A program made the translations under genes and the position numbers. From Sphingomonas sp. Leaf412 (GTDB taxonomy: Bacteria > Pseudomonadota > Alphaproteobacteria > Sphingomonadales > Sphingomonadaceae), in contig NZ_LMQP01000003.1 of NCBI RefSeq assembly GCF_001425405.1, positions 492,264 through 556,263 on the forward strand: a stretch of 64,000 nucleotides of DNA, in the 5' to 3' direction. Shown here one piece after another: positions 1 through 64,000 of the stretch (position 1 is its first letter; each line of letters starts with the position of its first letter). The notes beneath the pieces were generated by a model. It saw nothing but the letters and a program-made list of their open reading frames with translations. It did not search any database and was not told the origin of the DNA.

Positions 1-30
1 CCGTTCCGGGGAGGATAAGGAGTAACCGGC

Positions 31-1308
31 ATGACCACCTACATCCCCGGCTTCGGCAACCACGTCTCGACCGAGGCGGTGCCCGGCGCGCTCCCCATCG
101 GGCGCAATTCGCCGCAGCGGCCCGCGTTCGGCCTGTATGCCGAGCAGGTGTCGGGCACCGCCTTCACCGCGCCGCGGCACGAGAACCGGCGGTCGTGGCT
201 GTATCGGATGCGCCCCACCGCGGAGCATCCGCCGTTCGTCCGTTACGACGGCGCGCCGCGGTTCGCGCTGGGCGGCGTCGACGCGCCCCTGCCGCCCAAC
301 CGGTTGCGCTGGGATCCGCTCGCCCTGCCGGAGGATGGCGTCGACCTGGTCGACGGCATGACGACGATGCTGGCGAACGGCGACCCCGCCGACCTGGAGG
401 GGGTGGCGCTCCACGTCTATGCCGCGAACCGCGACATGACCGATCGCGTCTTCTTCGACGCGGACGGGGAGCTGCTGTTCGTGCCCGAGCACGGGCGGCT
501 GGAGCTGGTGACCGAATTGGGGCGGATCGAGATCGCGCCGGGGCAGATCGCGCTGGTCCCGCGCGGCATCCGCTTCCGTGCGCTGCTGCCCGACGGCGCG
601 GCGCGCGGCTATATCGCGGAGAATCACGGCAGCCTGTTCCGGCTGCCCGATCTCGGCCCGATCGGCGCCAACGGACTGGCCAACCCGCGCGACTTCGAGA
701 CGCCGTCGGCGTGGTTCGAGGATCGCGATACGCCGACGCAGGTGATCCAGAAGTTCATGGGCACGCTGTGGACGACGACGCTGGATCACAGCCCGCTGGA
801 CGTCGTGGCGTGGCACGGCAACCTTGCGCCGTGGCGGTACGACCTGTCGCGGTTCAACACGATCAACACCGTCAGCTTCGATCATCCCGATCCGTCGATC
901 TTCACGCTGCTGACCTCGCCCAGCGACGTGCCGGGGCGCGCCAATGCGGATTTCGTCATCTTCCCGCCGCGCTGGATGGTGGCGGAGGGGACGTTCCGGC
1001 CGCCGTGGTTCCACCGCAACGTGATGAGCGAGGCGATGGGCCTCATCACCGGCGCCTATGACGCGAAGGCGGAAGGGTTCCGGCCGGGCGGCATCTCGCT
1101 CCACAACCTGATGAGCGGGCACGGCCCCGATCTGGCCAGCTGGAAAGGCGCGAGCGAGGCGGACCTGACGCCGCACAAGATCGACGGGACGATGGCGTTC
1201 ATGCTGGAAAGCTGTTGGCCGTACGCACCGACGCGGTTCGCGCTGGACCATGCGCAGCTGGATTACGACGCGGTGTGGCGCGACTTCCCAAAGGCGGTGT
1301 TGCCATAG
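31..1308 (+). CDS. hmgA: Homogentisate 1,2-dioxygenase
   Basis: Cupin-fold, Fe(II)-dependent dioxygenase that opens the ring of homogentisate to maleylacetoacetate in tyrosine/phenylalanine breakdown; cytosolic. The 425-residue product has the usual length for the family and opens with its typical [13 protein letters not shown]. The expected iron ligands are visible: His328 and Glu334 in FHRNVMSE and His364 in SGHGPD. The ATG follows a purine-rich AAGGAG about 8 nt upstream. The other catabolic enzymes (maleylacetoacetate isomerase, fumarylacetoacetase) are not in view, but the gene starts 30 nt into the window, so they may lie upstream. A palindromic repeat begins 4 nt after the stop codon. 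Confidence 0.97.
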
Positions 1309-1311
1309 GTG

Positions 1312-1387
1312 CGTCATCGCGAGCGCAGCGCCGCGATCCGGGGTTGCGCGCGACACGCTGGATTGCTTCGCTACGCGCGCAATGACG
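1312..1387. repeat. Palindromic repeat, family D (GTCATTGCGAG type)
   Basis: An imperfect inverted repeat fills the gap between hmgA and the Rieske gene: the left end reads GTCATCGCGAGCGCAGCG and the right end CGCTACGCGCGCAATGAC. A related half-element ends the EAL gene near 35759. The right terminus contains the ATG used here as the start of the next gene. The arms make this look like a miniature palindromic element; no mobility is shown. Confidence 0.75.
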
Positions 1388-1741
1388 GACAGCGACGATC
1401 GCCTCACCGCCACGCCTGCGGGCGTCCGCCTCGGCCCGCTCGAACAGATCGCGGACGGCGGCGCGCGCAACTTCGTGCTGCAATTGCGTGCGGGCCGGTT
1501 CCACGGCTTCGTCGTGCGGCGCGGGGGCGATGTGGTCGGCTATGTCGATCGCTGCCCGCACATGGGCCTGCCGCTGGCGCGCGTGCTGGACGATTACCTG
1601 GCGCGCGGGCGCATCGCCTGTTCGTGGCACGGCGCGCTGTTCCGGATCGAGGACGGGGAATGCGTCGGCGGTCCGTGCCCCGGCACGCGGCTGACGCCGT
1701 GGCCGGTCGCGGTCGTCGACGGGATCGTCACCACCGGCTGA
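1382..1741 (+). CDS. Rieske [2Fe-2S] domain protein
   Basis: Single-domain Rieske protein of 119 residues. The cluster ligands are clear: Cys58-Pro-His60 and Cys80-Ser-Trp-His83. Small proteins of this type are ferredoxin components of ring-hydroxylating oxygenases or stand-alone electron carriers; which one applies cannot be told here. It lies directly after hmgA on the same strand, which suggests a link to aromatic catabolism (inference). The chosen ATG lies in the end of a palindromic repeat and has no Shine-Dalgarno sequence. No other start codon lies between the repeat and the conserved domain. The 3' end overlaps the convergent nitroreductase gene by 14 nt. Confidence 0.88.
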   Translation: MTDSDDRLTATPAGVRLGPLEQIADGGARNFVLQLRAGRFHGFVVRRGGDVVGYVDRCPHMGLPLARVLDDYLARGRIACSWHGALFRIEDGECVGGPCPGTRLTPWPVAVVDGIVTTG

Positions 1742-2312
1742 CCAGCCGCGCGGGATCGGGGCGCGGTCGCTCCTCCAATGCGCGCGAGGGCGTGCCGATG
1801 AAGACGAACCCCGCGATCCGTTCCGGCGCGGTGCCGAACGCGTCGCGCACGGTGTCGCTGAACGCGGGCCAGCCGGTCAGCCATCCCGCCGCGAAGCCCA
1901 TCGCATGCGCCGCATGGCACAGGTTCATCGTCGCCGCGCCGACCGACAACTCCTGTTCCCACAAGGGGATATGGCTGTCCGTCCGCGGCGACGACAAAGC
2001 GACGACCAGGGCGGGCGCCTGCCGCGCGAACTGTTCCATCGCCTCCAGCTCGACGCGTTTGGCCTCCGGCCGTTCGGCGCGATAGGCATCGACCAGCAGC
2101 GCGGCGAGCGCATCGCGCCGGTCCTCGCCCACGATCGCGAAACGCCACGGCGCAAGCTTCCCATGGTCGGGCGTCCGTCCCGCGATCAGGATCATCTCCA
2201 CCAGCTGCGCATCGGTCGGCCCCGGCGCGGCGAGGTCGCGCGGCTTGCCCGAGCGGCGGGTGGCGAGGAGCGAGAGCGGCGTGGCGGTGTCGTTGAACAT
2301 GGGGCCGGACAT
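1728..2312 (-). CDS. Nitroreductase family protein (YdjA-like)
   Basis: FMN-dependent NAD(P)H oxidoreductase of the nitroreductase superfamily, 194 residues, cytosolic. The family features are the N-terminal RRSGKPRDL that contacts the FMN phosphate, GRTPDHGKLAPWRF, and the C-terminal GFVFIGTPS. The compact form without long insertions resembles E. coli YdjA. The physiological substrate is unknown. An alternative ATG 12 nt downstream (MFNDTATPL) would also fit the family. It converges on the Rieske gene, with their stop codons overlapping. Confidence 0.9.
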   Translation of the reverse strand: MSGPMFNDTATPLSLLATRRSGKPRDLAAPGPTDAQLVEMILIAGRTPDHGKLAPWRFAIVGEDRRDALAALLVDAYRAERPEAKRVELEAMEQFARQAPALVVALSSPRTDSHIPLWEQELSVGAATMNLCHAAHAMGFAAGWLTGWPAFSDTVRDAFGTAPERIAGFVFIGTPSRALEERPRPDPARLVSRW

Positions 2313-2423
2313 AGGCGCGCCGCGAAGGATTTACAGCGCCGGCTTTGCCGCTAGTCTCCGCCGCAACCAAACGCGCCGCACGCGAAGGACGGCGCGATCG
2401 AAGTTCAGGGAGCGTAATCGACC

Positions 2424-4220
2424 ATGGTGGACACGCCGACCGCGGATACCCCGCGCGAGCCGGATATCAGTCACGTCAATCCGGCGGACGAAGCGACGTG
2501 GTTCGGCCATCCGCGCCAGCTTGCGCGGTTGTTCACGACCGAAATGTGGGAGCGGTTCGGCTTCTACGGCATGCGCGCGCTGCTGACGCTGTACCTGACG
2601 AAGCATTTCCTGTTCGGCGATCGCGCGGCGACGGGCCTGTACGGCGGGTTCACCGCGCTGGTGTATCTGACCCCGCTGATCGGCGGCTATCTGGCCGACC
2701 AGTATCTGGGGTCGAAGCGCGCGGTGAAGTTCGGCGCGATCCTGATGGCGCTGGGCTATTTCACGCTCTGCTTCGGCGGCGAGACGTCGCGTCCCTACGC
2801 GCTGGTCGACGGGCAGCGGTACGAGGTCGCGATCGACCAACGCGCGGGCGTGGAGACGCGCTATGTCGTGGACGGCGCGCAACGGCTGGCCATCCGCGGC
2901 AACGACGACGGCACGGTGTCGCTGCTCGACCCCGCGGGCGCGACCGCGCGCACCGTTGCGCCGGGCGCGTTCCAGTCGGAGGCGGATCGCAGCCCGTTCT
3001 ACGTCACGATCATGCTGCTGGCGCTGTGCATGGTGTCGGTCGGCAACGGCTTCTTCAAACCCAATATCTCCACCATGGTGGGCGAATTGTACGCCACCGG
3101 CGACCGGCGGCGCGATACCGGGTTCACGATCTTCTACATGGGCATCAACCTCGGCTCGCTGGGATCGCAATTGCTGTGCCCGCTACTGGCCACCACGATC
3201 GGCTGGTGGGCGGGCTTCGGCCTGGCCGCGGTCGGCATGTTGTTCAGCTGGTTCCTGATCCAGTTCGATGGCGGGCGGCTGAACGGCTATGGCGAGGCGC
3301 CGGTGACGCCGGGGCAGAAGGACCGCGCGCTGGGCATCTATGCCGCCGCATTGCTGGGCGTGCCGATCTTCTACCTGCTGTTCACGAACCTGATGAACGC
3401 GCCGGAGCCGGTCGCGGGATCGGGTATCCTGGGCTACATCCTCGCGCTGCCGCTGATGGGCAAGTTGCTGTTCGGCACGTTCATCGTCGCGGTGCCCGCC
3501 ATCCTGGGCTGGTCGTGGGCGAAGGGCAGTCGGGCGGAGTTCCAGATGATGCTGGCCGCGATCGTGCTGATCGTGTTCAACGTCGTGTTCTGGACCCTGT
3601 TCGAGCAGGCGGGGTCGAGCCTGACGTTGTTCGCGGACCGCAACACCGATCTGTCGATCTTCGGCCTGTTCTCGATCTCCGCCGGCCAGACGCAGTTCTT
3701 CAACGCCTTCTTCATCGTCCTGTTCGCGCCGATCATGGCGGCGATGTGGACGAAGCTGGCGGCGGCGGGGCGCGAACCGTCGATCCCGGTGAAGTTCGGC
3801 ATCGCGCTGATCGGCGTCGGGCTCGGCTTCCTGTTCCTGGTGTGGGGCGCGCAGTTCGCGGGGCCGGATTTCAAGGTCGCGATCTGGTGGCTGGCGGGCC
3901 TGTACCTGATCCATTCCATCGCCGAACTGTGCATCTCGCCCGTGGGCCTGAGCATGATAACGAAGCTGTCGATCGCGCGGATCGTCGGCCTGATGATGGG
4001 GGTGTGGTTCCTGTCGATCTCCGTCGCGCAATATGTCGCGGGCGTCGTCGCGCAGGTGGCGAGCGTGGAGACGGTCGGCGGGCAGGTGACCAACCTGAAG
4101 GTCAGCCTGGACACGTACAACGACGTGTTCTGGACGATCGGGCTGGTCGCCGCGGGCATCGGCGTGCTGCTGCTCGCGATCTCGCCGCTGATCCGCAAGT
4201 GGATGCACGGCGTGCAGTAA
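2424..4220 (+). CDS. POT/PTR2-family peptide:H+ symporter
   Basis: Inner-membrane proton-coupled di/tripeptide transporter of the POT (SLC15) family, 598 residues. The N terminus shows the family motif EMWERFGFYGMRALLTLYL with the ExxER-type proton-coupling signature, followed by GFTALVYLTPLIGGYLAD. The C-terminal half carries WTLFEQAG and a FxSPxG-like ELCISPVGLS segment. It is longer than typical bacterial members (about 500 residues) because of a hydrophilic insert at residues 117-190, between the third and fourth membrane segments. The NnrU gene follows 12 nt downstream and is probably cotranscribed. Confidence 0.93.
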   Translation: MVDTPTADTPREPDISHVNPADEATWFGHPRQLARLFTTEMWERFGFYGMRALLTLYLTKHFLFGDRAATGLYGGFTALVYLTPLIGGYLADQYLGSKRAVKFGAILMALGYFTLCFGGETSRPYALVDGQRYEVAIDQRAGVETRYVVDGAQRLAIRGNDDGTVSLLDPAGATARTVAPGAFQSEADRSPFYVTIMLLALCMVSVGNGFFKPNISTMVGELYATGDRRRDTGFTIFYMGINLGSLGSQLLCPLLATTIGWWAGFGLAAVGMLFSWFLIQFDGGRLNGYGEAPVTPGQKDRALGIYAAALLGVPIFYLLFTNLMNAPEPVAGSGILGYILALPLMGKLLFGTFIVAVPAILGWSWAKGSRAEFQMMLAAIVLIVFNVVFWTLFEQAGSSLTLFADRNTDLSIFGLFSISAGQTQFFNAFFIVLFAPIMAAMWTKLAAAGREPSIPVKFGIALIGVGLGFLFLVWGAQFAGPDFKVAIWWLAGLYLIHSIAELCISPVGLSMITKLSIARIVGLMMGVWFLSISVAQYVAGVVAQVASVETVGGQVTNLKVSLDTYNDVFWTIGLVAAGIGVLLLAISPLIRKWMHGVQ

Positions 4221-4232
4221 GGGGATGACCGC

Positions 4233-4919
4233 ATGAACGACGTACTGCTTGCCGCCGTCGCGTTCGTGGGGACGCACTTCCTGTTGTCGCACCCCCTGCG
4301 CGCGCCGATGGTCGCGCGACTGGGGGAGCGGGGTTTCCTCGGCGTCTATTCGCTCGTCGCCTTCGCCACCTTGGGCTGGCTCGCCGTCGTCTACCGCGCC
4401 GCGCCGGCGGGAACGCCGTTATGGCCGGTCGGCGACGGGCTATGGGCGGTCGCGACGATCGCGATGCTGGTGGCGAGCATGTTGTTCCTGGGGTCGCTGG
4501 TCCGCAACCCCGCGCTGCCCGATCCGGGTGCGGCGACCAGGCCGGTGCCCGAGGCGCATGGCGTGTTCGCGGTGACGCGGCATCCGATGATGTGGGCGTT
4601 CGCGCTGTGGGGGCTGTCGCACATCCTGGTCTATCCCGACCCGTCGAACGTCGTCCTGTGCCTCGCCGTCATCGTCCTGGCGCTGGTCGGCGCGCATATG
4701 CAGGATCGCAAGAAAGCGGCGTTGCAGCCCGATTTCTGGCCGGAATGGGAGCGGCGCACCAGCTACCTCCCCTCCGCCGCGATCGTGCGGGGGCGGGCGC
4801 GGATCGGAAAGCTGGGGATGCACACGATCGCGGGGGGCGTGCTGGTGTGGCTGGTCGCGACCTGGGCGCATGTCCCGCTGGCGGGGTGGGCGGCCGGAAT
4901 ATGGCGCTGGATCGACTGA
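4233..4919 (+). CDS. NnrU family membrane protein
   Basis: Integral membrane protein of 228 residues with about six hydrophobic segments. It matches the NnrU family (related to isoprenylcysteine methyltransferase-like membrane proteins) in the THFLLSHPLRAPMVARLGERG opening and the central VTRHPMMWAFALWGLSH. In some denitrifiers NnrU accompanies nitric-oxide metabolism, but no denitrification gene is present here, so the role is open. The ATG follows GGGGATGACCGC, and the gene sits 12 nt after the peptide transporter, suggesting one operon. Confidence 0.87.
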   Translation: MNDVLLAAVAFVGTHFLLSHPLRAPMVARLGERGFLGVYSLVAFATLGWLAVVYRAAPAGTPLWPVGDGLWAVATIAMLVASMLFLGSLVRNPALPDPGAATRPVPEAHGVFAVTRHPMMWAFALWGLSHILVYPDPSNVVLCLAVIVLALVGAHMQDRKKAALQPDFWPEWERRTSYLPSAAIVRGRARIGKLGMHTIAGGVLVWLVATWAHVPLAGWAAGIWRWID

Positions 4920-5007
4920 CCCCGAACAAAAGTTGCGTCCGCATCTGGCGACACGAAACGAAACAGGACATGAGCATCGCCACCGGCCATGATGCCGGCG
5001 GGAGAGA

Positions 5008-6159
5008 ATGATGTCGGCGCAGATCGCAAGCAGGGTCGAGGCGTTCGTGCGCGACGTGGTGGCGCCGTACGAGCGCGATCCACGGTGCGGCGCGCATGGC
5101 CCGTCCGACGCCCTGGTCGCCGAATTGCGCGAGAAGGCGCGGGCGGCGGGCGTGCTGACCCCGCATATCCTGGCCGACGGCACGCACCTGCATCACCGCG
5201 ACGTCGCGGTGGTCCTGCGCGCCGCGGGCCTCTCCCCGCTCGGCCCGGTGGCGGTCAACGTCGCCGCGCCGGACGAGGGCAACATGTACCTGCTGGGCCA
5301 GCGCGCGAGCGCGGAACAGAAGGCGCGCTTCCTCGACCCCATGGTCCGCGGCGAGGCGCGATCCGCCTTCTTCATGACCGAGCCCGCGAGCGAGGGCGGC
5401 GCGGGGAGCGACCCGTCGATGATGCAGACGCGCGCGGTGCGCGACGGCAACCACTGGGTCGTGACCGGGCGCAAGGCGTTCATCACGGGCGCGGAAGGGG
5501 CGAAGGTCGGCATCGTCATGGCGATGGCCGATGAAGGCGCGACGATGTTCCTGGTCGACCTGCCCGATCCGGCGATCCGGATCGAGCGCGTGCTGGACAC
5601 GATCGACAGCTCGATGCCCGGCGGCCATGCGGTGGTCGCGATCGACGGCCTGCGTATCCCGGCGGACCAGATGCTGGGCGACCCCGGCGACGGGTTCAAG
5701 CTGGCGCAGGTCCGGCTCGCGCCCGCGCGGCTGACGCATTGCATGCGCTGGCTGGGCGCGTGCATCCGCGCGAACGAGATCGCGACCGACTATGCCTGCC
5801 GCCGCCACGCGTTCGGCAAGCCGCTGGTGGATCACGAGGGCGTCGGCTTCATGCTGGCTGAGAATATGATCGACCTGAAGCAGGCCGAGCTGATGATCGA
5901 CTGGTGCGCAGGTGTGCTGGACGACGGGCATCTGGGGACGGTCGAAAGCTCGATGGCGAAGGTCGCGGTGTCGGAAGCGCTGATGCGGATCGCGGACCGG
6001 TGCGTGCAGGTGATGGGCGGCACCGGCGTGACCGGCGACACGATCGTGGAGCAGGTGTTCCGCGAAATCCGCGCCTTCCGCATCTACGACGGCCCGACCG
6101 AGGTGCATAAGTGGAGCCTCGCGAAGAAGGTGAAGCGCGACTGGAAGGCGGCGCAGTAA
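5008..6159 (+). CDS. Acyl-CoA dehydrogenase family protein
   Basis: FAD-dependent acyl-CoA dehydrogenase of 383 residues, using acyl-CoA with electron-transfer flavoprotein as acceptor. Family features include FFMTEPASEGGAGSDPSMM (FAD/substrate loop), VTGRKAFITGAEGAKVG, the helical ACRRHAFGKPLVDHEG, and the C-terminal IYDGPTEVHKWSLAKKVKR. It resembles the ACAD10/11-like branch rather than the short-chain enzymes (inference). ATG ATG occurs at the start; the second (5011) is equally possible, and GGGAGAGA precedes both. An acyl-CoA ligase follows across a repeat, so the pair probably degrades a fatty or branched acid. Confidence 0.93.
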   Translation: MMSAQIASRVEAFVRDVVAPYERDPRCGAHGPSDALVAELREKARAAGVLTPHILADGTHLHHRDVAVVLRAAGLSPLGPVAVNVAAPDEGNMYLLGQRASAEQKARFLDPMVRGEARSAFFMTEPASEGGAGSDPSMMQTRAVRDGNHWVVTGRKAFITGAEGAKVGIVMAMADEGATMFLVDLPDPAIRIERVLDTIDSSMPGGHAVVAIDGLRIPADQMLGDPGDGFKLAQVRLAPARLTHCMRWLGACIRANEIATDYACRRHAFGKPLVDHEGVGFMLAENMIDLKQAELMIDWCAGVLDDGHLGTVESSMAKVAVSEALMRIADRCVQVMGGTGVTGDTIVEQVFREIRAFRIYDGPTEVHKWSLAKKVKRDWKAAQ

Positions 6160-6160
6160 A

Positions 6161-6267
6161 CCCCCACCCCGGCAAACGCCGGGGTCCAGTTGGGGGACGC
6201 AGGTGATGAGGGACGGCGCGTCGTAACGGCGGCCTTCCCGACTGGACCCCGGCCTTCGCCGGGGTGG
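6161..6267. repeat. Palindromic repeat, family B (ACCCCGGC...GCCGGGGT hairpins)
   Basis: Two GC-rich hairpins of the same family, ACCCCGGC-AAAC-GCCGGGGT and ACCCCGGC-CTTC-GCCGGGGT, sit in inverted orientation about 50 nt apart between the dehydrogenase and ligase genes. GTCCAGT and ACTGGAC flank the inner sides. A related element is embedded in frame in mutL (44472-44545), and a degenerate part occurs near 30205. The ligase ribosome-binding site begins just after the right end. Confidence 0.8.
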
Positions 6268-6281
6268 TAGAGGAGAGCGAC

Positions 6282-7907
6282 GTGTACGGATTGATGCAGG
6301 ACGTGGGGCTGACGGTCGACCGGATCCTCGATCACGCGGGCGCGTGGTATCCCGCGCGCGAGATCGTCAGCCGGGAGATCGACGGATCGGTCAGCCGCAG
6401 CGATTACGCCACGCTGCATGCGGATGCGAAGCGGGTGTCGAACGCGCTTGCGGCGGCCGGGATCGCGCCGGGCGATCGCGTCGCGACGATGGGATGGAAC
6501 GGCGCGCGGCATCTGGCGGCGTGGTTCGGCACGACGAACATGGGCGCGGTCCTGCATACGCTCAACCCGCGGCTGTTCCCCGAACAGATCGCCTATATCG
6601 CCAACCACGCGGGCGACCGGCTGCTGTTCGCCGATCCCGCCTGCGCGCCGCTGATCGACGCGCTGCTCGCGGCGGCGCCGTCGATCGAGACGGTGGTGTA
6701 CCTATGCGCGCCGCACGACCTGCCCGTGACCGCGCACCGGGCGGTGGCGTTCGATGCGTGGATCGACGGCCATGGGACGGACGCGACATGGGGCGCGTTC
6801 GACGAGCGGCAGGCGTGCGGCCTGTGCTACACCAGCGGCACGACGGGCAATCCGAAGGGCGTGCTGTATTCGCACCGCTCCAATTACCTGCACACGATGC
6901 TGACGTTGCAGGCCGATGCGCTGGCATTGTCGCAGCGCGATTCGATCCTGCTGGTCGTGCCGATGTATCATGCGAATGCGTGGGGCGTGGTCTATTCCGC
7001 GCCCGCGGTCGGCGCGAAACTGGTCCTGCCGGGGCAGAAGATGGACGGCACGTCGATCTATCGCCAGATCGAGGACGAGGGCGTCACCTTCTCCGCCGCG
7101 GTGCCGACCGTCTGGCAGGGGCTGTTGCAGCATCTGCGCGCGACCGGCGACCGCTTCTCGACGCTGAAGCGCGTCGTGATCGGCGGGTCCGCGGTGCCCG
7201 AATCGCTCGTGCGCGGGTTCCAGGACGATTACGGGGTGGAGGTGATCCAAGGCTGGGGCATGACGGAAACCTCCCCGCTGGCCACGCTGTCGACGCCGAC
7301 CGCGGACGTGATGGCGCAGCCGTACGACGAACAGGTGCGGCGAAAGGCGATGCAGGGCCGGTTGATGTGCGGGCTGGAGCTGAAGCTGGCCGACGACGAG
7401 GGCAGGCGCCTGCCGCATGACGGGAAGACCGCGGGACGGCTGCTGATAAAGGGGCCGACGATCACCTCCGGCTATTTCGGCGGCGAGGGCGGGGACGTGC
7501 TGGATGACGAGGGGTTCTTCGACACCGGCGACGTGTCCACGATCGACGCCGACGGCTATATGCAGATCACCGATCGCGCGAAGGATATCGTGAAATCGGG
7601 CGGCGAGTGGATCAGTTCGATCGAGATCGAGAACATCGCCACCGGCCACCCCGCGGTCGCGATCGCGGCGGTCATCGGCGTGCATCATCCCAAATGGGAC
7701 GAGCGGCCGATCCTGCTGGTGCAGAAGGCGCCCGATGCGGACTGCTGCAAGGACGACGTCCTGTCCTACCTGGACGGGAAGATCGCCAAATGGTGGATGC
7801 CCGACGACGTGGTGCTGGTCGACAGCATCCCGCTGGGCGCGACGGGGAAGATCGACAAGAAGCTGATCCGGCAGCGCATGGCCGACTATCGCCTGCCCGG
7901 GGTGTGA
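6282..7907 (+). CDS. Long/medium-chain fatty-acid-CoA ligase
   Basis: ATP-dependent acyl-CoA synthetase (ANL superfamily), 541 residues. It has the P-loop-like [11 protein letters not shown] near residue 183, [10 protein letters not shown] near 324, the YFDTGD-type [27 protein letters not shown], and the C-terminal [10 protein letters not shown] with the catalytic lysine. I place the start at GTG 6282 because [19 protein letters not shown] matches the conserved beginning of this family and GAGGAGA lies 6 nt upstream. A further upstream GTG at 6264 would only add repeat-derived residues. It probably activates the acid whose CoA ester the preceding dehydrogenase oxidises. Confidence 0.93.
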
Positions 7908-8046
7908 CCCGACGCGGCGCCGGGTGTCGCCCCCGGGACACAGCCGCTCGCCATCCCGTTACGATCGTGGCCGAAACGATTGACAGTGTCCCCGCTTTGG
8001 CGCTTGGCAGGGCGCCCGCAACGCGACGGCGTTTCGCGGTGCTTGA

Positions 8047-8060
8047 TGTAACCGGTTACA
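8047..8060. promoter_or_regulatory. LacI-type palindromic operator before the TonB receptor
   Basis: TGTAACCGGTTACA is a perfect 14-bp palindrome with the central CG typical of LacI/GalR-family operators. It ends 23 nt before the receptor ATG. Operators of this AACCGGTT type control sugar-uptake TonB receptors in Caulobacter, Xanthomonas and sphingomonads. No LacI-family regulator gene is present in this window, so the cognate protein must act in trans. Confidence 0.65.
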
Positions 8061-8083
8061 AGCCGGATGGGGAGGAACTGGAA

Positions 8084-11000
8084 ATGCGCTCTCGCTTGCT
8101 TTCGCGTCACACGCTGGCGCTCGGAATCTCCGCCTTCGCGGTTACGGCGGCGACCGTGTTCGCGCCCGTGGCGGCGGTCGCGCAGACCAGCACGTCGCAG
8201 CTGCGCGGTCAGGTGCGCGATGCGGCCGGGGCCCCGGCGGCGGGCGCGACCGTGGTGGCGGTGAACACGGGCACGAACCAGACGTTCCGCGCGACCACGG
8301 ATGCCAACGGCACGTATTCGCTGACCGGCCTGCGCCCCGCGGCCTATGACGTCACGATCACGGGCACCGGCGGCGCGACCTTCACGCGCCGCGTGATCCT
8401 GTCGGTCGGCCAGTCCGCGACGCTGGACGCGCGGCTCGCCGCCGCCGCCGCGCCCGCCACCGACGCGCCCGCGACGGATGCCCCCGCGACCGACGCGCCC
8501 GCTCCCGCGGCGGAGCCCCAGGCGGGCGACATCGTCGTTACCGGCAGCCGGCTGCGCGAGACGCGGACGAGCGAGGTCGCGACCAACATCACGCAGGAAC
8601 AGATCCGCACGCTGCCGCAGACCGATCGCAACTTCCTGTCCTTCGCCGCGCTGGCGCCGGGCGTGCGCTACAACGACAGCGAAACCGACAAGGGCATCCA
8701 GTCGGGCGCATCGGCGGCGAGCCAGGTCAACGTCTTCGTCGACGGCATCAGCCTGAAGAACAAGCTGCGCGAAGGCGGGATCGCGGGGCAGCAGAACAGC
8801 CGCGGCAACACGTTCGGCCAGCTGGCGGTGCAGGAATTCCGCGTGCTGACGCAGAATTACAAGGCCGAGTACGAACAGGCCGGCTCCGCCATCATCACGT
8901 CGGTCACCAAGTCGGGCACCAACGAATTCCACGGCGAGGTGTTCGGCCAGTATACCGACAAGTCGCTGACGCAGAAGAGCTTCATCGACACGCGCGAGGG
9001 CAATCCCAAGCCCGCGTTCGAGCGCAAGCAATACGGCATCTCGCTCGGCGGCCCGATCATCAAGGACAAATTGTTCTTCTTCGCGGCCTACGAAGGCAAC
9101 GACCAGGACCGCGCCTTCACCGTCAACTCCACCGGTTCGGCGGAGCAGATCGCGGAGTTCAACCGCCTGTCCGGCCGCAACATATCGGAGTTCGAGGGCA
9201 CGTTCGTCAGCCCGTTCCGCGGCGATTTCTACTTCGGGAAGCTGACCTTCACCCCCGACGAACGGCAGGTGTTCGACCTGTCGTTCAGCCGGCGGGAGGA
9301 AACCGACATCCAGGGGTTCGGTGGCAACACCGCGTTCGAATATGCGGAGAACAAGCGCAACACCGTCGACACCTATCTGTTCAAATGGACCTATAGCGGC
9401 AACGACTTCGTCAACGAATTCAACGCCAACCACCTGCGCTACGGCTTCAATCCCGTCGCCATCAATCCCGACCTGCCGTCGTTCGACTATGCCGGGACCA
9501 TCCTGTTCGGGGGCAAGGATTCGACCCGCCGCGAGGTGCAGGAGAATTGGGCGGTCCGCGACGACATCACCTTCACCGGCATCGACGGCCACGTCGTCAA
9601 GGCGGGCCTGCGGCTGGAGGCGACGGATATCGAGATCAACAACCGCGCCTATATCCAGCCGCGCTTCTTCTTCCGGCGCGAACCGAACAACAACCTCAAC
9701 TTTGCCTTCCCGGCGGAGGCGCTGCTCGAACTGACCAACGGGCGCATCTACGGATCGAATTCGCAGATGGGCGTGTACGTCCAGGACGACTGGGACGTGA
9801 CGGAGCGGTTGCAGCTGAACATCGGCGTGCGCTGGGACTACGAATCGAACGGGTTCAACAACAATTACGTGACGCCCGCGGCGGCGGCGGGGGCGTTGCG
9901 CGCGCTGCCCACGACGTTCTACTTCAACCCGGAAGACTATATCACCGACGGTTCCGACCGCAAACCGTTCAAGGGCGCGATCGCCCCGCGTTTCGGCTTC
10001 AGCTGGGACATCAACGACGATCAATCGACCGTCGTGTTCGGCGGGGCGGGGCGGTATTACGACCGCAACAACTTCAACAACACGGTCGACGAGCTTAGCC
10101 GGTCGATCAACCAGATCGGGCGCTTCCGCTTCTCCGCCGACGGCAGCCCGCGCGACGGACAGCCGACGGTGGCGTGGAACCCCGCCTATCTGACGCGCGA
10201 CGGCCTGCGCGCGCTGGTGAACGCCGATCCGTCCGTGGCGCTGCCCGAATTGTTCGCGGTCAAGAACAACGCCCGCCCGCCGGTGAACGACCAGTTCAGC
10301 GCGGGCGTGCGCCAGCGGCTCGGCATTTTCGAAGCGTCGCTGACGGGATCGTACCAGCGCGGGCGCAACGGCTACACCAACATCTTCGCCACGCGGCAGA
10401 ACAACGGCCTGGGCAATTGCTGCAACACCGCGCCGGTGACGCCGTTCGGCTATTCCAACGTCATCGTCGGGCTGGACGGCCTCGACACGCGGTACAAGGC
10501 GGTGTTCTTCACGCTGGACAAGAATTACACCGCCGCCAGCGGCTGGGGCCTCAACATCGCCTACACGCTGGGCAAGGCGGAGCAGAACGGCGGCGACCTG
10601 TTCAGCCTCGATGCCCTGACCCCCGACGCCTACGGCTGGCGCGCCAGCCCGGGCGACGAGCGGCATCGCGTGACCGTGTCGGGTATCGTCGACCTGCCGG
10701 CGGGCTTCAAATTCTCGACCATCACGACCCTGGGATCGGGCCAGGCGTATCAGGTGGTGGACAGCACCGCGGGCCAGTCCGCGGGCGCGAACCTGTTCAC
10801 CGCGCGCTATCCGGAGAAGAATTGCATCAAGGGCGTCTTCGCGTTCTGCGAAGTGAACCTGACGCTGGCGAACAAGATCAAGCCGTTCGGGCGCGACAGC
10901 GATCACGAGATCGAGGTGGCGATCGACGTCCTGAACGCGTTCAACAACAAGAATTTCGAAGGCTTCGACGGCGGCTTCAACAACCAGCCCGATCCGGCCA

Positions 11001-11107
11001 ACCCGGGGCAGGTCATCGATCCGCTGCTGCCCGCCAACGCGCAGAACGCCACCGGCCTGCTGACGCTGCCGCGGCGCATCCAGTTGCGCGTCGGCTACCG
11101 CTTCTGA
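8084..11107 (+). CDS. TonB-dependent receptor with N-terminal carboxypeptidase-regulatory-like domain
   Basis: Outer-membrane gated receptor of 1007 residues (Oar-like group). In order it has a signal peptide ending near AVAQ (residue about 30), a carboxypeptidase-regulatory-like beta-sandwich (about 36-118, SQLRGQVRDAAGAPAAG onward), a repetitive ATDAP linker (about 124-144), a plug domain from GDIVVTGSRLRE, and a long beta barrel ending in LRVGYRF with terminal Phe. The ATG at 8084 follows GGGGAGGAACTGGAA and begins an obvious signal peptide. The LacI-type palindrome upstream suggests carbohydrate-responsive control, though Oar-like receptors can take up other large ligands. Substrate unknown. 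Confidence 0.93.
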   Translation: MRSRLLSRHTLALGISAFAVTAATVFAPVAAVAQTSTSQLRGQVRDAAGAPAAGATVVAVNTGTNQTFRATTDANGTYSLTGLRPAAYDVTITGTGGATFTRRVILSVGQSATLDARLAAAAAPATDAPATDAPATDAPAPAAEPQAGDIVVTGSRLRETRTSEVATNITQEQIRTLPQTDRNFLSFAALAPGVRYNDSETDKGIQSGASAASQVNVFVDGISLKNKLREGGIAGQQNSRGNTFGQLAVQEFRVLTQNYKAEYEQAGSAIITSVTKSGTNEFHGEVFGQYTDKSLTQKSFIDTREGNPKPAFERKQYGISLGGPIIKDKLFFFAAYEGNDQDRAFTVNSTGSAEQIAEFNRLSGRNISEFEGTFVSPFRGDFYFGKLTFTPDERQVFDLSFSRREETDIQGFGGNTAFEYAENKRNTVDTYLFKWTYSGNDFVNEFNANHLRYGFNPVAINPDLPSFDYAGTILFGGKDSTRREVQENWAVRDDITFTGIDGHVVKAGLRLEATDIEINNRAYIQPRFFFRREPNNNLNFAFPAEALLELTNGRIYGSNSQMGVYVQDDWDVTERLQLNIGVRWDYESNGFNNNYVTPAAAAGALRALPTTFYFNPEDYITDGSDRKPFKGAIAPRFGFSWDINDDQSTVVFGGAGRYYDRNNFNNTVDELSRSINQIGRFRFSADGSPRDGQPTVAWNPAYLTRDGLRALVNADPSVALPELFAVKNNARPPVNDQFSAGVRQRLGIFEASLTGSYQRGRNGYTNIFATRQNNGLGNCCNTAPVTPFGYSNVIVGLDGLDTRYKAVFFTLDKNYTAASGWGLNIAYTLGKAEQNGGDLFSLDALTPDAYGWRASPGDERHRVTVSGIVDLPAGFKFSTITTLGSGQAYQVVDSTAGQSAGANLFTARYPEKNCIKGVFAFCEVNLTLANKIKPFGRDSDHEIEVAIDVLNAFNNKNFEGFDGGFNNQPDPANPGQVIDPLLPANAQNATGLLTLPRRIQLRVGYRF

Positions 11108-11114
11108 TCCGGGA

Positions 11115-11151
11115 GGCGGCGTTGCGGGGTCACAATTCCCGCAACGCCGCC
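11115..11151. terminator. Bidirectional terminator-like inverted repeat between convergent genes
   Basis: A 14-bp perfect inverted repeat (left arm 11115-11128, right arm 11138-11151) with a 9-nt loop lies between the TonB receptor and the ABC permease. The permease stop codon is in the loop, and its last codons form one arm. There is no T run on either side, so intrinsic termination is likely but not certain. Confidence 0.5.
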
Positions 11152-13628
11152 GCGGGGCGCGCGCGCAGGACGGGCAGCGTGCCCAGCAGGCCGACCGCGA
11201 TCGTGACGCCCGCGCCGATGCCGAGCGTGGCGAGGACGACGCCCCAGTCGGGCAGCCAGTCGAACGCGAACAGCCGCGTCACGACGTACCAGCCGCCGAC
11301 GCTGCCCAGCAGCAGCGCGACGCCGCCCACGACCAGCGACAGCAGCGCATATTCGATTCCCTGCGTCGCCAGCACCTGCGCGCGCGTGGCGCCCAATACC
11401 TTCAGCATGACCGCATCGTAGGTCCGCGCGGCGCGCGCCGCGGCGATGGCGCCGACCAGCACTGCGATCCCCGCCAGCACCGCGATGCCCGCGGCGGCGG
11501 TGATCGCGGTCGTCATCTGGCGCACGATCGCCTGCACCTGCCCCAGCACGCCGCCGACCTCCACCACCGATGTGGAGGGGAAGCGCGGGAGCAAGGCGCG
11601 CGTGACCGCGGGCGCCTGCGCCGCGGGCATGTCGATCGTCGCGGCCAGGTTGTGCGGCACGTCCGCCAGCGCGCCGGGGGAGAAGACCATGACGAAGTTG
11701 AACCCCAGCGTGTCCCACGCGATGCGCCGGAACGACGCGACGCGCGCGGTGCGTTCGAGGCCGAGGACCGAGACGGTCAGCGGATCGCCGATCTTCAGGT
11801 CCAGCGCCCGCGCCAGCCGCTCGTCGACCGACACCAGCGGCCGCCGCGCCTCCGCCGCGGTCCACCAGCGGCCCGCCGCCAGCGTGCTGCCCGGCGGCAG
11901 CGCGGCGGCGAAGGTCAGCCCGCGTTCGCCGCGCAGCGCCCACGCGCCCTCGGGAATTTCCTTCAGGTCGGCAACGCGCGTGGCGCCGTAGGCGGTGATG
12001 GTGCCGCGCATCAGCGGGACGGTCGCCACCGTCGCCTTCGGGGCCACGGCGGCGACGGTGGCGCGGAAGTCGCGCTCGCGTTCCGGCGGCACGTCGAGCG
12101 CGAACAGCGCGGGCGCGCGGTCGGGCACGGTCTTGCGGATGTTCCCGTCGAGGCTGGTGCGGATCGTCGCCAGCAGCACGAACAGCGTCAGCCCCAGCCC
12201 CAGCGCGACGACCAGCGCGACCGTGCGCGCGCCCGGCCGGTACAGCGCGGCGACGCCCAGCCGCAGCAGCGGGCTGCGCGGTCGCGGCAGGCGCGCGGCG
12301 ATGGCCCGTATCGCTCGCCCCAATGCCACCAGCAGCAGCAACGCTCCGGCCGTGGCGGCGAGGAACCCCGCCGCGAACAGCGCCCGCTCGCTGGTCGCCA
12401 GCGCCAGCGCGACGACCAGCGCCGCCGCCCCCGCCATCCACGCCGCCGCCTGCCACCGGCCATCGCTGCGCCGGTCGAGCGCACCGCGCAGGAGCGCCGC
12501 GGCGGGCACGTGTCCGGCGGCGACCAGCGCGGGCGCGCAGAAGCCGAGCGCGATCAGCAGGCCGTAGGCCGCCGCCAGCGCCAGCGGCACCGGCTCCAGC
12601 GTCAGCCCCGGCGCGACCGGCAGGACCGCGCCGACCGCGACCCCGATCGCGGGGACCGCCAGCACGCCCGCGATCAGGCCCAGCAGGATGCCGACCCCCG
12701 CAACGACGACGACCTGCAACAGATAGACGCGCCTGACGATCGCGCGCGTCGCGCCCAGCACCTTCAGCATCGCGATGCTCTGCCGCCGCGCCTCCAGATA
12801 GGAGGAGACGCCGTTGCCGACGCCGATCCCCGCGATCACCAGCGCGGCGAGGCCGACGAGGGTCAGGAACTCGCCCATCCGCGCGACGAAGCGGCTGGCG
12901 CCCGGCGAGGCGCGTTCGTGCGTGCGCGTTTCCCAGCCCGCGGTCGGGAAGGCGCGGGTGAAGCGCGCGATCGCGGCGGCCGGATCGCGCGACGGCGCGG
13001 CGATGCGATACTTGCTTTCGTACAGGCTGCCCGGCTGGACCAGCCCGGTGCGCGCGAGGCCGCGCTGCGACACCAGCGCCACCGGTCCCAGCGTGAAGCC
13101 CTCGCCCAGCCGGTCGGGTTCCTCCGCGACGATGCCGTCGACGCGGAACATGGCGGTGCCGAAGCGAAGGGCGTCGCCCGGGCGCACGCGCAGGCGCTCC
13201 GCCAGTGCGGGCGCGATCCACACGCCGTCGTCCGCGGGCGCGCGCACCGCCCGCCCGTCCGTCAGCCGCAAGGCGCCGTACAGCGGATAGGCGGCGTCGA
13301 CCGCCTTCAGCTGCACGGGCGCGGTCGCGCCCGCGGGGGTGACGGCCATCGATTGCATCCGCACCGTCTGCGACACGCGGCCGAGCCGCTGCATCGCGCG
13401 CAGTTCGCCCGCGTCGGCGCCGCGTTGCGATACCGAAAGCTCGACGTCCCCGCCCAGCAGCACGCGCCCGCGCGACGCCAGTTCGTCCGCGACCGCGCCC
13501 GTCAGGCTGCCGATCGCCGCCAGCGCGCCGACGCCGAGGAACAGGCAGACGAGCAGGAGCCGGAGCCCTCGGAAGCGCGCGGACAGTTCGCGCCGGGCGA
13601 GCGTCCAGGCGAGGCGCCAGTCGGTCAT
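11130..13628 (-). CDS. ABC transporter permease, FtsX/YbbP-type
   Basis: Large MacB/FtsX-superfamily permease of 832 residues, comparable to E. coli YbbP: two FtsX modules with about ten membrane segments and large periplasmic regions. Typical pieces are GFLTLVGLAALVIAGIGVGN-like helices after a periplasmic domain, EARRQSIAMLKVLGATRAIV, and a second module with MLKVLGATRAQVL. The start is the ATG at 13628 (MTDWRLAWTLARRELSARF); an upstream in-frame ATG only adds residues encoded by a palindromic repeat. The partner ATPase is encoded just upstream on the same strand. Together with the neighbouring esterase this matches the ybbA-ybbP-tesA arrangement of many proteobacteria. Confidence 0.9.
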   Translation of the reverse strand: MTDWRLAWTLARRELSARFRGLRLLLVCLFLGVGALAAIGSLTGAVADELASRGRVLLGGDVELSVSQRGADAGELRAMQRLGRVSQTVRMQSMAVTPAGATAPVQLKAVDAAYPLYGALRLTDGRAVRAPADDGVWIAPALAERLRVRPGDALRFGTAMFRVDGIVAEEPDRLGEGFTLGPVALVSQRGLARTGLVQPGSLYESKYRIAAPSRDPAAAIARFTRAFPTAGWETRTHERASPGASRFVARMGEFLTLVGLAALVIAGIGVGNGVSSYLEARRQSIAMLKVLGATRAIVRRVYLLQVVVVAGVGILLGLIAGVLAVPAIGVAVGAVLPVAPGLTLEPVPLALAAAYGLLIALGFCAPALVAAGHVPAAALLRGALDRRSDGRWQAAAWMAGAAALVVALALATSERALFAAGFLAATAGALLLLVALGRAIRAIAARLPRPRSPLLRLGVAALYRPGARTVALVVALGLGLTLFVLLATIRTSLDGNIRKTVPDRAPALFALDVPPERERDFRATVAAVAPKATVATVPLMRGTITAYGATRVADLKEIPEGAWALRGERGLTFAAALPPGSTLAAGRWWTAAEARRPLVSVDERLARALDLKIGDPLTVSVLGLERTARVASFRRIAWDTLGFNFVMVFSPGALADVPHNLAATIDMPAAQAPAVTRALLPRFPSTSVVEVGGVLGQVQAIVRQMTTAITAAAGIAVLAGIAVLVGAIAAARAARTYDAVMLKVLGATRAQVLATQGIEYALLSLVVGGVALLLGSVGGWYVVTRLFAFDWLPDWGVVLATLGIGAGVTIAVGLLGTLPVLRARPAAALREL

Positions 13629-13645
13629 GCGGAAGTGCCCGACCC

Positions 13646-13705
13646 ATTGTGTCCCCGCGAAGGCGGGGACCCGGACTGGGCTCCCGCCTTCGCGGGAGCA
13701 CAACG
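13646..13705. repeat. Palindromic repeat, family A (double hairpin), inside the ABC operon
   Basis: Two adjacent hairpins, GTCCCCGC-GAAG-GCGGGGAC and GCTCCCGC-CTTC-GCGGGAGC, framed by TTGTG and CACAA. The same unit appears at 30467-30524 and, reversed, at 36091-36149; a longer variant lies at 25002-25090. This copy separates the ATPase and permease genes of one operon. Confidence 0.85.
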
Positions 13706-13719
13706 TCGCTGGGCTACCC

Positions 13720-14394
13720 TCACGCCGCGATCCGTCCGTCGACCATCCGCACGATGCGGTCGCATCGCGCGGCCAGCGCGGCGTCGTGCGTGATGACGAC
13801 CAATGTCGCCGCGGTCGCGCGGCGGCGGTCGAACAACAGGTCCATGATCCGCTCCCCCGTCTCCCCGTCGAGGTTCCCCGTCGGCTCGTCGGCGAAGACC
13901 AGTGCGGGGCGCGGGGCCAGCGCGCGCGCGATCGCGACGCGCTGCTGCTCGCCGCCCGACAATTGCGTGGGATAATGATCCAGCCGGTGCGACAGGCCGA
14001 CCGCGTCCAGCTCCGCGGCGGCGCGCGCGAAGGCGTCCGGCATTCCCGCCAGTTCCATCGGCACCGCGACGTTCTCCCGCGCGGTCATCGTCGGCAGCAG
14101 GTGGAACGCCTGCAAGACGATCCCGAGCCGCCCGCGGCGGGCGATCGCCAGTTCGTCCTCGTCCAGCGCGGCGAAATCCTGCCCCGCGACGCGGACCGTG
14201 CCGCCGGTCGCGCGTTCCAGCCCGGTCAGGACCGCCATCAGCGACGACTTGCCCGATCCCGATGCGCCGAGCAGCGCGACGCTCTCCCCCGCCGCCACCG
14301 ACAGGTCGACCCCGCGCAGAATCTCGACTGGCGCGGATCCGCCGAGCGTCAGCCTTACATCGCGCGCGGCGATGACCATATCGTCGGAAGACAT
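13720..14394 (-). CDS. ABC transporter ATP-binding protein (YbbA/LolD-like)
   Basis: Cytosolic ATPase of a MacB-type ABC system, 224 residues. Walker A is GASGSGKS at residues 43-50, the signature LSGGEQQRVAIARAL, Walker B ALVFADEPTGNLD, and the switch histidine lies in VVITHD. The ADEPTGNLD form is characteristic of the LolD/FtsE/YbbA branch. It pairs with the large permease downstream. It is transcribed divergently from the esterase gene, with only 21 nt between the two start codons. The exported substrate is unknown; family precedent suggests lipid or envelope-stress functions. Confidence 0.93.
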   Translation of the reverse strand: MSSDDMVIAARDVRLTLGGSAPVEILRGVDLSVAAGESVALLGASGSGKSSLMAVLTGLERATGGTVRVAGQDFAALDEDELAIARRGRLGIVLQAFHLLPTMTARENVAVPMELAGMPDAFARAAAELDAVGLSHRLDHYPTQLSGGEQQRVAIARALAPRPALVFADEPTGNLDGETGERIMDLLFDRRRATAATLVVITHDAALAARCDRIVRMVDGRIAA

Positions 14395-14415
14395 TATCGG
14401 GGACACCGCGCAGGA

Positions 14416-15123
14416 ATGAAGTACCGGACATATGCGGCCTCGGGCGCGCTTCTCCAAGCCGCGATGCTGGCGGGATGCGGACAGGAGCCCGTGGCAGCCG
14501 TCGCCAACCGTACTGACGCGCCCGCGCCGCGCGCCGCCGCGACAGTGCCGGTGACGGGGCCGAAGCGGCTGATCCTGGCGTTCGGGGACAGCCTGTACGC
14601 CGGATACGGCCTGTCGCGCGGGCAGGGCCTGCCCGATGTCATCCAGCAGCGGCTGCGCGATGACGGGATCGACGCGACGGTCGTCAATGCGGGCGTGTCG
14701 GGCGACACGACCGCGGGCGGGCGGCGGCGGCTGGCCTATACGCTGGACCGGATGGCGCGGACCCCGGACCTCGTCATGCTGGGGCTGGGCGGCAACGACG
14801 TCCTGCGACAGGTCGACCCGGCGGAGACGCGCGCCAATCTGGCGGCGATGATGGACGAACTGGCGAAGCGTCGCATCCCCGTCGTGCTGACGGGCATGAT
14901 GGCGCCGCCCAATCTGGGGCCGGATTATGCGGGCAAGTTCAATGCCATCTACCCCGCGCTGGCGACGGAACATGACGCGGTGCTGGACCCGTTCGTGCTG
15001 GCGGGCGTGATCGGCAACCGGTCGCTGATGCTGCCCGACGGGGTGCATCCCAATGCGCAAGGGGTGGGGCGGATCGCGGACCGGCTGGCGTCCGTGGTGA
15101 AGGCGCGGCTGGCGAGGTTGTAG
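14416..15123 (+). CDS. SGNH-hydrolase esterase (TesA/arylesterase-like), lipoprotein
   Basis: GDSL-type hydrolase of 235 residues acting on acyl or aryl esters, related to TesA (acyl-CoA thioesterase I/lysophospholipase L1). The catalytic Ser59 is in AFGDSLYAGYG, block III is GGNDVL, and Asp208/His211 are in DGVHPNA. Unlike TesA itself it begins with a lipoprotein-type signal ending LAGC, so it is probably anchored to a membrane. Divergent from the YbbA/YbbP-like ABC genes, the same neighbourhood as tesA in E. coli. A palindromic repeat follows the stop codon. Confidence 0.9.
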   Translation: MKYRTYAASGALLQAAMLAGCGQEPVAAVANRTDAPAPRAAATVPVTGPKRLILAFGDSLYAGYGLSRGQGLPDVIQQRLRDDGIDATVVNAGVSGDTTAGGRRRLAYTLDRMARTPDLVMLGLGGNDVLRQVDPAETRANLAAMMDELAKRRIPVVLTGMMAPPNLGPDYAGKFNAIYPALATEHDAVLDPFVLAGVIGNRSLMLPDGVHPNAQGVGRIADRLASVVKARLARL

Positions 15124-15130
15124 CCGTTTC

Positions 15131-15226
15131 GTCATGCCGGACCTGATCCGGCATCCATGGCGCCGCGAGGGCTTCACGCGTTGTGCTCGCGGCACGATGG
15201 ACCCCGGATCAAGTCCGGGGTGACGG
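15131..15226. repeat. Palindromic repeat, family C, between convergent genes
   Basis: An approximately 96-nt element starts GTCATGCCGGACCTGATCCG and ends with the hairpin CCCCGGA-TCAAG-TCCGGGG followed by TGAC. It is nearly identical to 22030-22125, with related copies near 30292 and 36190. It fills the space between the 3' ends of the esterase and the epoxide hydrolase and may double as a terminator. Confidence 0.85.
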
Positions 15227-15232
15227 CAGATG

Positions 15233-16375
15233 CTACGTCCGGTCCGCGAAGAACGCCCGCATGTCGGCCAGCAGCGCCGCGGGGCGTTCCAGCGCCGCGA
15301 AATGGCCGCCAGACGCCATGTCGGTCCAGCGCGCGACGTTGTGCGTCTTCTCGACCAGCGATCGCGGCGGCGGGGCGAAGACGGGGTCGGGGAAGGCCGC
15401 CACCGCGGTCGGCACGCGCACCCGCGCGCCCGCGGGGAAGGTGCCCGATCCCTCCAGCACGCGCCCGCGGTACATCCATGTCGACGTCGGGAACGATCCC
15501 GTCGCGACGTACAGCATGATGTTGGTCAGCAGCAGGTCGGCATCGAACGCCCGCCACAGGTCGGGGCGTCCGTCCGCGTCGCGCGGCACGTCGGCCCAGA
15601 CGCCGAATTTCTCCAGGATCCACGCCGCGATGCCGACCGGATTGTCGCTCATGGCGACGCCCAATGTCTGCGGGCGCGTGCCCTGAAGGTGGGCGTAGGC
15701 CGATTCCTCCGCCAGCGTCCGCGCCCGCGCCTTCGCCCAGTCGCGCTCCGCAGCGGTGTCGGGCGTCGCATCCTCCGCCTGGATCAGGACCATGTTCAGG
15801 TGCAGCCCCGCCACCGCCTCCGGCCGCGCCTGCGCCATCCACGCGGTGATCGCGCCGCCCCAGTCGCCGCCCTGCAACAGGTACGGCGTATCCCCGAACA
15901 GACCGGTCATCAGCGCGTGGAACAGCTCGCCCGTCCGCCGCGGGCCGATCGGCGTCGCGGGGCGTCCGGAGAAGGCGTAGCCGGGCAGCGACGGGACGAC
16001 GACGTCATGCCCGTCGGCGACCAGTGGCGCGATCAGCGCGTGGAACTCCACGAACGACCCCGGCCAGCCATGGACCAGCATCACCGGCGGGCGCGATCCG
16101 TCGCCGCGGACATGGACGTAATGCAGCAACTGCCCGTCGACCGTGGCCGTGAACTGCGGCCACCGGTTCAGCCACGCCTCCTGCGCGCGCCAGTCGTAGC
16201 CGCCCGTCCAGTGATCGACCAGTCGCCGCAGGTCCGCCAGCCCGACGCCCGAACCCCATCCGCCCGCATCCGGCATCGCGGACCAGTCGAACGCCGCGAC
16301 GCGCGTGCGGATCGCGTCCAGCCGCGCGTCGGGGACGGCGATCGTGAAGGGGCGGGGGGCGAAGGGTGTCGACAT
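15233..16375 (-). CDS. Epoxide hydrolase family protein (EHN-type alpha/beta hydrolase)
   Basis: Alpha/beta-hydrolase with an N-terminal epoxide-hydrolase lid domain, 380 residues, resembling microsomal-type epoxide hydrolases. Visible motifs are the oxyanion HGWPGSF, the nucleophile elbow LQGGDWGGAIT (Asp nucleophile), and the C-terminal ASGGHFAALERP carrying the catalytic His. The ATG at 16375 (MSTPFAPRPFTIAVPDARL) gives the normal N terminus; an upstream in-frame ATG would add about 22 basic residues not seen in the family. Substrate unknown. It is divergent from the MHS-type transporter. Confidence 0.92.
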   Translation of the reverse strand: MSTPFAPRPFTIAVPDARLDAIRTRVAAFDWSAMPDAGGWGSGVGLADLRRLVDHWTGGYDWRAQEAWLNRWPQFTATVDGQLLHYVHVRGDGSRPPVMLVHGWPGSFVEFHALIAPLVADGHDVVVPSLPGYAFSGRPATPIGPRRTGELFHALMTGLFGDTPYLLQGGDWGGAITAWMAQARPEAVAGLHLNMVLIQAEDATPDTAAERDWAKARARTLAEESAYAHLQGTRPQTLGVAMSDNPVGIAAWILEKFGVWADVPRDADGRPDLWRAFDADLLLTNIMLYVATGSFPTSTWMYRGRVLEGSGTFPAGARVRVPTAVAAFPDPVFAPPPRSLVEKTHNVARWTDMASGGHFAALERPAALLADMRAFFADRT

Positions 16376-16482
16376 GGCACGCATCAAACGCAAGAATCGA
16401 TCGCGACGCCATCGCAAAGTTTTCGACAAGGGCACCGGCACGCGTCATGGTGACGCTAACATAAGGCGCGGGGAGACAGAGC

Positions 16483-18147
16483 GTGGGGACGACAGCGGAC
16501 GGATCGTCGCATCCGGGGCAGGGGCGGCGCGAGGTGCTGGTGATCGCGGCGTCGTCGCTGGGCACCGTGTTCGAATGGTACGACTTCTACCTCTACGGCC
16601 TGCTCGCCACCTATATCTCCGCGCAATTCTTCTCCGGCGTGAACGAGACGACGGCCTTCATCCTCGCGCTCGCCGCCTTCGCCGCGGGGTTCGCGGTGCG
16701 GCCGTTCGGGGCGCTGGTGTTCGGGCGCGTCGGGGACATCGTGGGGCGCAAGAACACGTTCCTCGTCACGATGGGGCTGATGGGCCTGTCGACCTTCGCG
16801 GTCGGGCTGCTGCCCAGCTATGCCACGATCGGGGTGGCGGCGCCGTTCATCCTCGTCGCGCTGCGCATCGTGCAGGGCCTCGCGCTCGGCGGCGAATATG
16901 GCGGCGCGGCGACCTATGTCGCGGAACATGCGCCCGCGGGGAAGCGCGGCTTCTACACCAGCTGGATCCAGACGACCGCGACATTGGGGCTGTTCGCGGC
17001 GCTGCTGGTCGTCATCGGGCTGCGCACGTGGATCGGGGAGGCGGCGTTCGCGGACTGGGGCTGGCGCGTGCCGTTCCTCGTCTCGATCGTGTTGCTGGCG
17101 GTGTCGATGTGGATCCGGTTGCAGCTGGCGGAGAGCCCCGTCTTTCAGAAGATGAAGGACGAGGGCGCGACGTCGAAGGCGCCGCTGACTGAGGCGTTCG
17201 CGCGCTGGGGCAACCTGAAATGGGTATTGATCGCGCTGTTCGGCGCGGTCGCGGGGCAGGCGGTGGTCTGGTATGCGGGGCAGTTCTATGCGTTGTTCTT
17301 CCTCGAAAAGACGCTGAAGGTCGACGGCGCGACCGCCAATGTCATGATCGCGGTCGCGCTGGCGATCGGCACGCCCTTCTTCGTCTTCTTCGGCTGGCTC
17401 AGCGATCGCATCGGGCGCAAGCCGATCATCCTGACCGGTTGCGCCATCGCCGCGGTGACCTATTTCCCGCTGTTCGCGACGCTGGCGGGCGCGGCCAACC
17501 CCGCACTGGCGGAGGCGTCGGCGCGCGCACCGATCACGGTGGTGGCCGATCCCGCGGAATGTTCGTTCCAGTTCGACCCCGTCGGCCGCAACAGGTTCGA
17601 CGCGACCGGTTGCGACATCGCCAAATCGTGGCTGGCGAAGGGCGGCCTGAACTATGCCAACGTCGCCGCGCCGGCGGGCACCGTCGCGGCGATCCGCATC
17701 GGCGACGCGACGCTGGTCGCGCCCGATCCTGCGATCGTGACAGGTGCGGCGCGTGCTGAAGGCATCAAGGCATATCACGACCGGCTGAAGGCCGCCGTGG
17801 CCGCCGCGGGCTATCCGGCGAAGGCGGACCCGGCGCGGATCGACCGCGTGACCGTGGTGGCGGTGCTGACCGCGCTGATCCTGCTGGTGACGATGGTCTA
17901 CGGCCCGATCGCGGCGATGCTGGTGGAGCTGTTCCCCGCGCGCATCCGCTACACATCCATGTCGCTGCCCTATCATATCGGCAACGGGTGGTTCGGCGGC
18001 TTCCTGCCCACCGTCGCCTTCGCCATGGTCGCGGCGACGGGGGATATCTTCTACGGCCTGTGGTATCCCGTCGTCGTTGCGGCACTGACTGTGGTGGTCG
18101 GGCTGGTGCTGTTGCCCGAGACGTTCCGGCGCGACGTTGACGGCTAG
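16483..18147 (+). CDS. MFS transporter, metabolite:H+ symporter (MHS) family
   Basis: Inner-membrane symporter of 554 residues. The N-terminal GTVFEWYDFYLYG, RPFGALVFGRVGDIVGRKNTF and ALGGEYGGAATYVAEHAP are hallmarks of the MHS family (shikimate, proline/betaine, alpha-ketoglutarate carriers). The family usually has about 430-450 residues; here a mostly hydrophilic insert occupies about 341-454, with two cysteines (AECSFQF and ATGCDIA), before the last helices. Start is GTG at 16483 after GGGGAGACAGAGC. The stop codon overlaps the convergent protease gene by 4 nt. Substrate unknown. Confidence 0.92.
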   Translation: MGTTADGSSHPGQGRREVLVIAASSLGTVFEWYDFYLYGLLATYISAQFFSGVNETTAFILALAAFAAGFAVRPFGALVFGRVGDIVGRKNTFLVTMGLMGLSTFAVGLLPSYATIGVAAPFILVALRIVQGLALGGEYGGAATYVAEHAPAGKRGFYTSWIQTTATLGLFAALLVVIGLRTWIGEAAFADWGWRVPFLVSIVLLAVSMWIRLQLAESPVFQKMKDEGATSKAPLTEAFARWGNLKWVLIALFGAVAGQAVVWYAGQFYALFFLEKTLKVDGATANVMIAVALAIGTPFFVFFGWLSDRIGRKPIILTGCAIAAVTYFPLFATLAGAANPALAEASARAPITVVADPAECSFQFDPVGRNRFDATGCDIAKSWLAKGGLNYANVAAPAGTVAAIRIGDATLVAPDPAIVTGAARAEGIKAYHDRLKAAVAAAGYPAKADPARIDRVTVVAVLTALILLVTMVYGPIAAMLVELFPARIRYTSMSLPYHIGNGWFGGFLPTVAFAMVAATGDIFYGLWYPVVVAALTVVVGLVLLPETFRRDVDG

Positions 18148-18764
18148 GCGGCCTTCGCCTGCGGATGGTGCGGGGTCAGGATCAGCGTCCGCCCCTCCAC
18201 CCGCCACGATTTCAGCCGCGACAGGAAGTTCATCCCCAGCACGTCGACGTCGCCGAACGCGGGCGACACCACGACGGTCAGGTCGCGCGCGACGACGTTG
18301 CCGAAGCGCATCTCCGCCAGCTGCCCGGTCTGCGCCTGCACGTTGCCGTTCGCGGTCCGCAGCACCACCGGGAAGGGCGAGGTGCGCGGTTCGACCCCCG
18401 CCAGTTCCGCGGTGCGCGGCGACAGCGCGGTGATCGTCGCGCCGCTGTCCACCAGCAAGCGCCGCGTCGTGCCGCCCATTTGCGCGCGGACGTAGAAATG
18501 TCCGTCGGGGCTCATGCGGATGCGGGTTTCGGACCCGGCGACCTCCTGGCTTTCCAGGTTCAGTTTCGCCGCCACCCGCGCCAGCCAGGGGTCCAGCCGC
18601 TCGCGCTCCATCGTCAGCAGCACGAGCGACCCGATCGCCACGATCCAGAAGGCGAGGCTGACCAGCCGCCCCAATATGGGAATGCGCCGTGCCACGAGCA
18701 TGACGATCAATAGCCCGCCGAGCGCGATCAAAATGGGGGAGGGGATGCCGAAGTCGAACGCCAT
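18144..18764 (-). CDS. Membrane-anchored retropepsin-like aspartic protease
   Basis: Clan AA aspartic protease of the TIGR02281 type, 206 residues. Two hydrophobic helices at about 8-25 and 33-51 anchor it in the inner membrane, followed by a periplasmic retropepsin fold with the active-site LLVDSGATITALS (Asp106-Ser-Gly-Ala-Thr) and the flap-proximal VDVLGMNFLSRL. Such proteins act as single-Asp subunits that dimerise. Substrate unknown. It converges on the MHS transporter with a 4-nt overlap of coding ends. Confidence 0.88.
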   Translation of the reverse strand: MAFDFGIPSPILIALGGLLIVMLVARRIPILGRLVSLAFWIVAIGSLVLLTMERERLDPWLARVAAKLNLESQEVAGSETRIRMSPDGHFYVRAQMGGTTRRLLVDSGATITALSPRTAELAGVEPRTSPFPVVLRTANGNVQAQTGQLAEMRFGNVVARDLTVVVSPAFGDVDVLGMNFLSRLKSWRVEGRTLILTPHHPQAKAA

Positions 18765-18806
18765 AGAGTGAATATAGGAGCGCGGCGGCTTTCAGGAATG
18801 GCAGTG

Positions 18807-18965
18807 ATGTTCACGCGGAGGCGCGGAGACGCGGAGATGATGCATCCGTGGCGATCGTCCCGCGTCAGCAATAGCTTACGGGTATTGTGAATGACCCGCC
18901 GCTGGCGGCTCGCAGAGAAGGCCGGGCACGAAATCCTCCGCGTCTCCGCGCCTCCGCGTGAACAT
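18807..18965. repeat. Large inverted repeat, family E (30-bp perfect arms)
   Basis: The arms at 18807-18836 and 18936-18965 are exact 30-nt reverse complements beginning ATGTTCACGCGGAGGCGCGG, separated by 99 nt with no gene. A related but degenerate nested copy lies at 35826-36052. It occupies much of the 430-nt space between the protease and thrS; the rest of that space holds a candidate promoter and leader for thrS. Confidence 0.85.
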
Positions 18966-19014
18966 CGAAACGCCCCGACTGGTGTGCTAGCCGCAAGCCC
19001 GCTATATCCGCCTG

Positions 19015-19074
19015 ATGCCGATCGCCCGCGCCCCGCTCACTACCACCGCCCCGGCGGGCGTCCCGCGCGGTTGA
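19015..19074 (+). CDS. Candidate Thr-rich leader peptide upstream of thrS (speculative)
   Basis: A 19-codon ORF, MPIARAPLTTTAPAGVPRG, carries three consecutive Thr codons (19039-19047) 120 nt before thrS. It has no Shine-Dalgarno sequence, but a TATATC box at 19003-19008 would place transcription start close to its ATG, as in leaderless leader peptides known in alphaproteobacteria. A bulged GC-rich hairpin (about 19092-19112) follows. This could be an attenuator sensing threonyl-tRNA, by analogy with the pheS leader of enterobacteria, or a chance ORF. Confidence 0.2.
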   Translation: MPIARAPLTTTAPAGVPRG

Positions 19075-19194
19075 TTTCCGCGCCGGTGCGCCCGTCCCGA
19101 TCGGGCGGGCCGAGCGACCGGCGTCCGATCCGTTGCCCTTCCGGTTGCTCTTGCACGGCAGACGCGCATAAGCGCGTGCCACACGACTGACAGG

Positions 19195-21201
19195 ATGGCC
19201 GGTTCCATGGAAATGCTCTCGATCACGCTGCCCGACGGTTCGGTCCGCGAGGTCGCCCGCGGCACCACGCCCGCCGACATCGCGGCCGCGATCGGCCCCG
19301 GCCTGGCCAAGGCGGCGATCGCGGCGCGCGTCGACGGCGAGCTGCGCGACATCATGCGCCCGCTGGAGCGCGACGCGCAGCTGGCGCTGGTGACGCAGCG
19401 GGACGAGAAGGACGCGCTGGAACTGGCGCGCCACGATTTCGCGCATGTGATGGCCGAAGCGGTGCAGCATCTGTTCCCGGGGACGCAGATCACCTTCGGG
19501 CCCGCGACCGACGACGGCTTCTATTACGACTTCGCGCCCAAGGACCGTCCCTTCACCGAGGAAGACCTGCCCGCGATCGAGGAGGAGATGCGCCGCATCA
19601 TCGCGCGCAACGAACCGTTCGTGCGCGAAGTGTGGTCGCGCCAGCAGTTGATCGACCTGTGGACGAAGCAGGGCGAGACGTTCAAGGCCGAATGGGCCGC
19701 CGAACTGCCCGACGGCGAGGAGTTGACGGTCTACAAGCAGGGCGCGTGGCTGGACATGTGTCGCGGGCCGCACATGGTATCGACCGGCAAGCTGGACCCG
19801 CAGGCGTTCAAGCTGACGCGCGTGTCGGGCGCCTATTGGCGCGGCGACCAGAAGAACGCGATGCTGAGCCGCGTCTACGGCACCGGCTGGCTGAACAGGA
19901 AGCAGCTCGACGCGCATCTGACGATGCTGGAGGAAGCCGCGAAGCGCGACCATCGCCGCATCGGGCAGGACATGGACCTGTTCCATTTGCAGTCCGAAGC
20001 GCAGGGGTCGGTGTTCTGGCATCCCAACGGCTTCGTCCTGTGGCGGCAGCTGGAGGCGTACATGCGCCGCCGCCTCGACGCCGCCGATTATGCCGAGGTG
20101 AAGACGCCGCAGCTGATGGACGCGCGGCAGTGGGAACAGTCGGGCCATTGGGGCAAGTATCGCGAGAACATGTTCGTGGTGCCGGACGAGATCCCGAACA
20201 CCGAGGACGAGGGCGCGGTCCTGTCGGGGGAGGGCGACCTGATGGCGCTGAAGCCGATGAACTGCCCGGCGCATGTCCTGATCTTCAAGCAGGGGATCAA
20301 GTCGTACCGCGACCTGCCGATCCGCATGGCGGAATTCGGCTGCTGCCACCGCAACGAGCCGCACGGCGCGCTGCACGGCATCATGCGCGTGCGCCAGTTC
20401 ACGCAGGACGACGCGCATATCTTCGTCCGCGAGGACCAGCTGGTCGAGGAGGTGCGGAAATTCTGCGAACTGCTCGACAGCGTCTACAAGGACCTGGGCT
20501 TCGAGGATTATGCCGTGAAGCTGGCGCTTCGGCCCGAGAAGCGCTTCGGCGACGATGCGATGTGGGACAAATCGGAGCAGGAATTGCGCGACGCGGTGCT
20601 GGCGTCGTCGCTGCCGCAATCGATCAAGGACGGGTTCGAGGAATTGCCGGGGGAGGGCGCCTTCTACGCGCCGAAGCTGGAATTCCACCTGACCGACGCG
20701 ATCGGGCGGACGTGGCAGGTCGGCACGATCCAGTCGGACCGCGTGCTGCCCGACCGGCTCGACGCCAGTTATGTGGGGGAGGACGGCAACCGGCATCGCC
20801 CGGTCATGCTGCACCGCGCGATCCTGGGCACGTTCGAACGCTTCATCGGCATCCTCATCGAGCATCACGCGGGTCGCTTCCCGCTGTGGCTCGCGCCGGT
20901 GCAGGTGGTGGTGGCGACGATCGTCAGCGACGCGGACGATTATGCCGAACGGGTCGCCGCCGACCTGCGCCGCGCGGGCCTGCGCGTCGAGACGGATCGG
21001 CGGAACGAGAAGATCAACTACAAGGTGCGCGAACACAGCCTCGCCAAGGTCCCCGCGCTGCTGGTCGTCGGCAAGCGCGAGGCGGACGAGGGCACCGTCG
21101 CGATCCGCCGGCTGGGCAGCCAGGGGCAGGAGATCGTGGCGCTGGCCGACGCGATCGCCGCGCTGCGCGACGAGGCGACGCCGCCGGACCTGCGCGGCTG
21201 A
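19195..21201 (+). CDS. thrS: Threonyl-tRNA synthetase
   Basis: Class II aminoacyl-tRNA synthetase charging tRNA-Thr, 668 residues. The order is an N-terminal TGS domain ([15 protein letters not shown]), an editing domain with the HxxxH zinc-like [17 protein letters not shown], the catalytic core ([16 protein letters not shown] with zinc Cys, [21 protein letters not shown] motif 2, motif 3 near [16 protein letters not shown]), and the C-terminal anticodon-binding domain ([15 protein letters not shown]). Two in-frame Met codons (1 and 5) could start it. infC lies downstream on the same strand, the usual thrS-infC neighbourhood. Confidence 0.98.
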
Positions 21202-21338
21202 CGGGGGTGTAGCCGGGGCGTGACGGGCGGCGTGGCACAAATGCCGCGATGCCCGCCACGCGCCGCCTTCCAAATCGTCGCGCGAAACCTTATATGCGGG
21301 CGACAGAACCAGCAGGAGCAACACCCATACGTCCTCCC

Positions 21339-21872
21339 ATGATGCGCCGACCGAACCAGGCGCCACCCATGAACGGCCCGCGATTCAACGAGTGGATCCA
21401 GAGCCCCAAGGTCCGCGTGATCGATCACGAGGGCGAGAACCTCGGCGTCATGTTCACGCGCGAGGCGATGGAGCAGGCCAAGGAGGTCGGGCTGGACCTG
21501 GTCGAGGTGTCGCCCAACGCCGACCCGCCGGTCGCGAAGTTCCTGGACGTGGGCAAGTTCAAGTACGAGGCGCAGAAGAAGGCGAACCTCGCGCGCAAGT
21601 CGCAGAAGACGCAGGAGATCAAGGAGATCAAGATGCGTCCGAACATCGACGACCACGATTACGATACGAAGATGAAGAAGGTCGCCGAGTTCATCGGCGA
21701 GGGCGACAAGGTGAAGGTCACGATGCGCTTCCGCGGTCGCGAGCTGTCGCATGGTCAGCTCGGCATGAACGTGCTCCAGCGCGTGGCCGAGCAGGTCGCC
21801 GAGGTCGCGAAGGTCGAGGCCTATCCGCGCATGGAAGGCCGGCAGATGCTGATGGTGCTGGCGCCGAAGTAG
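21339..21872 (+). CDS. infC: Translation initiation factor IF-3
   Basis: IF-3 binds the 30S subunit, prevents premature 50S joining and checks initiator tRNA/start-codon pairing. The N domain ([36 protein letters not shown]) and C domain ([34 protein letters not shown]) are complete. The coordinates use the first ATG, giving 177 residues. However, the only good Shine-Dalgarno (AGGAG, 21314-21318) is 20 nt away from it and 8 nt from an in-frame ATA at 21327, which may be the real start: infC often uses a rare start codon for autoregulation. A spurious upstream ATG at 21249 is ignored. Confidence 0.97.
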
Positions 21873-22029
21873 TCCGGCGGGCCCCGACCGCCGGTGGCGG
21901 CGGTTTGGCTCGCGAGCGGGGGCGGGTCAGGCTTCCTCGTGCTCCCGGTCATCGCCCGGACCGGATCCCCGCCTTCGCGGGGACATCGGTGTCGAGCAGA
22001 ACGAACGGACGCGGATCGCGTGCACAGTC

Positions 22030-22125
22030 GTCATGCCGGACCTGATCGGGCATCCATGGTGCCGCGAGAGCAAGGCGCGTTGTACGCGCGGCACGATGGA
22101 CCCCGGAACAAGTCCGGGGTGACGG
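22030..22125. repeat. Palindromic repeat, family C, between infC and glnD
   Basis: Nearly identical to 15131-15226: starts GTCATGCCGGACCTGATCGG, ends with CCCCGGA-ACAAG-TCCGGGG then TGAC. It lies in the 340-nt gap between the convergent infC and glnD genes. The remainder of that gap (21873-22029 and 22126-22212) holds a degenerate ATCCCCGCCTTCGCGGGGA family A hairpin at about 21966-21984 and nothing else I can recognise. Confidence 0.85.
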
Positions 22126-22212
22126 CAGCGGGGTCGGCGTCGTTCGGACGCGGAACGCTCGCAGGCAGGTGCGTTACGTAGCGCTGGTGTAGCACCCGCT
22201 CAACGCACGCCC

Positions 22213-24957
22213 CTACGCTGCCTCCTCGTACACCGTCCCCGCCGCCGCCGCGAGGAGGCGTTTCTCCAGCGTCTTCACGCGCGCGCCGGGCGCCAGTTTG
22301 TCGCCCGTCAGGTCGGTCAGGTAGAAGGTATCGACCGCGCGCTCGCCATAGGTGGCGACATGGGCGGAATGGATCGTCACCTTGCTGAGGAACAGTGCGT
22401 GTGCGAGCCGGTTGAGCAGCGCGGGGCGGTCGCGCGCGTTCACTTCCACGACGGTGAAGCGGTTCGACGCCTTGTGGTCGACCAGCACGTTGGGCTCGAT
22501 CCGGAAGGCGTCGGCGCGCACCCGCGGCGCGGGCTTCGCCTTCAGCCGCTCGCCCAGTTTCCAGCGTTCGGCCAGCGCGTCGCGGATCGCGGTTTCCAGC
22601 CGGGCGAGCTGCTCCGCCTCGTCGAACATCCGGCCCAGCGGGTCCTGCACCAGGAAATTGTCGAGCGCCATGCCGTCGCGCGTCGTGTGGATGCGCGCAT
22701 CGATGATGTTGCCGCCCGCGACGTGGATCGCGCCCGCGATGCGGCTGAACAGGCCGGGATGGTCGGCGGCGTAGACGGTCACCAATGTCGCGCCGCGATC
22801 CGGATACACCTGCGCCCCGATCGACAGCGGCGCGTCGCCCGCGTGGCCCACGAACGCCGCGTTGCGCGCCAGCACGTCCGCGGGCTCCGCGATCCAATAG
22901 GGTTCGGGAAGGCGGCGGACATAGGCGGCCAGCGTGTCCGCGTCCCACCCCATCGCGACGCGCAGGTCGTCCTGCTTCGCCAGCAGCCGCTCGGTCCGGC
23001 CCTTGTGCTTGTGCCCCAGCCGCAGGACTTCCTCCCCCGCCTCGAACAGGTCGGACAGTAACTGCCGCTTCCATCCGTTCCACGTTCCCGGCCCGACCGC
23101 GCGGATGTCGACGACGGTCAGGACCAGCAGCAGGCGCAATCGCTCGGGCGACTGGACCACCTGGGTGAAATCCAGGATCGTCTTGAAATCGCTGAGGTCG
23201 CGCTTGAACGCGGTGGCGCTCATCAACAGGTGGTGGCGCACCAGCCACGCGACCGTCTCCGTCTCCGCCTTGGTCAGGCCGAAGCGCGGGCACAATCGCT
23301 CCGCCACCGCGGCGCCCAGGATCGAATGGTCCCCGCCGCGCCCCTTCGCGATGTCGTGCAGCAGCACCGCGACGTACAGGACGCGGCGCGACACGATGTT
23401 CTGCATCACGTCGGTCGCGAGCGGATGGTCCGTGTCCAGCTCGCCCTTCTCGATCCGGCTGAGCAGGCCGATGGCGCGGATCGTGTGTTCGTCGACGGTG
23501 TAGTGATGGTACATGTCGAACTGCATCTGCGCCACGACGCGCGCGAAATCGGGGACGAAGCGCCCCATGACCCCGGTTTCGTTCATCCAGCGCAGCACCA
23601 GCTCGGGATCGTTGCGGCTGGTCAGCACCTCCAGGAACAAGGCGTTGGCGCGCGGATCGCGGCGTACCCCGTCGGCCAGCTTCGCGTCGCGCGTGGCGCA
23701 GCGCAGCGTCAGCGGATGGATTTCCACCGATTCCGCCGCGGCGATCGCGAACAGTTCGACCAGTCGTACCGGATCGTCGCGGAAGAAATCGTCGTCGGGG
23801 ATCGACAGCCGCCCGCGTTCCAGGACGAAGCCCGCAAGCTTCTTGGGCCCGCGCAGCAGCCGCGTCAGCCCGTCGCGCTTGCGCGCGCGCGCGAAGCGTT
23901 CCTCCATATGTGCCAGGAACAGGCCGGTCAGCGAGCCGACGGTTTTCACCTGCAAAAAGTAGAATTGCATGAAGCGTTCGACCGCGCTTTTCCCCGGTCG
24001 GGCGGCGTAGCGCATCCGGTTCGCGATCTCGCGCTGGTAATCGAAGGTCAGCCGGTCCTCCGCCCGCCCCGCGACCAGATGCAGGTGGCAGCGGACGGCC
24101 CACAGGAAATTGTCCGCGCGGTGGAAGGCGCGATATTCGGTGCGCGTGAACAGGCCCTCGCCGACAAGCTCGGTCGCGCGCTCCACGCCGTAGACGTACT
24201 TCCCGATCCAGAACAGGGCGTGCAGGTCGCGCAAGGCGCCCTTGCCCTCCTTCACGTTCGGTTCGACGACGTAGCGCGTGTCGCCCATGCGGACGTGGCG
24301 CGCGTTGCGCTCGGCCAGCTTGTCGGCGATGAACTGCCGCTCGGTCCCCGCCTTCACCTCGGCGCGGAAGCGGCGCGACGCTTCCTCGTACAGGGGCTCG
24401 TCGCCCCAGACGTGCCGCCCTTCGAGCAACGCGGTACGGACGGTCACGTCGCCCTTCGCCTGCCGCACCATTTCGTCCAGGCTGCGGCTGGAATGACCGA
24501 TCTTCAGGCCCAGGTCCCAGAGGGCGTAGAGGATCGATTCGATCACCTGTTCCGCCCATGGCGTCTGCTTCCACGGCGTCAGGAAGCCGATGTCGACGTC
24601 GGAGAAGGGCGCCATCTCCCCGCGGCCGTAGCCGCCGACCGCGACGAGGGTCAGTCTCTCCGCCGCGGTGGGATTGGACAGGGGATAGAGGCGCTGGGTC
24701 GTGAAATCGGACAGCGCGACCAGGATCTGGTCGGTCAGATACGCCTGCGCGTTCGCCGCCTCCAGCCCGCGCGACGGGTTCGCCTCCAGCCGCCGCGCGA
24801 CCTCCGCGCGGCCGTCGTCCAGCGCCTGTTTCAGGATCGCGGTGGCGGCGCGGCGCAGGTCGGTGCCGCTTCCCTCCAACGCGGCGAGCGCATCGGCCAG
24901 ACCCCGCCGGCTGACGAGGGCGCGACGATGGGGAACGTGATCGAAACGGCCGGGCAT
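22213..24957 (-). CDS. glnD: [Protein-PII] uridylyltransferase / uridylyl-removing enzyme
   Basis: Bifunctional nitrogen sensor that uridylylates PII (GlnB/GlnK) when glutamine is low and removes UMP when it is high; 914 residues, normal length. The nucleotidyltransferase motif VGGYGRGEMAPFSDVDIGFL is at 107-126, followed by the GlnD-specific helical region, an HD domain with YHHYTVDEHTIRAIG and LLHDIAKGRGGDHS, and two C-terminal ACT domains (VTVYAADHPGLFSRIAGAIH and VEVNARDRPALLNRLAHALF) that sense glutamine. It stands alone, convergent with infC. Confidence 0.97.
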   Translation of the reverse strand: MPGRFDHVPHRRALVSRRGLADALAALEGSGTDLRRAATAILKQALDDGRAEVARRLEANPSRGLEAANAQAYLTDQILVALSDFTTQRLYPLSNPTAAERLTLVAVGGYGRGEMAPFSDVDIGFLTPWKQTPWAEQVIESILYALWDLGLKIGHSSRSLDEMVRQAKGDVTVRTALLEGRHVWGDEPLYEEASRRFRAEVKAGTERQFIADKLAERNARHVRMGDTRYVVEPNVKEGKGALRDLHALFWIGKYVYGVERATELVGEGLFTRTEYRAFHRADNFLWAVRCHLHLVAGRAEDRLTFDYQREIANRMRYAARPGKSAVERFMQFYFLQVKTVGSLTGLFLAHMEERFARARKRDGLTRLLRGPKKLAGFVLERGRLSIPDDDFFRDDPVRLVELFAIAAAESVEIHPLTLRCATRDAKLADGVRRDPRANALFLEVLTSRNDPELVLRWMNETGVMGRFVPDFARVVAQMQFDMYHHYTVDEHTIRAIGLLSRIEKGELDTDHPLATDVMQNIVSRRVLYVAVLLHDIAKGRGGDHSILGAAVAERLCPRFGLTKAETETVAWLVRHHLLMSATAFKRDLSDFKTILDFTQVVQSPERLRLLLVLTVVDIRAVGPGTWNGWKRQLLSDLFEAGEEVLRLGHKHKGRTERLLAKQDDLRVAMGWDADTLAAYVRRLPEPYWIAEPADVLARNAAFVGHAGDAPLSIGAQVYPDRGATLVTVYAADHPGLFSRIAGAIHVAGGNIIDARIHTTRDGMALDNFLVQDPLGRMFDEAEQLARLETAIRDALAERWKLGERLKAKPAPRVRADAFRIEPNVLVDHKASNRFTVVEVNARDRPALLNRLAHALFLSKVTIHSAHVATYGERAVDTFYLTDLTGDKLAPGARVKTLEKRLLAAAAGTVYEEAA

Positions 24958-25001
24958 GGGCGGTACATGGCGTGGGAAGCGGCAAAAGGACAGGGGGTGC
25001 C

Positions 25002-25090
25002 CGTGTTCCCGCGCAGGCGGGAACCCGGGGTTGTGGAGAACGACGGCCGTCGTCCGCGTAACCCTGGGCTCCCGCCTGCGCGGGAGGACG
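25002..25090. repeat. Palindromic repeat, family A long variant
   Basis: Hairpins TTCCCGC-GCAG-GCGGGAA and CTCCCGC-CTGC-GCGGGAG are separated by about 45 nt that itself contains a GACGGCCGTC palindrome. Lies between the MerR regulator's 3' end and the 5' end of glnD. Confidence 0.75.
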
Positions 25091-25099
25091 GGGAGGAAG

Positions 25100-25858
25100 C
25101 TATGCCTTCCTTGCCGCGCCGACGAACGCCATCAGCGCGGGCGTCATCGGCAGGGCGTCCTTCGCCGCCGGGTCCGCCATCGCATCCTGCCACGCCGATC
25201 CCAGCTTCGCGAAGGTCGCCGGGTCGCCGCCGGTGAAGCGCTCCACCTGCGCGAACCAGCGGCGCGCGAGGTCCTTCGCTTCGGGCGTGCCCGGATCGCC
25301 CGTGGCCATCAACGCCGTCGCCTCCGCGATCAGCGCGTCCCACTCGCGCGACACCTGTTCCTGATCGAAGGGCGGCGCTTGGGTCGCCAGCCGTTCGCGG
25401 TCCTCCGCACTGAAATGCCGCGCGACATGCGGGCGCATCGCCGCCTCCATGGCCCTGTCCCTCTGTTCGGTCATCGTCGTCTCCCTCGTCAATCGTGCCA
25501 GATCGTCGGGCGAGAGCGCGGTCCCGCGTGCCAGCGTCGCGCGCGCCGCGGCGATCAGCGCGAGGCCGCGCCGCGCCTCGTCCACGCGCGCCGCCAGCAC
25601 GTCCTGCTGAAGCGCCAGCACCGCATCGAGTGCGGCGAACCGCCCCTCCAGCAGGGCCGCCATCTCCCGCAGCGGCAGGCCCAGCCGTTTCAGCGCCAGC
25701 ACCTGGTGCAGCCGTGCGGCATGGGCCGGGCCGTAGACGCGATAGCCCGCGGCGGTCCGGTCCGGCGTCACCAGCCCGGCGCGCTCGTACACGCGCAGCG
25801 CCTTCGCGCTGACGCCGAGGCGCCGGGCCATCTCGCCGGGTCCGTACCAACCATCCAC
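25100..25858 (-). CDS. MerR-family regulator with TipAS antibiotic-recognition domain
   Basis: Transcription regulator of 252 residues. The N-terminal MerR winged helix (YGPGEMARRLGVSAKALRVYERAGL, about 4-30, then GYRVYGPAHAARL) is followed by a coiled-coil dimerisation helix and a C-terminal TipAS domain from about residue 135 (globin-like, binds thiopeptides and other drugs in TipA). Probably activates genes in response to a xenobiotic; no obvious target efflux gene is adjacent. It may govern its own promoter in the 82-nt gap before it. Confidence 0.9.
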   Translation of the reverse strand: MDGWYGPGEMARRLGVSAKALRVYERAGLVTPDRTAAGYRVYGPAHAARLHQVLALKRLGLPLREMAALLEGRFAALDAVLALQQDVLAARVDEARRGLALIAAARATLARGTALSPDDLARLTRETTMTEQRDRAMEAAMRPHVARHFSAEDRERLATQAPPFDQEQVSREWDALIAEATALMATGDPGTPEAKDLARRWFAQVERFTGGDPATFAKLGSAWQDAMADPAAKDALPMTPALMAFVGAARKA

Positions 25859-25940
25859 CGAATCACGCTCCCGCTTCCGACACGCGGGCAGATGCGGCCG
25901 GACCCAGGGGACGGGTCAAGCCGCTTCGCGCGATCCGCGG

Positions 25941-27875
25941 CTACAGGCGGGCGCGGATGCCGGCATAGCCGCCCGCGCCGGGGGTGGCGAAGCCGAACAC
26001 CTCCTCGTACCGCTCGCTGAACAGGTTCTCGACGCGCCCGAACAGCGACAGGCGCTCCGTCAGGCGATAGTCGGCGGCCAGGTTCACCAGCACATAATCC
26101 TGCATCGCAACGGTGACGGGCCGGAAGCTGGGATCGGTGAACGCGACATCGGTCTGGCGCCCGTTGTAGCGGACGGTCAGCGTGCCCGACAGGCGGCGGT
26201 CGGTGCCGAACACGGTCGTGTTCAGGCTGGCGACGTGGCGGGGGCGGCGGACCTCCTCCACCCCGTTCTCCCGCGCGCGCAGGTAGGTATAGGCCAGGTC
26301 GAACTTCAGCTGCGGGATCGGCGTCGCCGAGCCGAACACCTCCACGCCGTGCTGGCGCGAGCGCGTCGTGCGGTTGGCGGGGGTGGCGACGAACGTGGGG
26401 GGGGCGAAGGTCGTGAAGATCTCGTCCTCCAGCACGCTATCGAAATACGTCGCGCCGACCGTGGCCTTCCCGCCCGCGATCTCCTGATCCGCGCCGGCCT
26501 CCCAGCCCCTCGACTTTTCGGGCCGCAGGTTCGGGTTGCCGATGTAGCGGCCGTCGGAGAAGCCGAACAATTCGAAATAGCCCGGATTCTTGACGCCCGT
26601 CCCGTACGCGCCGCGCGCGCGCAGTCCGAAGGGCAGGCGATAGCCCGCCTGTGCGCGCCACGTCGTGACGTCGTCGAAGCGCGAATTCTCGTCGCGCCGG
26701 ATGCTGGCGCCCGCGGAAAATGCGTCGTCGACGGTCAGTTCGTACTGGCCGACGAAGCCCCAGTTGGTCGTCGCGCGGCGGCCCTGGAAGGCGAAGGGGG
26801 ACGGCGTGGTGTTCCGGAATACCTCGCGCTCCAGGTCGACCGCCGCGGTCACGCGATTGACGACGCGGTCGCTGCCGAAGCGCAGGCTGGTCTCCGCCGA
26901 TCCCTTGTAGCGGCGCCCTTCGTTGCCGAAGCTACGCTCCCCGCCGTCGAAGCCGCGACGGTCCGAATCCGCGATCTGCCCCGTCACGGCCGTGACCCAG
27001 CGGCCGTCGGCCAGCGCCAGCTGCGCGCGCGCGAGGCCGTAGAACGCCTCGTTGCGCACCTTCACCCCCGGACTGTCGATCGGCAGGCCGAAGTTCGGGC
27101 TGACGGGATTGCCCTGCGTGTCGTTCGACAGCGCATCGACATGGCTGTAGCGGCCGACGCCGGTCAGCGTGAAGACGTCGGACGGCGTCCATGTGGCCTT
27201 CGCCGTCGCGCCGATGCTGGTCGATCCGATATCGCGCGATCCGCCGCGCGCGGTCGGGGTGCCGTCGGTGCGATACAGCGACGTCGACAGTGCATAGTCG
27301 ACCGTATCGCCCGCCCCCGCGGCACGCGCGCCGCCCGCGAAGGTGCCGAACGATCCGCCCTCCGCGCGCAGCGACAGGCCCGGTGCCTCGCGGCCGGTGA
27401 GGGTGATGTACTGGATCACGCCGCCGATCGCGTCGCTGCCGTAGAGCGACGATTGCTGGCCGCGCAGGACCTCGATCTTCGCCGCCTCGTCCGCGATCAA
27501 TGTGCCGAAGTCGAACTCGCCCTGATACGGGTCCGACACCTCGATGCCGTCGATCAGGACCAGCACGTGGTTCGCCTCGCTCCCGCGGATACGCACCTGC
27601 GTCATGCCGCCGACCGCGCCGGTGCGGCTGACCGCCAGGCCGGGGACGTCGCGCAGGATGTCCGACACGATCCGCGTCTGCCGCTCCGCCAGATCGTCGG
27701 GTCCCAGCAGGGTGATGGAGGCGGGCAGGTTCCTGACCTCCGTCGCCTCGCCGGAGCGCGATCCGGTGACGACGATGGCGTTCCCCGCCTCGTCGGTGGT
27801 GGGCAGTGTCGGATTGCTCTGCGCCAGCGACGGGGTCGTGGCGATCAGTGCCAGTAGCGATACGATGGTCTTCAT
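25941..27875 (-). CDS. btuB: TonB-dependent vitamin B12 receptor
   Basis: Outer-membrane cobalamin transporter, 644 residues. A signal peptide (MKTIVSLLALIATTPSLAQ), plug domain from NAIVVTGSRSGE with VRIRGSEANHVLVLIDGIEV, and a barrel ending GYAGIRARL with GTGVKNPGYFELFG resemble BtuB. The assignment rests on the cobalamin riboswitch directly upstream and on the neighbouring BtuC/D/F-like genes. The ATG at 27875 follows GGGGGAAGAACGGAA; an ORF extension upstream runs through the riboswitch leader and is not real. Confidence 0.93.
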   Translation of the reverse strand: MKTIVSLLALIATTPSLAQSNPTLPTTDEAGNAIVVTGSRSGEATEVRNLPASITLLGPDDLAERQTRIVSDILRDVPGLAVSRTGAVGGMTQVRIRGSEANHVLVLIDGIEVSDPYQGEFDFGTLIADEAAKIEVLRGQQSSLYGSDAIGGVIQYITLTGREAPGLSLRAEGGSFGTFAGGARAAGAGDTVDYALSTSLYRTDGTPTARGGSRDIGSTSIGATAKATWTPSDVFTLTGVGRYSHVDALSNDTQGNPVSPNFGLPIDSPGVKVRNEAFYGLARAQLALADGRWVTAVTGQIADSDRRGFDGGERSFGNEGRRYKGSAETSLRFGSDRVVNRVTAAVDLEREVFRNTTPSPFAFQGRRATTNWGFVGQYELTVDDAFSAGASIRRDENSRFDDVTTWRAQAGYRLPFGLRARGAYGTGVKNPGYFELFGFSDGRYIGNPNLRPEKSRGWEAGADQEIAGGKATVGATYFDSVLEDEIFTTFAPPTFVATPANRTTRSRQHGVEVFGSATPIPQLKFDLAYTYLRARENGVEEVRRPRHVASLNTTVFGTDRRLSGTLTVRYNGRQTDVAFTDPSFRPVTVAMQDYVLVNLAADYRLTERLSLFGRVENLFSERYEEVFGFATPGAGGYAGIRARL

Positions 27876-28077
27876 TTCCGTTCTTCCCCCGCGTCGAGTC
27901 CGAGAACGCGGTGGGGGCGGTCCGTCCGGCGAGCGGGCGAACGCCGGCGCATGGCGCACGGGCGAACGCGGGGCCCGGACGACAGGCGCCGTCCGCAGCC
28001 CCCGGCCGCGTGGCGTCAGTCGCTCGAACGGACGTTTCCGTGCCCCGGCCATCCCCTGGACGCGCGGCATGAGCGAC

Positions 28078-28275
28078 ACGCGCCGGCAGGTCTCCTGGCT
28101 CGCGGGTCACAGCATCGACGCACGCCTTCCCAGGTTTCCCCAGTGGCTGCGGCGGGATGCCCCGCCGCCCGTGCGTCTCGCTCGCCGCTTACAGTTGCAG
28201 GGACAGCCGCGGATTCGGACGGTTCCTCGCCGTCCTCACCGCATTCCCGATTAAGCCCCTCGCGGGGCACCGGCG
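28078..28275 (-). promoter_or_regulatory. Cobalamin (AdoCbl) riboswitch
   Basis: On the minus strand the conserved blocks occur in order: GGTGCC...GGGAATGCGGTGAGG, then CTGTCCCTGCAACTGTAAGC, the B12 box GCCACTGG, CTGGGAAGGC, and GACCCGCGAGCCAGGAGACC-TGCC. It sits about 200 nt before btuB, whose translation or transcription it should repress when B12 is plentiful. The remaining leader to 27876 shows no gene. The stretch 28276-28370, upstream of the riboswitch, presumably holds the promoter. Confidence 0.95.
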
Positions 28276-28370
28276 CGATCCGGCGCGGGCCGAAGGCCCG
28301 AACCGTGCGCGCCCCATATCGCACGTGCAGCATCGCGCAAGCGGCAATCGGCGCCTCGGCATGGGCCGGA

Positions 28371-29135
28371 TCAGCGGATGCGGTCGAGCGGGACCAGCGC
28401 GGGTTCGCCGCGACCGCCGAAGAAGGCGGTGATGCCATATACTTGCGCCAGAAGATGCGGTGTCAGCACCGATAACGGCGCCCCGTCCGCGACCAGCGCG
28501 CCGTCATGCAAGACCAGGATGCGGTCGCAGAATCGCGCCGCCAACGACAGGTCGTGCAGGACCGCCAGGACCAGGACGCCCGCATCGGCCTCCGCACGGA
28601 GCAGCTCCATTCCCTCGATCTGGTGCGCGGGGTCCAGGCTGGCGAGCGGTTCGTCGACGACCAGTGCGGGCGCCTCCACCGCCAGCGCGCGGGCGAGCAG
28701 CACCCGCGCGCGCTCCCCGCCCGACAAATCGGTGGCGGTCCGCTCCGCCAGGTCGGCGACCCCGGCGCGCGCCATCGCGCGGTCGATCGCGGCCCGATCC
28801 GCGGCGGATGGCCGCGAGAACGGGGCAAGGTGGGGCAGGCGGCCGAGCGCGACCAGGCGTGCGACGGTCAGCGGCCAGTGCAGCGTCTGCCCCTGCGGAA
28901 GATAGGCGACCCGCCGCGCGATCGTGGCGCGCGGCATGGTGGCGAGGGAGGCACCGTCGAGCGTGATCGTGCCGGTATGCGGGAGCAGGCCGAGCAGGGC
29001 GCGGACGAGAGTGGACTTGCCCGCGCCGTTGGGGCCGAGGATGCCGACCAGCCCGCCGTCGAGCGAGACGCCGACATCGCGCACCACGGCGCGCCCGCCG
29101 AGCGACACGCCCAGCCGGTCCGTCGCCAGCGTCAC
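28371..29135 (-). CDS. btuD: FecE/BtuD-type ABC transporter ATPase (cobalamin import)
   Basis: ATPase of a type II ABC importer, 254 residues. Walker A GPNGAGKST at 34-42, signature DLSGGERARVLLARAL, Walker B ALVVDEPLASLD and switch His in AVLHDLS are all present. The GTG start at 29135 overlaps the permease stop by 4 nt (GTGA), which implies translational coupling. It works with the adjacent BtuC-like permease and the divergent binding protein. The B12 assignment is from context; iron-siderophore importers of this family look the same. Confidence 0.88.
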   Translation of the reverse strand: MTLATDRLGVSLGGRAVVRDVGVSLDGGLVGILGPNGAGKSTLVRALLGLLPHTGTITLDGASLATMPRATIARRVAYLPQGQTLHWPLTVARLVALGRLPHLAPFSRPSAADRAAIDRAMARAGVADLAERTATDLSGGERARVLLARALAVEAPALVVDEPLASLDPAHQIEGMELLRAEADAGVLVLAVLHDLSLAARFCDRILVLHDGALVADGAPLSVLTPHLLAQVYGITAFFGGRGEPALVPLDRIR

Positions 29136-30118
29136 CACAATCGCCGCTCGCGCATCAGGTGCAGCAGGAACACCGGCACGCCCAGGAAGGCGGTGACGAC
29201 GCCCAGCCGCAACTCGCTGGTCGTCGGGATCACGCGCACCGCGACGTCGGCGAACGTCAGCAATGCCGCGCCCGCCAGCGCGCTGGGCCACAGCAGCGCG
29301 GACGGGCTGCGATCGGTCAGCGGGCGGATCAAATGCGGCACGATCAGCCCGACGAAGCCGATCGCCCCCGACACCGCCACCGCCCCCCCGACGCCGATCG
29401 CGACCGCCAGCAACAACCGCCACTTCGTCGCGCTGAGGTCCGTTCCCAGCGCCGCGGCGCCGTCCTCCCCCAAGGTCAGCGCGTCAAGCGCGCGGCCCTG
29501 CCCGGCCAGGAGCAGCATGCCGACCGCGATGCACGGCAAGGCCAGCGCGACGTGGCGGAAGGACCGGTCCTCCAGGCTGCCGAGCAGCCACGTCATGATC
29601 TCCATCGCGGCGAAGGGATTGGGCGACAGGTTCAGCGCCAGGCTGATCCCCGCCCCCGCCAATGTCGACACCGCGATCCCCGCGAGGATCAGCGTCAGCG
29701 GACTCTCGGTCCCGCCCGACAGCGCGAACAGCAGCGCCAGCGCCCCCAGCGCGCCCGCGATCCCCAATGCGGGCAGGGCCAGCGCATGCCCGTCCGCCAG
29801 CCCGAAATACAACGCCACCACCGCACCCAGCGCCGCCCCGTTGGACGCGCCCAGCACCGACGGCTCCGCCAGCGGATTGCGCAGATATCCCTGCAACGCC
29901 GCGCCCGACACGCCCAGCATCGCCCCGACCGCAAGGCCCAGGATCGCGCGCGGCAGGCGCAATTCGATCAGGATCGCGCGCTCGACCGGGTCGCCATGCC
30001 CGAGCAGCGCCGCAACCGCGCGCGCCGGCGGGATCGACGCGCTGCCGACCGCGACCGCGAGCACGGCCGCGACGACGACGAGGAAGAGGAGGACGGGCCA
30101 CAGCCGGCTGCGGGTCAT
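29132..30118 (-). CDS. btuC: FecCD/BtuC-type ABC importer permease
   Basis: Inner-membrane permease of 328 residues with about nine to ten helices, in the BtuC/FecCD family. Typical stretches are RLPRAILGLAVGAMLGVSGA, LQGYLRNPLAEPSVLGAS and the coupling region GFVGLIVPHLIRPLTD. The ATG at 30118 (MTRSRLWPVLLFLVV) gives the normal N terminus; the frame extends far upstream only through repeat sequence. First gene of a minus-strand run with the ATPase. Confidence 0.9.
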   Translation of the reverse strand: MTRSRLWPVLLFLVVVAAVLAVAVGSASIPPARAVAALLGHGDPVERAILIELRLPRAILGLAVGAMLGVSGAALQGYLRNPLAEPSVLGASNGAALGAVVALYFGLADGHALALPALGIAGALGALALLFALSGGTESPLTLILAGIAVSTLAGAGISLALNLSPNPFAAMEIMTWLLGSLEDRSFRHVALALPCIAVGMLLLAGQGRALDALTLGEDGAAALGTDLSATKWRLLLAVAIGVGGAVAVSGAIGFVGLIVPHLIRPLTDRSPSALLWPSALAGAALLTFADVAVRVIPTTSELRLGVVTAFLGVPVFLLHLMRERRLW

Positions 30119-30291
30119 GGATCTGGGGCTCGGGAGGATGGGCTGGGCGGCGTGTAGGCGCGGCGGGGAGCGGGGGCAATGATGCGCCGCCCTGCGCCGC
30201 CGTTCCCCGCCGAAGGCCGGGGTCCGGTCGGGAAGGCCGCCATGAGCCGGGCGCCCCGTCCCGAGACCGGCCCCCGTCGGTAGACGCACCC

Positions 30292-30385
30292 GTCATGCCG
30301 GGCTCGTCCCGGCATCCACCTCGCCGCATGCCTTGCCATCGTGATTGCGGCACCGTGAATGCCGGCACGCGCCCGAAATGACGAA
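30292..30385. repeat. Palindromic repeat, family C variant
   Basis: Begins GTCATGCCGGGCTCGTCCCG and ends CGGCACGCGCCCGAAATGAC, with imperfect inner arms. Part of the 541-nt region between btuC and btuF (30119-30659), which also contains a degenerate family B hairpin near 30205-30225 and the family A unit at 30467. The promoters of both divergent genes must lie in this region, but I cannot pick them out. Confidence 0.6.
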
Positions 30386-30466
30386 CGACCATCGGGCTGG
30401 CGCTGTGCCACCGCGCGCGCCCGGACGCATTCGATGCCTATGTCCTTCGGACACGTACCGCCGTTC

Positions 30467-30524
30467 GTGTCCCCCGCGCAGGCGGGGACCCAGTCTGGGC
30501 TCCCGCCTCCGCGGGAGCACAGTG
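30467..30524. repeat. Palindromic repeat, family A (double hairpin)
   Basis: CCCCGC-GCAG-GCGGGG and GCTCCCGC-CTCC-GCGGGAGC, joined by ACCCAGTCTGG and framed by GTGT and CACA. Same unit and orientation as 13646-13705. Confidence 0.8.
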
Positions 30525-30659
30525 GGACCAGGAGGATAGGGTCGAGTTCAAGAACCACGAACAACATTTAATGCTACCGCGATACGACGATTACCGGGAC
30601 CAGCCCGGCCTGACGAACGGAACTGGCGCCGCGGCCCGGCCACGGGCAGAAGCGTGCCG

Positions 30660-31466
30660 ATGCGCCTCCTCGCCCTCCCGCTCCTCCTCGCCACGATCGG
30701 CGCAGCCCCGGCGGCCCCCAAACGGATCGTGTCGCTCAACCTGTGCGCCGACCAGTATCTATTGGCGCTCGCCGATCGCGGGCAGATCGCCGCGCTGACG
30801 CAGTTCGCGCGCGATCCGGCGATGTCCGCGGCGGCGGCGGAGGCGAGGGGGGTGACGCTGACGCGCGGCGGGGCGGAGGACGTGCTGGCGCTGCGCCCCG
30901 ACCTCATCATCGCCACCAGCGGGCGGCGGCAGGCGACGATGGCGCAATTGCGCGGCCGCCGGATCGCGACGCTCGATCTCGACCCGGCGAACAGCTACGC
31001 CGACATCGTGCGGCAGACGCGCGCGGTGGCGGCGGCGATCGGGCATCCGGCACGCGGCGAGGCGCTCGTCACGGCGATGGACGCCGCGCTCGCCCGGATC
31101 GCGCGCGACGCGGGCCGCGGGCGGGTCGCGGCCTATTACCAACGCCGCGGTTTCCTGACCGGGCAGGGGACGCTGGTCGACGACCTGATGCGCCGCGTCG
31201 GCCTGCGCAACCTGGCGACGACGCTGGGCAAGCCCGCGCTGGCCCGAATCGGGCTGGAGGAACTGGCACTGGCACGGCCGGACTATCTGATCGTGGAGGC
31301 GGCGACCGACCGGGTCGCGGATCAGGGGGTGGAGATGCTGCACCACCCGGTGCTCGCGCGCATCCCGCGCCTGCGCCTGCCGGAGGCGTGGACGGTCTGC
31401 GGCGGCCCCGCCTACGTCCGCGCGGCGATGTCGCTGGCGCGGCAAGTGCGGGCTCCGCGCCGATAA
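30660..31466 (+). CDS. btuF: Periplasmic cobalamin-binding protein (BtuF-like)
   Basis: Cluster A-type (helical backbone) substrate-binding protein, 268 residues. A signal peptide (MRLLALPLLLATIGAAPA) precedes KRIVSLNLCADQYLLALAD, the conserved opening of BtuF-like proteins, and RPDLIIATSGRR. ATG 30660 is used; GTG 30654 would add two residues. It is divergent from the BtuC/D genes, completing the importer. Unlike btuB it shows no cobalamin riboswitch in its upstream region. Iron-complex binding is the alternative specificity. Confidence 0.88.
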   Translation: MRLLALPLLLATIGAAPAAPKRIVSLNLCADQYLLALADRGQIAALTQFARDPAMSAAAAEARGVTLTRGGAEDVLALRPDLIIATSGRRQATMAQLRGRRIATLDLDPANSYADIVRQTRAVAAAIGHPARGEALVTAMDAALARIARDAGRGRVAAYYQRRGFLTGQGTLVDDLMRRVGLRNLATTLGKPALARIGLEELALARPDYLIVEAATDRVADQGVEMLHHPVLARIPRLRLPEAWTVCGGPAYVRAAMSLARQVRAPRR

Positions 31467-31485
31467 GGCGGGAGCCCGCGTCGCC

Positions 31486-32082
31486 TCACGGCTTGGGAAG
31501 GCGCACGGTCGGCCCGATATTGTCGATGACCGAGCGCGCGTTGAACGCACGCACGTTGCCGCGCTCGGGCGTGCCCTTGAACATAACGATCTCGGCCGAC
31601 GCTTCGTACCGGTCGACGGTGCGCACGTCCGCGCCGCCGCCCCAGCCGCCCCACGGGCCGCCCCAGAAGGGATCCCAGGCGCGATAGCCGAACCCGCGAC
31701 CGTAGAAGCCCCAGCGCGGACCCCACAGGCCGCCGCCGAACCCGCCGAAACCGGGACCGAACCCGCCGCCGGTGGAGAAGGTGCGCGCCTGCCGGTCGGT
31801 GTCGCGGTCGGCCATGACGAAATAATCGTAGCCGTTCTGCACCGTCAGTTCCGCCGCGCGGAACAACAGGTAGCGTTCCACCACGTCGCGATCGGTGACG
31901 GTGTTGCCCGCGAACGTCACGCGGAAGCGGTTCTGTTCGATGCGGATGTCGCTGTAGCCGCTGCGGTTGAAGCCCGATCCGGTCGCCGGGCGGTACGTCG
32001 TCTCGGTCGCGCAGGCGGCCACCAGCGTCGTGCTCGCCACGAGCGCCGCCACCATCGCCTTGCGACCCCAGTTGGTCACCAT
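31486..32082 (-). CDS. CC0125/CC1285-type lipoprotein
   Basis: Lipoprotein of 198 residues with a signal peptide ending LVAACATET (lipobox Cys about 24), matching the CC0125/CC1285 family known from Caulobacter and sphingomonads. The conserved core (GYSDIRIEQNRFRVTFAGN, YLLFRAAELTVQNGYDYFV) is interrupted by a stretch rich in Gly, Trp, Phe and Arg at about 105-145, then resumes with VDRYEASAEIVMFKG. Function unknown; probably envelope-located. The ATG at 32082 starts the signal peptide; the longer frame reads through tRNA-Asn. Convergent with btuF. Confidence 0.85.
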   Translation of the reverse strand: MVTNWGRKAMVAALVASTTLVAACATETTYRPATGSGFNRSGYSDIRIEQNRFRVTFAGNTVTDRDVVERYLLFRAAELTVQNGYDYFVMADRDTDRQARTFSTGGGFGPGFGGFGGGLWGPRWGFYGRGFGYRAWDPFWGGPWGGWGGGADVRTVDRYEASAEIVMFKGTPERGNVRAFNARSVIDNIGPTVRLPKP

Positions 32083-32201
32083 GTCAGTCACTCTCCGAAC
32101 GCGCCGCAAGGGGACGGCGCGATGCGCCTGCGTAGGCGGTACGAGTGGAACGTGCGATGAACGGTTTGGGTCCGGGACGACGAAACCGGCTGCGCGACTG
32201 G

Positions 32202-32273
32202 CTCCCCGAGTAGGATTCGAACCTACGGCCATTCGATTAACAGTCGAATGCTCTACCGCTGAGCTATCGGGGA
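32202..32273 (-). tRNA. tRNA-Asn (anticodon GTT)
   Basis: The minus strand folds into a standard cloverleaf: acceptor TCCCCGA/TCGGGGA, D arm GCTCAGCGGTAGAGC, anticodon arm TTCGA-CTGTTAA-TCGAA (GTT), T arm GTAGG-TTCGAAT-CCTAC, discriminator G. The 3' CCA is not encoded. About 58 nt downstream of nadK on the same strand. Confidence 0.97.
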
Positions 32274-32331
32274 ACGTGCGTCGCGGAAGGCGGCTCTATA
32301 CGGGCAAAGCGCGCGCGTGCAACCCCATTCG

Positions 32332-33126
32332 TCACGCCAGAAACTGTTCCATCGTGATGCGGTCGTCCAGCGCATGGTCGGGGTCGAACAACAGGGTCAG
32401 TTCGCGCGAACGGTCGATCGCGATCGACACTTCGGCCACCTCGCGCACCTCGCGCTGGTCCGCCACCGCGGACACCGGGCGCTTCGCGGCGTCGAGCACG
32501 CGCAATGTCACGCGCGCGCGATCGGGCAGGATCGCGCCGCGCCAGCGCCGCGGGCGGAACGCGCTGATCGGGGTCAGCGTCACCAGGCTGGAGGCCAGCG
32601 GCAGGATCGGTCCGTTGGCGGACAGGTTGTACGCGGTCGACCCCGCGGGCGTCGCGACCAGGATGCCGTCGCACGACAATTCCTCCAGCACCACGCGGTC
32701 GTTCACCGACACCTGCAACTTCGCGGTCTGCCGCGTCTCGCGCAGCAGCGACACCTCGTTGATCGCGGGCAGGGTGTGGACGCGGCCGTCGACGCCGGTC
32801 GCGGTCATCGTCAGCGGCGCGACCTTGAACGCCTTCGCCCGCCGCAACCGCTCGTCCAGCCCGTGGCGCCGCCATTCGTTCATCAGGAAGCCGACGGTGC
32901 CCAGGTTCATCCCGAACACGGGCACGATCGTGCCGCGGCGTTCGAGCAGATTGTGCAGCGTCTGCAACATGAACCCGTCGCCGCCCAGCGCGATGACGAG
33001 GTCGGCGTCCTCCAGCCGGCACCATTCCCACGCGTCCGCCAGTTCGGCACGCGCCACCTGCGCCGGGGGAGTCGGCGACGCCACCAGCGCGCGCCGGGGA
33101 TAGCCGTCCGATTCCCGGCTGTTCAT
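32332..33126 (-). CDS. nadK: NAD kinase
   Basis: Phosphorylates NAD+ to NADP+; 264 residues. The ATP/NAD-binding GGDG is at 48-51 (VIALGGDGFMLQTLH), followed by FGMNLGTVGFL, NEVSLLR and the catalytic-domain ATPAGSTAYNLSANGPIL. Its ATG overlaps the moaA stop in an ATGA, so the two are translationally coupled. Confidence 0.96.
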   Translation of the reverse strand: MNSRESDGYPRRALVASPTPPAQVARAELADAWEWCRLEDADLVIALGGDGFMLQTLHNLLERRGTIVPVFGMNLGTVGFLMNEWRRHGLDERLRRAKAFKVAPLTMTATGVDGRVHTLPAINEVSLLRETRQTAKLQVSVNDRVVLEELSCDGILVATPAGSTAYNLSANGPILPLASSLVTLTPISAFRPRRWRGAILPDRARVTLRVLDAAKRPVSAVADQREVREVAEVSIAIDRSRELTLLFDPDHALDDRITMEQFLA

Positions 33127-34124
33127 CCGCCGGTGACGCTCATGTGGCGCGCGACCGCGGGCGCCTCGTCCGCGCCGATGCGGAAGTCGTGGCGGCGCGG
33201 CTTGGTCGCGAGCGCGTCCGCGATCGCGGCGTCGAGCGCGGGCACGCCGCCCTCGCGCAACGCCGACTTCAGGTCGCGGTGATCGTCATGGCCGAGGCAG
33301 GTGTACAGCCGCCCCTCGGTCGTCAGCCGCACGCGATTGCACCCGTCGCAGAAATTGGCGGTCAGCGGCGAGATCAACCCCAGCTTCGTCGCGCTGCCGT
33401 CGACCCGCCAGTAGCGCGCCGGCCCGCCGGTCGTCTGGCCGTCGCGCTCCAGCCGGTGCGTCGCCTCCAGCCGCTCCTTCACCACCGTCAGCGGCAGGAA
33501 GCGGTCGGTCCGATCCTCGTCGATCGCGCCCAGCGGCATCGTCTCGATCAGCGTCAGGTCGTGGCCCTCGCCCACGCACCAGTCGAGCATCCCCGCGATC
33601 TCGTCCTCGTTCAGGCCCTTCAGCGCGACCATGTTGATCTTCACCGCCAGCCCCGCCGCCTTCGCCGCCGCGATGCCGCCCAGAACTTGGGACAGGTCGC
33701 CGTGGCGGGTGATGAAGCGGAAGCGGTCGGCGTCGAGGCTGTCGAGGCTGACGTTCACGCGGCGCATCCCCGCATCGACCAGCGCGCCGGCATGCTGCGC
33801 CAGCCGCGTGCCGTTGGTCGTCATCGTCAACTCGTCGAGCGCGCCGCCGACGTGCCGGCCCAGCCGCCGCGTCAGGTCCATGACGTCGCGCCGCACCAGC
33901 GGCTCGCCGCCCGACAGCCGCACCTTGCGCACGCCGCGCGCGATGAACCGTTCGGTGATGACCGCCAGTTCCTCCAGCGTCGCGATCTTCTCGCGCGGCA
34001 GGAAGGTCATATGTTCCGCCATGCAATAACGGCAGCGCAGGTCGCAGCGATCGGTGACCGACACCCGCAGGTAGCGGATCGTGCGGCCGAAGCCGTCGAC
34101 CAAGGGGGCGTTCGTATCGCTCAC
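33123..34124 (-). CDS. moaA: GTP 3',8-cyclase (molybdenum cofactor biosynthesis)
   Basis: Radical-SAM enzyme converting GTP to 3',8-cyclo-7,8-dihydro-GTP, the first step of molybdopterin synthesis; 333 residues. The SAM-cluster motif CDLRCRYC is Cys27-Cys31-Cys34, and the second cluster cysteines are in NFCDGCNRVRLTTEGRLYTC. The C-terminal substrate cluster region is complete. GTG at 34124 (MSDTNAPLVDGFGRTIRYLR) fits the family; no clear ribosome-binding site is seen. No other moa gene is nearby, and nadK follows with a 4-nt overlap. Divergent from the EAL gene, 81 nt apart. Confidence 0.96.
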   Translation of the reverse strand: MSDTNAPLVDGFGRTIRYLRVSVTDRCDLRCRYCMAEHMTFLPREKIATLEELAVITERFIARGVRKVRLSGGEPLVRRDVMDLTRRLGRHVGGALDELTMTTNGTRLAQHAGALVDAGMRRVNVSLDSLDADRFRFITRHGDLSQVLGGIAAAKAAGLAVKINMVALKGLNEDEIAGMLDWCVGEGHDLTLIETMPLGAIDEDRTDRFLPLTVVKERLEATHRLERDGQTTGGPARYWRVDGSATKLGLISPLTANFCDGCNRVRLTTEGRLYTCLGHDDHRDLKSALREGGVPALDAAIADALATKPRRHDFRIGADEAPAVARHMSVTGG

Positions 34125-34205
34125 GATATGACAGCTAGGTCGTGGGACAGTGCCCGGCAAGAAGCGAATGGCGATGCGGCGACGCGACCGCTAGGGTCGG
34201 CGGTG

Positions 34206-35777
34206 ATGGTTTCGGACATGGACGACGAACGCGCGACGGTACGGATCGTGCCGGGCGCGACAGACGATGTGGCGGAGGCGGTGGCGCTGGCCGGGTGGCG
34301 CATCGCGGACGACGCGCGCATGCTGCTGGTCGATGCGCGCACGGGCACGGCGGCGGTGGCGGCGGAGGATGCCCGCGCACAGGCGCGCGGCGCGGCGCTG
34401 GTGGCGCTGGTGACCGATCCGGCGGCGGCGGACCGCGTGTACGATGCGGGCGCGACGCATGTCGCGATCGGGCTCGAGACGTTGGGCGTGACGCTGCGGT
34501 TCGCCGCGCGCCACGTCCGGCGCGTGCGCGGCGACGGGCGGCGCGCGGACGAACTGGCGGCGGAGGAGGATGCCGCGGCCTTCGCGGCGGCGCATCCCGA
34601 CGCGGGCGTGACCGCGATGATCGCGTCGCTGACCAGTTTCGAGATCGTCAACACCGCCTTCGGCCGCGCCACCGGCGACGCGCTGGTGCAGGCGGCGCAG
34701 GTCCGGCTGGCGCAGGCGCTGGCCGCGCATGCCGCGATCGTCACGCGCGACGGATCGACCTTCACGATCGTGCTGGCGGGCGAATCGGACAGCGCGCTGG
34801 CGGCGGTCGAGCGCGCGCTGGCGACTCCCTTCGCGGTGATGGGGGAGACGATCCAGGTCGGGGCGCGGATCGGCGTGGCGCGCGCGGGCAGCGAGGAGGC
34901 GCCCGCGGAGCTGCTGCGCCGTGCCGCGGAGGCGCTGGCGAACGCGCGCGGGGGGGAGGGGGCGACGACGCAGGTCGCGCCCGACCATGACGGCGCGGCG
35001 CTCAGCGCGCTGGCCGCGGACCTGCACCGCGCGATGGACCGCGGCGAGATCGAGGTGCTGTTCCAGCCGCAGGTCGCGCTGGCGACCGGGCGGATCGCGG
35101 GGGTGGAGGCGCTGGCGCGGTGGCAGCATCCGCGGCTGGGGATGCTGGGCGCGGCCAGCCTGCTGGCGGCGGCGGACCGCGCGGGGCTGGGCATCGCGCT
35201 GTCGGACCATCTGCAATCGCTCGCGCTGGCGCGCGTAGCGGCGTGGCCCGCGACGCTGGCGTCGCTGCGCGTCGCGGTGAACGTCACCGCGGCCGATGTT
35301 GCGCGCGCGGATTTCGCGGAGCGGTTCCTCGCCCGCGTCGCCGCAAGCGGGGTGGCGCCCGCGCGCGTGACGGCGGAGATCACCGAAGGCGGCCTGATCG
35401 ACGATCTCGACGCGGTCGCGCCCGCGTTGCAGGCGGTGCGCGCCGCCGGGTGCCGGATCGCGATCGACGATTTCGGGACCGGCTATTCCAGCCTCGCCTA
35501 TCTCGCCACGCTGCCGCTCGATTACCTGAAGATCGATCGCGCGCTGACGCAGGATATCGTCGGCGAACGCCGCCGCCGTGCGGTGGTCGAAGGCGTCATC
35601 GCCATCGCCGCGGCGCTGTCGCTGGAGACGATCGCGGAGGGCGTGGAGACCGAGGCGCAACGCGCGCTGCTCGCGGCGAAGGGGTGCACCTATTACCAGG
35701 GGTTCCTGTGCGCGGAGCCGCTGGACGATGCGGCGCTGGCGGGGTTGGTCGCCGAGACGTCATTGCGAGGAGCGTAG
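34206..35777 (+). CDS. EAL-domain c-di-GMP phosphodiesterase with degenerate GGDEF
   Basis: Predicted cytosolic enzyme hydrolysing cyclic di-GMP, 523 residues. The N-terminal ~100 residues look like a receiver-type fold without phospho-acceptor motifs. A GGDEF-like domain (about 125-265) has RDGSTF where GG(D/E)EF should be, so it is unlikely to make c-di-GMP. The EAL domain (about 280-520) retains the key residues: EALARW, NVTAAD, EITEGG, IDDFGTGYSSL, LKIDR, EGVETEAQ and YYQGF. ATG 34206 (or GTG 34203) starts it. The last five residues and the stop codon come from a family D repeat. Confidence 0.9.
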   Translation: MVSDMDDERATVRIVPGATDDVAEAVALAGWRIADDARMLLVDARTGTAAVAAEDARAQARGAALVALVTDPAAADRVYDAGATHVAIGLETLGVTLRFAARHVRRVRGDGRRADELAAEEDAAAFAAAHPDAGVTAMIASLTSFEIVNTAFGRATGDALVQAAQVRLAQALAAHAAIVTRDGSTFTIVLAGESDSALAAVERALATPFAVMGETIQVGARIGVARAGSEEAPAELLRRAAEALANARGGEGATTQVAPDHDGAALSALAADLHRAMDRGEIEVLFQPQVALATGRIAGVEALARWQHPRLGMLGAASLLAAADRAGLGIALSDHLQSLALARVAAWPATLASLRVAVNVTAADVARADFAERFLARVAASGVAPARVTAEITEGGLIDDLDAVAPALQAVRAAGCRIAIDDFGTGYSSLAYLATLPLDYLKIDRALTQDIVGERRRRAVVEGVIAIAAALSLETIAEGVETEAQRALLAAKGCTYYQGFLCAEPLDDAALAGLVAETSLRGA

Positions 35778-35794
35778 CGACGCGGCAATCCAGG
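35759..35794. repeat. Palindromic repeat, family D half-element overlapping the EAL stop codon
   Basis: GTCATTGCGAGGAGCGTAGC followed by GACGCGGCAATCCAG matches the left half of the family D element at 1312-1387. It provides the TAG of the EAL gene (35775-35777). Confidence 0.75.
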
Positions 35795-35825
35795 GCCGAT
35801 CGACATGCAATTTTACGGTGAAAGA

Positions 35826-36052
35826 TGTTCGCGCGAAGCCGCAAAGACGCGAAGTGAGGCAAGAGATTGGTTCGCGCGGAGGCGCGGAAGGCGCGGCGAG
35901 TAAAGTGTAACGCAAACCGGCACTCCCTTTATCGAAGCAGCGACGTCGGATCGGCCGGTAATCGGCCCCTGGATCAGCCCGGTGCGCGACACCTCCGCGT
36001 CCTCCGCGCCTCCGCGTGAACCCGAACTTCCTTGCGGCTTCGCGGTTTCGCG
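35826..36052. repeat. Nested inverted repeat, family E
   Basis: The outer arms share GCGAAGCCGCAA (35826-35860 against 36022-36052). The inner arms share GGTTCxCGCGGAGGCGCGGA (about 35869-35898 against 35991-36020). The inner pair is the same family as the 30-bp arms at 18807/18936. Together with the other repeats it fills the 480-nt gene-free stretch 35778-36257. Confidence 0.75.
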
Positions 36053-36090
36053 GGAGCGTCTCACTCTGTCCCAGGTCGTTGAATGGCGCC

Positions 36091-36149
36091 ATTGTGCTCC
36101 CGCGAAGGCGGGAGCCCAGACTGGGTCCCCGCCTTCGCGGGGACACAAT
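36091..36149. repeat. Palindromic repeat, family A, reversed orientation
   Basis: ATTGTGCTCCCGC-GAAG-GCGGGAGC then GTCCCCGC-CTTC-GCGGGGACACAAT: a near-perfect mirror of the unit at 13646-13705. Confidence 0.85.
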
Positions 36150-36189
36150 GACACCGCAGGTCAGGTACGTCGGTCCTCCGCCTGCATCC

Positions 36190-36230
36190 CGTCACCCCCG
36201 ACCTGATCCGGGGTCCATCGTGCCGTGAAC
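36190..36230. repeat. Palindromic repeat, family C half-element
   Basis: GTCACCCCCGACCTGATCCG-GGGTCCATCGTGCCG corresponds to the right half of family C in reverse orientation. It ends about 28 nt before the stop codon of the spermidine-synthase-like gene. Confidence 0.65.
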
Positions 36231-36257
36231 CAGACTGTTGTCGCAAGAAGCGCCCGC

Positions 36258-36929
36258 TTACCCCGCGCGCGCGAACCAGATCACGTGCGTCGGCCCCTTG
36301 CCGTTCTCCCGCGCGCGCACCTTCACCTCGTCCACCGCGAAGCCGCCCTGCGCCAGCCGCCGCGCGAAGGCGGGGTCGGGCGCGGCGGACCAGACCGCCA
36401 GCACGCCGCCGGGGCGCAAGGCCATTCGCGCCTGCGTCAGCCCCCGCGCGGTATAGATGCCGTCGTTGGCGGGGCGGGTCAGGCCGTCGGGGCCGTTGTC
36501 GACGTCCAGCAGGATCGCATCGTACGTGCCCGCACCGGCACGGATCGTCGCGCCGACGTCACACATCTCCAGCGTGACGCGCGGGTCGTCCAGGCAGCCG
36601 TCGGTCAACGCCGCCATCGGCCCGCGCGCCCATTCGACGATGCCGGGCACCAGCTCCGCTACCGTCACCCGCGCCTGCGGGCCGAGTCGCGCCAGCAGCG
36701 CGCGCAGCGTGAAGCCCATGCCGTAGCCGCCGACCAGCACGTGCGGCGCGGGCCGGTCCGCGATCCGGTCCAGCGTCATCGTGCCCAGCGCGATTTCCGA
36801 GCCGCGTGCGCGCGTGCTCATCAATTCGTTGCGGTCGAGCACGATCATGAAATCGTCGCCGCGCCGGAACAGCCGCAGCGGCGGGCCGCCGGGCACCTCG
36901 GCCACACCGACCAGCTCGCGCGGGATCAC
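36258..36929 (-). CDS. Spermidine synthase-like / class I methyltransferase-fold protein
   Basis: 223-residue protein of the spermine/spermidine synthase family. A Rossmann-like glycine loop (VLVGGYGMGFTLRALL), acidic strand end VTVAELVPGIVEWAR, DPRVTLEMCDV and the DAILLDVDNGPDGLT strand are visible. It lacks the N-terminal beta domain of true spermidine synthases, so the product is uncertain; polyamine transfer or methyl transfer are both possible. The GTG start overlaps the upstream gene's stop by 4 nt, showing coupling. Confidence 0.82.
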   Translation of the reverse strand: MIPRELVGVAEVPGGPPLRLFRRGDDFMIVLDRNELMSTRARGSEIALGTMTLDRIADRPAPHVLVGGYGMGFTLRALLARLGPQARVTVAELVPGIVEWARGPMAALTDGCLDDPRVTLEMCDVGATIRAGAGTYDAILLDVDNGPDGLTRPANDGIYTARGLTQARMALRPGGVLAVWSAAPDPAFARRLAQGGFAVDEVKVRARENGKGPTHVIWFARAG

Positions 36930-37309
36930 TTCTTCTGGCGCGCCTTGCGTGCGGCGTAGCGGGCGTCGCGCGCCTCCTTCATCTCCGCCGCGGTGGGCAG
37001 GGACGGGGGACGCTTGGCCGCGGCGGCGGCTTCGGCGGCGGCCTGCTTCTCGGCCTCCTCCGCCTCGGCGGCGGCGGCGGCGGCGGCGCGCGCCTCCTCC
37101 TTCGCGGCCTTCTCGGCCTCGATCGCGGCGCGGCGCGCCTCGCGCTTCTCCGCCTCCGCGGCCGCGCGCGCCTCGTTCGCGGCGGCACGCGCGGCGACGA
37201 CCTCGGGATCGGGCGCGGGCTTGTTCTTCAGCTTCTCCAGCGCCTTCGCCTTGGCATCGCGGGCAGCGGCGGCGCGGTCGTTGAAATCGGGGAGCTTGAA
37301 ACCAGCCAT
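36926..37309 (-). CDS. DUF6481-type small charged helical protein
   Basis: 127-residue protein made almost entirely of Ala, Glu, Lys and Arg, predicted as one long charged helix/coiled coil after MAGFKLPDFNDRAAAARDAK. The opening matches proteins annotated DUF6481 in sphingomonads (recalled, not searched). The function is unknown. The ATG at 37309 is preceded by tRNA-Lys 82 nt upstream; the open frame upstream is not coding. It is coupled to the methyltransferase-fold gene downstream. Confidence 0.8.
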   Translation of the reverse strand: MAGFKLPDFNDRAAAARDAKAKALEKLKNKPAPDPEVVAARAAANEARAAAEAEKREARRAAIEAEKAAKEEARAAAAAAAEAEEAEKQAAAEAAAAAKRPPSLPTAAEMKEARDARYAARKARQKK

Positions 37310-37356
37310 GAAGATGTCGTGTCCTTTGGGATCGGGAGAAGGGCTATATAGCACAA

Positions 37357-37380
37357 CGGCCCCGCATCGCTGCGGAGCCG
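37357..37380 (-). terminator. Stem-loop between tRNA-Lys and the DUF6481 gene
   Basis: On the minus strand CGGCTCCGCA-GCGA-TGCGGGGCCG forms a 10-bp stem (one G-U pair) with a GNRA-type tetraloop, 11 nt after the tRNA CCA end. The following TTGTGC is a weak U tract. Probably trims or terminates the tRNA transcript. Confidence 0.45.
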
Positions 37381-37391
37381 TCGGAAAAATA

Positions 37392-37467
<76 letters not shown>

Positions 37468-37566
37468 GTACGATGCGCGGTGGATGCCGCCTTGGAAAGG
37501 GCGACCCGCGATCGGGAAGCGCGCCGTTAGCAACCGGTGCCGGGCAATGCAAACGCCTTTTTCGTT

Positions 37567-38673
37567 TTACCAGCGCGCGGTGCGGCGGTTCGCCCGGTCG
37601 ATCGCCATCAGCAGGCCGAGCGAGATGAGCACCGTCATCTGCGCCGACCCCCCGAAACTGACCAGCGGCAACGGGATGCCGACGACGGGGGCGAGGCCCA
37701 TCACCATCGCCAGGTTGATCGCGACATAATAGAAGATCGTCGCCGCCAGCCCCGCCGCCGCCAGCTTCGCGAACCGCGTCTGCGCGCGCACGCCGACGTT
37801 CACGCCCCAGCGGATGACCAGCAGGAAGGCGGCGATGACGAAGATCCCGCCCAGCAGCCCCCATTCCTCCGCCATCGTGGCGAAGACGAAATCGGTATGC
37901 CCCTCCGGCAGGTAATCGAGGTGCGATTGCGTGCCGTTCAGGAAGCCCTTGCCCCACAAGCCGCCCGATCCGATCGCGATCTTCGACTGGCTGATGTGAT
38001 AGCCGGTGCCCAGCGGATCGCTTTCGGGATCGAGGAAGATCAGCACGCGGTTGCGCTGGTAATCGTGCAGCACGAACATGAACGCCAGCGGCGCCGCGAC
38101 CGCGACCGCCAGCGCGCCGCCGACGAACAGGCGCAACGGTACGCCCGCCAGGAACATCACCGTCCCCCCGCCGGCGCAGATCATGAGCGCGGTGCCGAGG
38201 TCGGGCTGGAGCATCACCAGCACCGCGGGCAGGCCGATCAGCACCGCGGCGGGCCAGATCGCCTGGAACCGCCGCGTCTCCGCCGCAGGCAGCATTTCGT
38301 AGAATCGCGCGGTGGCCAGCACGATCGCCAGCTTCATCAGTTCGGACGGCTGCAACCGGATGAAGCCCAGGTCCAACCACCGTTGACTCCCCCCGCGTAC
38401 CGCGCCGAGGAATTCGACCAGCACCAGCGCGATCAGCAGCGCGCCATAGGCGGGAAAGGCGGCTTGCCGGAACCAGTCCAGCGGCACGCGCGACAGCACC
38501 AGCGCCCCGCACAGGAACACGCCGAAGCGGATGCCCTGCGGCAACGCCCACGGCCGCAGGCTGGCATTGGCGGCCGAATACAGGACCACCAGCCCGAAAC
38601 AGCCGATCGCCGCGACCAGCAGCAGCATGCGCCACGGCAGCCCGGCGACCGCATCGGGCAGGGCGGGGCGCAT
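37567..38673 (-). CDS. rodA: Rod-shape peptidoglycan glycosyltransferase RodA
   Basis: SEDS-family inner-membrane polymerase that extends lateral-wall glycan with PBP2; 368 residues, about ten helices. Conserved segments are GSQRWLDLGFIRLQPSELMK (the catalytic-site loop), PDLGTALM, GSGGLWGKGFLNGTQ, LPEGHTDFVFATMAEEWG and PVVGIPLPLVSFGGS. The ATG at 38673 shares one base with the mrdA stop (TGATG). Last gene of the mre operon. Confidence 0.96.
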   Translation of the reverse strand: MRPALPDAVAGLPWRMLLLVAAIGCFGLVVLYSAANASLRPWALPQGIRFGVFLCGALVLSRVPLDWFRQAAFPAYGALLIALVLVEFLGAVRGGSQRWLDLGFIRLQPSELMKLAIVLATARFYEMLPAAETRRFQAIWPAAVLIGLPAVLVMLQPDLGTALMICAGGGTVMFLAGVPLRLFVGGALAVAVAAPLAFMFVLHDYQRNRVLIFLDPESDPLGTGYHISQSKIAIGSGGLWGKGFLNGTQSHLDYLPEGHTDFVFATMAEEWGLLGGIFVIAAFLLVIRWGVNVGVRAQTRFAKLAAAGLAATIFYYVAINLAMVMGLAPVVGIPLPLVSFGGSAQMTVLISLGLLMAIDRANRRTARW

Positions 38674-40802
38674 CAGCGCGTGCCCTCGTCGGACAGCGGG
38701 GTGTTGCGGCGCTCCGCCTCGGTTTCCGGTTCGGGGGAGCCGATGCGCGCGGGACCGTCGCCGTTCTGGATGTCGCGCACGATCGCCTCGGTGCTGGCGT
38801 TGGAGGCGTCGGTGGCGGCGTCGACCGCGTTGGAGACGCTGGGCGCGGGGACGTCGTCCGCGGTCGCGGCGGCGCCCGGCGGCGGCGCCGACTGCATCGC
38901 GCGATACGCCGCCTCCTGCGCCGCCATGCGCGTGCGGATGTCGCCGCCCCATGTCGGCTCGACCTCCGCCAGGCTCTTCAGCGCGCGTTCGCGGTCGAAC
39001 AGATACGTCATGATGTCGCGCCCGATCAGCGGGGTATCGAGGTTGCGGATCGTATGGCCGTTATGTTCCAGCACGATCGCCGCGGCGTAGCGCGGGTTGT
39101 CGTAGGGCGCGAAGCAGACGAACAGGGCGTGGTCGCGCAGCTTGAACGGCAATTGTCCGTTCGACAGCACGCCCGATCGCCGCTCCGCCATCGTGATCCG
39201 CCGGACCTGCGCCGTGCCCGTCTTCGCGGCCAGGCCGACGCCCGGGACCTGCAAGCGCGCCGCGCCGCCGGTGCCGCCGCCGTTGACGACACCGAACATC
39301 GCCTCGCGGATGATGCGGAAATGCTCCGGATCGATCCCGATCGGCTTCGCCGCCGGCTTGCGTGGATCGCGCAGCAACGTCGGGATCGTGTCCATCCCCG
39401 ATGCGATCCGCGTCGCCATCACCGCCAGCTGAAGCGGGTTGGCGAGGACATAGCCCTGGCCGATCGACGCGTTCAGCGAATCGGCGACCTTCCAGTCGGT
39501 CCGGTATTTCCGCAGCTTCCACGCGCTGTCGGGCACGGTGCCGTAGCGCTGCGTCGTCAAGGGCAGGTCGAATTTCTGCCCCAGCCCCAGCATCCGCGCG
39601 ACCGGCGCGACGCGGTCGTAGCCCAGCCGCCGGATCATTTCGTAGAAATAGATGTCGCAGGACTGCTCGATCGCCTGCTTCATGTTCAGCGGCCCGTGGC
39701 CGCGGCGCTTGTGGCAATGGAACACGCCGCTGCCCACGCGCAGCGCGCCGGAGCAGAAGATCCGCTCCTCCGGCTTCACCCCCGCCGCCAGCAGCGCCAG
39801 GCCGTTCATCGGCTTCACGGTGGAGCCGGGCGGGTACAGCCCCTGCGTCACCTTGTTCATCAGCGGAACGTGGTCGTCCTGCGACAGCATGTTCCATTCT
39901 AGGTGGCTGATCCCGTCGGAAAAGCTGTTCGGGTCGTAGGCGGGCATGCTGACCATCGCCAGCATCTCGCCCGACGCGACGTCGAACACGACCGCGGAGC
40001 CGGAATTGGTGCCCAGCCGGCGCGCGGCATATTCCTGCAATCCCGCATCGATCGTCAGCTGCACCGTCTTTCCCGGTACGTCGATGCGGGTGGCCAGTTC
40101 CTTCACCAGCTTCCCGCGCGCGGTCACCTCGATCCGCTTCGCGCCCGCCTTGCCGCGCAGGACGGGTTCCAGCGTCTTTTCCAGCCCGTCCTTGCCCAGC
40201 TTGAACCCCGGCGTGACCAGCAGCGGGTCGCGCGTCTCGCGGAACTGTTCCGCGGTGGCGCCGCCGACATAGCCGGTCAGGTGCGCCACCGCCGCGCCCG
40301 CGGGATACAGGCGCGCGAAGCCGCGCGTGGGGGCGACGCCGGGCAGCTCGGGCTGGCGCACCTGCACGGCGGCGAAGCGTTCCCAGTCGATATTGTCCGC
40401 GATCTCCACCGGCTGGAACCCGGCGGCCTTCTTCAAATCCTCCTCGATCCGCAGCATGTCCTCCGGCGTCAGGCGCAGCAGGCGGCGCAGCGCCTCCAGC
40501 GTACGGTCGCGATCGCGCAGCCGGTCGGGGATCACGTCGACGCGGAAATCGGTGCGGTTGCTGGCGATCGGCGCGCCGTGGCGGTCGATGATCCACCCGC
40601 GGCGCGGCAGGATGGCGGTCTGGCTGACGCGATTGCTCTCGCTCAACATGCTGTAGCGTTCGTTCTGCGCGATCGCGATCCAGCCCATCCGCCCGATCAG
40701 GACGCCGCCCACGCCCAGTTGCGCCGCGCCGAGCAGCCACGCGCGGCGCGAGAAGGTGATCGCCTGCGCCGCCTCTGTCATGATGCGGGGCGCGCGCCGC
40801 AT
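38673..40802 (-). CDS. mrdA: Penicillin-binding protein 2 (elongation transpeptidase)
   Basis: Class B PBP cross-linking lateral-wall peptidoglycan, 709 residues. One N-terminal membrane helix (about 16-36) precedes the dimerisation domain (ILPRRGWIIDRHGAPIASNR) and the transpeptidase domain with YPPGSTVKPM (active-site SxxK), QSCDIYFYE (SxD) and AKTGTAQ (KTG). The C-terminal ~90 residues form an Ala/Pro/Glu-rich tail of low complexity, beyond the usual PBP2 end. The ATG overlaps the mreD stop by one base (TGATG). Confidence 0.96.
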   Translation of the reverse strand: MRRAPRIMTEAAQAITFSRRAWLLGAAQLGVGGVLIGRMGWIAIAQNERYSMLSESNRVSQTAILPRRGWIIDRHGAPIASNRTDFRVDVIPDRLRDRDRTLEALRRLLRLTPEDMLRIEEDLKKAAGFQPVEIADNIDWERFAAVQVRQPELPGVAPTRGFARLYPAGAAVAHLTGYVGGATAEQFRETRDPLLVTPGFKLGKDGLEKTLEPVLRGKAGAKRIEVTARGKLVKELATRIDVPGKTVQLTIDAGLQEYAARRLGTNSGSAVVFDVASGEMLAMVSMPAYDPNSFSDGISHLEWNMLSQDDHVPLMNKVTQGLYPPGSTVKPMNGLALLAAGVKPEERIFCSGALRVGSGVFHCHKRRGHGPLNMKQAIEQSCDIYFYEMIRRLGYDRVAPVARMLGLGQKFDLPLTTQRYGTVPDSAWKLRKYRTDWKVADSLNASIGQGYVLANPLQLAVMATRIASGMDTIPTLLRDPRKPAAKPIGIDPEHFRIIREAMFGVVNGGGTGGAARLQVPGVGLAAKTGTAQVRRITMAERRSGVLSNGQLPFKLRDHALFVCFAPYDNPRYAAAIVLEHNGHTIRNLDTPLIGRDIMTYLFDRERALKSLAEVEPTWGGDIRTRMAAQEAAYRAMQSAPPPGAAATADDVPAPSVSNAVDAATDASNASTEAIVRDIQNGDGPARIGSPEPETEAERRNTPLSDEGTR

Positions 40803-41311
40803 CAGCCGACGCGCCTCAGGTCGACCCACGCGACGAATCGCGCGACCAGGGGGAAGACGAACACCGCGATCACGACCTGGAACGCCAGCGCGATGTCGAC
40901 ATGCGCGGTGATCGGCGTCGCGACGATCCGCCCGCCCGCCAGCACGAGCGCGATCGCCACCGTCGCGATGGCCCATGTCGTCCAGAAGTCGCGCACGCCC
41001 GATCGTGCCTCCAGCGCGTCGACGAGGAAATAGGCAAGCGGCCACAGCAACGTCGCGCTGCCCAGCGGCTGGCCCGACACCAAATCGTCGAAGAAGCCCA
41101 GCAACGCGGGCGCCCACAGCCGCAGTGCCAGCGGCGCCAGCAGACGCCACGCCAGCAGCATCAGCAGCCCCATCGGCGGCAGCAGCGGCAATGTCGCGCC
41201 CAGCGGCAGGATCGTCACCAGCGAGCCGGCCATCACGCTGGTCCACGGCAGCAGGCGCGCGCGATTGCCCGCCATCGGTTCCGCAAACGGGGAGCGCGGC
41301 GGCAGCGTCAC
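40802..41311 (-). CDS. mreD: Rod shape-determining protein MreD
   Basis: Small inner-membrane protein of 169 residues with about five helices, part of the elongasome with MreB and MreC. The LLAPLALRLWAPALLGFFDDLVSG segment and downstream SATLLWPLAYFLVDALEAR are MreD-like. GTG start overlapping the mreC stop by 4 nt (GTGA). Sequence conservation in the family is low, so position in the operon supports the call. Confidence 0.9.
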   Translation of the reverse strand: MTLPPRSPFAEPMAGNRARLLPWTSVMAGSLVTILPLGATLPLLPPMGLLMLLAWRLLAPLALRLWAPALLGFFDDLVSGQPLGSATLLWPLAYFLVDALEARSGVRDFWTTWAIATVAIALVLAGGRIVATPITAHVDIALAFQVVIAVFVFPLVARFVAWVDLRRVG

Positions 41312-42222
41312 GGCGCGCGTGTCGGGGCGGGGGCAGGGACAGGGGCGGGAGTCGGCGCCGCGGCGGGGGCGGGGGGCGGCGGCGCGAAATACTGCCGCGA
41401 CACCATCGCGACGTCGAGCGAGTCGGGGCGCGCGAACGGCCGCGCGGGCGCGCTGTCGGTGCCCGCCGCCAGTCCCTGCGCCACCGGCACGCCGGGCGTG
41501 TAGATGCCCCCGACCCCGGTCGTCACGTACACGTCGCCCGCACGGAACTTGCCGTCCGCGGTATCGATCGTGCGGATGTCGACCAGGCCGTCGCCGCGTC
41601 CCGCCGCCAGCGCCGCGCGCCCGTCGCGCAGGCGGCGGACGGGGACGACGCTTTCGGGGTCGGTCAGCAGCAGGACGCGCGCGGTACCGGGGCCCGCCTC
41701 CAGCACGCGGCCGATCAGCCCCTCCGGCCCGCGGACCGGCTGCCCTTCCTCCACGCCCTGCCAGCGACCGGCGTTCAAGAGGCCGTAGCGCCGCGTGCTC
41801 GACGACGACGTGCTGACGATGCGCGTCACCGCGACGACGGTCGCGTCGCGTTCGCGGAACGCGACCAGGCGACGCAGGCGCGCATTTTCCAGCATCGCCG
41901 CACGGCCCGCCATCAACGCGCCCGCGCTGCGCTGCACCCGCGCCCTGAGCCGTTCATTCTCGCCGTGCACGTCGATCCATCCGCCGATCGCCTGCGGCAC
42001 CGCCACGACGCCGCGCGCGACCCACGCCATCGCCGCGGAGACGGGCACGGTCACTTCCGCCACGCCCGATCGCACCGCGGCGAACCCCGTGGGATTGAAC
42101 AGCGACAGCGCCAGCAGCGCCGCCCCCACCAGCGCGCCGGCGATCCCCAGCACCCAGGTGACGAACAGCCCGTATTGCGCCCGTCGCGAAAAGCCGGGGC
42201 GCCGATCGCGCGACGGCGCCAT
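41308..42222 (-). CDS. mreC: Rod shape-determining protein MreC
   Basis: Bitopic inner-membrane scaffold that activates PBP2/RodA, 304 residues. A membrane helix (about 20-42), a coiled coil (HGENERLRARVQRSAGALMA region), and the periplasmic beta domain (VVAVTRIVSTSSSSTRRYGLLNAGR, GLIGRVLEAGPGTARVLLLTDP, YVTTGVGGIYTPGVPVAQ) are visible. It ends in a proline/alanine tail (PAPAAAPTPAPVP). ATG 42222; 26 nt after mreB. Confidence 0.94.
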   Translation of the reverse strand: MAPSRDRRPGFSRRAQYGLFVTWVLGIAGALVGAALLALSLFNPTGFAAVRSGVAEVTVPVSAAMAWVARGVVAVPQAIGGWIDVHGENERLRARVQRSAGALMAGRAAMLENARLRRLVAFRERDATVVAVTRIVSTSSSSTRRYGLLNAGRWQGVEEGQPVRGPEGLIGRVLEAGPGTARVLLLTDPESVVPVRRLRDGRAALAAGRGDGLVDIRTIDTADGKFRAGDVYVTTGVGGIYTPGVPVAQGLAAGTDSAPARPFARPDSLDVAMVSRQYFAPPPPAPAAAPTPAPVPAPAPTRAP

Positions 42223-42248
42223 TCCCGCCTCCCTGCCGCTCGTGTCGG

Positions 42249-43334
<1,086 letters not shown>

Positions 43335-43424
43335 TCATCCCGCACGGGCCGATGCCGTTAAAAGGCCTCGACCGAGTCTTCTTGAGGCTCGCGGGATGGG
43401 GTCGCTTGGGCTAGGGACCGCATC

Positions 43425-45245
43425 GTGTCAATACGCCGTCTCCCCTCGCATCTGGTCAACCGTATCGCCGCCGGTGAAGTGGTGGAAAGACCGGCCAGCG
43501 CGTTGAAGGAACTGGTGGAGAACGCGCTGGACGCGGGCGCCACGCGGGTCGGAATCGTGCTCGCCGCGGGCGGCGTGGAGCGGATCGAGGTGGCCGACGA
43601 CGGCCGCGGAATGACCCCCGGGGACATCCGCCTCGCGCTCGAACGCCACGCCACCAGCAAGCTGCCGACCGACGATATCGAGGCGGTCGCGACGCTCGGT
43701 TTCCGGGGCGAGGCGCTGCCCTCGATCGCGTCGGTCGCGCGCGTGACGATCGAGAGCCGCCCGAACGGCGCGGAAGGCTGGGCGGTCACGATCGACAATG
43801 GCGCGACGGAGCGCGAGGGGCCCGCCGCGATGCCGCCGGGCACGCGCGTGGTGGTCCAGGGCCTGTTCGCGCGCGTGCCCGCGCGGCGCAAGTTCCTGCG
43901 GTCGGCGCGGGCCGAATACGGCGCCTGCATGGATGTGGTGAAGCGGCTGGCGATGGCGCGGCCGGAGGTCGCCTTCTCCGTCGAGCACGACGGCCGCCGT
44001 GCCCTGTCCGTACCCGCCGCTGCCGATCGCCCGGAACGCGTCGCCGCGCTGACCGACCGCGCGCTGATCGACAATTCGGTCGCGATCGATTTCGTGCGCG
44101 ACGGCCATGTGCTGGGCGGCGTCGCGGGCCTGCCGACGTTCCATCGCGGCGTGGCGGACCACCAGTATCTGTTCGTGAACGGTCGCCCGGTGAAGGACCG
44201 GCTGCTGATCGGCGCGATCCGCGGCGCCTATGCCGAGATGATGCCGCGCGACCGCCACGCGGTCGTCGCGCTGTTCCTGGACGTGCCCGCGACCGAGGTG
44301 GACGTGAACGTCCATCCGGCGAAGACCGAGGTCCGCTTCCGCGACCCGCAGCTGGTCCGCGGCCTGATCGTGTCGGGCCTGCGCCGCGCGCTCGACGCCG
44401 CCGGGCACCGGGTGGCGCATGGGGCGCCGGCGGATGTGATGGCGTTGTGGCGATCCGAAGGCACCGTTTTCCCCGACCATCCCGGCGAAAGACGGGATCC
44501 AGGTGCGCCCTCCCCCGACTGGACCCCGGCGTTCGCCGGGGTGGAGAGCGACGGGGGAGGGGAGGGGCTTTCCCGCCATCTCCACGATCCCCGACCCACC
44601 TTCTTCGCCGCGCCCCCCGCGGCGCGCGCCGAACCCGCGTGGGCGCCACCCCCCGACACGCACGCCCACCCCATGGGCGTCGCGCGCGGGCAGGTGGCGA
44701 AGACCTATATCGTCGCCGAGGCGGAGGACGGCCTCGTGCTGGTCGACCAGCATGCCGCGCACGAGCGCCTCGTCCTCGAACGCATGCGCCGCGCACTGGC
44801 GGGCGGGCGCGTTGCGGCGCAGGCGCTGCTGATCCCCGAGGTCGTGGAACTGGACGAACCCGCCTGCGACCGGCTGGAGGCGCGCGCCGGGGAGCTGTCC
44901 GACTTCGGCCTCGACCTCGAACGCTTCGGCCCGCGCGCCATGCTGGTCCGCGCGACGCCCGCGCTGCTGGGACAGGCCGACCCCGCCGGCCTCGTCGCCG
45001 ACCTGGCCGACGAACTGGCCGCCTATGACGAGGCGTTGTCCTTGCGCGAACGCCTCGACGCGTTGGCGGGCACGATGGCCTGCCACGGCTCCGTCCGCGC
45101 GGGCCGCGTGCTGTCGGTCGCGGAGATGAACGCGCTGCTCCGCGAGATGGAGGCGACCCCGCATTCGGGCCAGTGCAACCACGGGCGACCGACGTGGGTG
45201 AAGCTGGCGAATTCGGACATTGAAAAGCTTTTTGGTCGAAGATGA
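43425..45245 (+). CDS. mutL: DNA mismatch repair protein MutL
   Basis: GHKL-ATPase coordinating mismatch repair between MutS and downstream nucleases; 606 residues. N-terminal motifs: LPSHLVNRIAAGEVVERPAS, LVENALDAGA, DDGRGM, LERHATSKL, GFRGEALPSI and NVHPAKTEVRF. The C-terminal dimerisation domain has VDQHAAHERL and ACHGSVRAG; the QX2(L)DXXE endonuclease motif of some MutLs is not apparent. Start is GTG 43425 (MSIRRLPSHL). A palindromic repeat inserted in frame encodes about residues 350-374 in the linker. Divergent from mreB. Confidence 0.97.
   Translation: MSIRRLPSHLVNRIAAGEVVERPASALKELVENALDAGATRVGIVLAAGGVERIEVADDGRGMTPGDIRLALERHATSKLPTDDIEAVATLGFRGEALPSIASVARVTIESRPNGAEGWAVTIDNGATEREGPAAMPPGTRVVVQGLFARVPARRKFLRSARAEYGACMDVVKRLAMARPEVAFSVEHDGRRALSVPAAADRPERVAALTDRALIDNSVAIDFVRDGHVLGGVAGLPTFHRGVADHQYLFVNGRPVKDRLLIGAIRGAYAEMMPRDRHAVVALFLDVPATEVDVNVHPAKTEVRFRDPQLVRGLIVSGLRRALDAAGHRVAHGAPADVMALWRSEGTVFPDHPGERRDPGAPSPDWTPAFAGVESDGGGEGLSRHLHDPRPTFFAAPPAARAEPAWAPPPDTHAHPMGVARGQVAKTYIVAEAEDGLVLVDQHAAHERLVLERMRRALAGGRVAAQALLIPEVVELDEPACDRLEARAGELSDFGLDLERFGPRAMLVRATPALLGQADPAGLVADLADELAAYDEALSLRERLDALAGTMACHGSVRAGRVLSVAEMNALLREMEATPHSGQCNHGRPTWVKLANSDIEKLFGRR
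44472..44545. repeat. Palindromic repeat, family B, inserted in frame in mutL
   Basis: The left hairpin TCCCGGC-GAAA-GACGGGA and right hairpin ACCCCGGC-GTTC-GCCGGGGT, with GATCCAGG and ACTGGACC on the inner sides, match the intergenic element at 6161-6267. The encoded peptide is hydrophilic (HPGERRDPGAPSPDWTPAFA) and sits between the ATPase and dimerisation domains. Confidence 0.8.
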
Positions 45246-45366
45246 ACGGGTTATGGATGGGGGGCATTCAAACTGTAAGTCGGGCGTCCGAGGTTGGAAC
45301 GTTGGTCGCTAACGCCCAATTGTGGACTTTCTCGTACGCCACTACGCCGGCGCGACAGGGGACGAC

Positions 45367-45663
45367 ATGGTAAAGGCGTTTCGGGTAATATTTCTACTCG
45401 CCTTCTTGCCCGTGGCTGCGTACGCGCTATTTTTCGTGAGCTATGCGCTTTTCAATGCGACCTACTGGCTCGAAACGAGTACGGTGCGGGCAAACGCGCT
45501 TTTACTTGGGACGCTTACCCTTGCACTCGCTATGGGTAGCTTTTCGTTTCGACGCGGTATGCTCGAACAAAACCTGGTACTAGCCGTTCTGCTGTTAATG
45601 GCTGCCGTCGCCGAACTATGGTTTTTGATACCGACGACTAACCTGTCGCTTGGGCAATTGTAG
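45367..45663 (+). CDS. Small membrane protein of unknown function
   Basis: 98-residue protein with three to four hydrophobic segments (FRVIFLLAFLPVAAYALFFV, ANALLLGTLTLALAMG, LVLAVLLLMAAVAELWFLI). I do not recognise the family. Codons such as CTA, TTA and TTT are common, unlike neighbouring genes, and the whole stretch 45246-45832 is visibly richer in A/T. The ATG follows CAGGGGACGAC; a GTG at 45322 would add 15 residues. Possibly an acquired gene between mutL and coq4. Confidence 0.6.
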   Translation: MVKAFRVIFLLAFLPVAAYALFFVSYALFNATYWLETSTVRANALLLGTLTLALAMGSFSFRRGMLEQNLVLAVLLLMAAVAELWFLIPTTNLSLGQL

Positions 45664-45774
45664 CGGCTGCTATCCACCACTCCCGGACGATGAGCGAAAT
45701 GTGTTTATCGCTTCCAGTTGGGCGAAGCTGGCGCATGGCGATATCGAGCGATTGTCTGGCCGGCGTTAGCGTTG

Positions 45775-45816
45775 TTGACATCCATGTCAGCGATAATCTA
45801 CTGACACAGATGTCAG
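45775..45816 (+). promoter_or_regulatory. Double operator and promoter of coq4
   Basis: Two inverted repeats, TGACAT-CC-ATGTCA (45776-45789) and CTGACA-CAGA-TGTCAG (45801-45816), lie 26 nt apart as imperfect direct repeats. A TTGACA -35 (45775-45780) and TCTACT -10 (45798-45803), spaced 17 nt, overlap them. The layout suggests a repressor, TetR-type by symmetry, but no such gene is adjacent. GGAG and ATG 45833 follow. Confidence 0.6.
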
Positions 45817-45832
45817 CAAGGAGTCGCGACTC

Positions 45833-46630
45833 ATGGCGAAGCTTCCGCCCTTTCCCGATACGTCCGGCCGCCGCGACTGGCGGACCGCGGTCGACGCCAT
45901 CCGAAAGCTGATGGCGAACGGCGACGACACGACGCAGGTGTTCCGCATCATGCGCGCGCTGAACGTCGGCAATGCGCCGGAGAATTACGCGAAACTGCTC
46001 GCCACGTCGCAGGGCGGCCGCATCGCGCACGATCAGGTCGAACTGGCGGCGCGGTTCGCCGACCCCGCTTTCGTCGCGTCCTTCGCGCCCGGCACGGTCG
46101 GCGCGGCCTATCGCCACTTCCTCGAATCCACCGGCTATTCCGCCGACGGCCTGGTCGCGGTCAGCAAGCTGGCGCCGACCGAGGAGGATATCGCGCACCC
46201 CTATGCCTGGATGGGCCGCCGCATCCGCGACACGCACGACATCTGGCACGTGCTGACCGGGTACAAGGCGGACGAGAGCCTGGGCGAGGCGTGCCTGGTG
46301 GCGTTCAGCTTCGCGCAGGTGGGCGGGCTCGGCTGGGCGTTCATCGGCTCCGCCGCCGCGTTGAAGAGCCTGAAGGTGACGGGCAGCGCCCTGTTCGCGA
46401 AGGCGGTGTGGGAGGGCTATCGCCACGGCCGCGCGGCGGCGTGGATTTCGGGCGAGGATTACCTGACGCTGCTGCACGAGCCGATCGACGCCGCGCGTGC
46501 CCGCCTGGGCATCCGCGACCCCGCGATCTATCGCGAGGCGCAGCGCGTGCTGGGACCGGCGATGGCGTCGTACCTGAGCGAGCGGCGCGAGGAAGCGGCG
46601 GCGGTGGCGCCGGAGCGGATGGCGGCATAG
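45833..46630 (+). CDS. Coq4 family protein (ubiquinone biosynthesis)
   Basis: 265-residue protein of the Coq4 family, which organises ubiquinone biosynthesis in eukaryotes and has been linked to oxidative decarboxylation at ring C1. The metal-binding signature HDIWH (His135-His139) followed by Glu152 in ADESLGE is intact. The AAGGAG ribosome-binding site is ideal. It is a lone gene between mutL and recF, under a palindromic operator pair, so it seems to be regulated rather than constitutive. Confidence 0.88.
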
Positions 46631-46700
46631 CGCGGATCGACCCGCCCGTCGCGCCCGCGCGGGGGTGACGGCGCCACGACCGCCCCCTACACCGCGCGCG

Positions 46701-47762
46701 ATGCTGTCGCGGCTGGTCCTCACCGATTTTCGCAACCACGCCGCGCTGACCATCGCGCCGGCGGCGGATTTCGTCGTGCTGACCGGCGCGAACGGCGCGG
46801 GCAAGACCAACGTGCTGGAGGCGGTGTCGCTGCTCGCCCCCGGGCGCGGGCTGCGCCGGGCGGCGCTGTCGGACATGGCCCGGGAGGACGGGGCCCGGGA
46901 GGGCGGGGGCGGGGGCTTCGGCGTCGCCGCGACGCTGGACGACGGGGTGGAGGTCGCGACGGGCACGTTGGCGTCCGCGCCCGATCGGCGGGTCGTGCGC
47001 GTCAACGGCGCCGCCGCCCCCGCCGCCGCGCTGGCGGAACGCAGCGCGATCCTGTGGCTGACGCCCGCGATGGACCGGCTGTTCGTGGAGCCCGCGGGGG
47101 AGAGGCGCCGCTTCCTCGACCGGCTGACGCTGGCGCTCGTGCCGTCGCACGCCACCCACGCGGCGCGGTACGAGGCCGCGATGCGCGATCGCAACCGCGT
47201 GCTGGCGGAACCGCATCCCGACGCGGACTGGCTCGCCGCGCTGGAGGTGCAGATGGCGCGGCACGGGACCGCGCTGGACGCGGGCCGCCGCGACACCGTC
47301 GCCGCGCTGGACGCGGCGCTGGCGGCGACGCCCGCGCCCGACCTGCCGCGCGCCGCGCTGGCGCTGGACGGATGGGCGGGGGATGCGCCCGCGCTCGCCG
47401 CCGCGCTCGCCGCGTCGCGGATGCGCGATGCCGCGGCCGGGCGCACGCTGGTCGGCCCGCATCGCGTCGACCTGGTCGTCCGCCATGTCGAAAAGGCGCG
47501 CGGCGCGGCGCTGGCGTCGACGGGGGAGCAGAAGGCGCTGCTGCTGGGCATCGTGCTCGCCCATGCCGCGCTGGTCGCGGACCGGCGCGGACGGCGGCCG
47601 GTGCTGCTGCTGGACGAGGTCGCCGCGCATCTCGATCCCGTGCGCCGCGCCGCGTTGTTCCGGCGCCTCGCGGGGCTGGGCCAGGTGTGGGTGACGGGGA
47701 CCGAGGCGGCGCTGTTCGATGCGTTGCCGGACGACGCGGCGGTGACGGCCATCGCGCTGTAG
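46701..47762 (+). CDS. recF: DNA replication/repair protein RecF
   Basis: SMC-like ATPase that helps load RecA at gaps; 353 residues. Walker [10 protein letters not shown] is at 29-37 after [17 protein letters not shown], with [25 protein letters not shown], the [17 protein letters not shown] signature and [13 protein letters not shown] (Walker B/D loop). I start at ATG 46701; GTG 46665 would add 12 residues before the conserved beginning. Codirectional with coq4. Confidence 0.95.
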
Positions 47763-47929
47763 CGCAGCGCACCTTGCGCACCCGCGGCCGTTCGCTATCG
47801 CTGTCGGCGGCCATCGCTTCACGCAGGATATGGGCGCCCCTTGTTCGACGACCACCCGCACCGTCCCGTCCGATCCGCGATGCGCGGCGCCACCGGCACG
47901 GATCGCGCCGGCGCATCGGGACGATAGGG

Positions 47930-49198
47930 TTGGGAACGGCCCCCGATTCCGCGACCGACGGCGCCGGGGAATGGCGCGCCGGCTGGCCCGTGGTGGCGGC
48001 GGGGATGCTCGCCGCCGCGATCGGGCCGGGCCTGTTCCAGAACCTGTCCAGCCTGTTCACCCCGGGGCTGGAGGCGGAATTCGGCTGGACCCGCGGGCAG
48101 ATATCGACCGCGGCGGGCGTCGCGCTGATCGCCGCGGTCGTCGCACCCGTCGTCGGCCGGCTGGCGGACCGCATCGGGCTGCGCCCCGTCATCGTCGCCA
48201 CGATGCTGCTGCTGGGCGCGGGCTATGTCGGGCTGGCGTCGATGACCGGCGCGATCTGGCAATATCAGCTGGCGGTCGTGCTGCTGGTGCTGGCGGTGCC
48301 GGGGACCAGCAGCCTGGTGTACGGCAAGCTGATCGCCGCGGCGTTCGTGCGGCATCGCGGACTGGCGCTCGCCATCTCCACCGCGGGGCTGGCGGTCGCC
48401 ACGATCGTCGCGCCGCCCGCGATCGGCGCGGTGATCGCCGCCTTCGGCTGGCGCGGGGGCCTGATCGCGCTGGGGATCGTGGCGGTCGGCGTCGTGCTGC
48501 CCGCGATCCTCCTGGCGCTGCGCGGCATGCCCGCGGGCCCGACGCGGTCGGCGGCGGCCGACGCGGCGGCGCGCCCGGCCACGGGCGTCACCGCGGCGGA
48601 GGCGCGGCGCGATCCGCGCTTCTGGCGCGTGGTGGCGTCGGCGGCGCTGGTCAACGGCGCCACCACCGGGCTGGTGACGCAGGTCGTGCCGCTGGGCATC
48701 GAACGCGGGCTGAGCGGGGGACAGGCGGCGCTGCTGCTGACCGCCTTCGGCGCCAGCGCGGTCGCGGGGCGGCTGTCGATCGGCGTGCTGATCGACCGGT
48801 TCCGGCCGCAGCCCGTCGCCGCCGCCTTCGCGCTCGTGTCCGCCATCGCCTTCCTGCTGCTGGCCAGCGGTGTCGGGGGGCTGGGGCCGTTGCTGCTGCT
48901 GGTGTTCCTCGCGGGGCTGATGAACGGGGCGGAGAACGACCTGCTGCCGTTCCTGACCGCGCGCCTGTTCGGCCTGCGCGCGTATGCGGAGATATTCGGC
49001 AGCGGGATGCCGGTCGCACTGGCGGGGACGGGCATCGGGGTCATCGGTTTCGGGCGGCTGCGCGATGCGTTCGGCGATTATCGCATCGCCCTGTTGCTGG
49101 GCGCCGCGGCGCTGGTCGCGGCGGGGCTGTGCTTCCTGCTGCTGGGCGACCGCGCGCTGCCCGACGCCCATGGTGCGGCACATTCGCCGGACCATTAG
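47930..49198 (+). CDS. MFS transporter (OFA-like), first of a tandem pair
   Basis: Twelve-helix major facilitator of 422 residues: GPGLFQNLSSLFTPGLEAEFGW, GRLADRIGLRPVIV (loop 2-3 motif), GRLSIGVLIDR and LMNGAENDLLPFLTARLFGL. It is clearly paralogous to the next gene along its whole length. No ATG/GTG precedes the first helix; TTG 47930 gives the same short N tail as the paralogue, so I use it. Substrate unknown; OFA-group members carry monocarboxylates such as oxalate/formate. Confidence 0.85.
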   Translation: MGTAPDSATDGAGEWRAGWPVVAAGMLAAAIGPGLFQNLSSLFTPGLEAEFGWTRGQISTAAGVALIAAVVAPVVGRLADRIGLRPVIVATMLLLGAGYVGLASMTGAIWQYQLAVVLLVLAVPGTSSLVYGKLIAAAFVRHRGLALAISTAGLAVATIVAPPAIGAVIAAFGWRGGLIALGIVAVGVVLPAILLALRGMPAGPTRSAAADAAARPATGVTAAEARRDPRFWRVVASAALVNGATTGLVTQVVPLGIERGLSGGQAALLLTAFGASAVAGRLSIGVLIDRFRPQPVAAAFALVSAIAFLLLASGVGGLGPLLLLVFLAGLMNGAENDLLPFLTARLFGLRAYAEIFGSGMPVALAGTGIGVIGFGRLRDAFGDYRIALLLGAAALVAAGLCFLLLGDRALPDAHGAAHSPDH

Positions 49199-49300
49199 GC
49201 CGCGGCCGGAAAGCGCCGCGCGATCAGCGACATAAGGCGATGTCGTGAGGGTCGGTCGCGCCATTGCCCCCCGCGTCGCGACGCCCTAGGCTCCGCCGCG

Positions 49301-50545
49301 ATGGAGAGAGAAACGCGCGCGGAATGGCGGCGGGGCTGGCCGCTGGTCGTCGCCGCGATGCTGGGGATCGGCTTCGGCCCGGGCCTGTTCCAGAATTTGT
49401 CCAGCCTGTTCCTGTCGGGGATGACGACGGAATTCGGGTGGAGCCGCGGGGAGGTCGCGACCGCCGCGGCGATCGGCCTGCTGGGCGGCCTCGTCGCGCC
49501 GTTCCTGGGGCGGCTGGCGGACCGTATCGGCATCCGGCCCGTCATCGTCGGCGCGATGCTGCTCCTGGGCGCGACCTATGTCGGGCTGGCGCGGCAGGGC
49601 GGGATGCTGATCCACTATCAAATGCTGGTGGCGATGCTGGCCTTCGCGGTGCCGGGGACGAGCAGCGTGGTGTACGGGAAGCTGGTCGCCGCCTGTTTCG
49701 TGCGCCGGCGCGGGCTGGCGCTGGGGATCGCCACGTCGGGCCTGTCGGTGACGACGCTGGCGATGCCGCCGCTGGTCGGGCTGGCGATCGACGCGCAGGG
49801 GTGGCGCGGCGGCCTGTACGTCCTGGCGGCGTCGACCGTGCTGATCGCGTTGCCGCTGGTCCTGTTCCTGATCCGTCGCGTTCCTGCCACGCCGACTGCG
49901 CGGACGGTCGACGCGGTCGATGCCGATACGCCCGTCGCCGGCTTCACCGGGCCGGAGGCGCGGCGCGACCCGCGCTTCTGGCTGCTGGCGGTGGGGGTCG
50001 CGATGGTCAACCTGGCCAGTGTCGGGCTGGTGACGCAGATGGTGCCGTTCGGGACCGAACGCGGCCTGTCGGTGGGGCAGGCGACGCTGCTGCTGACCAG
50101 TTACGGCGTCAGCCAGGTCGTCGGGCGGCTGTCGATCGGCATGCTGGTGGACCGCATGGCGCCGCAGGGGGTCGCGGCGGGAGTAGCGCTGCTGTCCGCC
50201 GCGGGCTTCGCGGCGCTGCTGATCCCGGAGCCGGGGTTCGTGCTTGCGCTGGCCTTCGTCTTCGCCGCGGGCCTGATGAACGGGGCGGACAACGACCTGC
50301 TGCCGTTCCTGACCGCGCGCCTGTTCGGCCTGCGCGCCTATGGCGAGATCTACGGCAGCATCCTGCCGATCGCGCTGGCGGGGACGGCGGCGGGGATCGT
50401 GGCGTTCGGGCGGCTGCACGACGTCTACGGCCGGTACGATCCCGCGCTGATCGTGGCGGCGGTGGCGCTGACGGTGTCGGGGCTGTGCTTCTTCCTGCTG
50501 CGCGAACGCCCGCTGCCAGCGGCGCAGGGGGCGGCGCACCCTTAG
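49301..50545 (+). CDS. MFS transporter (OFA-like), second of a tandem pair
   Basis: 414 residues, 12 helices, sharing with its upstream neighbour WRxGWPxVxAxML, GPGLFQNLSSLF, LADRIGIRPVIVGAMLLLGA, PGTSSVVYGKLVAA, EARRDPRFW and NGADNDLLPFLTARLFGL. The start at ATG 49301 (MERETRAEWRRGW) is unambiguous. The 102-nt gap from the first copy lacks an obvious terminator, so the two may be cotranscribed. Substrate unknown. Confidence 0.9.
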   Translation: MERETRAEWRRGWPLVVAAMLGIGFGPGLFQNLSSLFLSGMTTEFGWSRGEVATAAAIGLLGGLVAPFLGRLADRIGIRPVIVGAMLLLGATYVGLARQGGMLIHYQMLVAMLAFAVPGTSSVVYGKLVAACFVRRRGLALGIATSGLSVTTLAMPPLVGLAIDAQGWRGGLYVLAASTVLIALPLVLFLIRRVPATPTARTVDAVDADTPVAGFTGPEARRDPRFWLLAVGVAMVNLASVGLVTQMVPFGTERGLSVGQATLLLTSYGVSQVVGRLSIGMLVDRMAPQGVAAGVALLSAAGFAALLIPEPGFVLALAFVFAAGLMNGADNDLLPFLTARLFGLRAYGEIYGSILPIALAGTAAGIVAFGRLHDVYGRYDPALIVAAVALTVSGLCFFLLRERPLPAAQGAAHP

Positions 50546-50546
50546 C

Positions 50547-51572
50547 TCAGCGGCCGTGATACTCCCGGAACCACGCCACCAACCGCGCGACGCCGTCGCG
50601 GTAACCGGTGTGCGGGCGATACCCGGTGAGCGTGTGCAGCAACGTCGCATCCGCCCAGGTCGCGGCCACGTCGCCCGGCTGCATCGGCAGATAGTGGCGG
50701 ATCGCGCGGATGCCCAGGCTGTCCTCGATCGCGTCGATGAAATCGAGCAGGCGGACCTTGTCCGAATTGCCGATGTTGACGATCCGCCACGGCGCCACCG
50801 GGCTGAGCGAATCGCCCGCGGGGACGTCCGCGGGCGTCGCCGGGCGTTGCGGGGCGCAATCGATCAGCAGGCGGATCGCGCGGGCGAGATCGTCGACATA
50901 GGTGAAGTCGCGATACATCTCCCCCTGATTGTACACGTCGATCGGGCGTCCGGCGAGGATCGCGTCGACGAACTTCGACGGCGCCATGTCCGGCCGCCCC
51001 CACGGGCCGTACACGGTGAAGAAGCGGAACATCGTCGTCGGCAGGTCCCACAGGTGGGCGTAGGCGTGGCCCATCGCCTCCGTCGCCTTCTTCGTCGCGG
51101 CATAGATCGTCAGCGGCGTGTCCGCCTTGTCGGTCTCGGCGAACGGCATATGCTCGTTCGCGCCGTAGACCGACGACGTCGACGCCATCAGCAGGTGCGC
51201 GACCGCGTGGCGCCGCGCGGCCTCCATGACGTTGAACGTCCCCACGACGTTGGCGTCGATATAGGCGCGCGGATTTTCCAGGCTGTACCGCACGCCCGCC
51301 TGCGCGGCGAGGTGAACGATCGCGTCGGGACGGAACGCGTCGATCGCGGCGTCCAGCGCGGCGCGATCCTCCAGCATCGCCTCCGTCGCGGCGAAGCCGT
51401 CATGCGCCCGCAGCATCGCATGGCGGCGTTCCTTCAGCGACACCGCGTAATAATCGGTCATCCCGTCGTAGCCGTGGACCGCGATCCCGTCCTCCACCAG
51501 CAGCCGCGACAGGTGGAAGCCGATGAAGCCCGCGCTTCCGGTCACGAACACGCGCTTGATGGGTCGGCTCAC
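50547..51572 (-). CDS. NAD-dependent epimerase, UDP-glucuronate 4-epimerase type
   Basis: Extended short-chain dehydrogenase of 341 residues, probably interconverting UDP-glucuronate and UDP-galacturonate for surface polysaccharide. The NAD loop FVTGSAGFIGFHLS, the GYDGMTDYYAVSLKERR segment typical of GAE enzymes, SSVYG with catalytic Tyr/Lys in IYAATKKATE, and the RFFTVYGPWGRPDMA sugar-binding region are present. GTG 51572 follows AAGGAGCAGAC. Its stop lies 1 nt from the convergent MFS gene's stop. Confidence 0.92.
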   Translation of the reverse strand: MSRPIKRVFVTGSAGFIGFHLSRLLVEDGIAVHGYDGMTDYYAVSLKERRHAMLRAHDGFAATEAMLEDRAALDAAIDAFRPDAIVHLAAQAGVRYSLENPRAYIDANVVGTFNVMEAARRHAVAHLLMASTSSVYGANEHMPFAETDKADTPLTIYAATKKATEAMGHAYAHLWDLPTTMFRFFTVYGPWGRPDMAPSKFVDAILAGRPIDVYNQGEMYRDFTYVDDLARAIRLLIDCAPQRPATPADVPAGDSLSPVAPWRIVNIGNSDKVRLLDFIDAIEDSLGIRAIRHYLPMQPGDVAATWADATLLHTLTGYRPHTGYRDGVARLVAWFREYHGR

Positions 51573-51697
51573 GTCTGCTCCTTCGCTCGGTCGGCCCCAC
51601 GTACCCCGCGAAACGCGATCGGTCATCCGCCCGTTTGCCCCCGCGCGCACGATCGGGCACGGTCGCGGCGCGATCCAGAAAGCCCCCTGCGCCGACC

Positions 51698-52441
51698 ATG
51701 TCCGACACGCCGATCCCGATCCCGCCGCTCGACGGCGACGGGCCGATCTGGTTGCAGATCCGCCGGTCGATGGCGCTCGCGATCCTGACCGGGGACTGGC
51801 CCGCGGGAACCCGGGTGCCCGCGGAAACCTCGCTCACCGACATCTATGCCGCGTCGCGCATGACGGTGAACAAGGCGATCCAGAGCCTGGCGTCGGAGGG
51901 GCTGGTGGAACGGCGGCCCAGGACCGGCACGATCGTCACCGCGCGCGCGCGCGAACGCCCGGTGCTGGAGATATGGGATGCCGCCGACGCGGTGCGGCGC
52001 GACGGGCGGCGCTACGGCTATCGCCTGCTGTCGTGCGACATGCTGGCGCCCGGCGCGCCCGCGCGCGGGGACCTGCCCGCGCCCGCGGACGCGGCGATGA
52101 TGCGGATGCTGTGCCTGCATTCGTCCGACGACCGGCCGTTCCAGCTGGAGGAACGACTGGTCAACGTCGCCGCCGCGCCGCGCATCGTACGGCAACCGCT
52201 GGAAACGGTCAGTCCCGGCGCGTGGCTGCTGGCGAACGTCCCGTGGACGCAGGCGCGCCACCGCATCTCCGCGCGCGGCGCCACAGCGGCGGTCGCGGGG
52301 CACCTGGCGCTGGCGGAGGGGGAGGCGTGCCTGGTGGTCGAACGGCGGACGTGGAACGCGGACGTGCCGGTGACGATGGGCCGGTTCTGGTATCCGGGCG
52401 ACGACCACGCGCTGGAGGGGCAGTTCCGGCCGAGCTGGTGA
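51698..52441 (+). CDS. hutC: Histidine utilization repressor, GntR/HutC family
   Basis: GntR-type winged helix (about 20-85: WLQIRRSMALAILTGDWPAGTRVPAE, SRMTVNKAIQSLASEGLVERR) with a UTRA effector domain; 247 residues. The UTRA segment VPWTQARHRISARGA is characteristic of HutC, which binds urocanate and represses hut genes. It lies about 2 kb before the hut enzymes, separated by yeiH, DUF6356 and lrp genes. The likely operator is the palindrome at 55718-55729. Divergent from the epimerase; stop codon abuts that of yeiH. Confidence 0.92.
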   Translation: MSDTPIPIPPLDGDGPIWLQIRRSMALAILTGDWPAGTRVPAETSLTDIYAASRMTVNKAIQSLASEGLVERRPRTGTIVTARARERPVLEIWDAADAVRRDGRRYGYRLLSCDMLAPGAPARGDLPAPADAAMMRMLCLHSSDDRPFQLEERLVNVAAAPRIVRQPLETVSPGAWLLANVPWTQARHRISARGATAAVAGHLALAEGEACLVVERRTWNADVPVTMGRFWYPGDDHALEGQFRPSW

Positions 52442-53485
52442 CTAGCCGATCACCAGCATCGCCGCGGCCAGCGACAGAAGGAACGCCGCGACCGTGGCGA
52501 TCAGGATCACGATCAACGGGCGCGGCCCGCCCTCGACCAGCTTGGCCAGCGGCGTGCGGATCGCGGTGGCGGTTACCGCGGCGGCCAGGAGGACCGCGGC
52601 GGTCTTCTCCGCCAGCGTCGCCGCGATCGGCGGGACGACGCCCAGCGAGTTGATCCCCGCCATGACGAAGAACCCGACCACGAACCACGGCATCCCGGCG
52701 CGCGCCGCCCCGCCGCCGTCACGCGGCAGGAACAGCGTCACGATCGCCAGCACGGGCGCGAGCAACGCGACGCGGGTCAGCTTCACGATCGCCGCGATCT
52801 GCCCCGCGCCGGGCGAATAGGCATAGCCCGCGCCCAGCGCCTGCGCGACGTCGTGGATCGACGCGCCCAGCAGGAACCCCGCGCGCAGGTCGGACAGGGC
52901 CAGCACGTGCGCGATCGCGGGATAGACCAGCATCGCGGTCGCGCTCATCGCCGAAATGCCGACCAGGACGAGGGTCAGCTGCGCCTCCCCCGACCGTTTC
53001 GGGCCCAGCGTCGCCGCCAGCGCCATCGCCGCGCTGGCGCCGCAGATCGCGACCGCGCCCCCCGCCAGCGTCCCGAACGCGGCGTCGAAGCCCAGCCGCC
53101 GGCTCGCTACCACGCCCGCCCCGATCGTCAGCGCCACGATCCCCGCCACGCACAGCAGCGCCACGGGGCCGAGCGCCACGACCTGGCCCGCGGTGACGCG
53201 CAGGCCCACCAGCACGATGCCCCACCGCAGCAGCGATCGCGCCGCGAAGACCAGCCCCGGCGTCAGGCGCGCATCCTCCGACAGGAAATTGAGCGCCAGG
53301 CCCAGCAACAGCGCCATCAGCGTCAGCGGCGCGCCGTAGCGGTCGGACAGGAACCCCGCCGCCAGCGTCCCCAGCGCCACGATCGTCAGCCCGGGCATCC
53401 GGTCGCGCCAGCCGTCCGACGCCGTCTCGCCGATATCGTTGTACAGGTCCGCCGCCATGATCGCGGCGGGGCGGTCCTGCCTCAT
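52442..53485 (-). CDS. YeiH family putative sulfate exporter
   Basis: Membrane protein of 347 residues with about nine to eleven helices of the YeiH/UPF0324 family. Signature segments: ALNFLSEDARLTPGLVFAAR, AGGAVAICGASAAMALAA and FLLGASIHDVAQALGAG. The transported substrate is uncertain; the sulfate name is by annotation tradition. The ATG overlaps the DUF6356 stop by 4 nt, so the two are coupled. The divergent Lrp-type regulator is the probable controller. Confidence 0.9.
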   Translation of the reverse strand: MRQDRPAAIMAADLYNDIGETASDGWRDRMPGLTIVALGTLAAGFLSDRYGAPLTLMALLLGLALNFLSEDARLTPGLVFAARSLLRWGIVLVGLRVTAGQVVALGPVALLCVAGIVALTIGAGVVASRRLGFDAAFGTLAGGAVAICGASAAMALAATLGPKRSGEAQLTLVLVGISAMSATAMLVYPAIAHVLALSDLRAGFLLGASIHDVAQALGAGYAYSPGAGQIAAIVKLTRVALLAPVLAIVTLFLPRDGGGAARAGMPWFVVGFFVMAGINSLGVVPPIAATLAEKTAAVLLAAAVTATAIRTPLAKLVEGGPRPLIVILIATVAAFLLSLAAAMLVIG

Positions 53486-53715
53486 GCGTCGACGACGCCG
53501 CCCGCCCGCCGGCGGCGCCCGGCGATCATCCGGTCGTGCAGCCGGGCGATCGCGCGGCTGCCCGTCTTCTCGAACCACGCGGGCACGATCGCATGGACCA
53601 GGCACGCCAGCCCCGCCCCGATCAGCGCGACCCCGAATCCGCCCGCCGTCAGCATATGCTCGCCATAACTTTCCCCTACCTCGGCCGGGTGCGCGCGGAA
53701 CAGACGGTCGAACAT
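53482..53715 (-). CDS. DUF6356-type small membrane protein
   Basis: 77-residue protein with one central helix (AGGFGVALIGAGLACLVHAI) and a basic tail (RLHDRMIAGRRRRAGG). MFDRLFRAHPAEVGESYGEHM is the conserved opening of proteins called DUF6356 (recalled, not searched). Function unknown; translationally coupled to yeiH, hence perhaps an accessory subunit. Confidence 0.82.
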   Translation of the reverse strand: MFDRLFRAHPAEVGESYGEHMLTAGGFGVALIGAGLACLVHAIVPAWFEKTGSRAIARLHDRMIAGRRRRAGGVVDA

Positions 53716-53828
53716 GGCTTCCTCCCTCGGGACGTCGGGATCGTTATAGCCGTTCGACGGGGAATAACCGTCTCGAGATCACGGCGCAACTGGCGCGATG
53801 CGGAATATCGTCCTATCCTGGCGGCGAT

Positions 53829-54299
53829 ATGAAGGAAACTGTTCTCGAACCGGTCGACCGGCGCATCCTGGCCATCCTACAGGAGGACGCCACCGTCGCG
53901 ATCGCGGAGATCGCGGAGCGCGTCGGCCTGTCCGCGACGCCGTGCTGGAAACGGATCAAGCGGATGGAGCGCGACGGCGTCATCGGGCGCCGCGTCGCCA
54001 TCCTGGACCGGGAGGCACTGGGGCTGGGCGTGACGGTCATCGTCGCGGTGCGGACCGCGCAGCACGGCGACGAGTGGTTGCAGACCTTCGCCGACGGGGT
54101 CGCGCGCATTCCGGAGGTGGTGGAATTCTACCGCATGAGCGGGGAGATCGACTATCTGCTGAAGATCGTGGCGCGCGACATCGCGGACTATGACCGCATC
54201 TATCGCAAGCTGACGAAGGTGGCGCCGCTGCACGACGTCAGTTCGTCCTTCGCGATGCAGGAGATCAAGTCCACGACCGCGCTGCCGCTGTTCGACTGA
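53829..54299 (+). CDS. Lrp/AsnC family transcriptional regulator
   Basis: 156-residue feast/famine regulator: winged helix at about 8-60 (VDRRILAILQEDATVAIAEIAERVGLSATPCWKRIKRME) and C-terminal RAM/AsnC ligand domain (IPEVVEFYRMSGEIDYLLKIVARD). Likely binds an amino acid. It diverges from DUF6356-yeiH across a 113-nt promoter region and converges with hutF (38-nt gap). The adjacent hut locus makes control of amino-acid use or export plausible. Confidence 0.92.
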   Translation: MKETVLEPVDRRILAILQEDATVAIAEIAERVGLSATPCWKRIKRMERDGVIGRRVAILDREALGLGVTVIVAVRTAQHGDEWLQTFADGVARIPEVVEFYRMSGEIDYLLKIVARDIADYDRIYRKLTKVAPLHDVSSSFAMQEIKSTTALPLFD

Positions 54300-54337
54300 C
54301 GCGGCCCGGCGCGGGGGGCGTCCGCCGTCGGGTCCGT

Positions 54338-55672
54338 TCAGGCACGAAGCAGCCGCGCCGCCACCCGCGCATATCGCGCCGCGACGGCGTCGCGCGTGCG
54401 GTGACGCCCGCCCTCCACCACCTGCCGACCCGCGCGCCACACCGCGTCGACGCGCGGTCCGCCGCCCGCGAAGATCCAGCGGTCGAGCGATTCTTCGCCC
54501 GCGTCGGACAGCGCGACCAGATCGGCGGGCGCGCCGACCGCGAACCCCGCATCCGCCCCCAGCGCGTGCGCGCCGCCGTGCAGGACCGCCGTCACCAGCG
54601 TCTCGCCGGTCGAGGCGCCCGGCGCGGCCAGTACGGTGCGCCGCCGCAGCGACAGCCGCTGGCCGTATTCCAGCAGGCGCAGCTCCTCCGCCGCGTCGAT
54701 CCGCACGTTCGAATCGCTGCCGATCCCGAACGCCCCGCCCGCGGACAGATACGCGTCCGCGGGAAACAGGCCGTCGCCCAGATTCGCTTCCGTGATCGGG
54801 CACAGACCCACGACCGCCCCGCTCGCCGCCACCGCCGCCATCTCCCCCGCGTCGACATGCGTCGCGTGGACCAGGCACCAGCGCGCATCGACCGCCTGAT
54901 GGTCCAGCAGCCACGCGACCGGCCGCCGTCCCGACCATGCGAGGCAGTCGGCGACCTCCTTCACCTGTTCCGCGACGTGGATGTGGATCGGCGCGTCGGG
55001 CGCCATCGTGGCCAGCACCGCCAGTTCGTCCGGCGTCACCGCGCGCAGCGAATGCGGCGCGATGCCGACGACCGCGTCGGGAAGCGCGGCGACCGCGCGG
55101 CGGCTGGCGTCGTGCAGCGTCGCGAACCCGTCCAGGTCGGTCACGAAGCGCCGCTGCCCCGCGGTCGGCGCGGTGCCGCCGAAGCCCGAATGGGCGTAGA
55201 AGACGGGCAGCAGCGTCAGCGCGATCCCGGTTTCCGCCGCCGCGCCCGCGACCGCCGCCGCCGTCTCCGCCGGATCGGCATAGGGCGCGCCCGACGGCTG
55301 GTGGTGGAGATAGTGAAACTCTCCGACGCGGGTGAAGCCCGCCTCCAGCATCTCCACGAACGCCATCGCCGCGATCGCCGCCACGTCGTCGGGCGTCAGG
55401 TCGTGCAGGATCCGGTACATCAACTCGCGCCAGCTCCAGAAATCGTCGTGCGCGGGCCCGCTCCTGCGTTCGGCACGCCCGGCCATCAGCCGCTGGAAGC
55501 TGTGGCTGTGCAGGTTGGGCAGGCCGGGCAGGGCGGTGGCGTGGCGCGGTTCGTCGCCGCGCGGCGTCGCCCGCGGCTCGATCGCGGCGATCCGGCCGTC
55601 CGCGATCGACACCCGCACGTCGCGCGCCCAGCCGTCGGGCAGCAGCGCCTGTCCGAAGAAGATCGTCCGCAT
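54338..55672 (-). CDS. hutF: Formimidoylglutamate deiminase
   Basis: Zinc amidohydrolase converting N-formimino-L-glutamate to N-formyl-L-glutamate and ammonia, step 4 of the five-step histidine route; 444 residues. Metal ligands are in [34 protein letters not shown] and [12 protein letters not shown], the last typical of HutF. The ATG at 55672 ([14 protein letters not shown]) gives the family start; a longer frame runs into the operator. Divergent from hutI. Confidence 0.95.
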
Positions 55673-55717
55673 CGCATCCTCCCTGTCGGGGCTGGACAGT
55701 AATGCGGGGTCGTGCTT

Positions 55718-55729
55718 TTGTATATACAA
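55718..55729. promoter_or_regulatory. Probable HutC operator
   Basis: TTGTATATACAA, a perfect 12-bp palindrome, lies between the divergent hutF and hutI genes. HutC operators in other proteobacteria have the same TTGTATxTACAA form. It would let one repressor shut both transcripts. It lies 45 nt upstream of the hutF ATG and 17 nt upstream of the hutI GTG. Confidence 0.8.
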
Positions 55730-55746
55730 TTGGTGGAGGCGAGCAC

Positions 55747-56931
55747 GTGCGCTGCGACACGATATGGCGGAACGCGCGGCTGGCGACGATGGCCGGCGAC
55801 GACCTGGGGATCGTCGCGGACGGCATAGTCGCGGCGCGCGACGGGCGGATCGCCTATGCCGGGCCCGCCACGGTCGCGATCGAGGCGGCGCACCAGGTGG
55901 ATTGCGGCGGCCGCTGGATCACCCCGGGACTGATCGACTGCCACACGCACCTGATCCACGCCGGAAACCGCGCGGGCGAGTTCGCGGCCCGGCTGGCGGG
56001 CGCCAGCTACGAGGAGATCGCACGTGCGGGCGGCGGCATCGTGTCGACGATGCGCGCGACGCGGGACGCGAGCGAGGACGAGCTGGTCACGACCACTTTG
56101 CCGCGGCTCGACGCGCTGATCGCGGAGGGCGTGACGACGGTGGAGGTCAAGTCCGGCTATGGCCTGACCCCCTTCGACGAGGCGAAGATGCTGCGCGCCG
56201 CACGGCGGCTGGGCGACGAGCGCGACGTCCGCGTCGCGACGACCTTCCTCGCCGCGCACGCGCTGCCGCCCGAATATGCGGGCGACGCGGACGGCTATAT
56301 CGACCGAGTCTGTGCACAGATCCCCGAACTGGGCGGGCTGGCGGATGCGGTCGACGCGTTCTGCGAGGGCATCGGGTTCACGCCGGCGCAGGTCGATCGC
56401 GTCTTCGCCGCGGCGCGCGACGCGGGCCTGCCGGTGAAGCTGCATGCGGAGCAATTGTCCGCGCTGGGCGGCGCGTCGCTGGCGGCGCGCCACGGGGCGT
56501 TGTCGGCGGATCACCTCGAACATGCCACCGATGCCGACGTCGCGGCGATGGCGGCGGCGGGCACGGTCGCGGTCCTCCTGCCCGGCGCCTATTACTTCAT
56601 GCGCGAGACGATGCTGCCCCCCGTCGCCGCGCTGCGTGCCGCGGGCGTCCCGATCGCGCTGGCGACCGATTGCAACCCCGGCACCTCGCCGCTGACCAGC
56701 CCGCTGCTGGTCCTGAACATGGCCGCGACGCTGTTCCGGCTGACGGTGGTGGAGGCGTTGCGCGGCCTGACCGTCAATGCCGCCCGCGCGCTGGGCCTCC
56801 ACGATGCGATCGGCACGCTGGAGGTCGGCAAGGCGTGCGACCTGGCGGTGTGGGACGTCTCCGACCCTGCCGAGCTGGTCTACCGCATCGGTTTCAACCC
56901 CCTCCACTCCCGCATCAGGAACGGTCGATGA
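55747..56931 (+). CDS. hutI: Imidazolonepropionase
   Basis: Zinc/iron amidohydrolase opening imidazolone-5-propionate to N-formimino-L-glutamate (step 3); 394 residues. Metal and substrate residues: [44 protein letters not shown] and [10 protein letters not shown]. Start at GTG 55747, 7 nt after GGAGG. Its stop overlaps the hutH start (ATGA). Confidence 0.97.
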
Positions 56932-58460
56932 TCCTTCGCCCTGGCGCTGTCCCATATGCCGACTGGCTCGCCATCTATCGCGGCGCATCACCCCGGCTCG
57001 ACCCGTCATGTGCGCAGGCGATCGCCGCCAGTGCCGCCGCGGTGGCGCGGATCGTGGGGAAGGGAGATCCGGTCTACGGCATCAACACCGGCTTCGGAAA
57101 ACTGGCCAGCGTCCGCATCGACGCCGCCGACCTCGCCACGCTCCAGCGCAACATCGTGCTCAGCCACGCGGCGGGGGTGGGGGAGGCGATGCCGGTCCCG
57201 GTCGCGCGGCTGATGATGGCGCTGAAACTCGCCAGCCTGGCGCAGGGCGCATCGGGGGTCCGGCCCGCGACCGTCGCGCTGCTGGAGGCGATGCTGGCGC
57301 ACGGTTTGACCCCCGTCGTACCCGCGCAGGGATCGGTGGGGGCGAGCGGCGACCTGGCTCCGCTGGCGCACATGACCGCGGCGATGATCGGCGTCGGCGA
57401 CATGATCGTCGACGGCGCGGTGGTGCCCGCGGCGCGGGCGCTGGCGGACGCGGGGCTGTCGCCGCTGGAACTGGGGCCGAAGGAAGGACTGGCGCTCCTC
57501 AACGGCACGCAGTTCAGCACCGCCTACGCGCTCGCCGGCCTGTTCGAGGCGGAGCGATTGTACCGGTCCGCGCTGGTCACGGGCATCGTGTCGACCGAGG
57601 CGGCGAAGGGATCGGACGCACCCTTCGATCCGCGCATCCACGCGCTTCGCGGTCATCGCGGGCAGATCGACACCGCCGGCGCCTTGCGCGCGATGATGCG
57701 GGGATCGGCGATCCGCGCCTCGCATCGCGAGGACGACGTACGCGTGCAGGACCCCTATTGCCTGCGCTGCCAGCCGCAGGTGATGGGCGCGATCCTCGAC
57801 CTGTTGCGACAGGCGGCGGCGACGCTGGTGACCGAGGCGAACGGCGTCAGCGACAATCCGCTGATCTTCCCGGACACGGACGAAGCCCAGGACGAGGCAC
57901 TGTCGGGCGGGAACTTCCATGCCGAGCCGGTCGCCTTCGCCGCGGACATGATCGCGATGGCATTGTGCGAGATCGGCAGCCTGTCCGAACGCCGCGTCGC
58001 GATGCTGGTCGACCCCGCGCTGTCGGGGCTTCCCGCGTTCCTGACGCCCAGGCCCGGCCTGAATTCCGGCTTCATGATCCCGCAGGTGACCGCGGCGGCG
58101 CTGGTGAGCGAGAACAAGCAGCGCGCCTATCCCGCCAGCGTCGATTCGATCCCGACCTCCGCCAACCAGGAGGATCACGTGTCGATGGCGGCGCATGGGG
58201 CGCGGCGGCTGATCGCGATGGCGGCGAACGTCGACGCGGTGCTGGGCATCGAGCTGCTCGCCGCCGCGCAGGGGTGCGATTTCCACGCGCCGCTGACGTC
58301 GAGCGCGCCGGTGGAGCGCATCCGCGCGCTGCTCCGCGCCGCAGTGCCGACCTTGACGGACGATCGCCACATGGCACCCGACATGGCGGCGGCGACCGCG
58401 CTGGTGGTGGACGGCGCGCTGCTGGCCGCGGTCGGCGATCTGCCGGGCGTCGCGGCGTGA
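56928..58460 (+). CDS. hutH: Histidine ammonia-lyase
   Basis: Converts L-histidine to urocanate and ammonia, step 1. The autocatalytic MIO prosthetic group forms from Ala139-Ser140-Gly141 in [54 protein letters not shown] and SGGNFHAEP are conserved. 510 residues, complete. Overlaps hutI at the start and hutG at the end (GTGA), so the four genes form a coupled operon. Confidence 0.98.
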
Positions 58461-59241
58461 TCCTGCACGTCGCGCGGGCGGACACGCCGCTGATCCTCGC
58501 CATGCCGCATGGGGGGCTGGCGCTGCCGACCGGGGGGTTCCGGTCGGACTGGTGGGCGCGGCGCGACGCGGACTGGCATATCCGCGACCTGTACGACGGG
58601 CTGGCCGACGCCACCGTGGTCGCCACCGGAATCTCGCGCAGCACGATCGACGCGAACCGCGATCCGTCGGGCGCGTCGCTCTATCCGGGGCAGGCGACGA
58701 CGGAATTATGCCCGACGACGACGTTCGACGGCGACCCCCTGTACGACGGCGCGGGGCCGGACGCGGCGGAGATCGCGCGTCGGCGCGCCGCCTATTTCGA
58801 CCCCTATCACGCCGCGCTGTCCGCGGAGGTCGCCCGGCTGCGCGCGACGCACGACCGGGTCGTGGTCTACGACTGCCATTCGATCCGCAGCCGCATTCCC
58901 CGCCTGTTCGACAGCGACCTGCCCGAACTGAACATCGGCACCAACGGCGGCACCACCTGCGCGCCCGAACTGCGCGATGCGGTCGCGGCCATCGCCGCCG
59001 CATCGGGGCGCAGCCATGTCGTCGACGGGCGCTTCCGCGGCGGCTGGACCACGCGGCATTACGGCAGGCCGGAAACGGGCGTCCACGCGATCCAGATGGA
59101 AACCGCGATCCGCGCCTATCTGCGCGAACCGGTGGGGCAGGTCACGCCCGACACCTGGCCGCCCGCCTTCGACCCTGCCGTCGCCGCGCCGCTGCGCGCG
59201 ACGCTCGGCCTCATCCTCGCCGCCTGCCTGGAGTTCGCCCG

Positions 59242-59245
<4 letters not shown>
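58457..59245 (+). CDS. hutG: N-formylglutamate amidohydrolase
   Basis: Hydrolyses N-formyl-L-glutamate to glutamate and formate, the final step; 262 residues. FGase-family features: [13 protein letters not shown], the metal-site [24 protein letters not shown] and [17 protein letters not shown] start inside the hutH stop; stop overlaps the hutU ATG. Together with hutF it marks the formate-releasing variant of the pathway. Confidence 0.95.
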
Positions 59246-60897
<1,652 letters not shown>

Positions 60898-60900
60898 CCG

Positions 60901-60926
60901 CGCGCCGGCGGGGTTGCGCCGGCGCG
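60901..60926 (+). terminator. Stem-loop at the end of the hut operon
   Basis: CGCGCCGGCG-GGGTTG-CGCCGGCGCG forms a perfect 10-bp stem with a 6-nt loop, starting 4 nt past the hutU stop. No T run follows, so it may act as a stabiliser or Rho-related terminator. Confidence 0.55.
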
Positions 60927-61032
60927 TCGACCCGATCAGGAAGGCGCGACCGCCGGGCCCGGACCGGGTATCGGTCGGAACCTCGTCGTCGACCGGACAG
61001 GAGCCAGCGCGATCTTCCACCTCTTCTTCGCC

Positions 61033-62139
61033 GTGCCGTGCCTGCTGGTCCTGGCGCGCTGGCTGTGGCCGCTCGCGCTGACGCCCGGGGTGAAGGTCGC
61101 GGTCGCGGTCGCGCTTCTCGTCGCATCGCAATTCCATCTGTGGAGCCGGCTGTCGTCGGGCTCGGTCTTCGATCCCGAAATGCCGCGGGGCGTCGTGATC
61201 CTGTTCAACTGGGCGTTCGGCGCGATCCTGCTGCTGGCGGCGTTCCAGATCGCGCTGGACCTGGCGACGCTGGCGACGATGGCGGTGCGGCGCGGCGCGG
61301 TGACGGTCCCCGACGGCGCACGCTTCGCGATCGCGGGCATCGCCGCGCTGCTCGCCGCGCTGGGGGTGTGGAACGCGGTGCGCGTGCCCCCGGTCAGGGA
61401 CGTGGAGATCGCCGTTCCCGGCCTGTCGCCCCGCTTCGACGGCTACCGCCTGATCCAGCTGACCGACCTGCACATCAGCCGCCTGTTCCCGGCCGCCTGG
61501 GCGCGCGCGGTGGTGGCGCGGGCGAATGCGGCGGACGCGGACCTGATCGTCGTCACGGGGGACTTCATCGACGGGTCGGTGGCGATGCGGCGTGCCGACG
61601 TGGCGCCGCTGCGCGACCTGCGCGCGCCGGACGGCGTCTTCGCCATCCCCGGCAACCACGAATATTTCTTCGATTACGCCGCCTGGATGCGGCACCTGTC
61701 CGGGCTGGGGATCCGCATGTTGCCCAACGCGCATGTCGTCCTGGAACGCGGCGACGCGCGCCTGGTGCTCGCGGGCGTGACCGACCTGTCCGCGCCGGGC
61801 GTGGGGCAGGCGGGGCCGGACCTCGACGCCGCGCTGTCGGGCGCGCCGGCGGGTGCGCCGGTCCTGCTGCTCGATCATCAGCCGCGGAAGGCGCGGCGTG
61901 CCGCCGCCCGGGGCGTGGCGGTCCAGCTGTCGGGGCACACCCACGGCGGCATGATCCGCGGCCTCGATCGCCTGGTCGCGCCGGCCAACGACGGGTTCGT
62001 GTCCGGTCGCTATGCGGTGGGGGGCATGACGCTGTACGTGAACAACGGCACCGCGCTGTGGCCGGGCTTCGCGCTGCGGCTGGGCGTGCCGTCGGAACTG
62101 ACCCGGATCACGCTGCGCGCGAAGGGCGGCGGATCGTGA
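61033..62139 (+). CDS. Membrane-anchored metallophosphoesterase
   Basis: Calcineurin-like phosphoesterase of 368 residues with about four N-terminal membrane helices, then the catalytic domain with QLTDLHISR, VVTGDFIDGS, IPGNHEYFFD, LLDHQP and QLSGHTHGGM (dinuclear metal ligands). Related to YkuE/YaeI-type enzymes thought to act on lipid-linked phosphates. The GTG at 61033 is used here; however, an AGGAG 8 nt before an in-frame ATC (61012) and the family-like continuation FHLFFAVPCLLVL suggest translation may start seven codons earlier at a non-canonical codon. Substrate unknown. Confidence 0.88.
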   Translation: MPCLLVLARWLWPLALTPGVKVAVAVALLVASQFHLWSRLSSGSVFDPEMPRGVVILFNWAFGAILLLAAFQIALDLATLATMAVRRGAVTVPDGARFAIAGIAALLAALGVWNAVRVPPVRDVEIAVPGLSPRFDGYRLIQLTDLHISRLFPAAWARAVVARANAADADLIVVTGDFIDGSVAMRRADVAPLRDLRAPDGVFAIPGNHEYFFDYAAWMRHLSGLGIRMLPNAHVVLERGDARLVLAGVTDLSAPGVGQAGPDLDAALSGAPAGAPVLLLDHQPRKARRAAARGVAVQLSGHTHGGMIRGLDRLVAPANDGFVSGRYAVGGMTLYVNNGTALWPGFALRLGVPSELTRITLRAKGGGS

Positions 62140-62222
62140 CTTGGCGCCGGGCCTGCCGCGCAGCGTGACCGAGGAAGGGGAGGGGGCGGCACGCCATCGG
62201 TGCCTGCCGTCGTCGCCGAAGG

Positions 62223-62297
62223 TGGTGACCCCTACGAGAATCGAACTCGTGTTTTCGCCGTGAGAGGGCGACGTCCTAACCGCTAGACGAAGGGGCC
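62223..62297 (-). tRNA. tRNA-Glu (anticodon CTC)
   Basis: Minus-strand cloverleaf: acceptor GGCCCCT/AGGGGTC, D arm with GTCTAGCGGTTAGGAC, anticodon arm TCGCC-CTCTCAC-GGCGA (CTC), T arm ACGAG-TTCGATT-CTCGT, discriminator A and encoded CCA. Confidence 0.97.
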
Positions 62298-62318
62298 GTC
62301 GGCAGTGAAGCGGCGCAC

Positions 62319-63275
62319 CTACGGGGCGGCCGGGCCGCCGTCAAGCCATCGCGTATGCGGCGGCAGGTTGTCGCGGCCCGCCTCCAGCAGGCCCTGCAAC
62401 GGCGCGCCGAATTCCTGCGTCCGGCCGCGCAGCATCCCGGCCATGATCGGCGTCAGGGCGATCCCGAACTGGCGCGCGGTCCGGCCCAGGAACAGGTGCG
62501 CGTCGCGGATGAAATGCGACTGGTCGTAATAGGGGGTGAAGACGTCCGCATCCGACAGTCGCGCCGCATGCGGACCGGTCAGCGCGGCGACTGCGCGCAT
62601 GAAGCGGTGCTGGCGCAGCAGCCGCTTCGGCCCGAAGCCGAAATAATGTTTCGCGATCCGGCGCAACTGCGTCTCCTGCACCGCCAGCCGGTCCGCGACC
62701 TCCGCGCATTCCACCGCCGCGGGGTCGTGCAGCATCGCGGTCAGCGCGCGGATCACCGGCATGTCGCGTCCCTCGGGCGACAAGGCGGCGGTCAGCGCAT
62801 GATCCAGCACCGTCACCGCCGCATCCTCGTCGCGCCCCGCCGCCGCCAGCGCGCCGTAGAAGGCGCGCGCGCGCGGCTCCTCCCACAGGCTCGCCAGCGG
62901 CACGACGCGATCCGCCACGCGCGCGGCGTGCTTGCCGAACAGGCGCGCCCATCCGATCGCGGTGATACCGATCCCGATCAGGCGCCCGCCGTCGCTGTCG
63001 GCGCGAAAGGCGTAACTGGTGGGGCCGAAGACCACCGCGTCGTTGCGCCACTCCAACCTGTGGTTGCGCACCGTCGCGCGCACCGGCCCGGCGTCGAACG
63101 TCATCACGAGGTTCGCGGGACCGGGCAGATAGTCGTTGTGCCGCACCGCCGACCCCGCCGGACCGGAATCGTAGAAGGCGTAGTCGATGACGATCTCGGC
63201 CAGATGCGCCGCGGGCGCGCGAAACCGCATCGCGACGCCGTCGCTCGTCACGACCGCGGGGCGGGTCTCGGTCAT
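62319..63275 (-). CDS. AraC family transcriptional regulator
   Basis: 318-residue regulator with an N-terminal ligand-type domain (DYLPGPANLVMTF, FGPTSYAFRADSDGG, resembling DUF6597) and a C-terminal AraC helix-turn-helix (about 205-295: VADRLAVQETQLRRIAKHYFGFGPKRLLRQHRFMRA, then YYDQSHFIRDAHLFLG). The ligand is unknown. It lies 4 nt after the DAHP synthase gene on the same strand, so it is probably cotranscribed with it. Confidence 0.9.
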   Translation of the reverse strand: MTETRPAVVTSDGVAMRFRAPAAHLAEIVIDYAFYDSGPAGSAVRHNDYLPGPANLVMTFDAGPVRATVRNHRLEWRNDAVVFGPTSYAFRADSDGGRLIGIGITAIGWARLFGKHAARVADRVVPLASLWEEPRARAFYGALAAAGRDEDAAVTVLDHALTAALSPEGRDMPVIRALTAMLHDPAAVECAEVADRLAVQETQLRRIAKHYFGFGPKRLLRQHRFMRAVAALTGPHAARLSDADVFTPYYDQSHFIRDAHLFLGRTARQFGIALTPIMAGMLRGRTQEFGAPLQGLLEAGRDNLPPHTRWLDGGPAAP

Positions 63276-63279
63276 CGCC

Positions 63280-64000
63280 TCACGCGGCCTTCCGACGCTC
63301 CGACAGTTCGGCGTTCAGCATCTCGGCCAGCAGGAACGCCAGTTCCAGGCTCTGCCCGGCGTTCAGCCGCGGATCGCAATGCGTGTGATAGCGGTCCGCC
63401 AGGCTCTGCTCGGTCACGTCGATCGCGCCGCCGGTGCATTCGGTGACGTTCTGGCCCGTCATCTCGGCATGGATACCGCCCGCATGCGTCCCCTCCGCGC
63501 GATGCACCGCGAAGAAGCCGCGCACCTCCGCCAGAATGCGCTCGAAGGGCCGCGTCTTGTAGCCGTTGGCGGCCTTCACGACGTTGCCGTGCATCGGATC
63601 GCACGACCACACCACCGGATGACCCTCCCGCGTCACCGCGCGGACCAGCGTGGGCAGATGCGCCTCGATCTTGTCGTAGCCGTAGCGCGTGATGAGCGTC
63701 ATGCGCCCGGGCACGCGGCCGGGGTTCAGCGTGTCGAGCATCCGCAGCAGCGCGTCGGGCTCGAGGCTCGGTCCGCATTTCACGCCGATGGGGTTGCCGA
63801 TGCCGCGCAGGAACTCGACATGGCTCGATCCCTCGAACCGCGTGCGATCGCCGATCCACAGCATGTGCGCGGACGTGTCGTACCAGTCGCCGGTCAGCGA
63901 ATCCTGCCGCGTCATCGCCTCCTCGAACGGCAGCAGCAGCGCCTCGTGGCTGGTGTAGAAGGTGGTCTGCGACAGCTGCGGGACGGTGTCGGGGCTGATC
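63280..64000 (-). CDS. 3-Deoxy-7-phosphoheptulonate synthase, class II (C-terminal part)
   Basis: Plant-type (class II) DAHP synthase, first step of the shikimate pathway: condenses phosphoenolpyruvate with erythrose 4-phosphate. The window holds about 239 C-terminal residues; the gene runs on past 64000. Conserved stretches: [62 protein letters not shown] and [20 protein letters not shown]. The ATG at 63915 inside this frame is not the start because coding clearly continues upstream of it. Confidence 0.95.

Follow-up and report, generated by a model that had tools for sequence, protein, structure and literature searches.

The window analysed here, a stretch of 64,000 nucleotides from Sphingomonas sp. 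Leaf412, carries a mutL gene whose inter-domain linker includes a palindromic repeat in the open reading frame. The features on which the following argument depends are these, F1, F2 and F3 being the three palindromic families distinguished below:

43425..45245, + strand: mutL open reading frame, 606 aa, GTG start (NCBIfam NF000953, 859 bits)
43494..44393, + strand: N-terminal ATPase region of MutL (Pfam HATPase_c_3, residues 24-132; DNA_mis_repair, 207-323), conserved
44448..44648, + strand: residues 342-408, disordered portion of the linker between the domains (no secondary structure, pLDDT < 50)
44472..44545, + strand: F1 palindromic dimer of the CGTC REP type, encoding residues about 351-374
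44477..44502, + strand: left REP unit, stem ATCCCGGC / GACGGGAT with one mismatch, loop GAAA, tail CCAG
44503..44518, + strand: spacer of 16 nt separating the two REP tails
44519..44544, - strand: right REP unit in opposite orientation, perfect 8-bp stem ACCCCGGC / GCCGGGGT
44553..44569, + strand: possible, borderline F2 relic, at the place where S. corticis has F2 (alignment with loci L080 and L148)
44688..45110, + strand: C-terminal dimerisation/endonuclease domain of MutL, residues 422-562 (Pfam MutL_C, 156.9 bits), conserved
6161..6267, no strand assigned: intergenic REP dimer of the same type, used as reference (unit pattern, folding; fails the codon-model coding test)

The MutL endonuclease model NF000953 spans residues 2-606 of the window protein, and the reading frame 43425-45245 continues across the element without a stop. 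An initial annotation of this DNA had proposed an in-frame insert of about 25 residues between two intact domains; the insert amounts to about 24 residues (351-374), the frame is open throughout, and Pfam and NCBIfam matches lie on either side of it, so that both parts of the proposal are borne out. An AlphaFold2 model from 30 aligned sequences, of modest quality overall (mean pLDDT 67, pTM 0.51), gives residues 342-408 a pLDDT under 50 and no secondary structure. Beyond the mutL stop at 45245, the region 45190-45770 holds a second mutL 3' end (WAKLAHGDIERLSGRR, followed by a stop). About 470 bp lie between the two 3' ends, with a GC content of 0.51-0.59 versus 0.72-0.77 before, and this low-GC stretch contains a 113-residue hydrophobic open reading frame (45322-45663) with no NCBIfam match; S. 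corticis has a single mutL 3' end in the stretch examined. The stretch after mutL has the look of a short insertion by which the mutL end was restored.

The element in the linker is 74 bp long. Its arms (44477-44502 and 44519-44544) are 85% complementary and 16 nt apart, its predicted fold reaches -43.1 kcal/mol (z = -3.5, with 1 of 200 shuffles equally good), and the left unit folded alone retains its outer six pairs. The pattern describing the unit has six matches in the window versus 0.04 expected from dinucleotide shuffles, and these include 6167-6189 / 6242-6264 and 44480-44502 / 44519-44541; the match between the double hairpin at 44472-44545 and the intergenic repeat at 6161-6267, already pointed out in the initial annotation, is thus confirmed in both halves. 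The peptide encoded by the insert runs from about D351 to E374 and reads HPGERRDPGAPSPDWTPAFAGVE.

Many intergenic copies in the same genome follow one plan, CGTC-stem-4-nt loop-stem-CCAG and then its mirror image, with the tails facing each other. The mutL copy keeps the stem (with one mismatch on the left), the loop and the tail, and has lost the CGTC tag, the corresponding positions reading GACC on the left and CTCC on the right in unit orientation. Given that many intergenic copies do carry CGTC/GACG, the mutL copy is best regarded as a degenerate member of a CGTC-type family. Other properties of such REPs are found as well: 8 bp and a 4-nt loop in the right unit, eight positions with one mismatch and a 4-nt loop in the left, a CCAG tail in both mutL units, and dispersal and dimeric arrangement in the organism's own genome. 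The first two stem positions, A-T pairs in CGTC-type REPs, read AT...AT in the left mutL unit; the right unit reads AC...GT (A-T in the first only), as do many intergenic copies. The F1-like pattern occurs at 120 forward and 112 reverse places of the genome versus 8 and 4 for the reversed control, these places being in part a sister palindrome with TCCCCGC stems. That sister palindrome, TCCCCGCGAAGGCGGGGACCCAG, for example at G000:C1:75163-75185, is present in at least 12 unchanged copies and is perhaps a younger REP family. A further F1-like unit in the window (30205-30227, - strand, two mismatches) fails the codon-model coding test. A search for the Y1 transposase PF01797 gave no match in the genome, with a positive control in 5 of 14 named genomes; since none was found, the mobility step is unsupported, and the result agrees with CGTC REPs apparently having no dedicated transposase of their own (PMC3733652). 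Assignment to the REPIN/GTAG-REP type with a RAYT was considered and rejected, there being no GTAG at the listed unit ends (by eye) and no PF01797. On the evidence of its sequence, then, the window object is a CGTC-type REP dimer, predicted to be translated as part of MutL.

The nearest relative found, S. corticis (L080; L numbers denote loci and G numbers genomes), has a MutL 87% identical to that of the window and alignable on both sides of the element (93% over the 495 tree columns of the two domains), the stretch itself being different. The alignment with homologues suggested in the initial annotation bore out the expectation only in part: the flanks are intact in S. corticis, but the site is not empty and holds a different palindrome. 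No clean empty site for the window F1 copy was found among the MutL relatives, and because the nearest relative has another palindrome at that place, insertion into F2, replacement of F2 and recombination are indistinguishable. The F2 score of the window linker, 24.0, equals the 99.8% null value and does not rise above it; insertion of the F1 copy exactly inside an F2 hairpin was considered and is not claimed, the putative F2 relic lying just at threshold. The cleanest case of insertion at this site is instead provided by a third palindrome, F3, nested in F2 (L132 vs L131; L134 vs L059). An insert in mutL stands, but the picture of a lone insertion into a conserved linker does not, the site being hypervariable and occupied by at least three palindromic families.

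This variability was surveyed across the genus. A MutL match was obtained in 59 of the 61 genomes of the genus, completeness being 81-83% in the remaining two, and 139 MutL loci were assembled, including 80 named loci of the 117 found; after 18 identical linkers and one locus without a single open frame (L079) had been dropped, 120 non-identical linkers remained, mostly from Sphingomonas. With thresholds set at 99.8% of 2400 dinucleotide shuffles (20 per linker), at which about one false positive is expected (0.2% per test, four tests), F1 was detected in 6 linkers (L021, which is the window locus, L026, L047, L058, L061 and L135), F2 in 25 and neither in 89, and F3 is nested in 5 of the 25 linkers with F2; these counts leave out additional C-run/G-run hairpins such as those of L051, L121, L122 and L150. 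When the whole open reading frame was scanned at a stricter cut, 30 of the 120 genes were positive and every one of them had a linker match. L080 alone had one extra match just before its linker, an F1b match of score 30 ten residues upstream, which was taken as chance. In L079 (G026, a single-contig genome) two overlapping pieces make up mutL, the smaller of them containing a TGA; the gene is either a pseudogene or the product of a sequencing error.

A family-wide survey (146 of 149 genomes with a MutL match; 109 loci examined, 108 of them from other genera) extended the comparison, with L354 left out as coming from the same genome as L058. F1 was found in 0 of the 108 loci from other genera, so the residues whose conservation in distant relatives lacking the repeat would have spoken against an insertion are not seen there. 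An F2-like score above 27 was obtained in 8 of the 108 (L357, L370, L377, L402, L403, L406, L421 and L460), the linker peptide of L377 being that of L157. The likeness to F2 is only distant in L402, L403 and L421, which come from more distant genera and have weak scores of 28-35; the linkers of L403 and L421 hold a differently arranged peptide, PPLTPPVPGGGP, and the weak F2-like sequences of all three are perhaps a fourth family.

On a tree built from the two MutL domains with the linker excluded (120 rows, quick IQ-TREE, SH-aLRT support), the occurrence of the palindromes is scattered. The six F1 carriers occupy six separate tips, corresponding to six changes, at least five of which are forced by starred branches; F2 requires 12 changes, at least nine of them forced, with gains and losses lumped together, and is nevertheless clustered, 0 of 500 shuffles being as low. 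The window MutL pairs with that of S. corticis (99*), an F2 and not an F1 carrier, and F1 is absent from the other 31 MutLs of the smallest well-supported larger clade. Likewise, the F1 carrier L135 (Sphingomonas sp. PAMC 26605) sits among F2 carriers with nearly the same MutL protein, its close kin L133 (S. glacialis) and L055 (whose linker equals that of the S. glacialis locus L140) both carrying F2. Exchange of mutL between species may also have contributed to this distribution, being compatible with a tree that is built from MutL itself.

The reading frame is common to the carriers of each family. All six carriers have the right F1 unit in phase 2, and the five with a detectable left unit (L026 being the exception) have that one in phase 1; the units fall at linker residues 40-66 and give variants of HPGEGRDP and PAFAGVT. 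Three frames are open in a consensus left unit and two in a right one, so that, if the events were independent, such agreement would hardly arise by accident. F2 has the consensus CCCCTCCCC-TTCA-GGGGAGGGG-TT-GGGGTGGGG and is read as PSPSGEGLGWG / PNPSPEGEG or variants, both in MutL and in one valine-tRNA ligase (by eye). F3, in the mutL genes of L037, L057, L132, L134 and L157, consists of 64 nt replacing 4 nt of the F2 arm, a net gain of 60 nt, or exactly 20 codons, in each of the five. The element ends in inverted repeats whose copy-to-copy differences are matched (GCC/GGC, TTC/GAA, GTC/GAC), and in L132 it has one open frame per strand. In L037 it lies in the other orientation, in a frame where the L132 form would have a stop; by eye, CTG stands where that stop codon would be, with a matching change in the opposite arm. 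In all six F3 copies inspected (the five in mutL and L463) the element lies at the same place inside the F2 hairpin. The L463 copy, which is outside mutL at the same F2 place, measures 63 nt, a net gain of 59, and is crossed by no long open frame, so that the frame-keeping length of 20 codons is a property of the mutL copies alone. A genus search recovered F3 in 1 of 201 genomes, a lower bound, as its 6-nt inner loop does not fit the mutL copies; the plasmid collection gave no F3 match, and Rfam gave no match at gathering thresholds.

Four other linker-bearing genes were compared, and in these the palindromes are scarce. F1 or F2 was detected in 17 of 58 genus genomes for MutL, 0 of 44 for DnaX, 0 of 38 for IF-2, 1 of 37 for FtsK and 6 of 38 for RNase E. 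The single FtsK match (score 29) is close to the 5' end of the open frame; four of the six RNase E matches lie at the first residues of the stop-to-stop frame, judged to be before the start, and the remaining two are weak, with scores of 30 and 33 in Arg-rich stretches. The control sets comprise the 30 best-scoring loci per gene plus extras drawn from MutL-positive genomes only, and the discordant pairs including these extras, 16:0 (DnaX), 16:0 (IF-2), 15:0 (FtsK) and 14:3 (RNase E), thus come from a design that favours MutL. Among unselected genomes the ratio of MutL-positive/control-negative to MutL-negative/control-positive was 8:0 for IF-2 (28 genomes, p 0.008) and 9:0 for FtsK (29, p 0.004), and not significant for DnaX (2:0, 28 genomes, p 0.5) and RNase E (8:3, 27 genomes, p 0.23), the p values taking no account of relatedness. 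Within mutL itself, the F2 core occurs nine times in 17.7 kb of linker (58 genomes) and not at all in the 96.5 kb of remaining open reading frame; the 0.16 occurrences expected in the linkers derive from 825 places in 22 genomes, 92.5 Mb together, 16 of these genomes being MutL-positive and chosen in part on that ground.

The count of units inside genes that the initial annotation proposed for the whole genome was made on part of the units. Outside mutL, 0 of 52 distinct F1 units examined in the organism's own genome, a subset of its F1-like places, pass the coding test, and 0 of 64 do so at a lower cut. The codon model was trained on DnaX, IF-2 and FtsK, and its calibration of 599/600 was obtained on those same training genes; in 400 kb of G022, 0 of 23 F1/F2 units pass as coding versus 314 of 600 random positions. 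As the test passes only 52% of random positions, the 0 of 52 is a bound and not proof. Among 34 units at F2 sites in 22 genomes, three pass as coding, one in mutL and two in a single valine-tRNA ligase gene. This gene (L178, 265-2940, - strand) contains an F2 dimer in frame, with the peptide frame as in MutL, and its NCBIfam match is interrupted close to the insert, at residue 441/442. MutL is thus not the unique host, F2 being in frame in one valS as well.

Purifying selection acts on both domains of the carriers measured. In hand-picked pairs, dN/dS lies at 0.026-0.129 for the ten pairs with a carrier versus 0.015-0.095 for the six non-carrier pairs. The window pair has the highest value of all in its N-terminal part, 0.129, with 0.063 in the C-terminal part, and the former could hint at slightly weaker constraint. 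Carriers have longer linkers, with a median of 112 residues versus 96, partly by definition; the extra residues of carriers number 4 to 36. That linker length can matter is indicated by E. coli MutL, in which roadblock bypass disappears when the 100-residue linker is reduced to 60 (PMC6902014).

The kind of event, a REP inside a gene, is already known, and in sphingomonads too, which the survey of these repeats cited next names by abbreviations. CGTC-tagged REPs, in families CGTC-1 to CGTC-4, were described by Di Nocera, De Gregorio and Rocco in 2013 (PMC3733652), together with intragenic copies, many encoding 20-30 residues, in sphingomonads among other hosts and in repair genes among others: those for excinuclease ABC proteins, UvrD, DNA polymerase I, RecBCD and DnaE2. 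The main text of that paper does not mention mutL; its authors left undecided whether intragenic REPs matter to the protein and speculated that REPs in repair genes affect mutability. F1 has in common with the published CGTC REPs an 8-bp stem, a 4-nt loop, a CCA tail, facing dimers with unlike stems, and mostly intergenic dispersal with occasional in-gene copies, whereas the tag is missing from the mutL copy. Further, the published REPs hit genes of the same category at different sites, except for recB of two Xanthomonas (PMC3733652), whereas in MutL one site of one gene has been occupied repeatedly by three families.

Similarities to other systems are partial. The comparison with Rickettsia palindromic elements drawn in the initial annotation (Ogata et al. 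2000, via PMC2229807) holds for in-frame insertion of a translated palindrome into the gene of a conserved protein, and Di Nocera et al. (PMC3733652) count RPE-4 and RPE-6 among the CGTC superfamily. It fails for length, these elements having 105-146 bp and the mutL element 74 bp, and the mutL host belongs to a free-living genus. F2 resembles the G/C-rich intrastrand triplex motifs termed TMECO (Holder et al. 2015, PMC4666352) in its order of C-block, G-block and G-block. By eye, it does not fit the TMECO pattern CCCTCNCCC N3-6 GGGNGAGGG N3 GGGNGAGGG, its second loop being of 2 rather than 3 nt and its third block reading GGGGTGGGG; unlike TMECO, it often occurs in dimers and lies inside mutL and one valS. 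The main text of that paper contains no word starting with 'Sphingo'. F3 is similar to bacterial MITEs that fuse in frame, such as ERIC/RU-1 and Correia (PMC2229807), in that its ends are inverted, hairpins lie within it, each strand has one open frame and the element inserts in frame in mutL, but in the present material it was seen solely inside F2 hairpins.

In light of these observations, it is probable that selfish palindromes repeatedly land in the disordered, length-tolerant linker of MutL and stay there as spacer peptide. In the window, a CGTC-type REP dimer, a non-autonomous dispersed repeat, would have landed in the part of mutL that encodes the disordered linker, having arrived by transposition or by template-switch copying, and would have been retained owing to an uninterrupted frame and a hydrophilic peptide. 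More broadly, the MutL linker is probably a recurrent landing or retention site in the genus and the family, occupied several times, by the F1 REP, by the triplex-like F2 and by F3 nested in F2, with the inserts presumably acting as passive spacers that lengthen the linker and leave catalysis unchanged. The near-freedom of four other linker-bearing genes is not easily explained by passive tolerance alone, and four genes are few. A stronger version, put forward tentatively as a possibility, is that the linker in Sphingomonas and its kin is a docking site, in which palindromes of unrelated families take up one gap in one frame, displace each other, become nested and serve as exchangeable spacers tuning mismatch repair. 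If so, part of a repair protein would have been made from selfish DNA repeatedly, and its tether length would be set by spacer modules.

Doubtful, in turn, is the proposition that the palindromes have been co-opted, that is, selected because a longer or softer tether or an mRNA hairpin at the domain border alters mismatch repair, for example through a changed passage of MutL past obstacles on DNA. Recurrence at one place in one gene and in one frame per family, the Gly/Ser-rich composition, the longer linkers and the abolition of roadblock bypass by the E. coli linker cut from 100 to 60 residues (PMC6902014) would fit it, but F1 and F2 are both missing from 89 of the 120 linkers, the tree displays frequent losses and replacements, and the measured pairs with and without a carrier differ little in the selection acting on the two domains. 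It is unlikely that each family derives from a single ancient insertion, later lost or overwritten in most species, with place and frame owed to common descent. The six F1 carriers do agree in frame and nearly in place, and F2 is clustered on the tree as in none of 500 shuffles. Yet each of the six stands at a tip of its own, L135 has carriers of F2 and not of F1 as its closest kin, scores of 45 out of a possible 54 are still reached by the F1 units of L021 and L061, and the MutLs of L021, L047 and L135 differ from those of their sisters by 0.29-0.93 synonymous changes per site.

By analogy with the suggestion about REPs and mutability, in-gene palindromes might promote deletion or frameshift in mutL and so give rise to transient mutators. 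Several genes of replication and repair are indeed reported to contain REPs (PMC3733652), rearrangement in E. coli is associated with G/C triplex motifs similar to F2 (PMC4666352), and one of the 139 loci (L079, G026) is without a single open mutL frame. Such a switch nonetheless appears very unlikely, given purifying selection in the measured pairs and F1 scores in L079 that are marginal, 28-29 over the whole locus; the 120 linkers come from open frames by construction and so cannot show breakage. Imitation of hairpins by GC-rich low-complexity codons would be conceivable in a GC-rich genome, where G/P-rich linkers yield C- and G-runs, but chance of this sort is scarcely credible against six matches where 0.04 are expected, 2400 shuffles, near-consensus copies with loop and tail as in the intergenic repeats, and control linkers that are negative almost throughout.

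The open-licence PMC literature searched gave no report of palindromes in the MutL linker, and within the searches made, what appears to be new is the repeated, same-frame entry of three families of palindromes into the sphingomonad MutL linker. A linker hit several times by three families in one frame amounts to a set of replicated natural experiments in the passage from selfish DNA to protein. Finally, natural pairs with closely similar MutL domains (L135 vs L055/L133; L132 vs L131; L134 vs L059) allow any effect of the linker on mismatch repair to be measured, and the case also bears on the suggestion that REPs in repair genes affect mutability.
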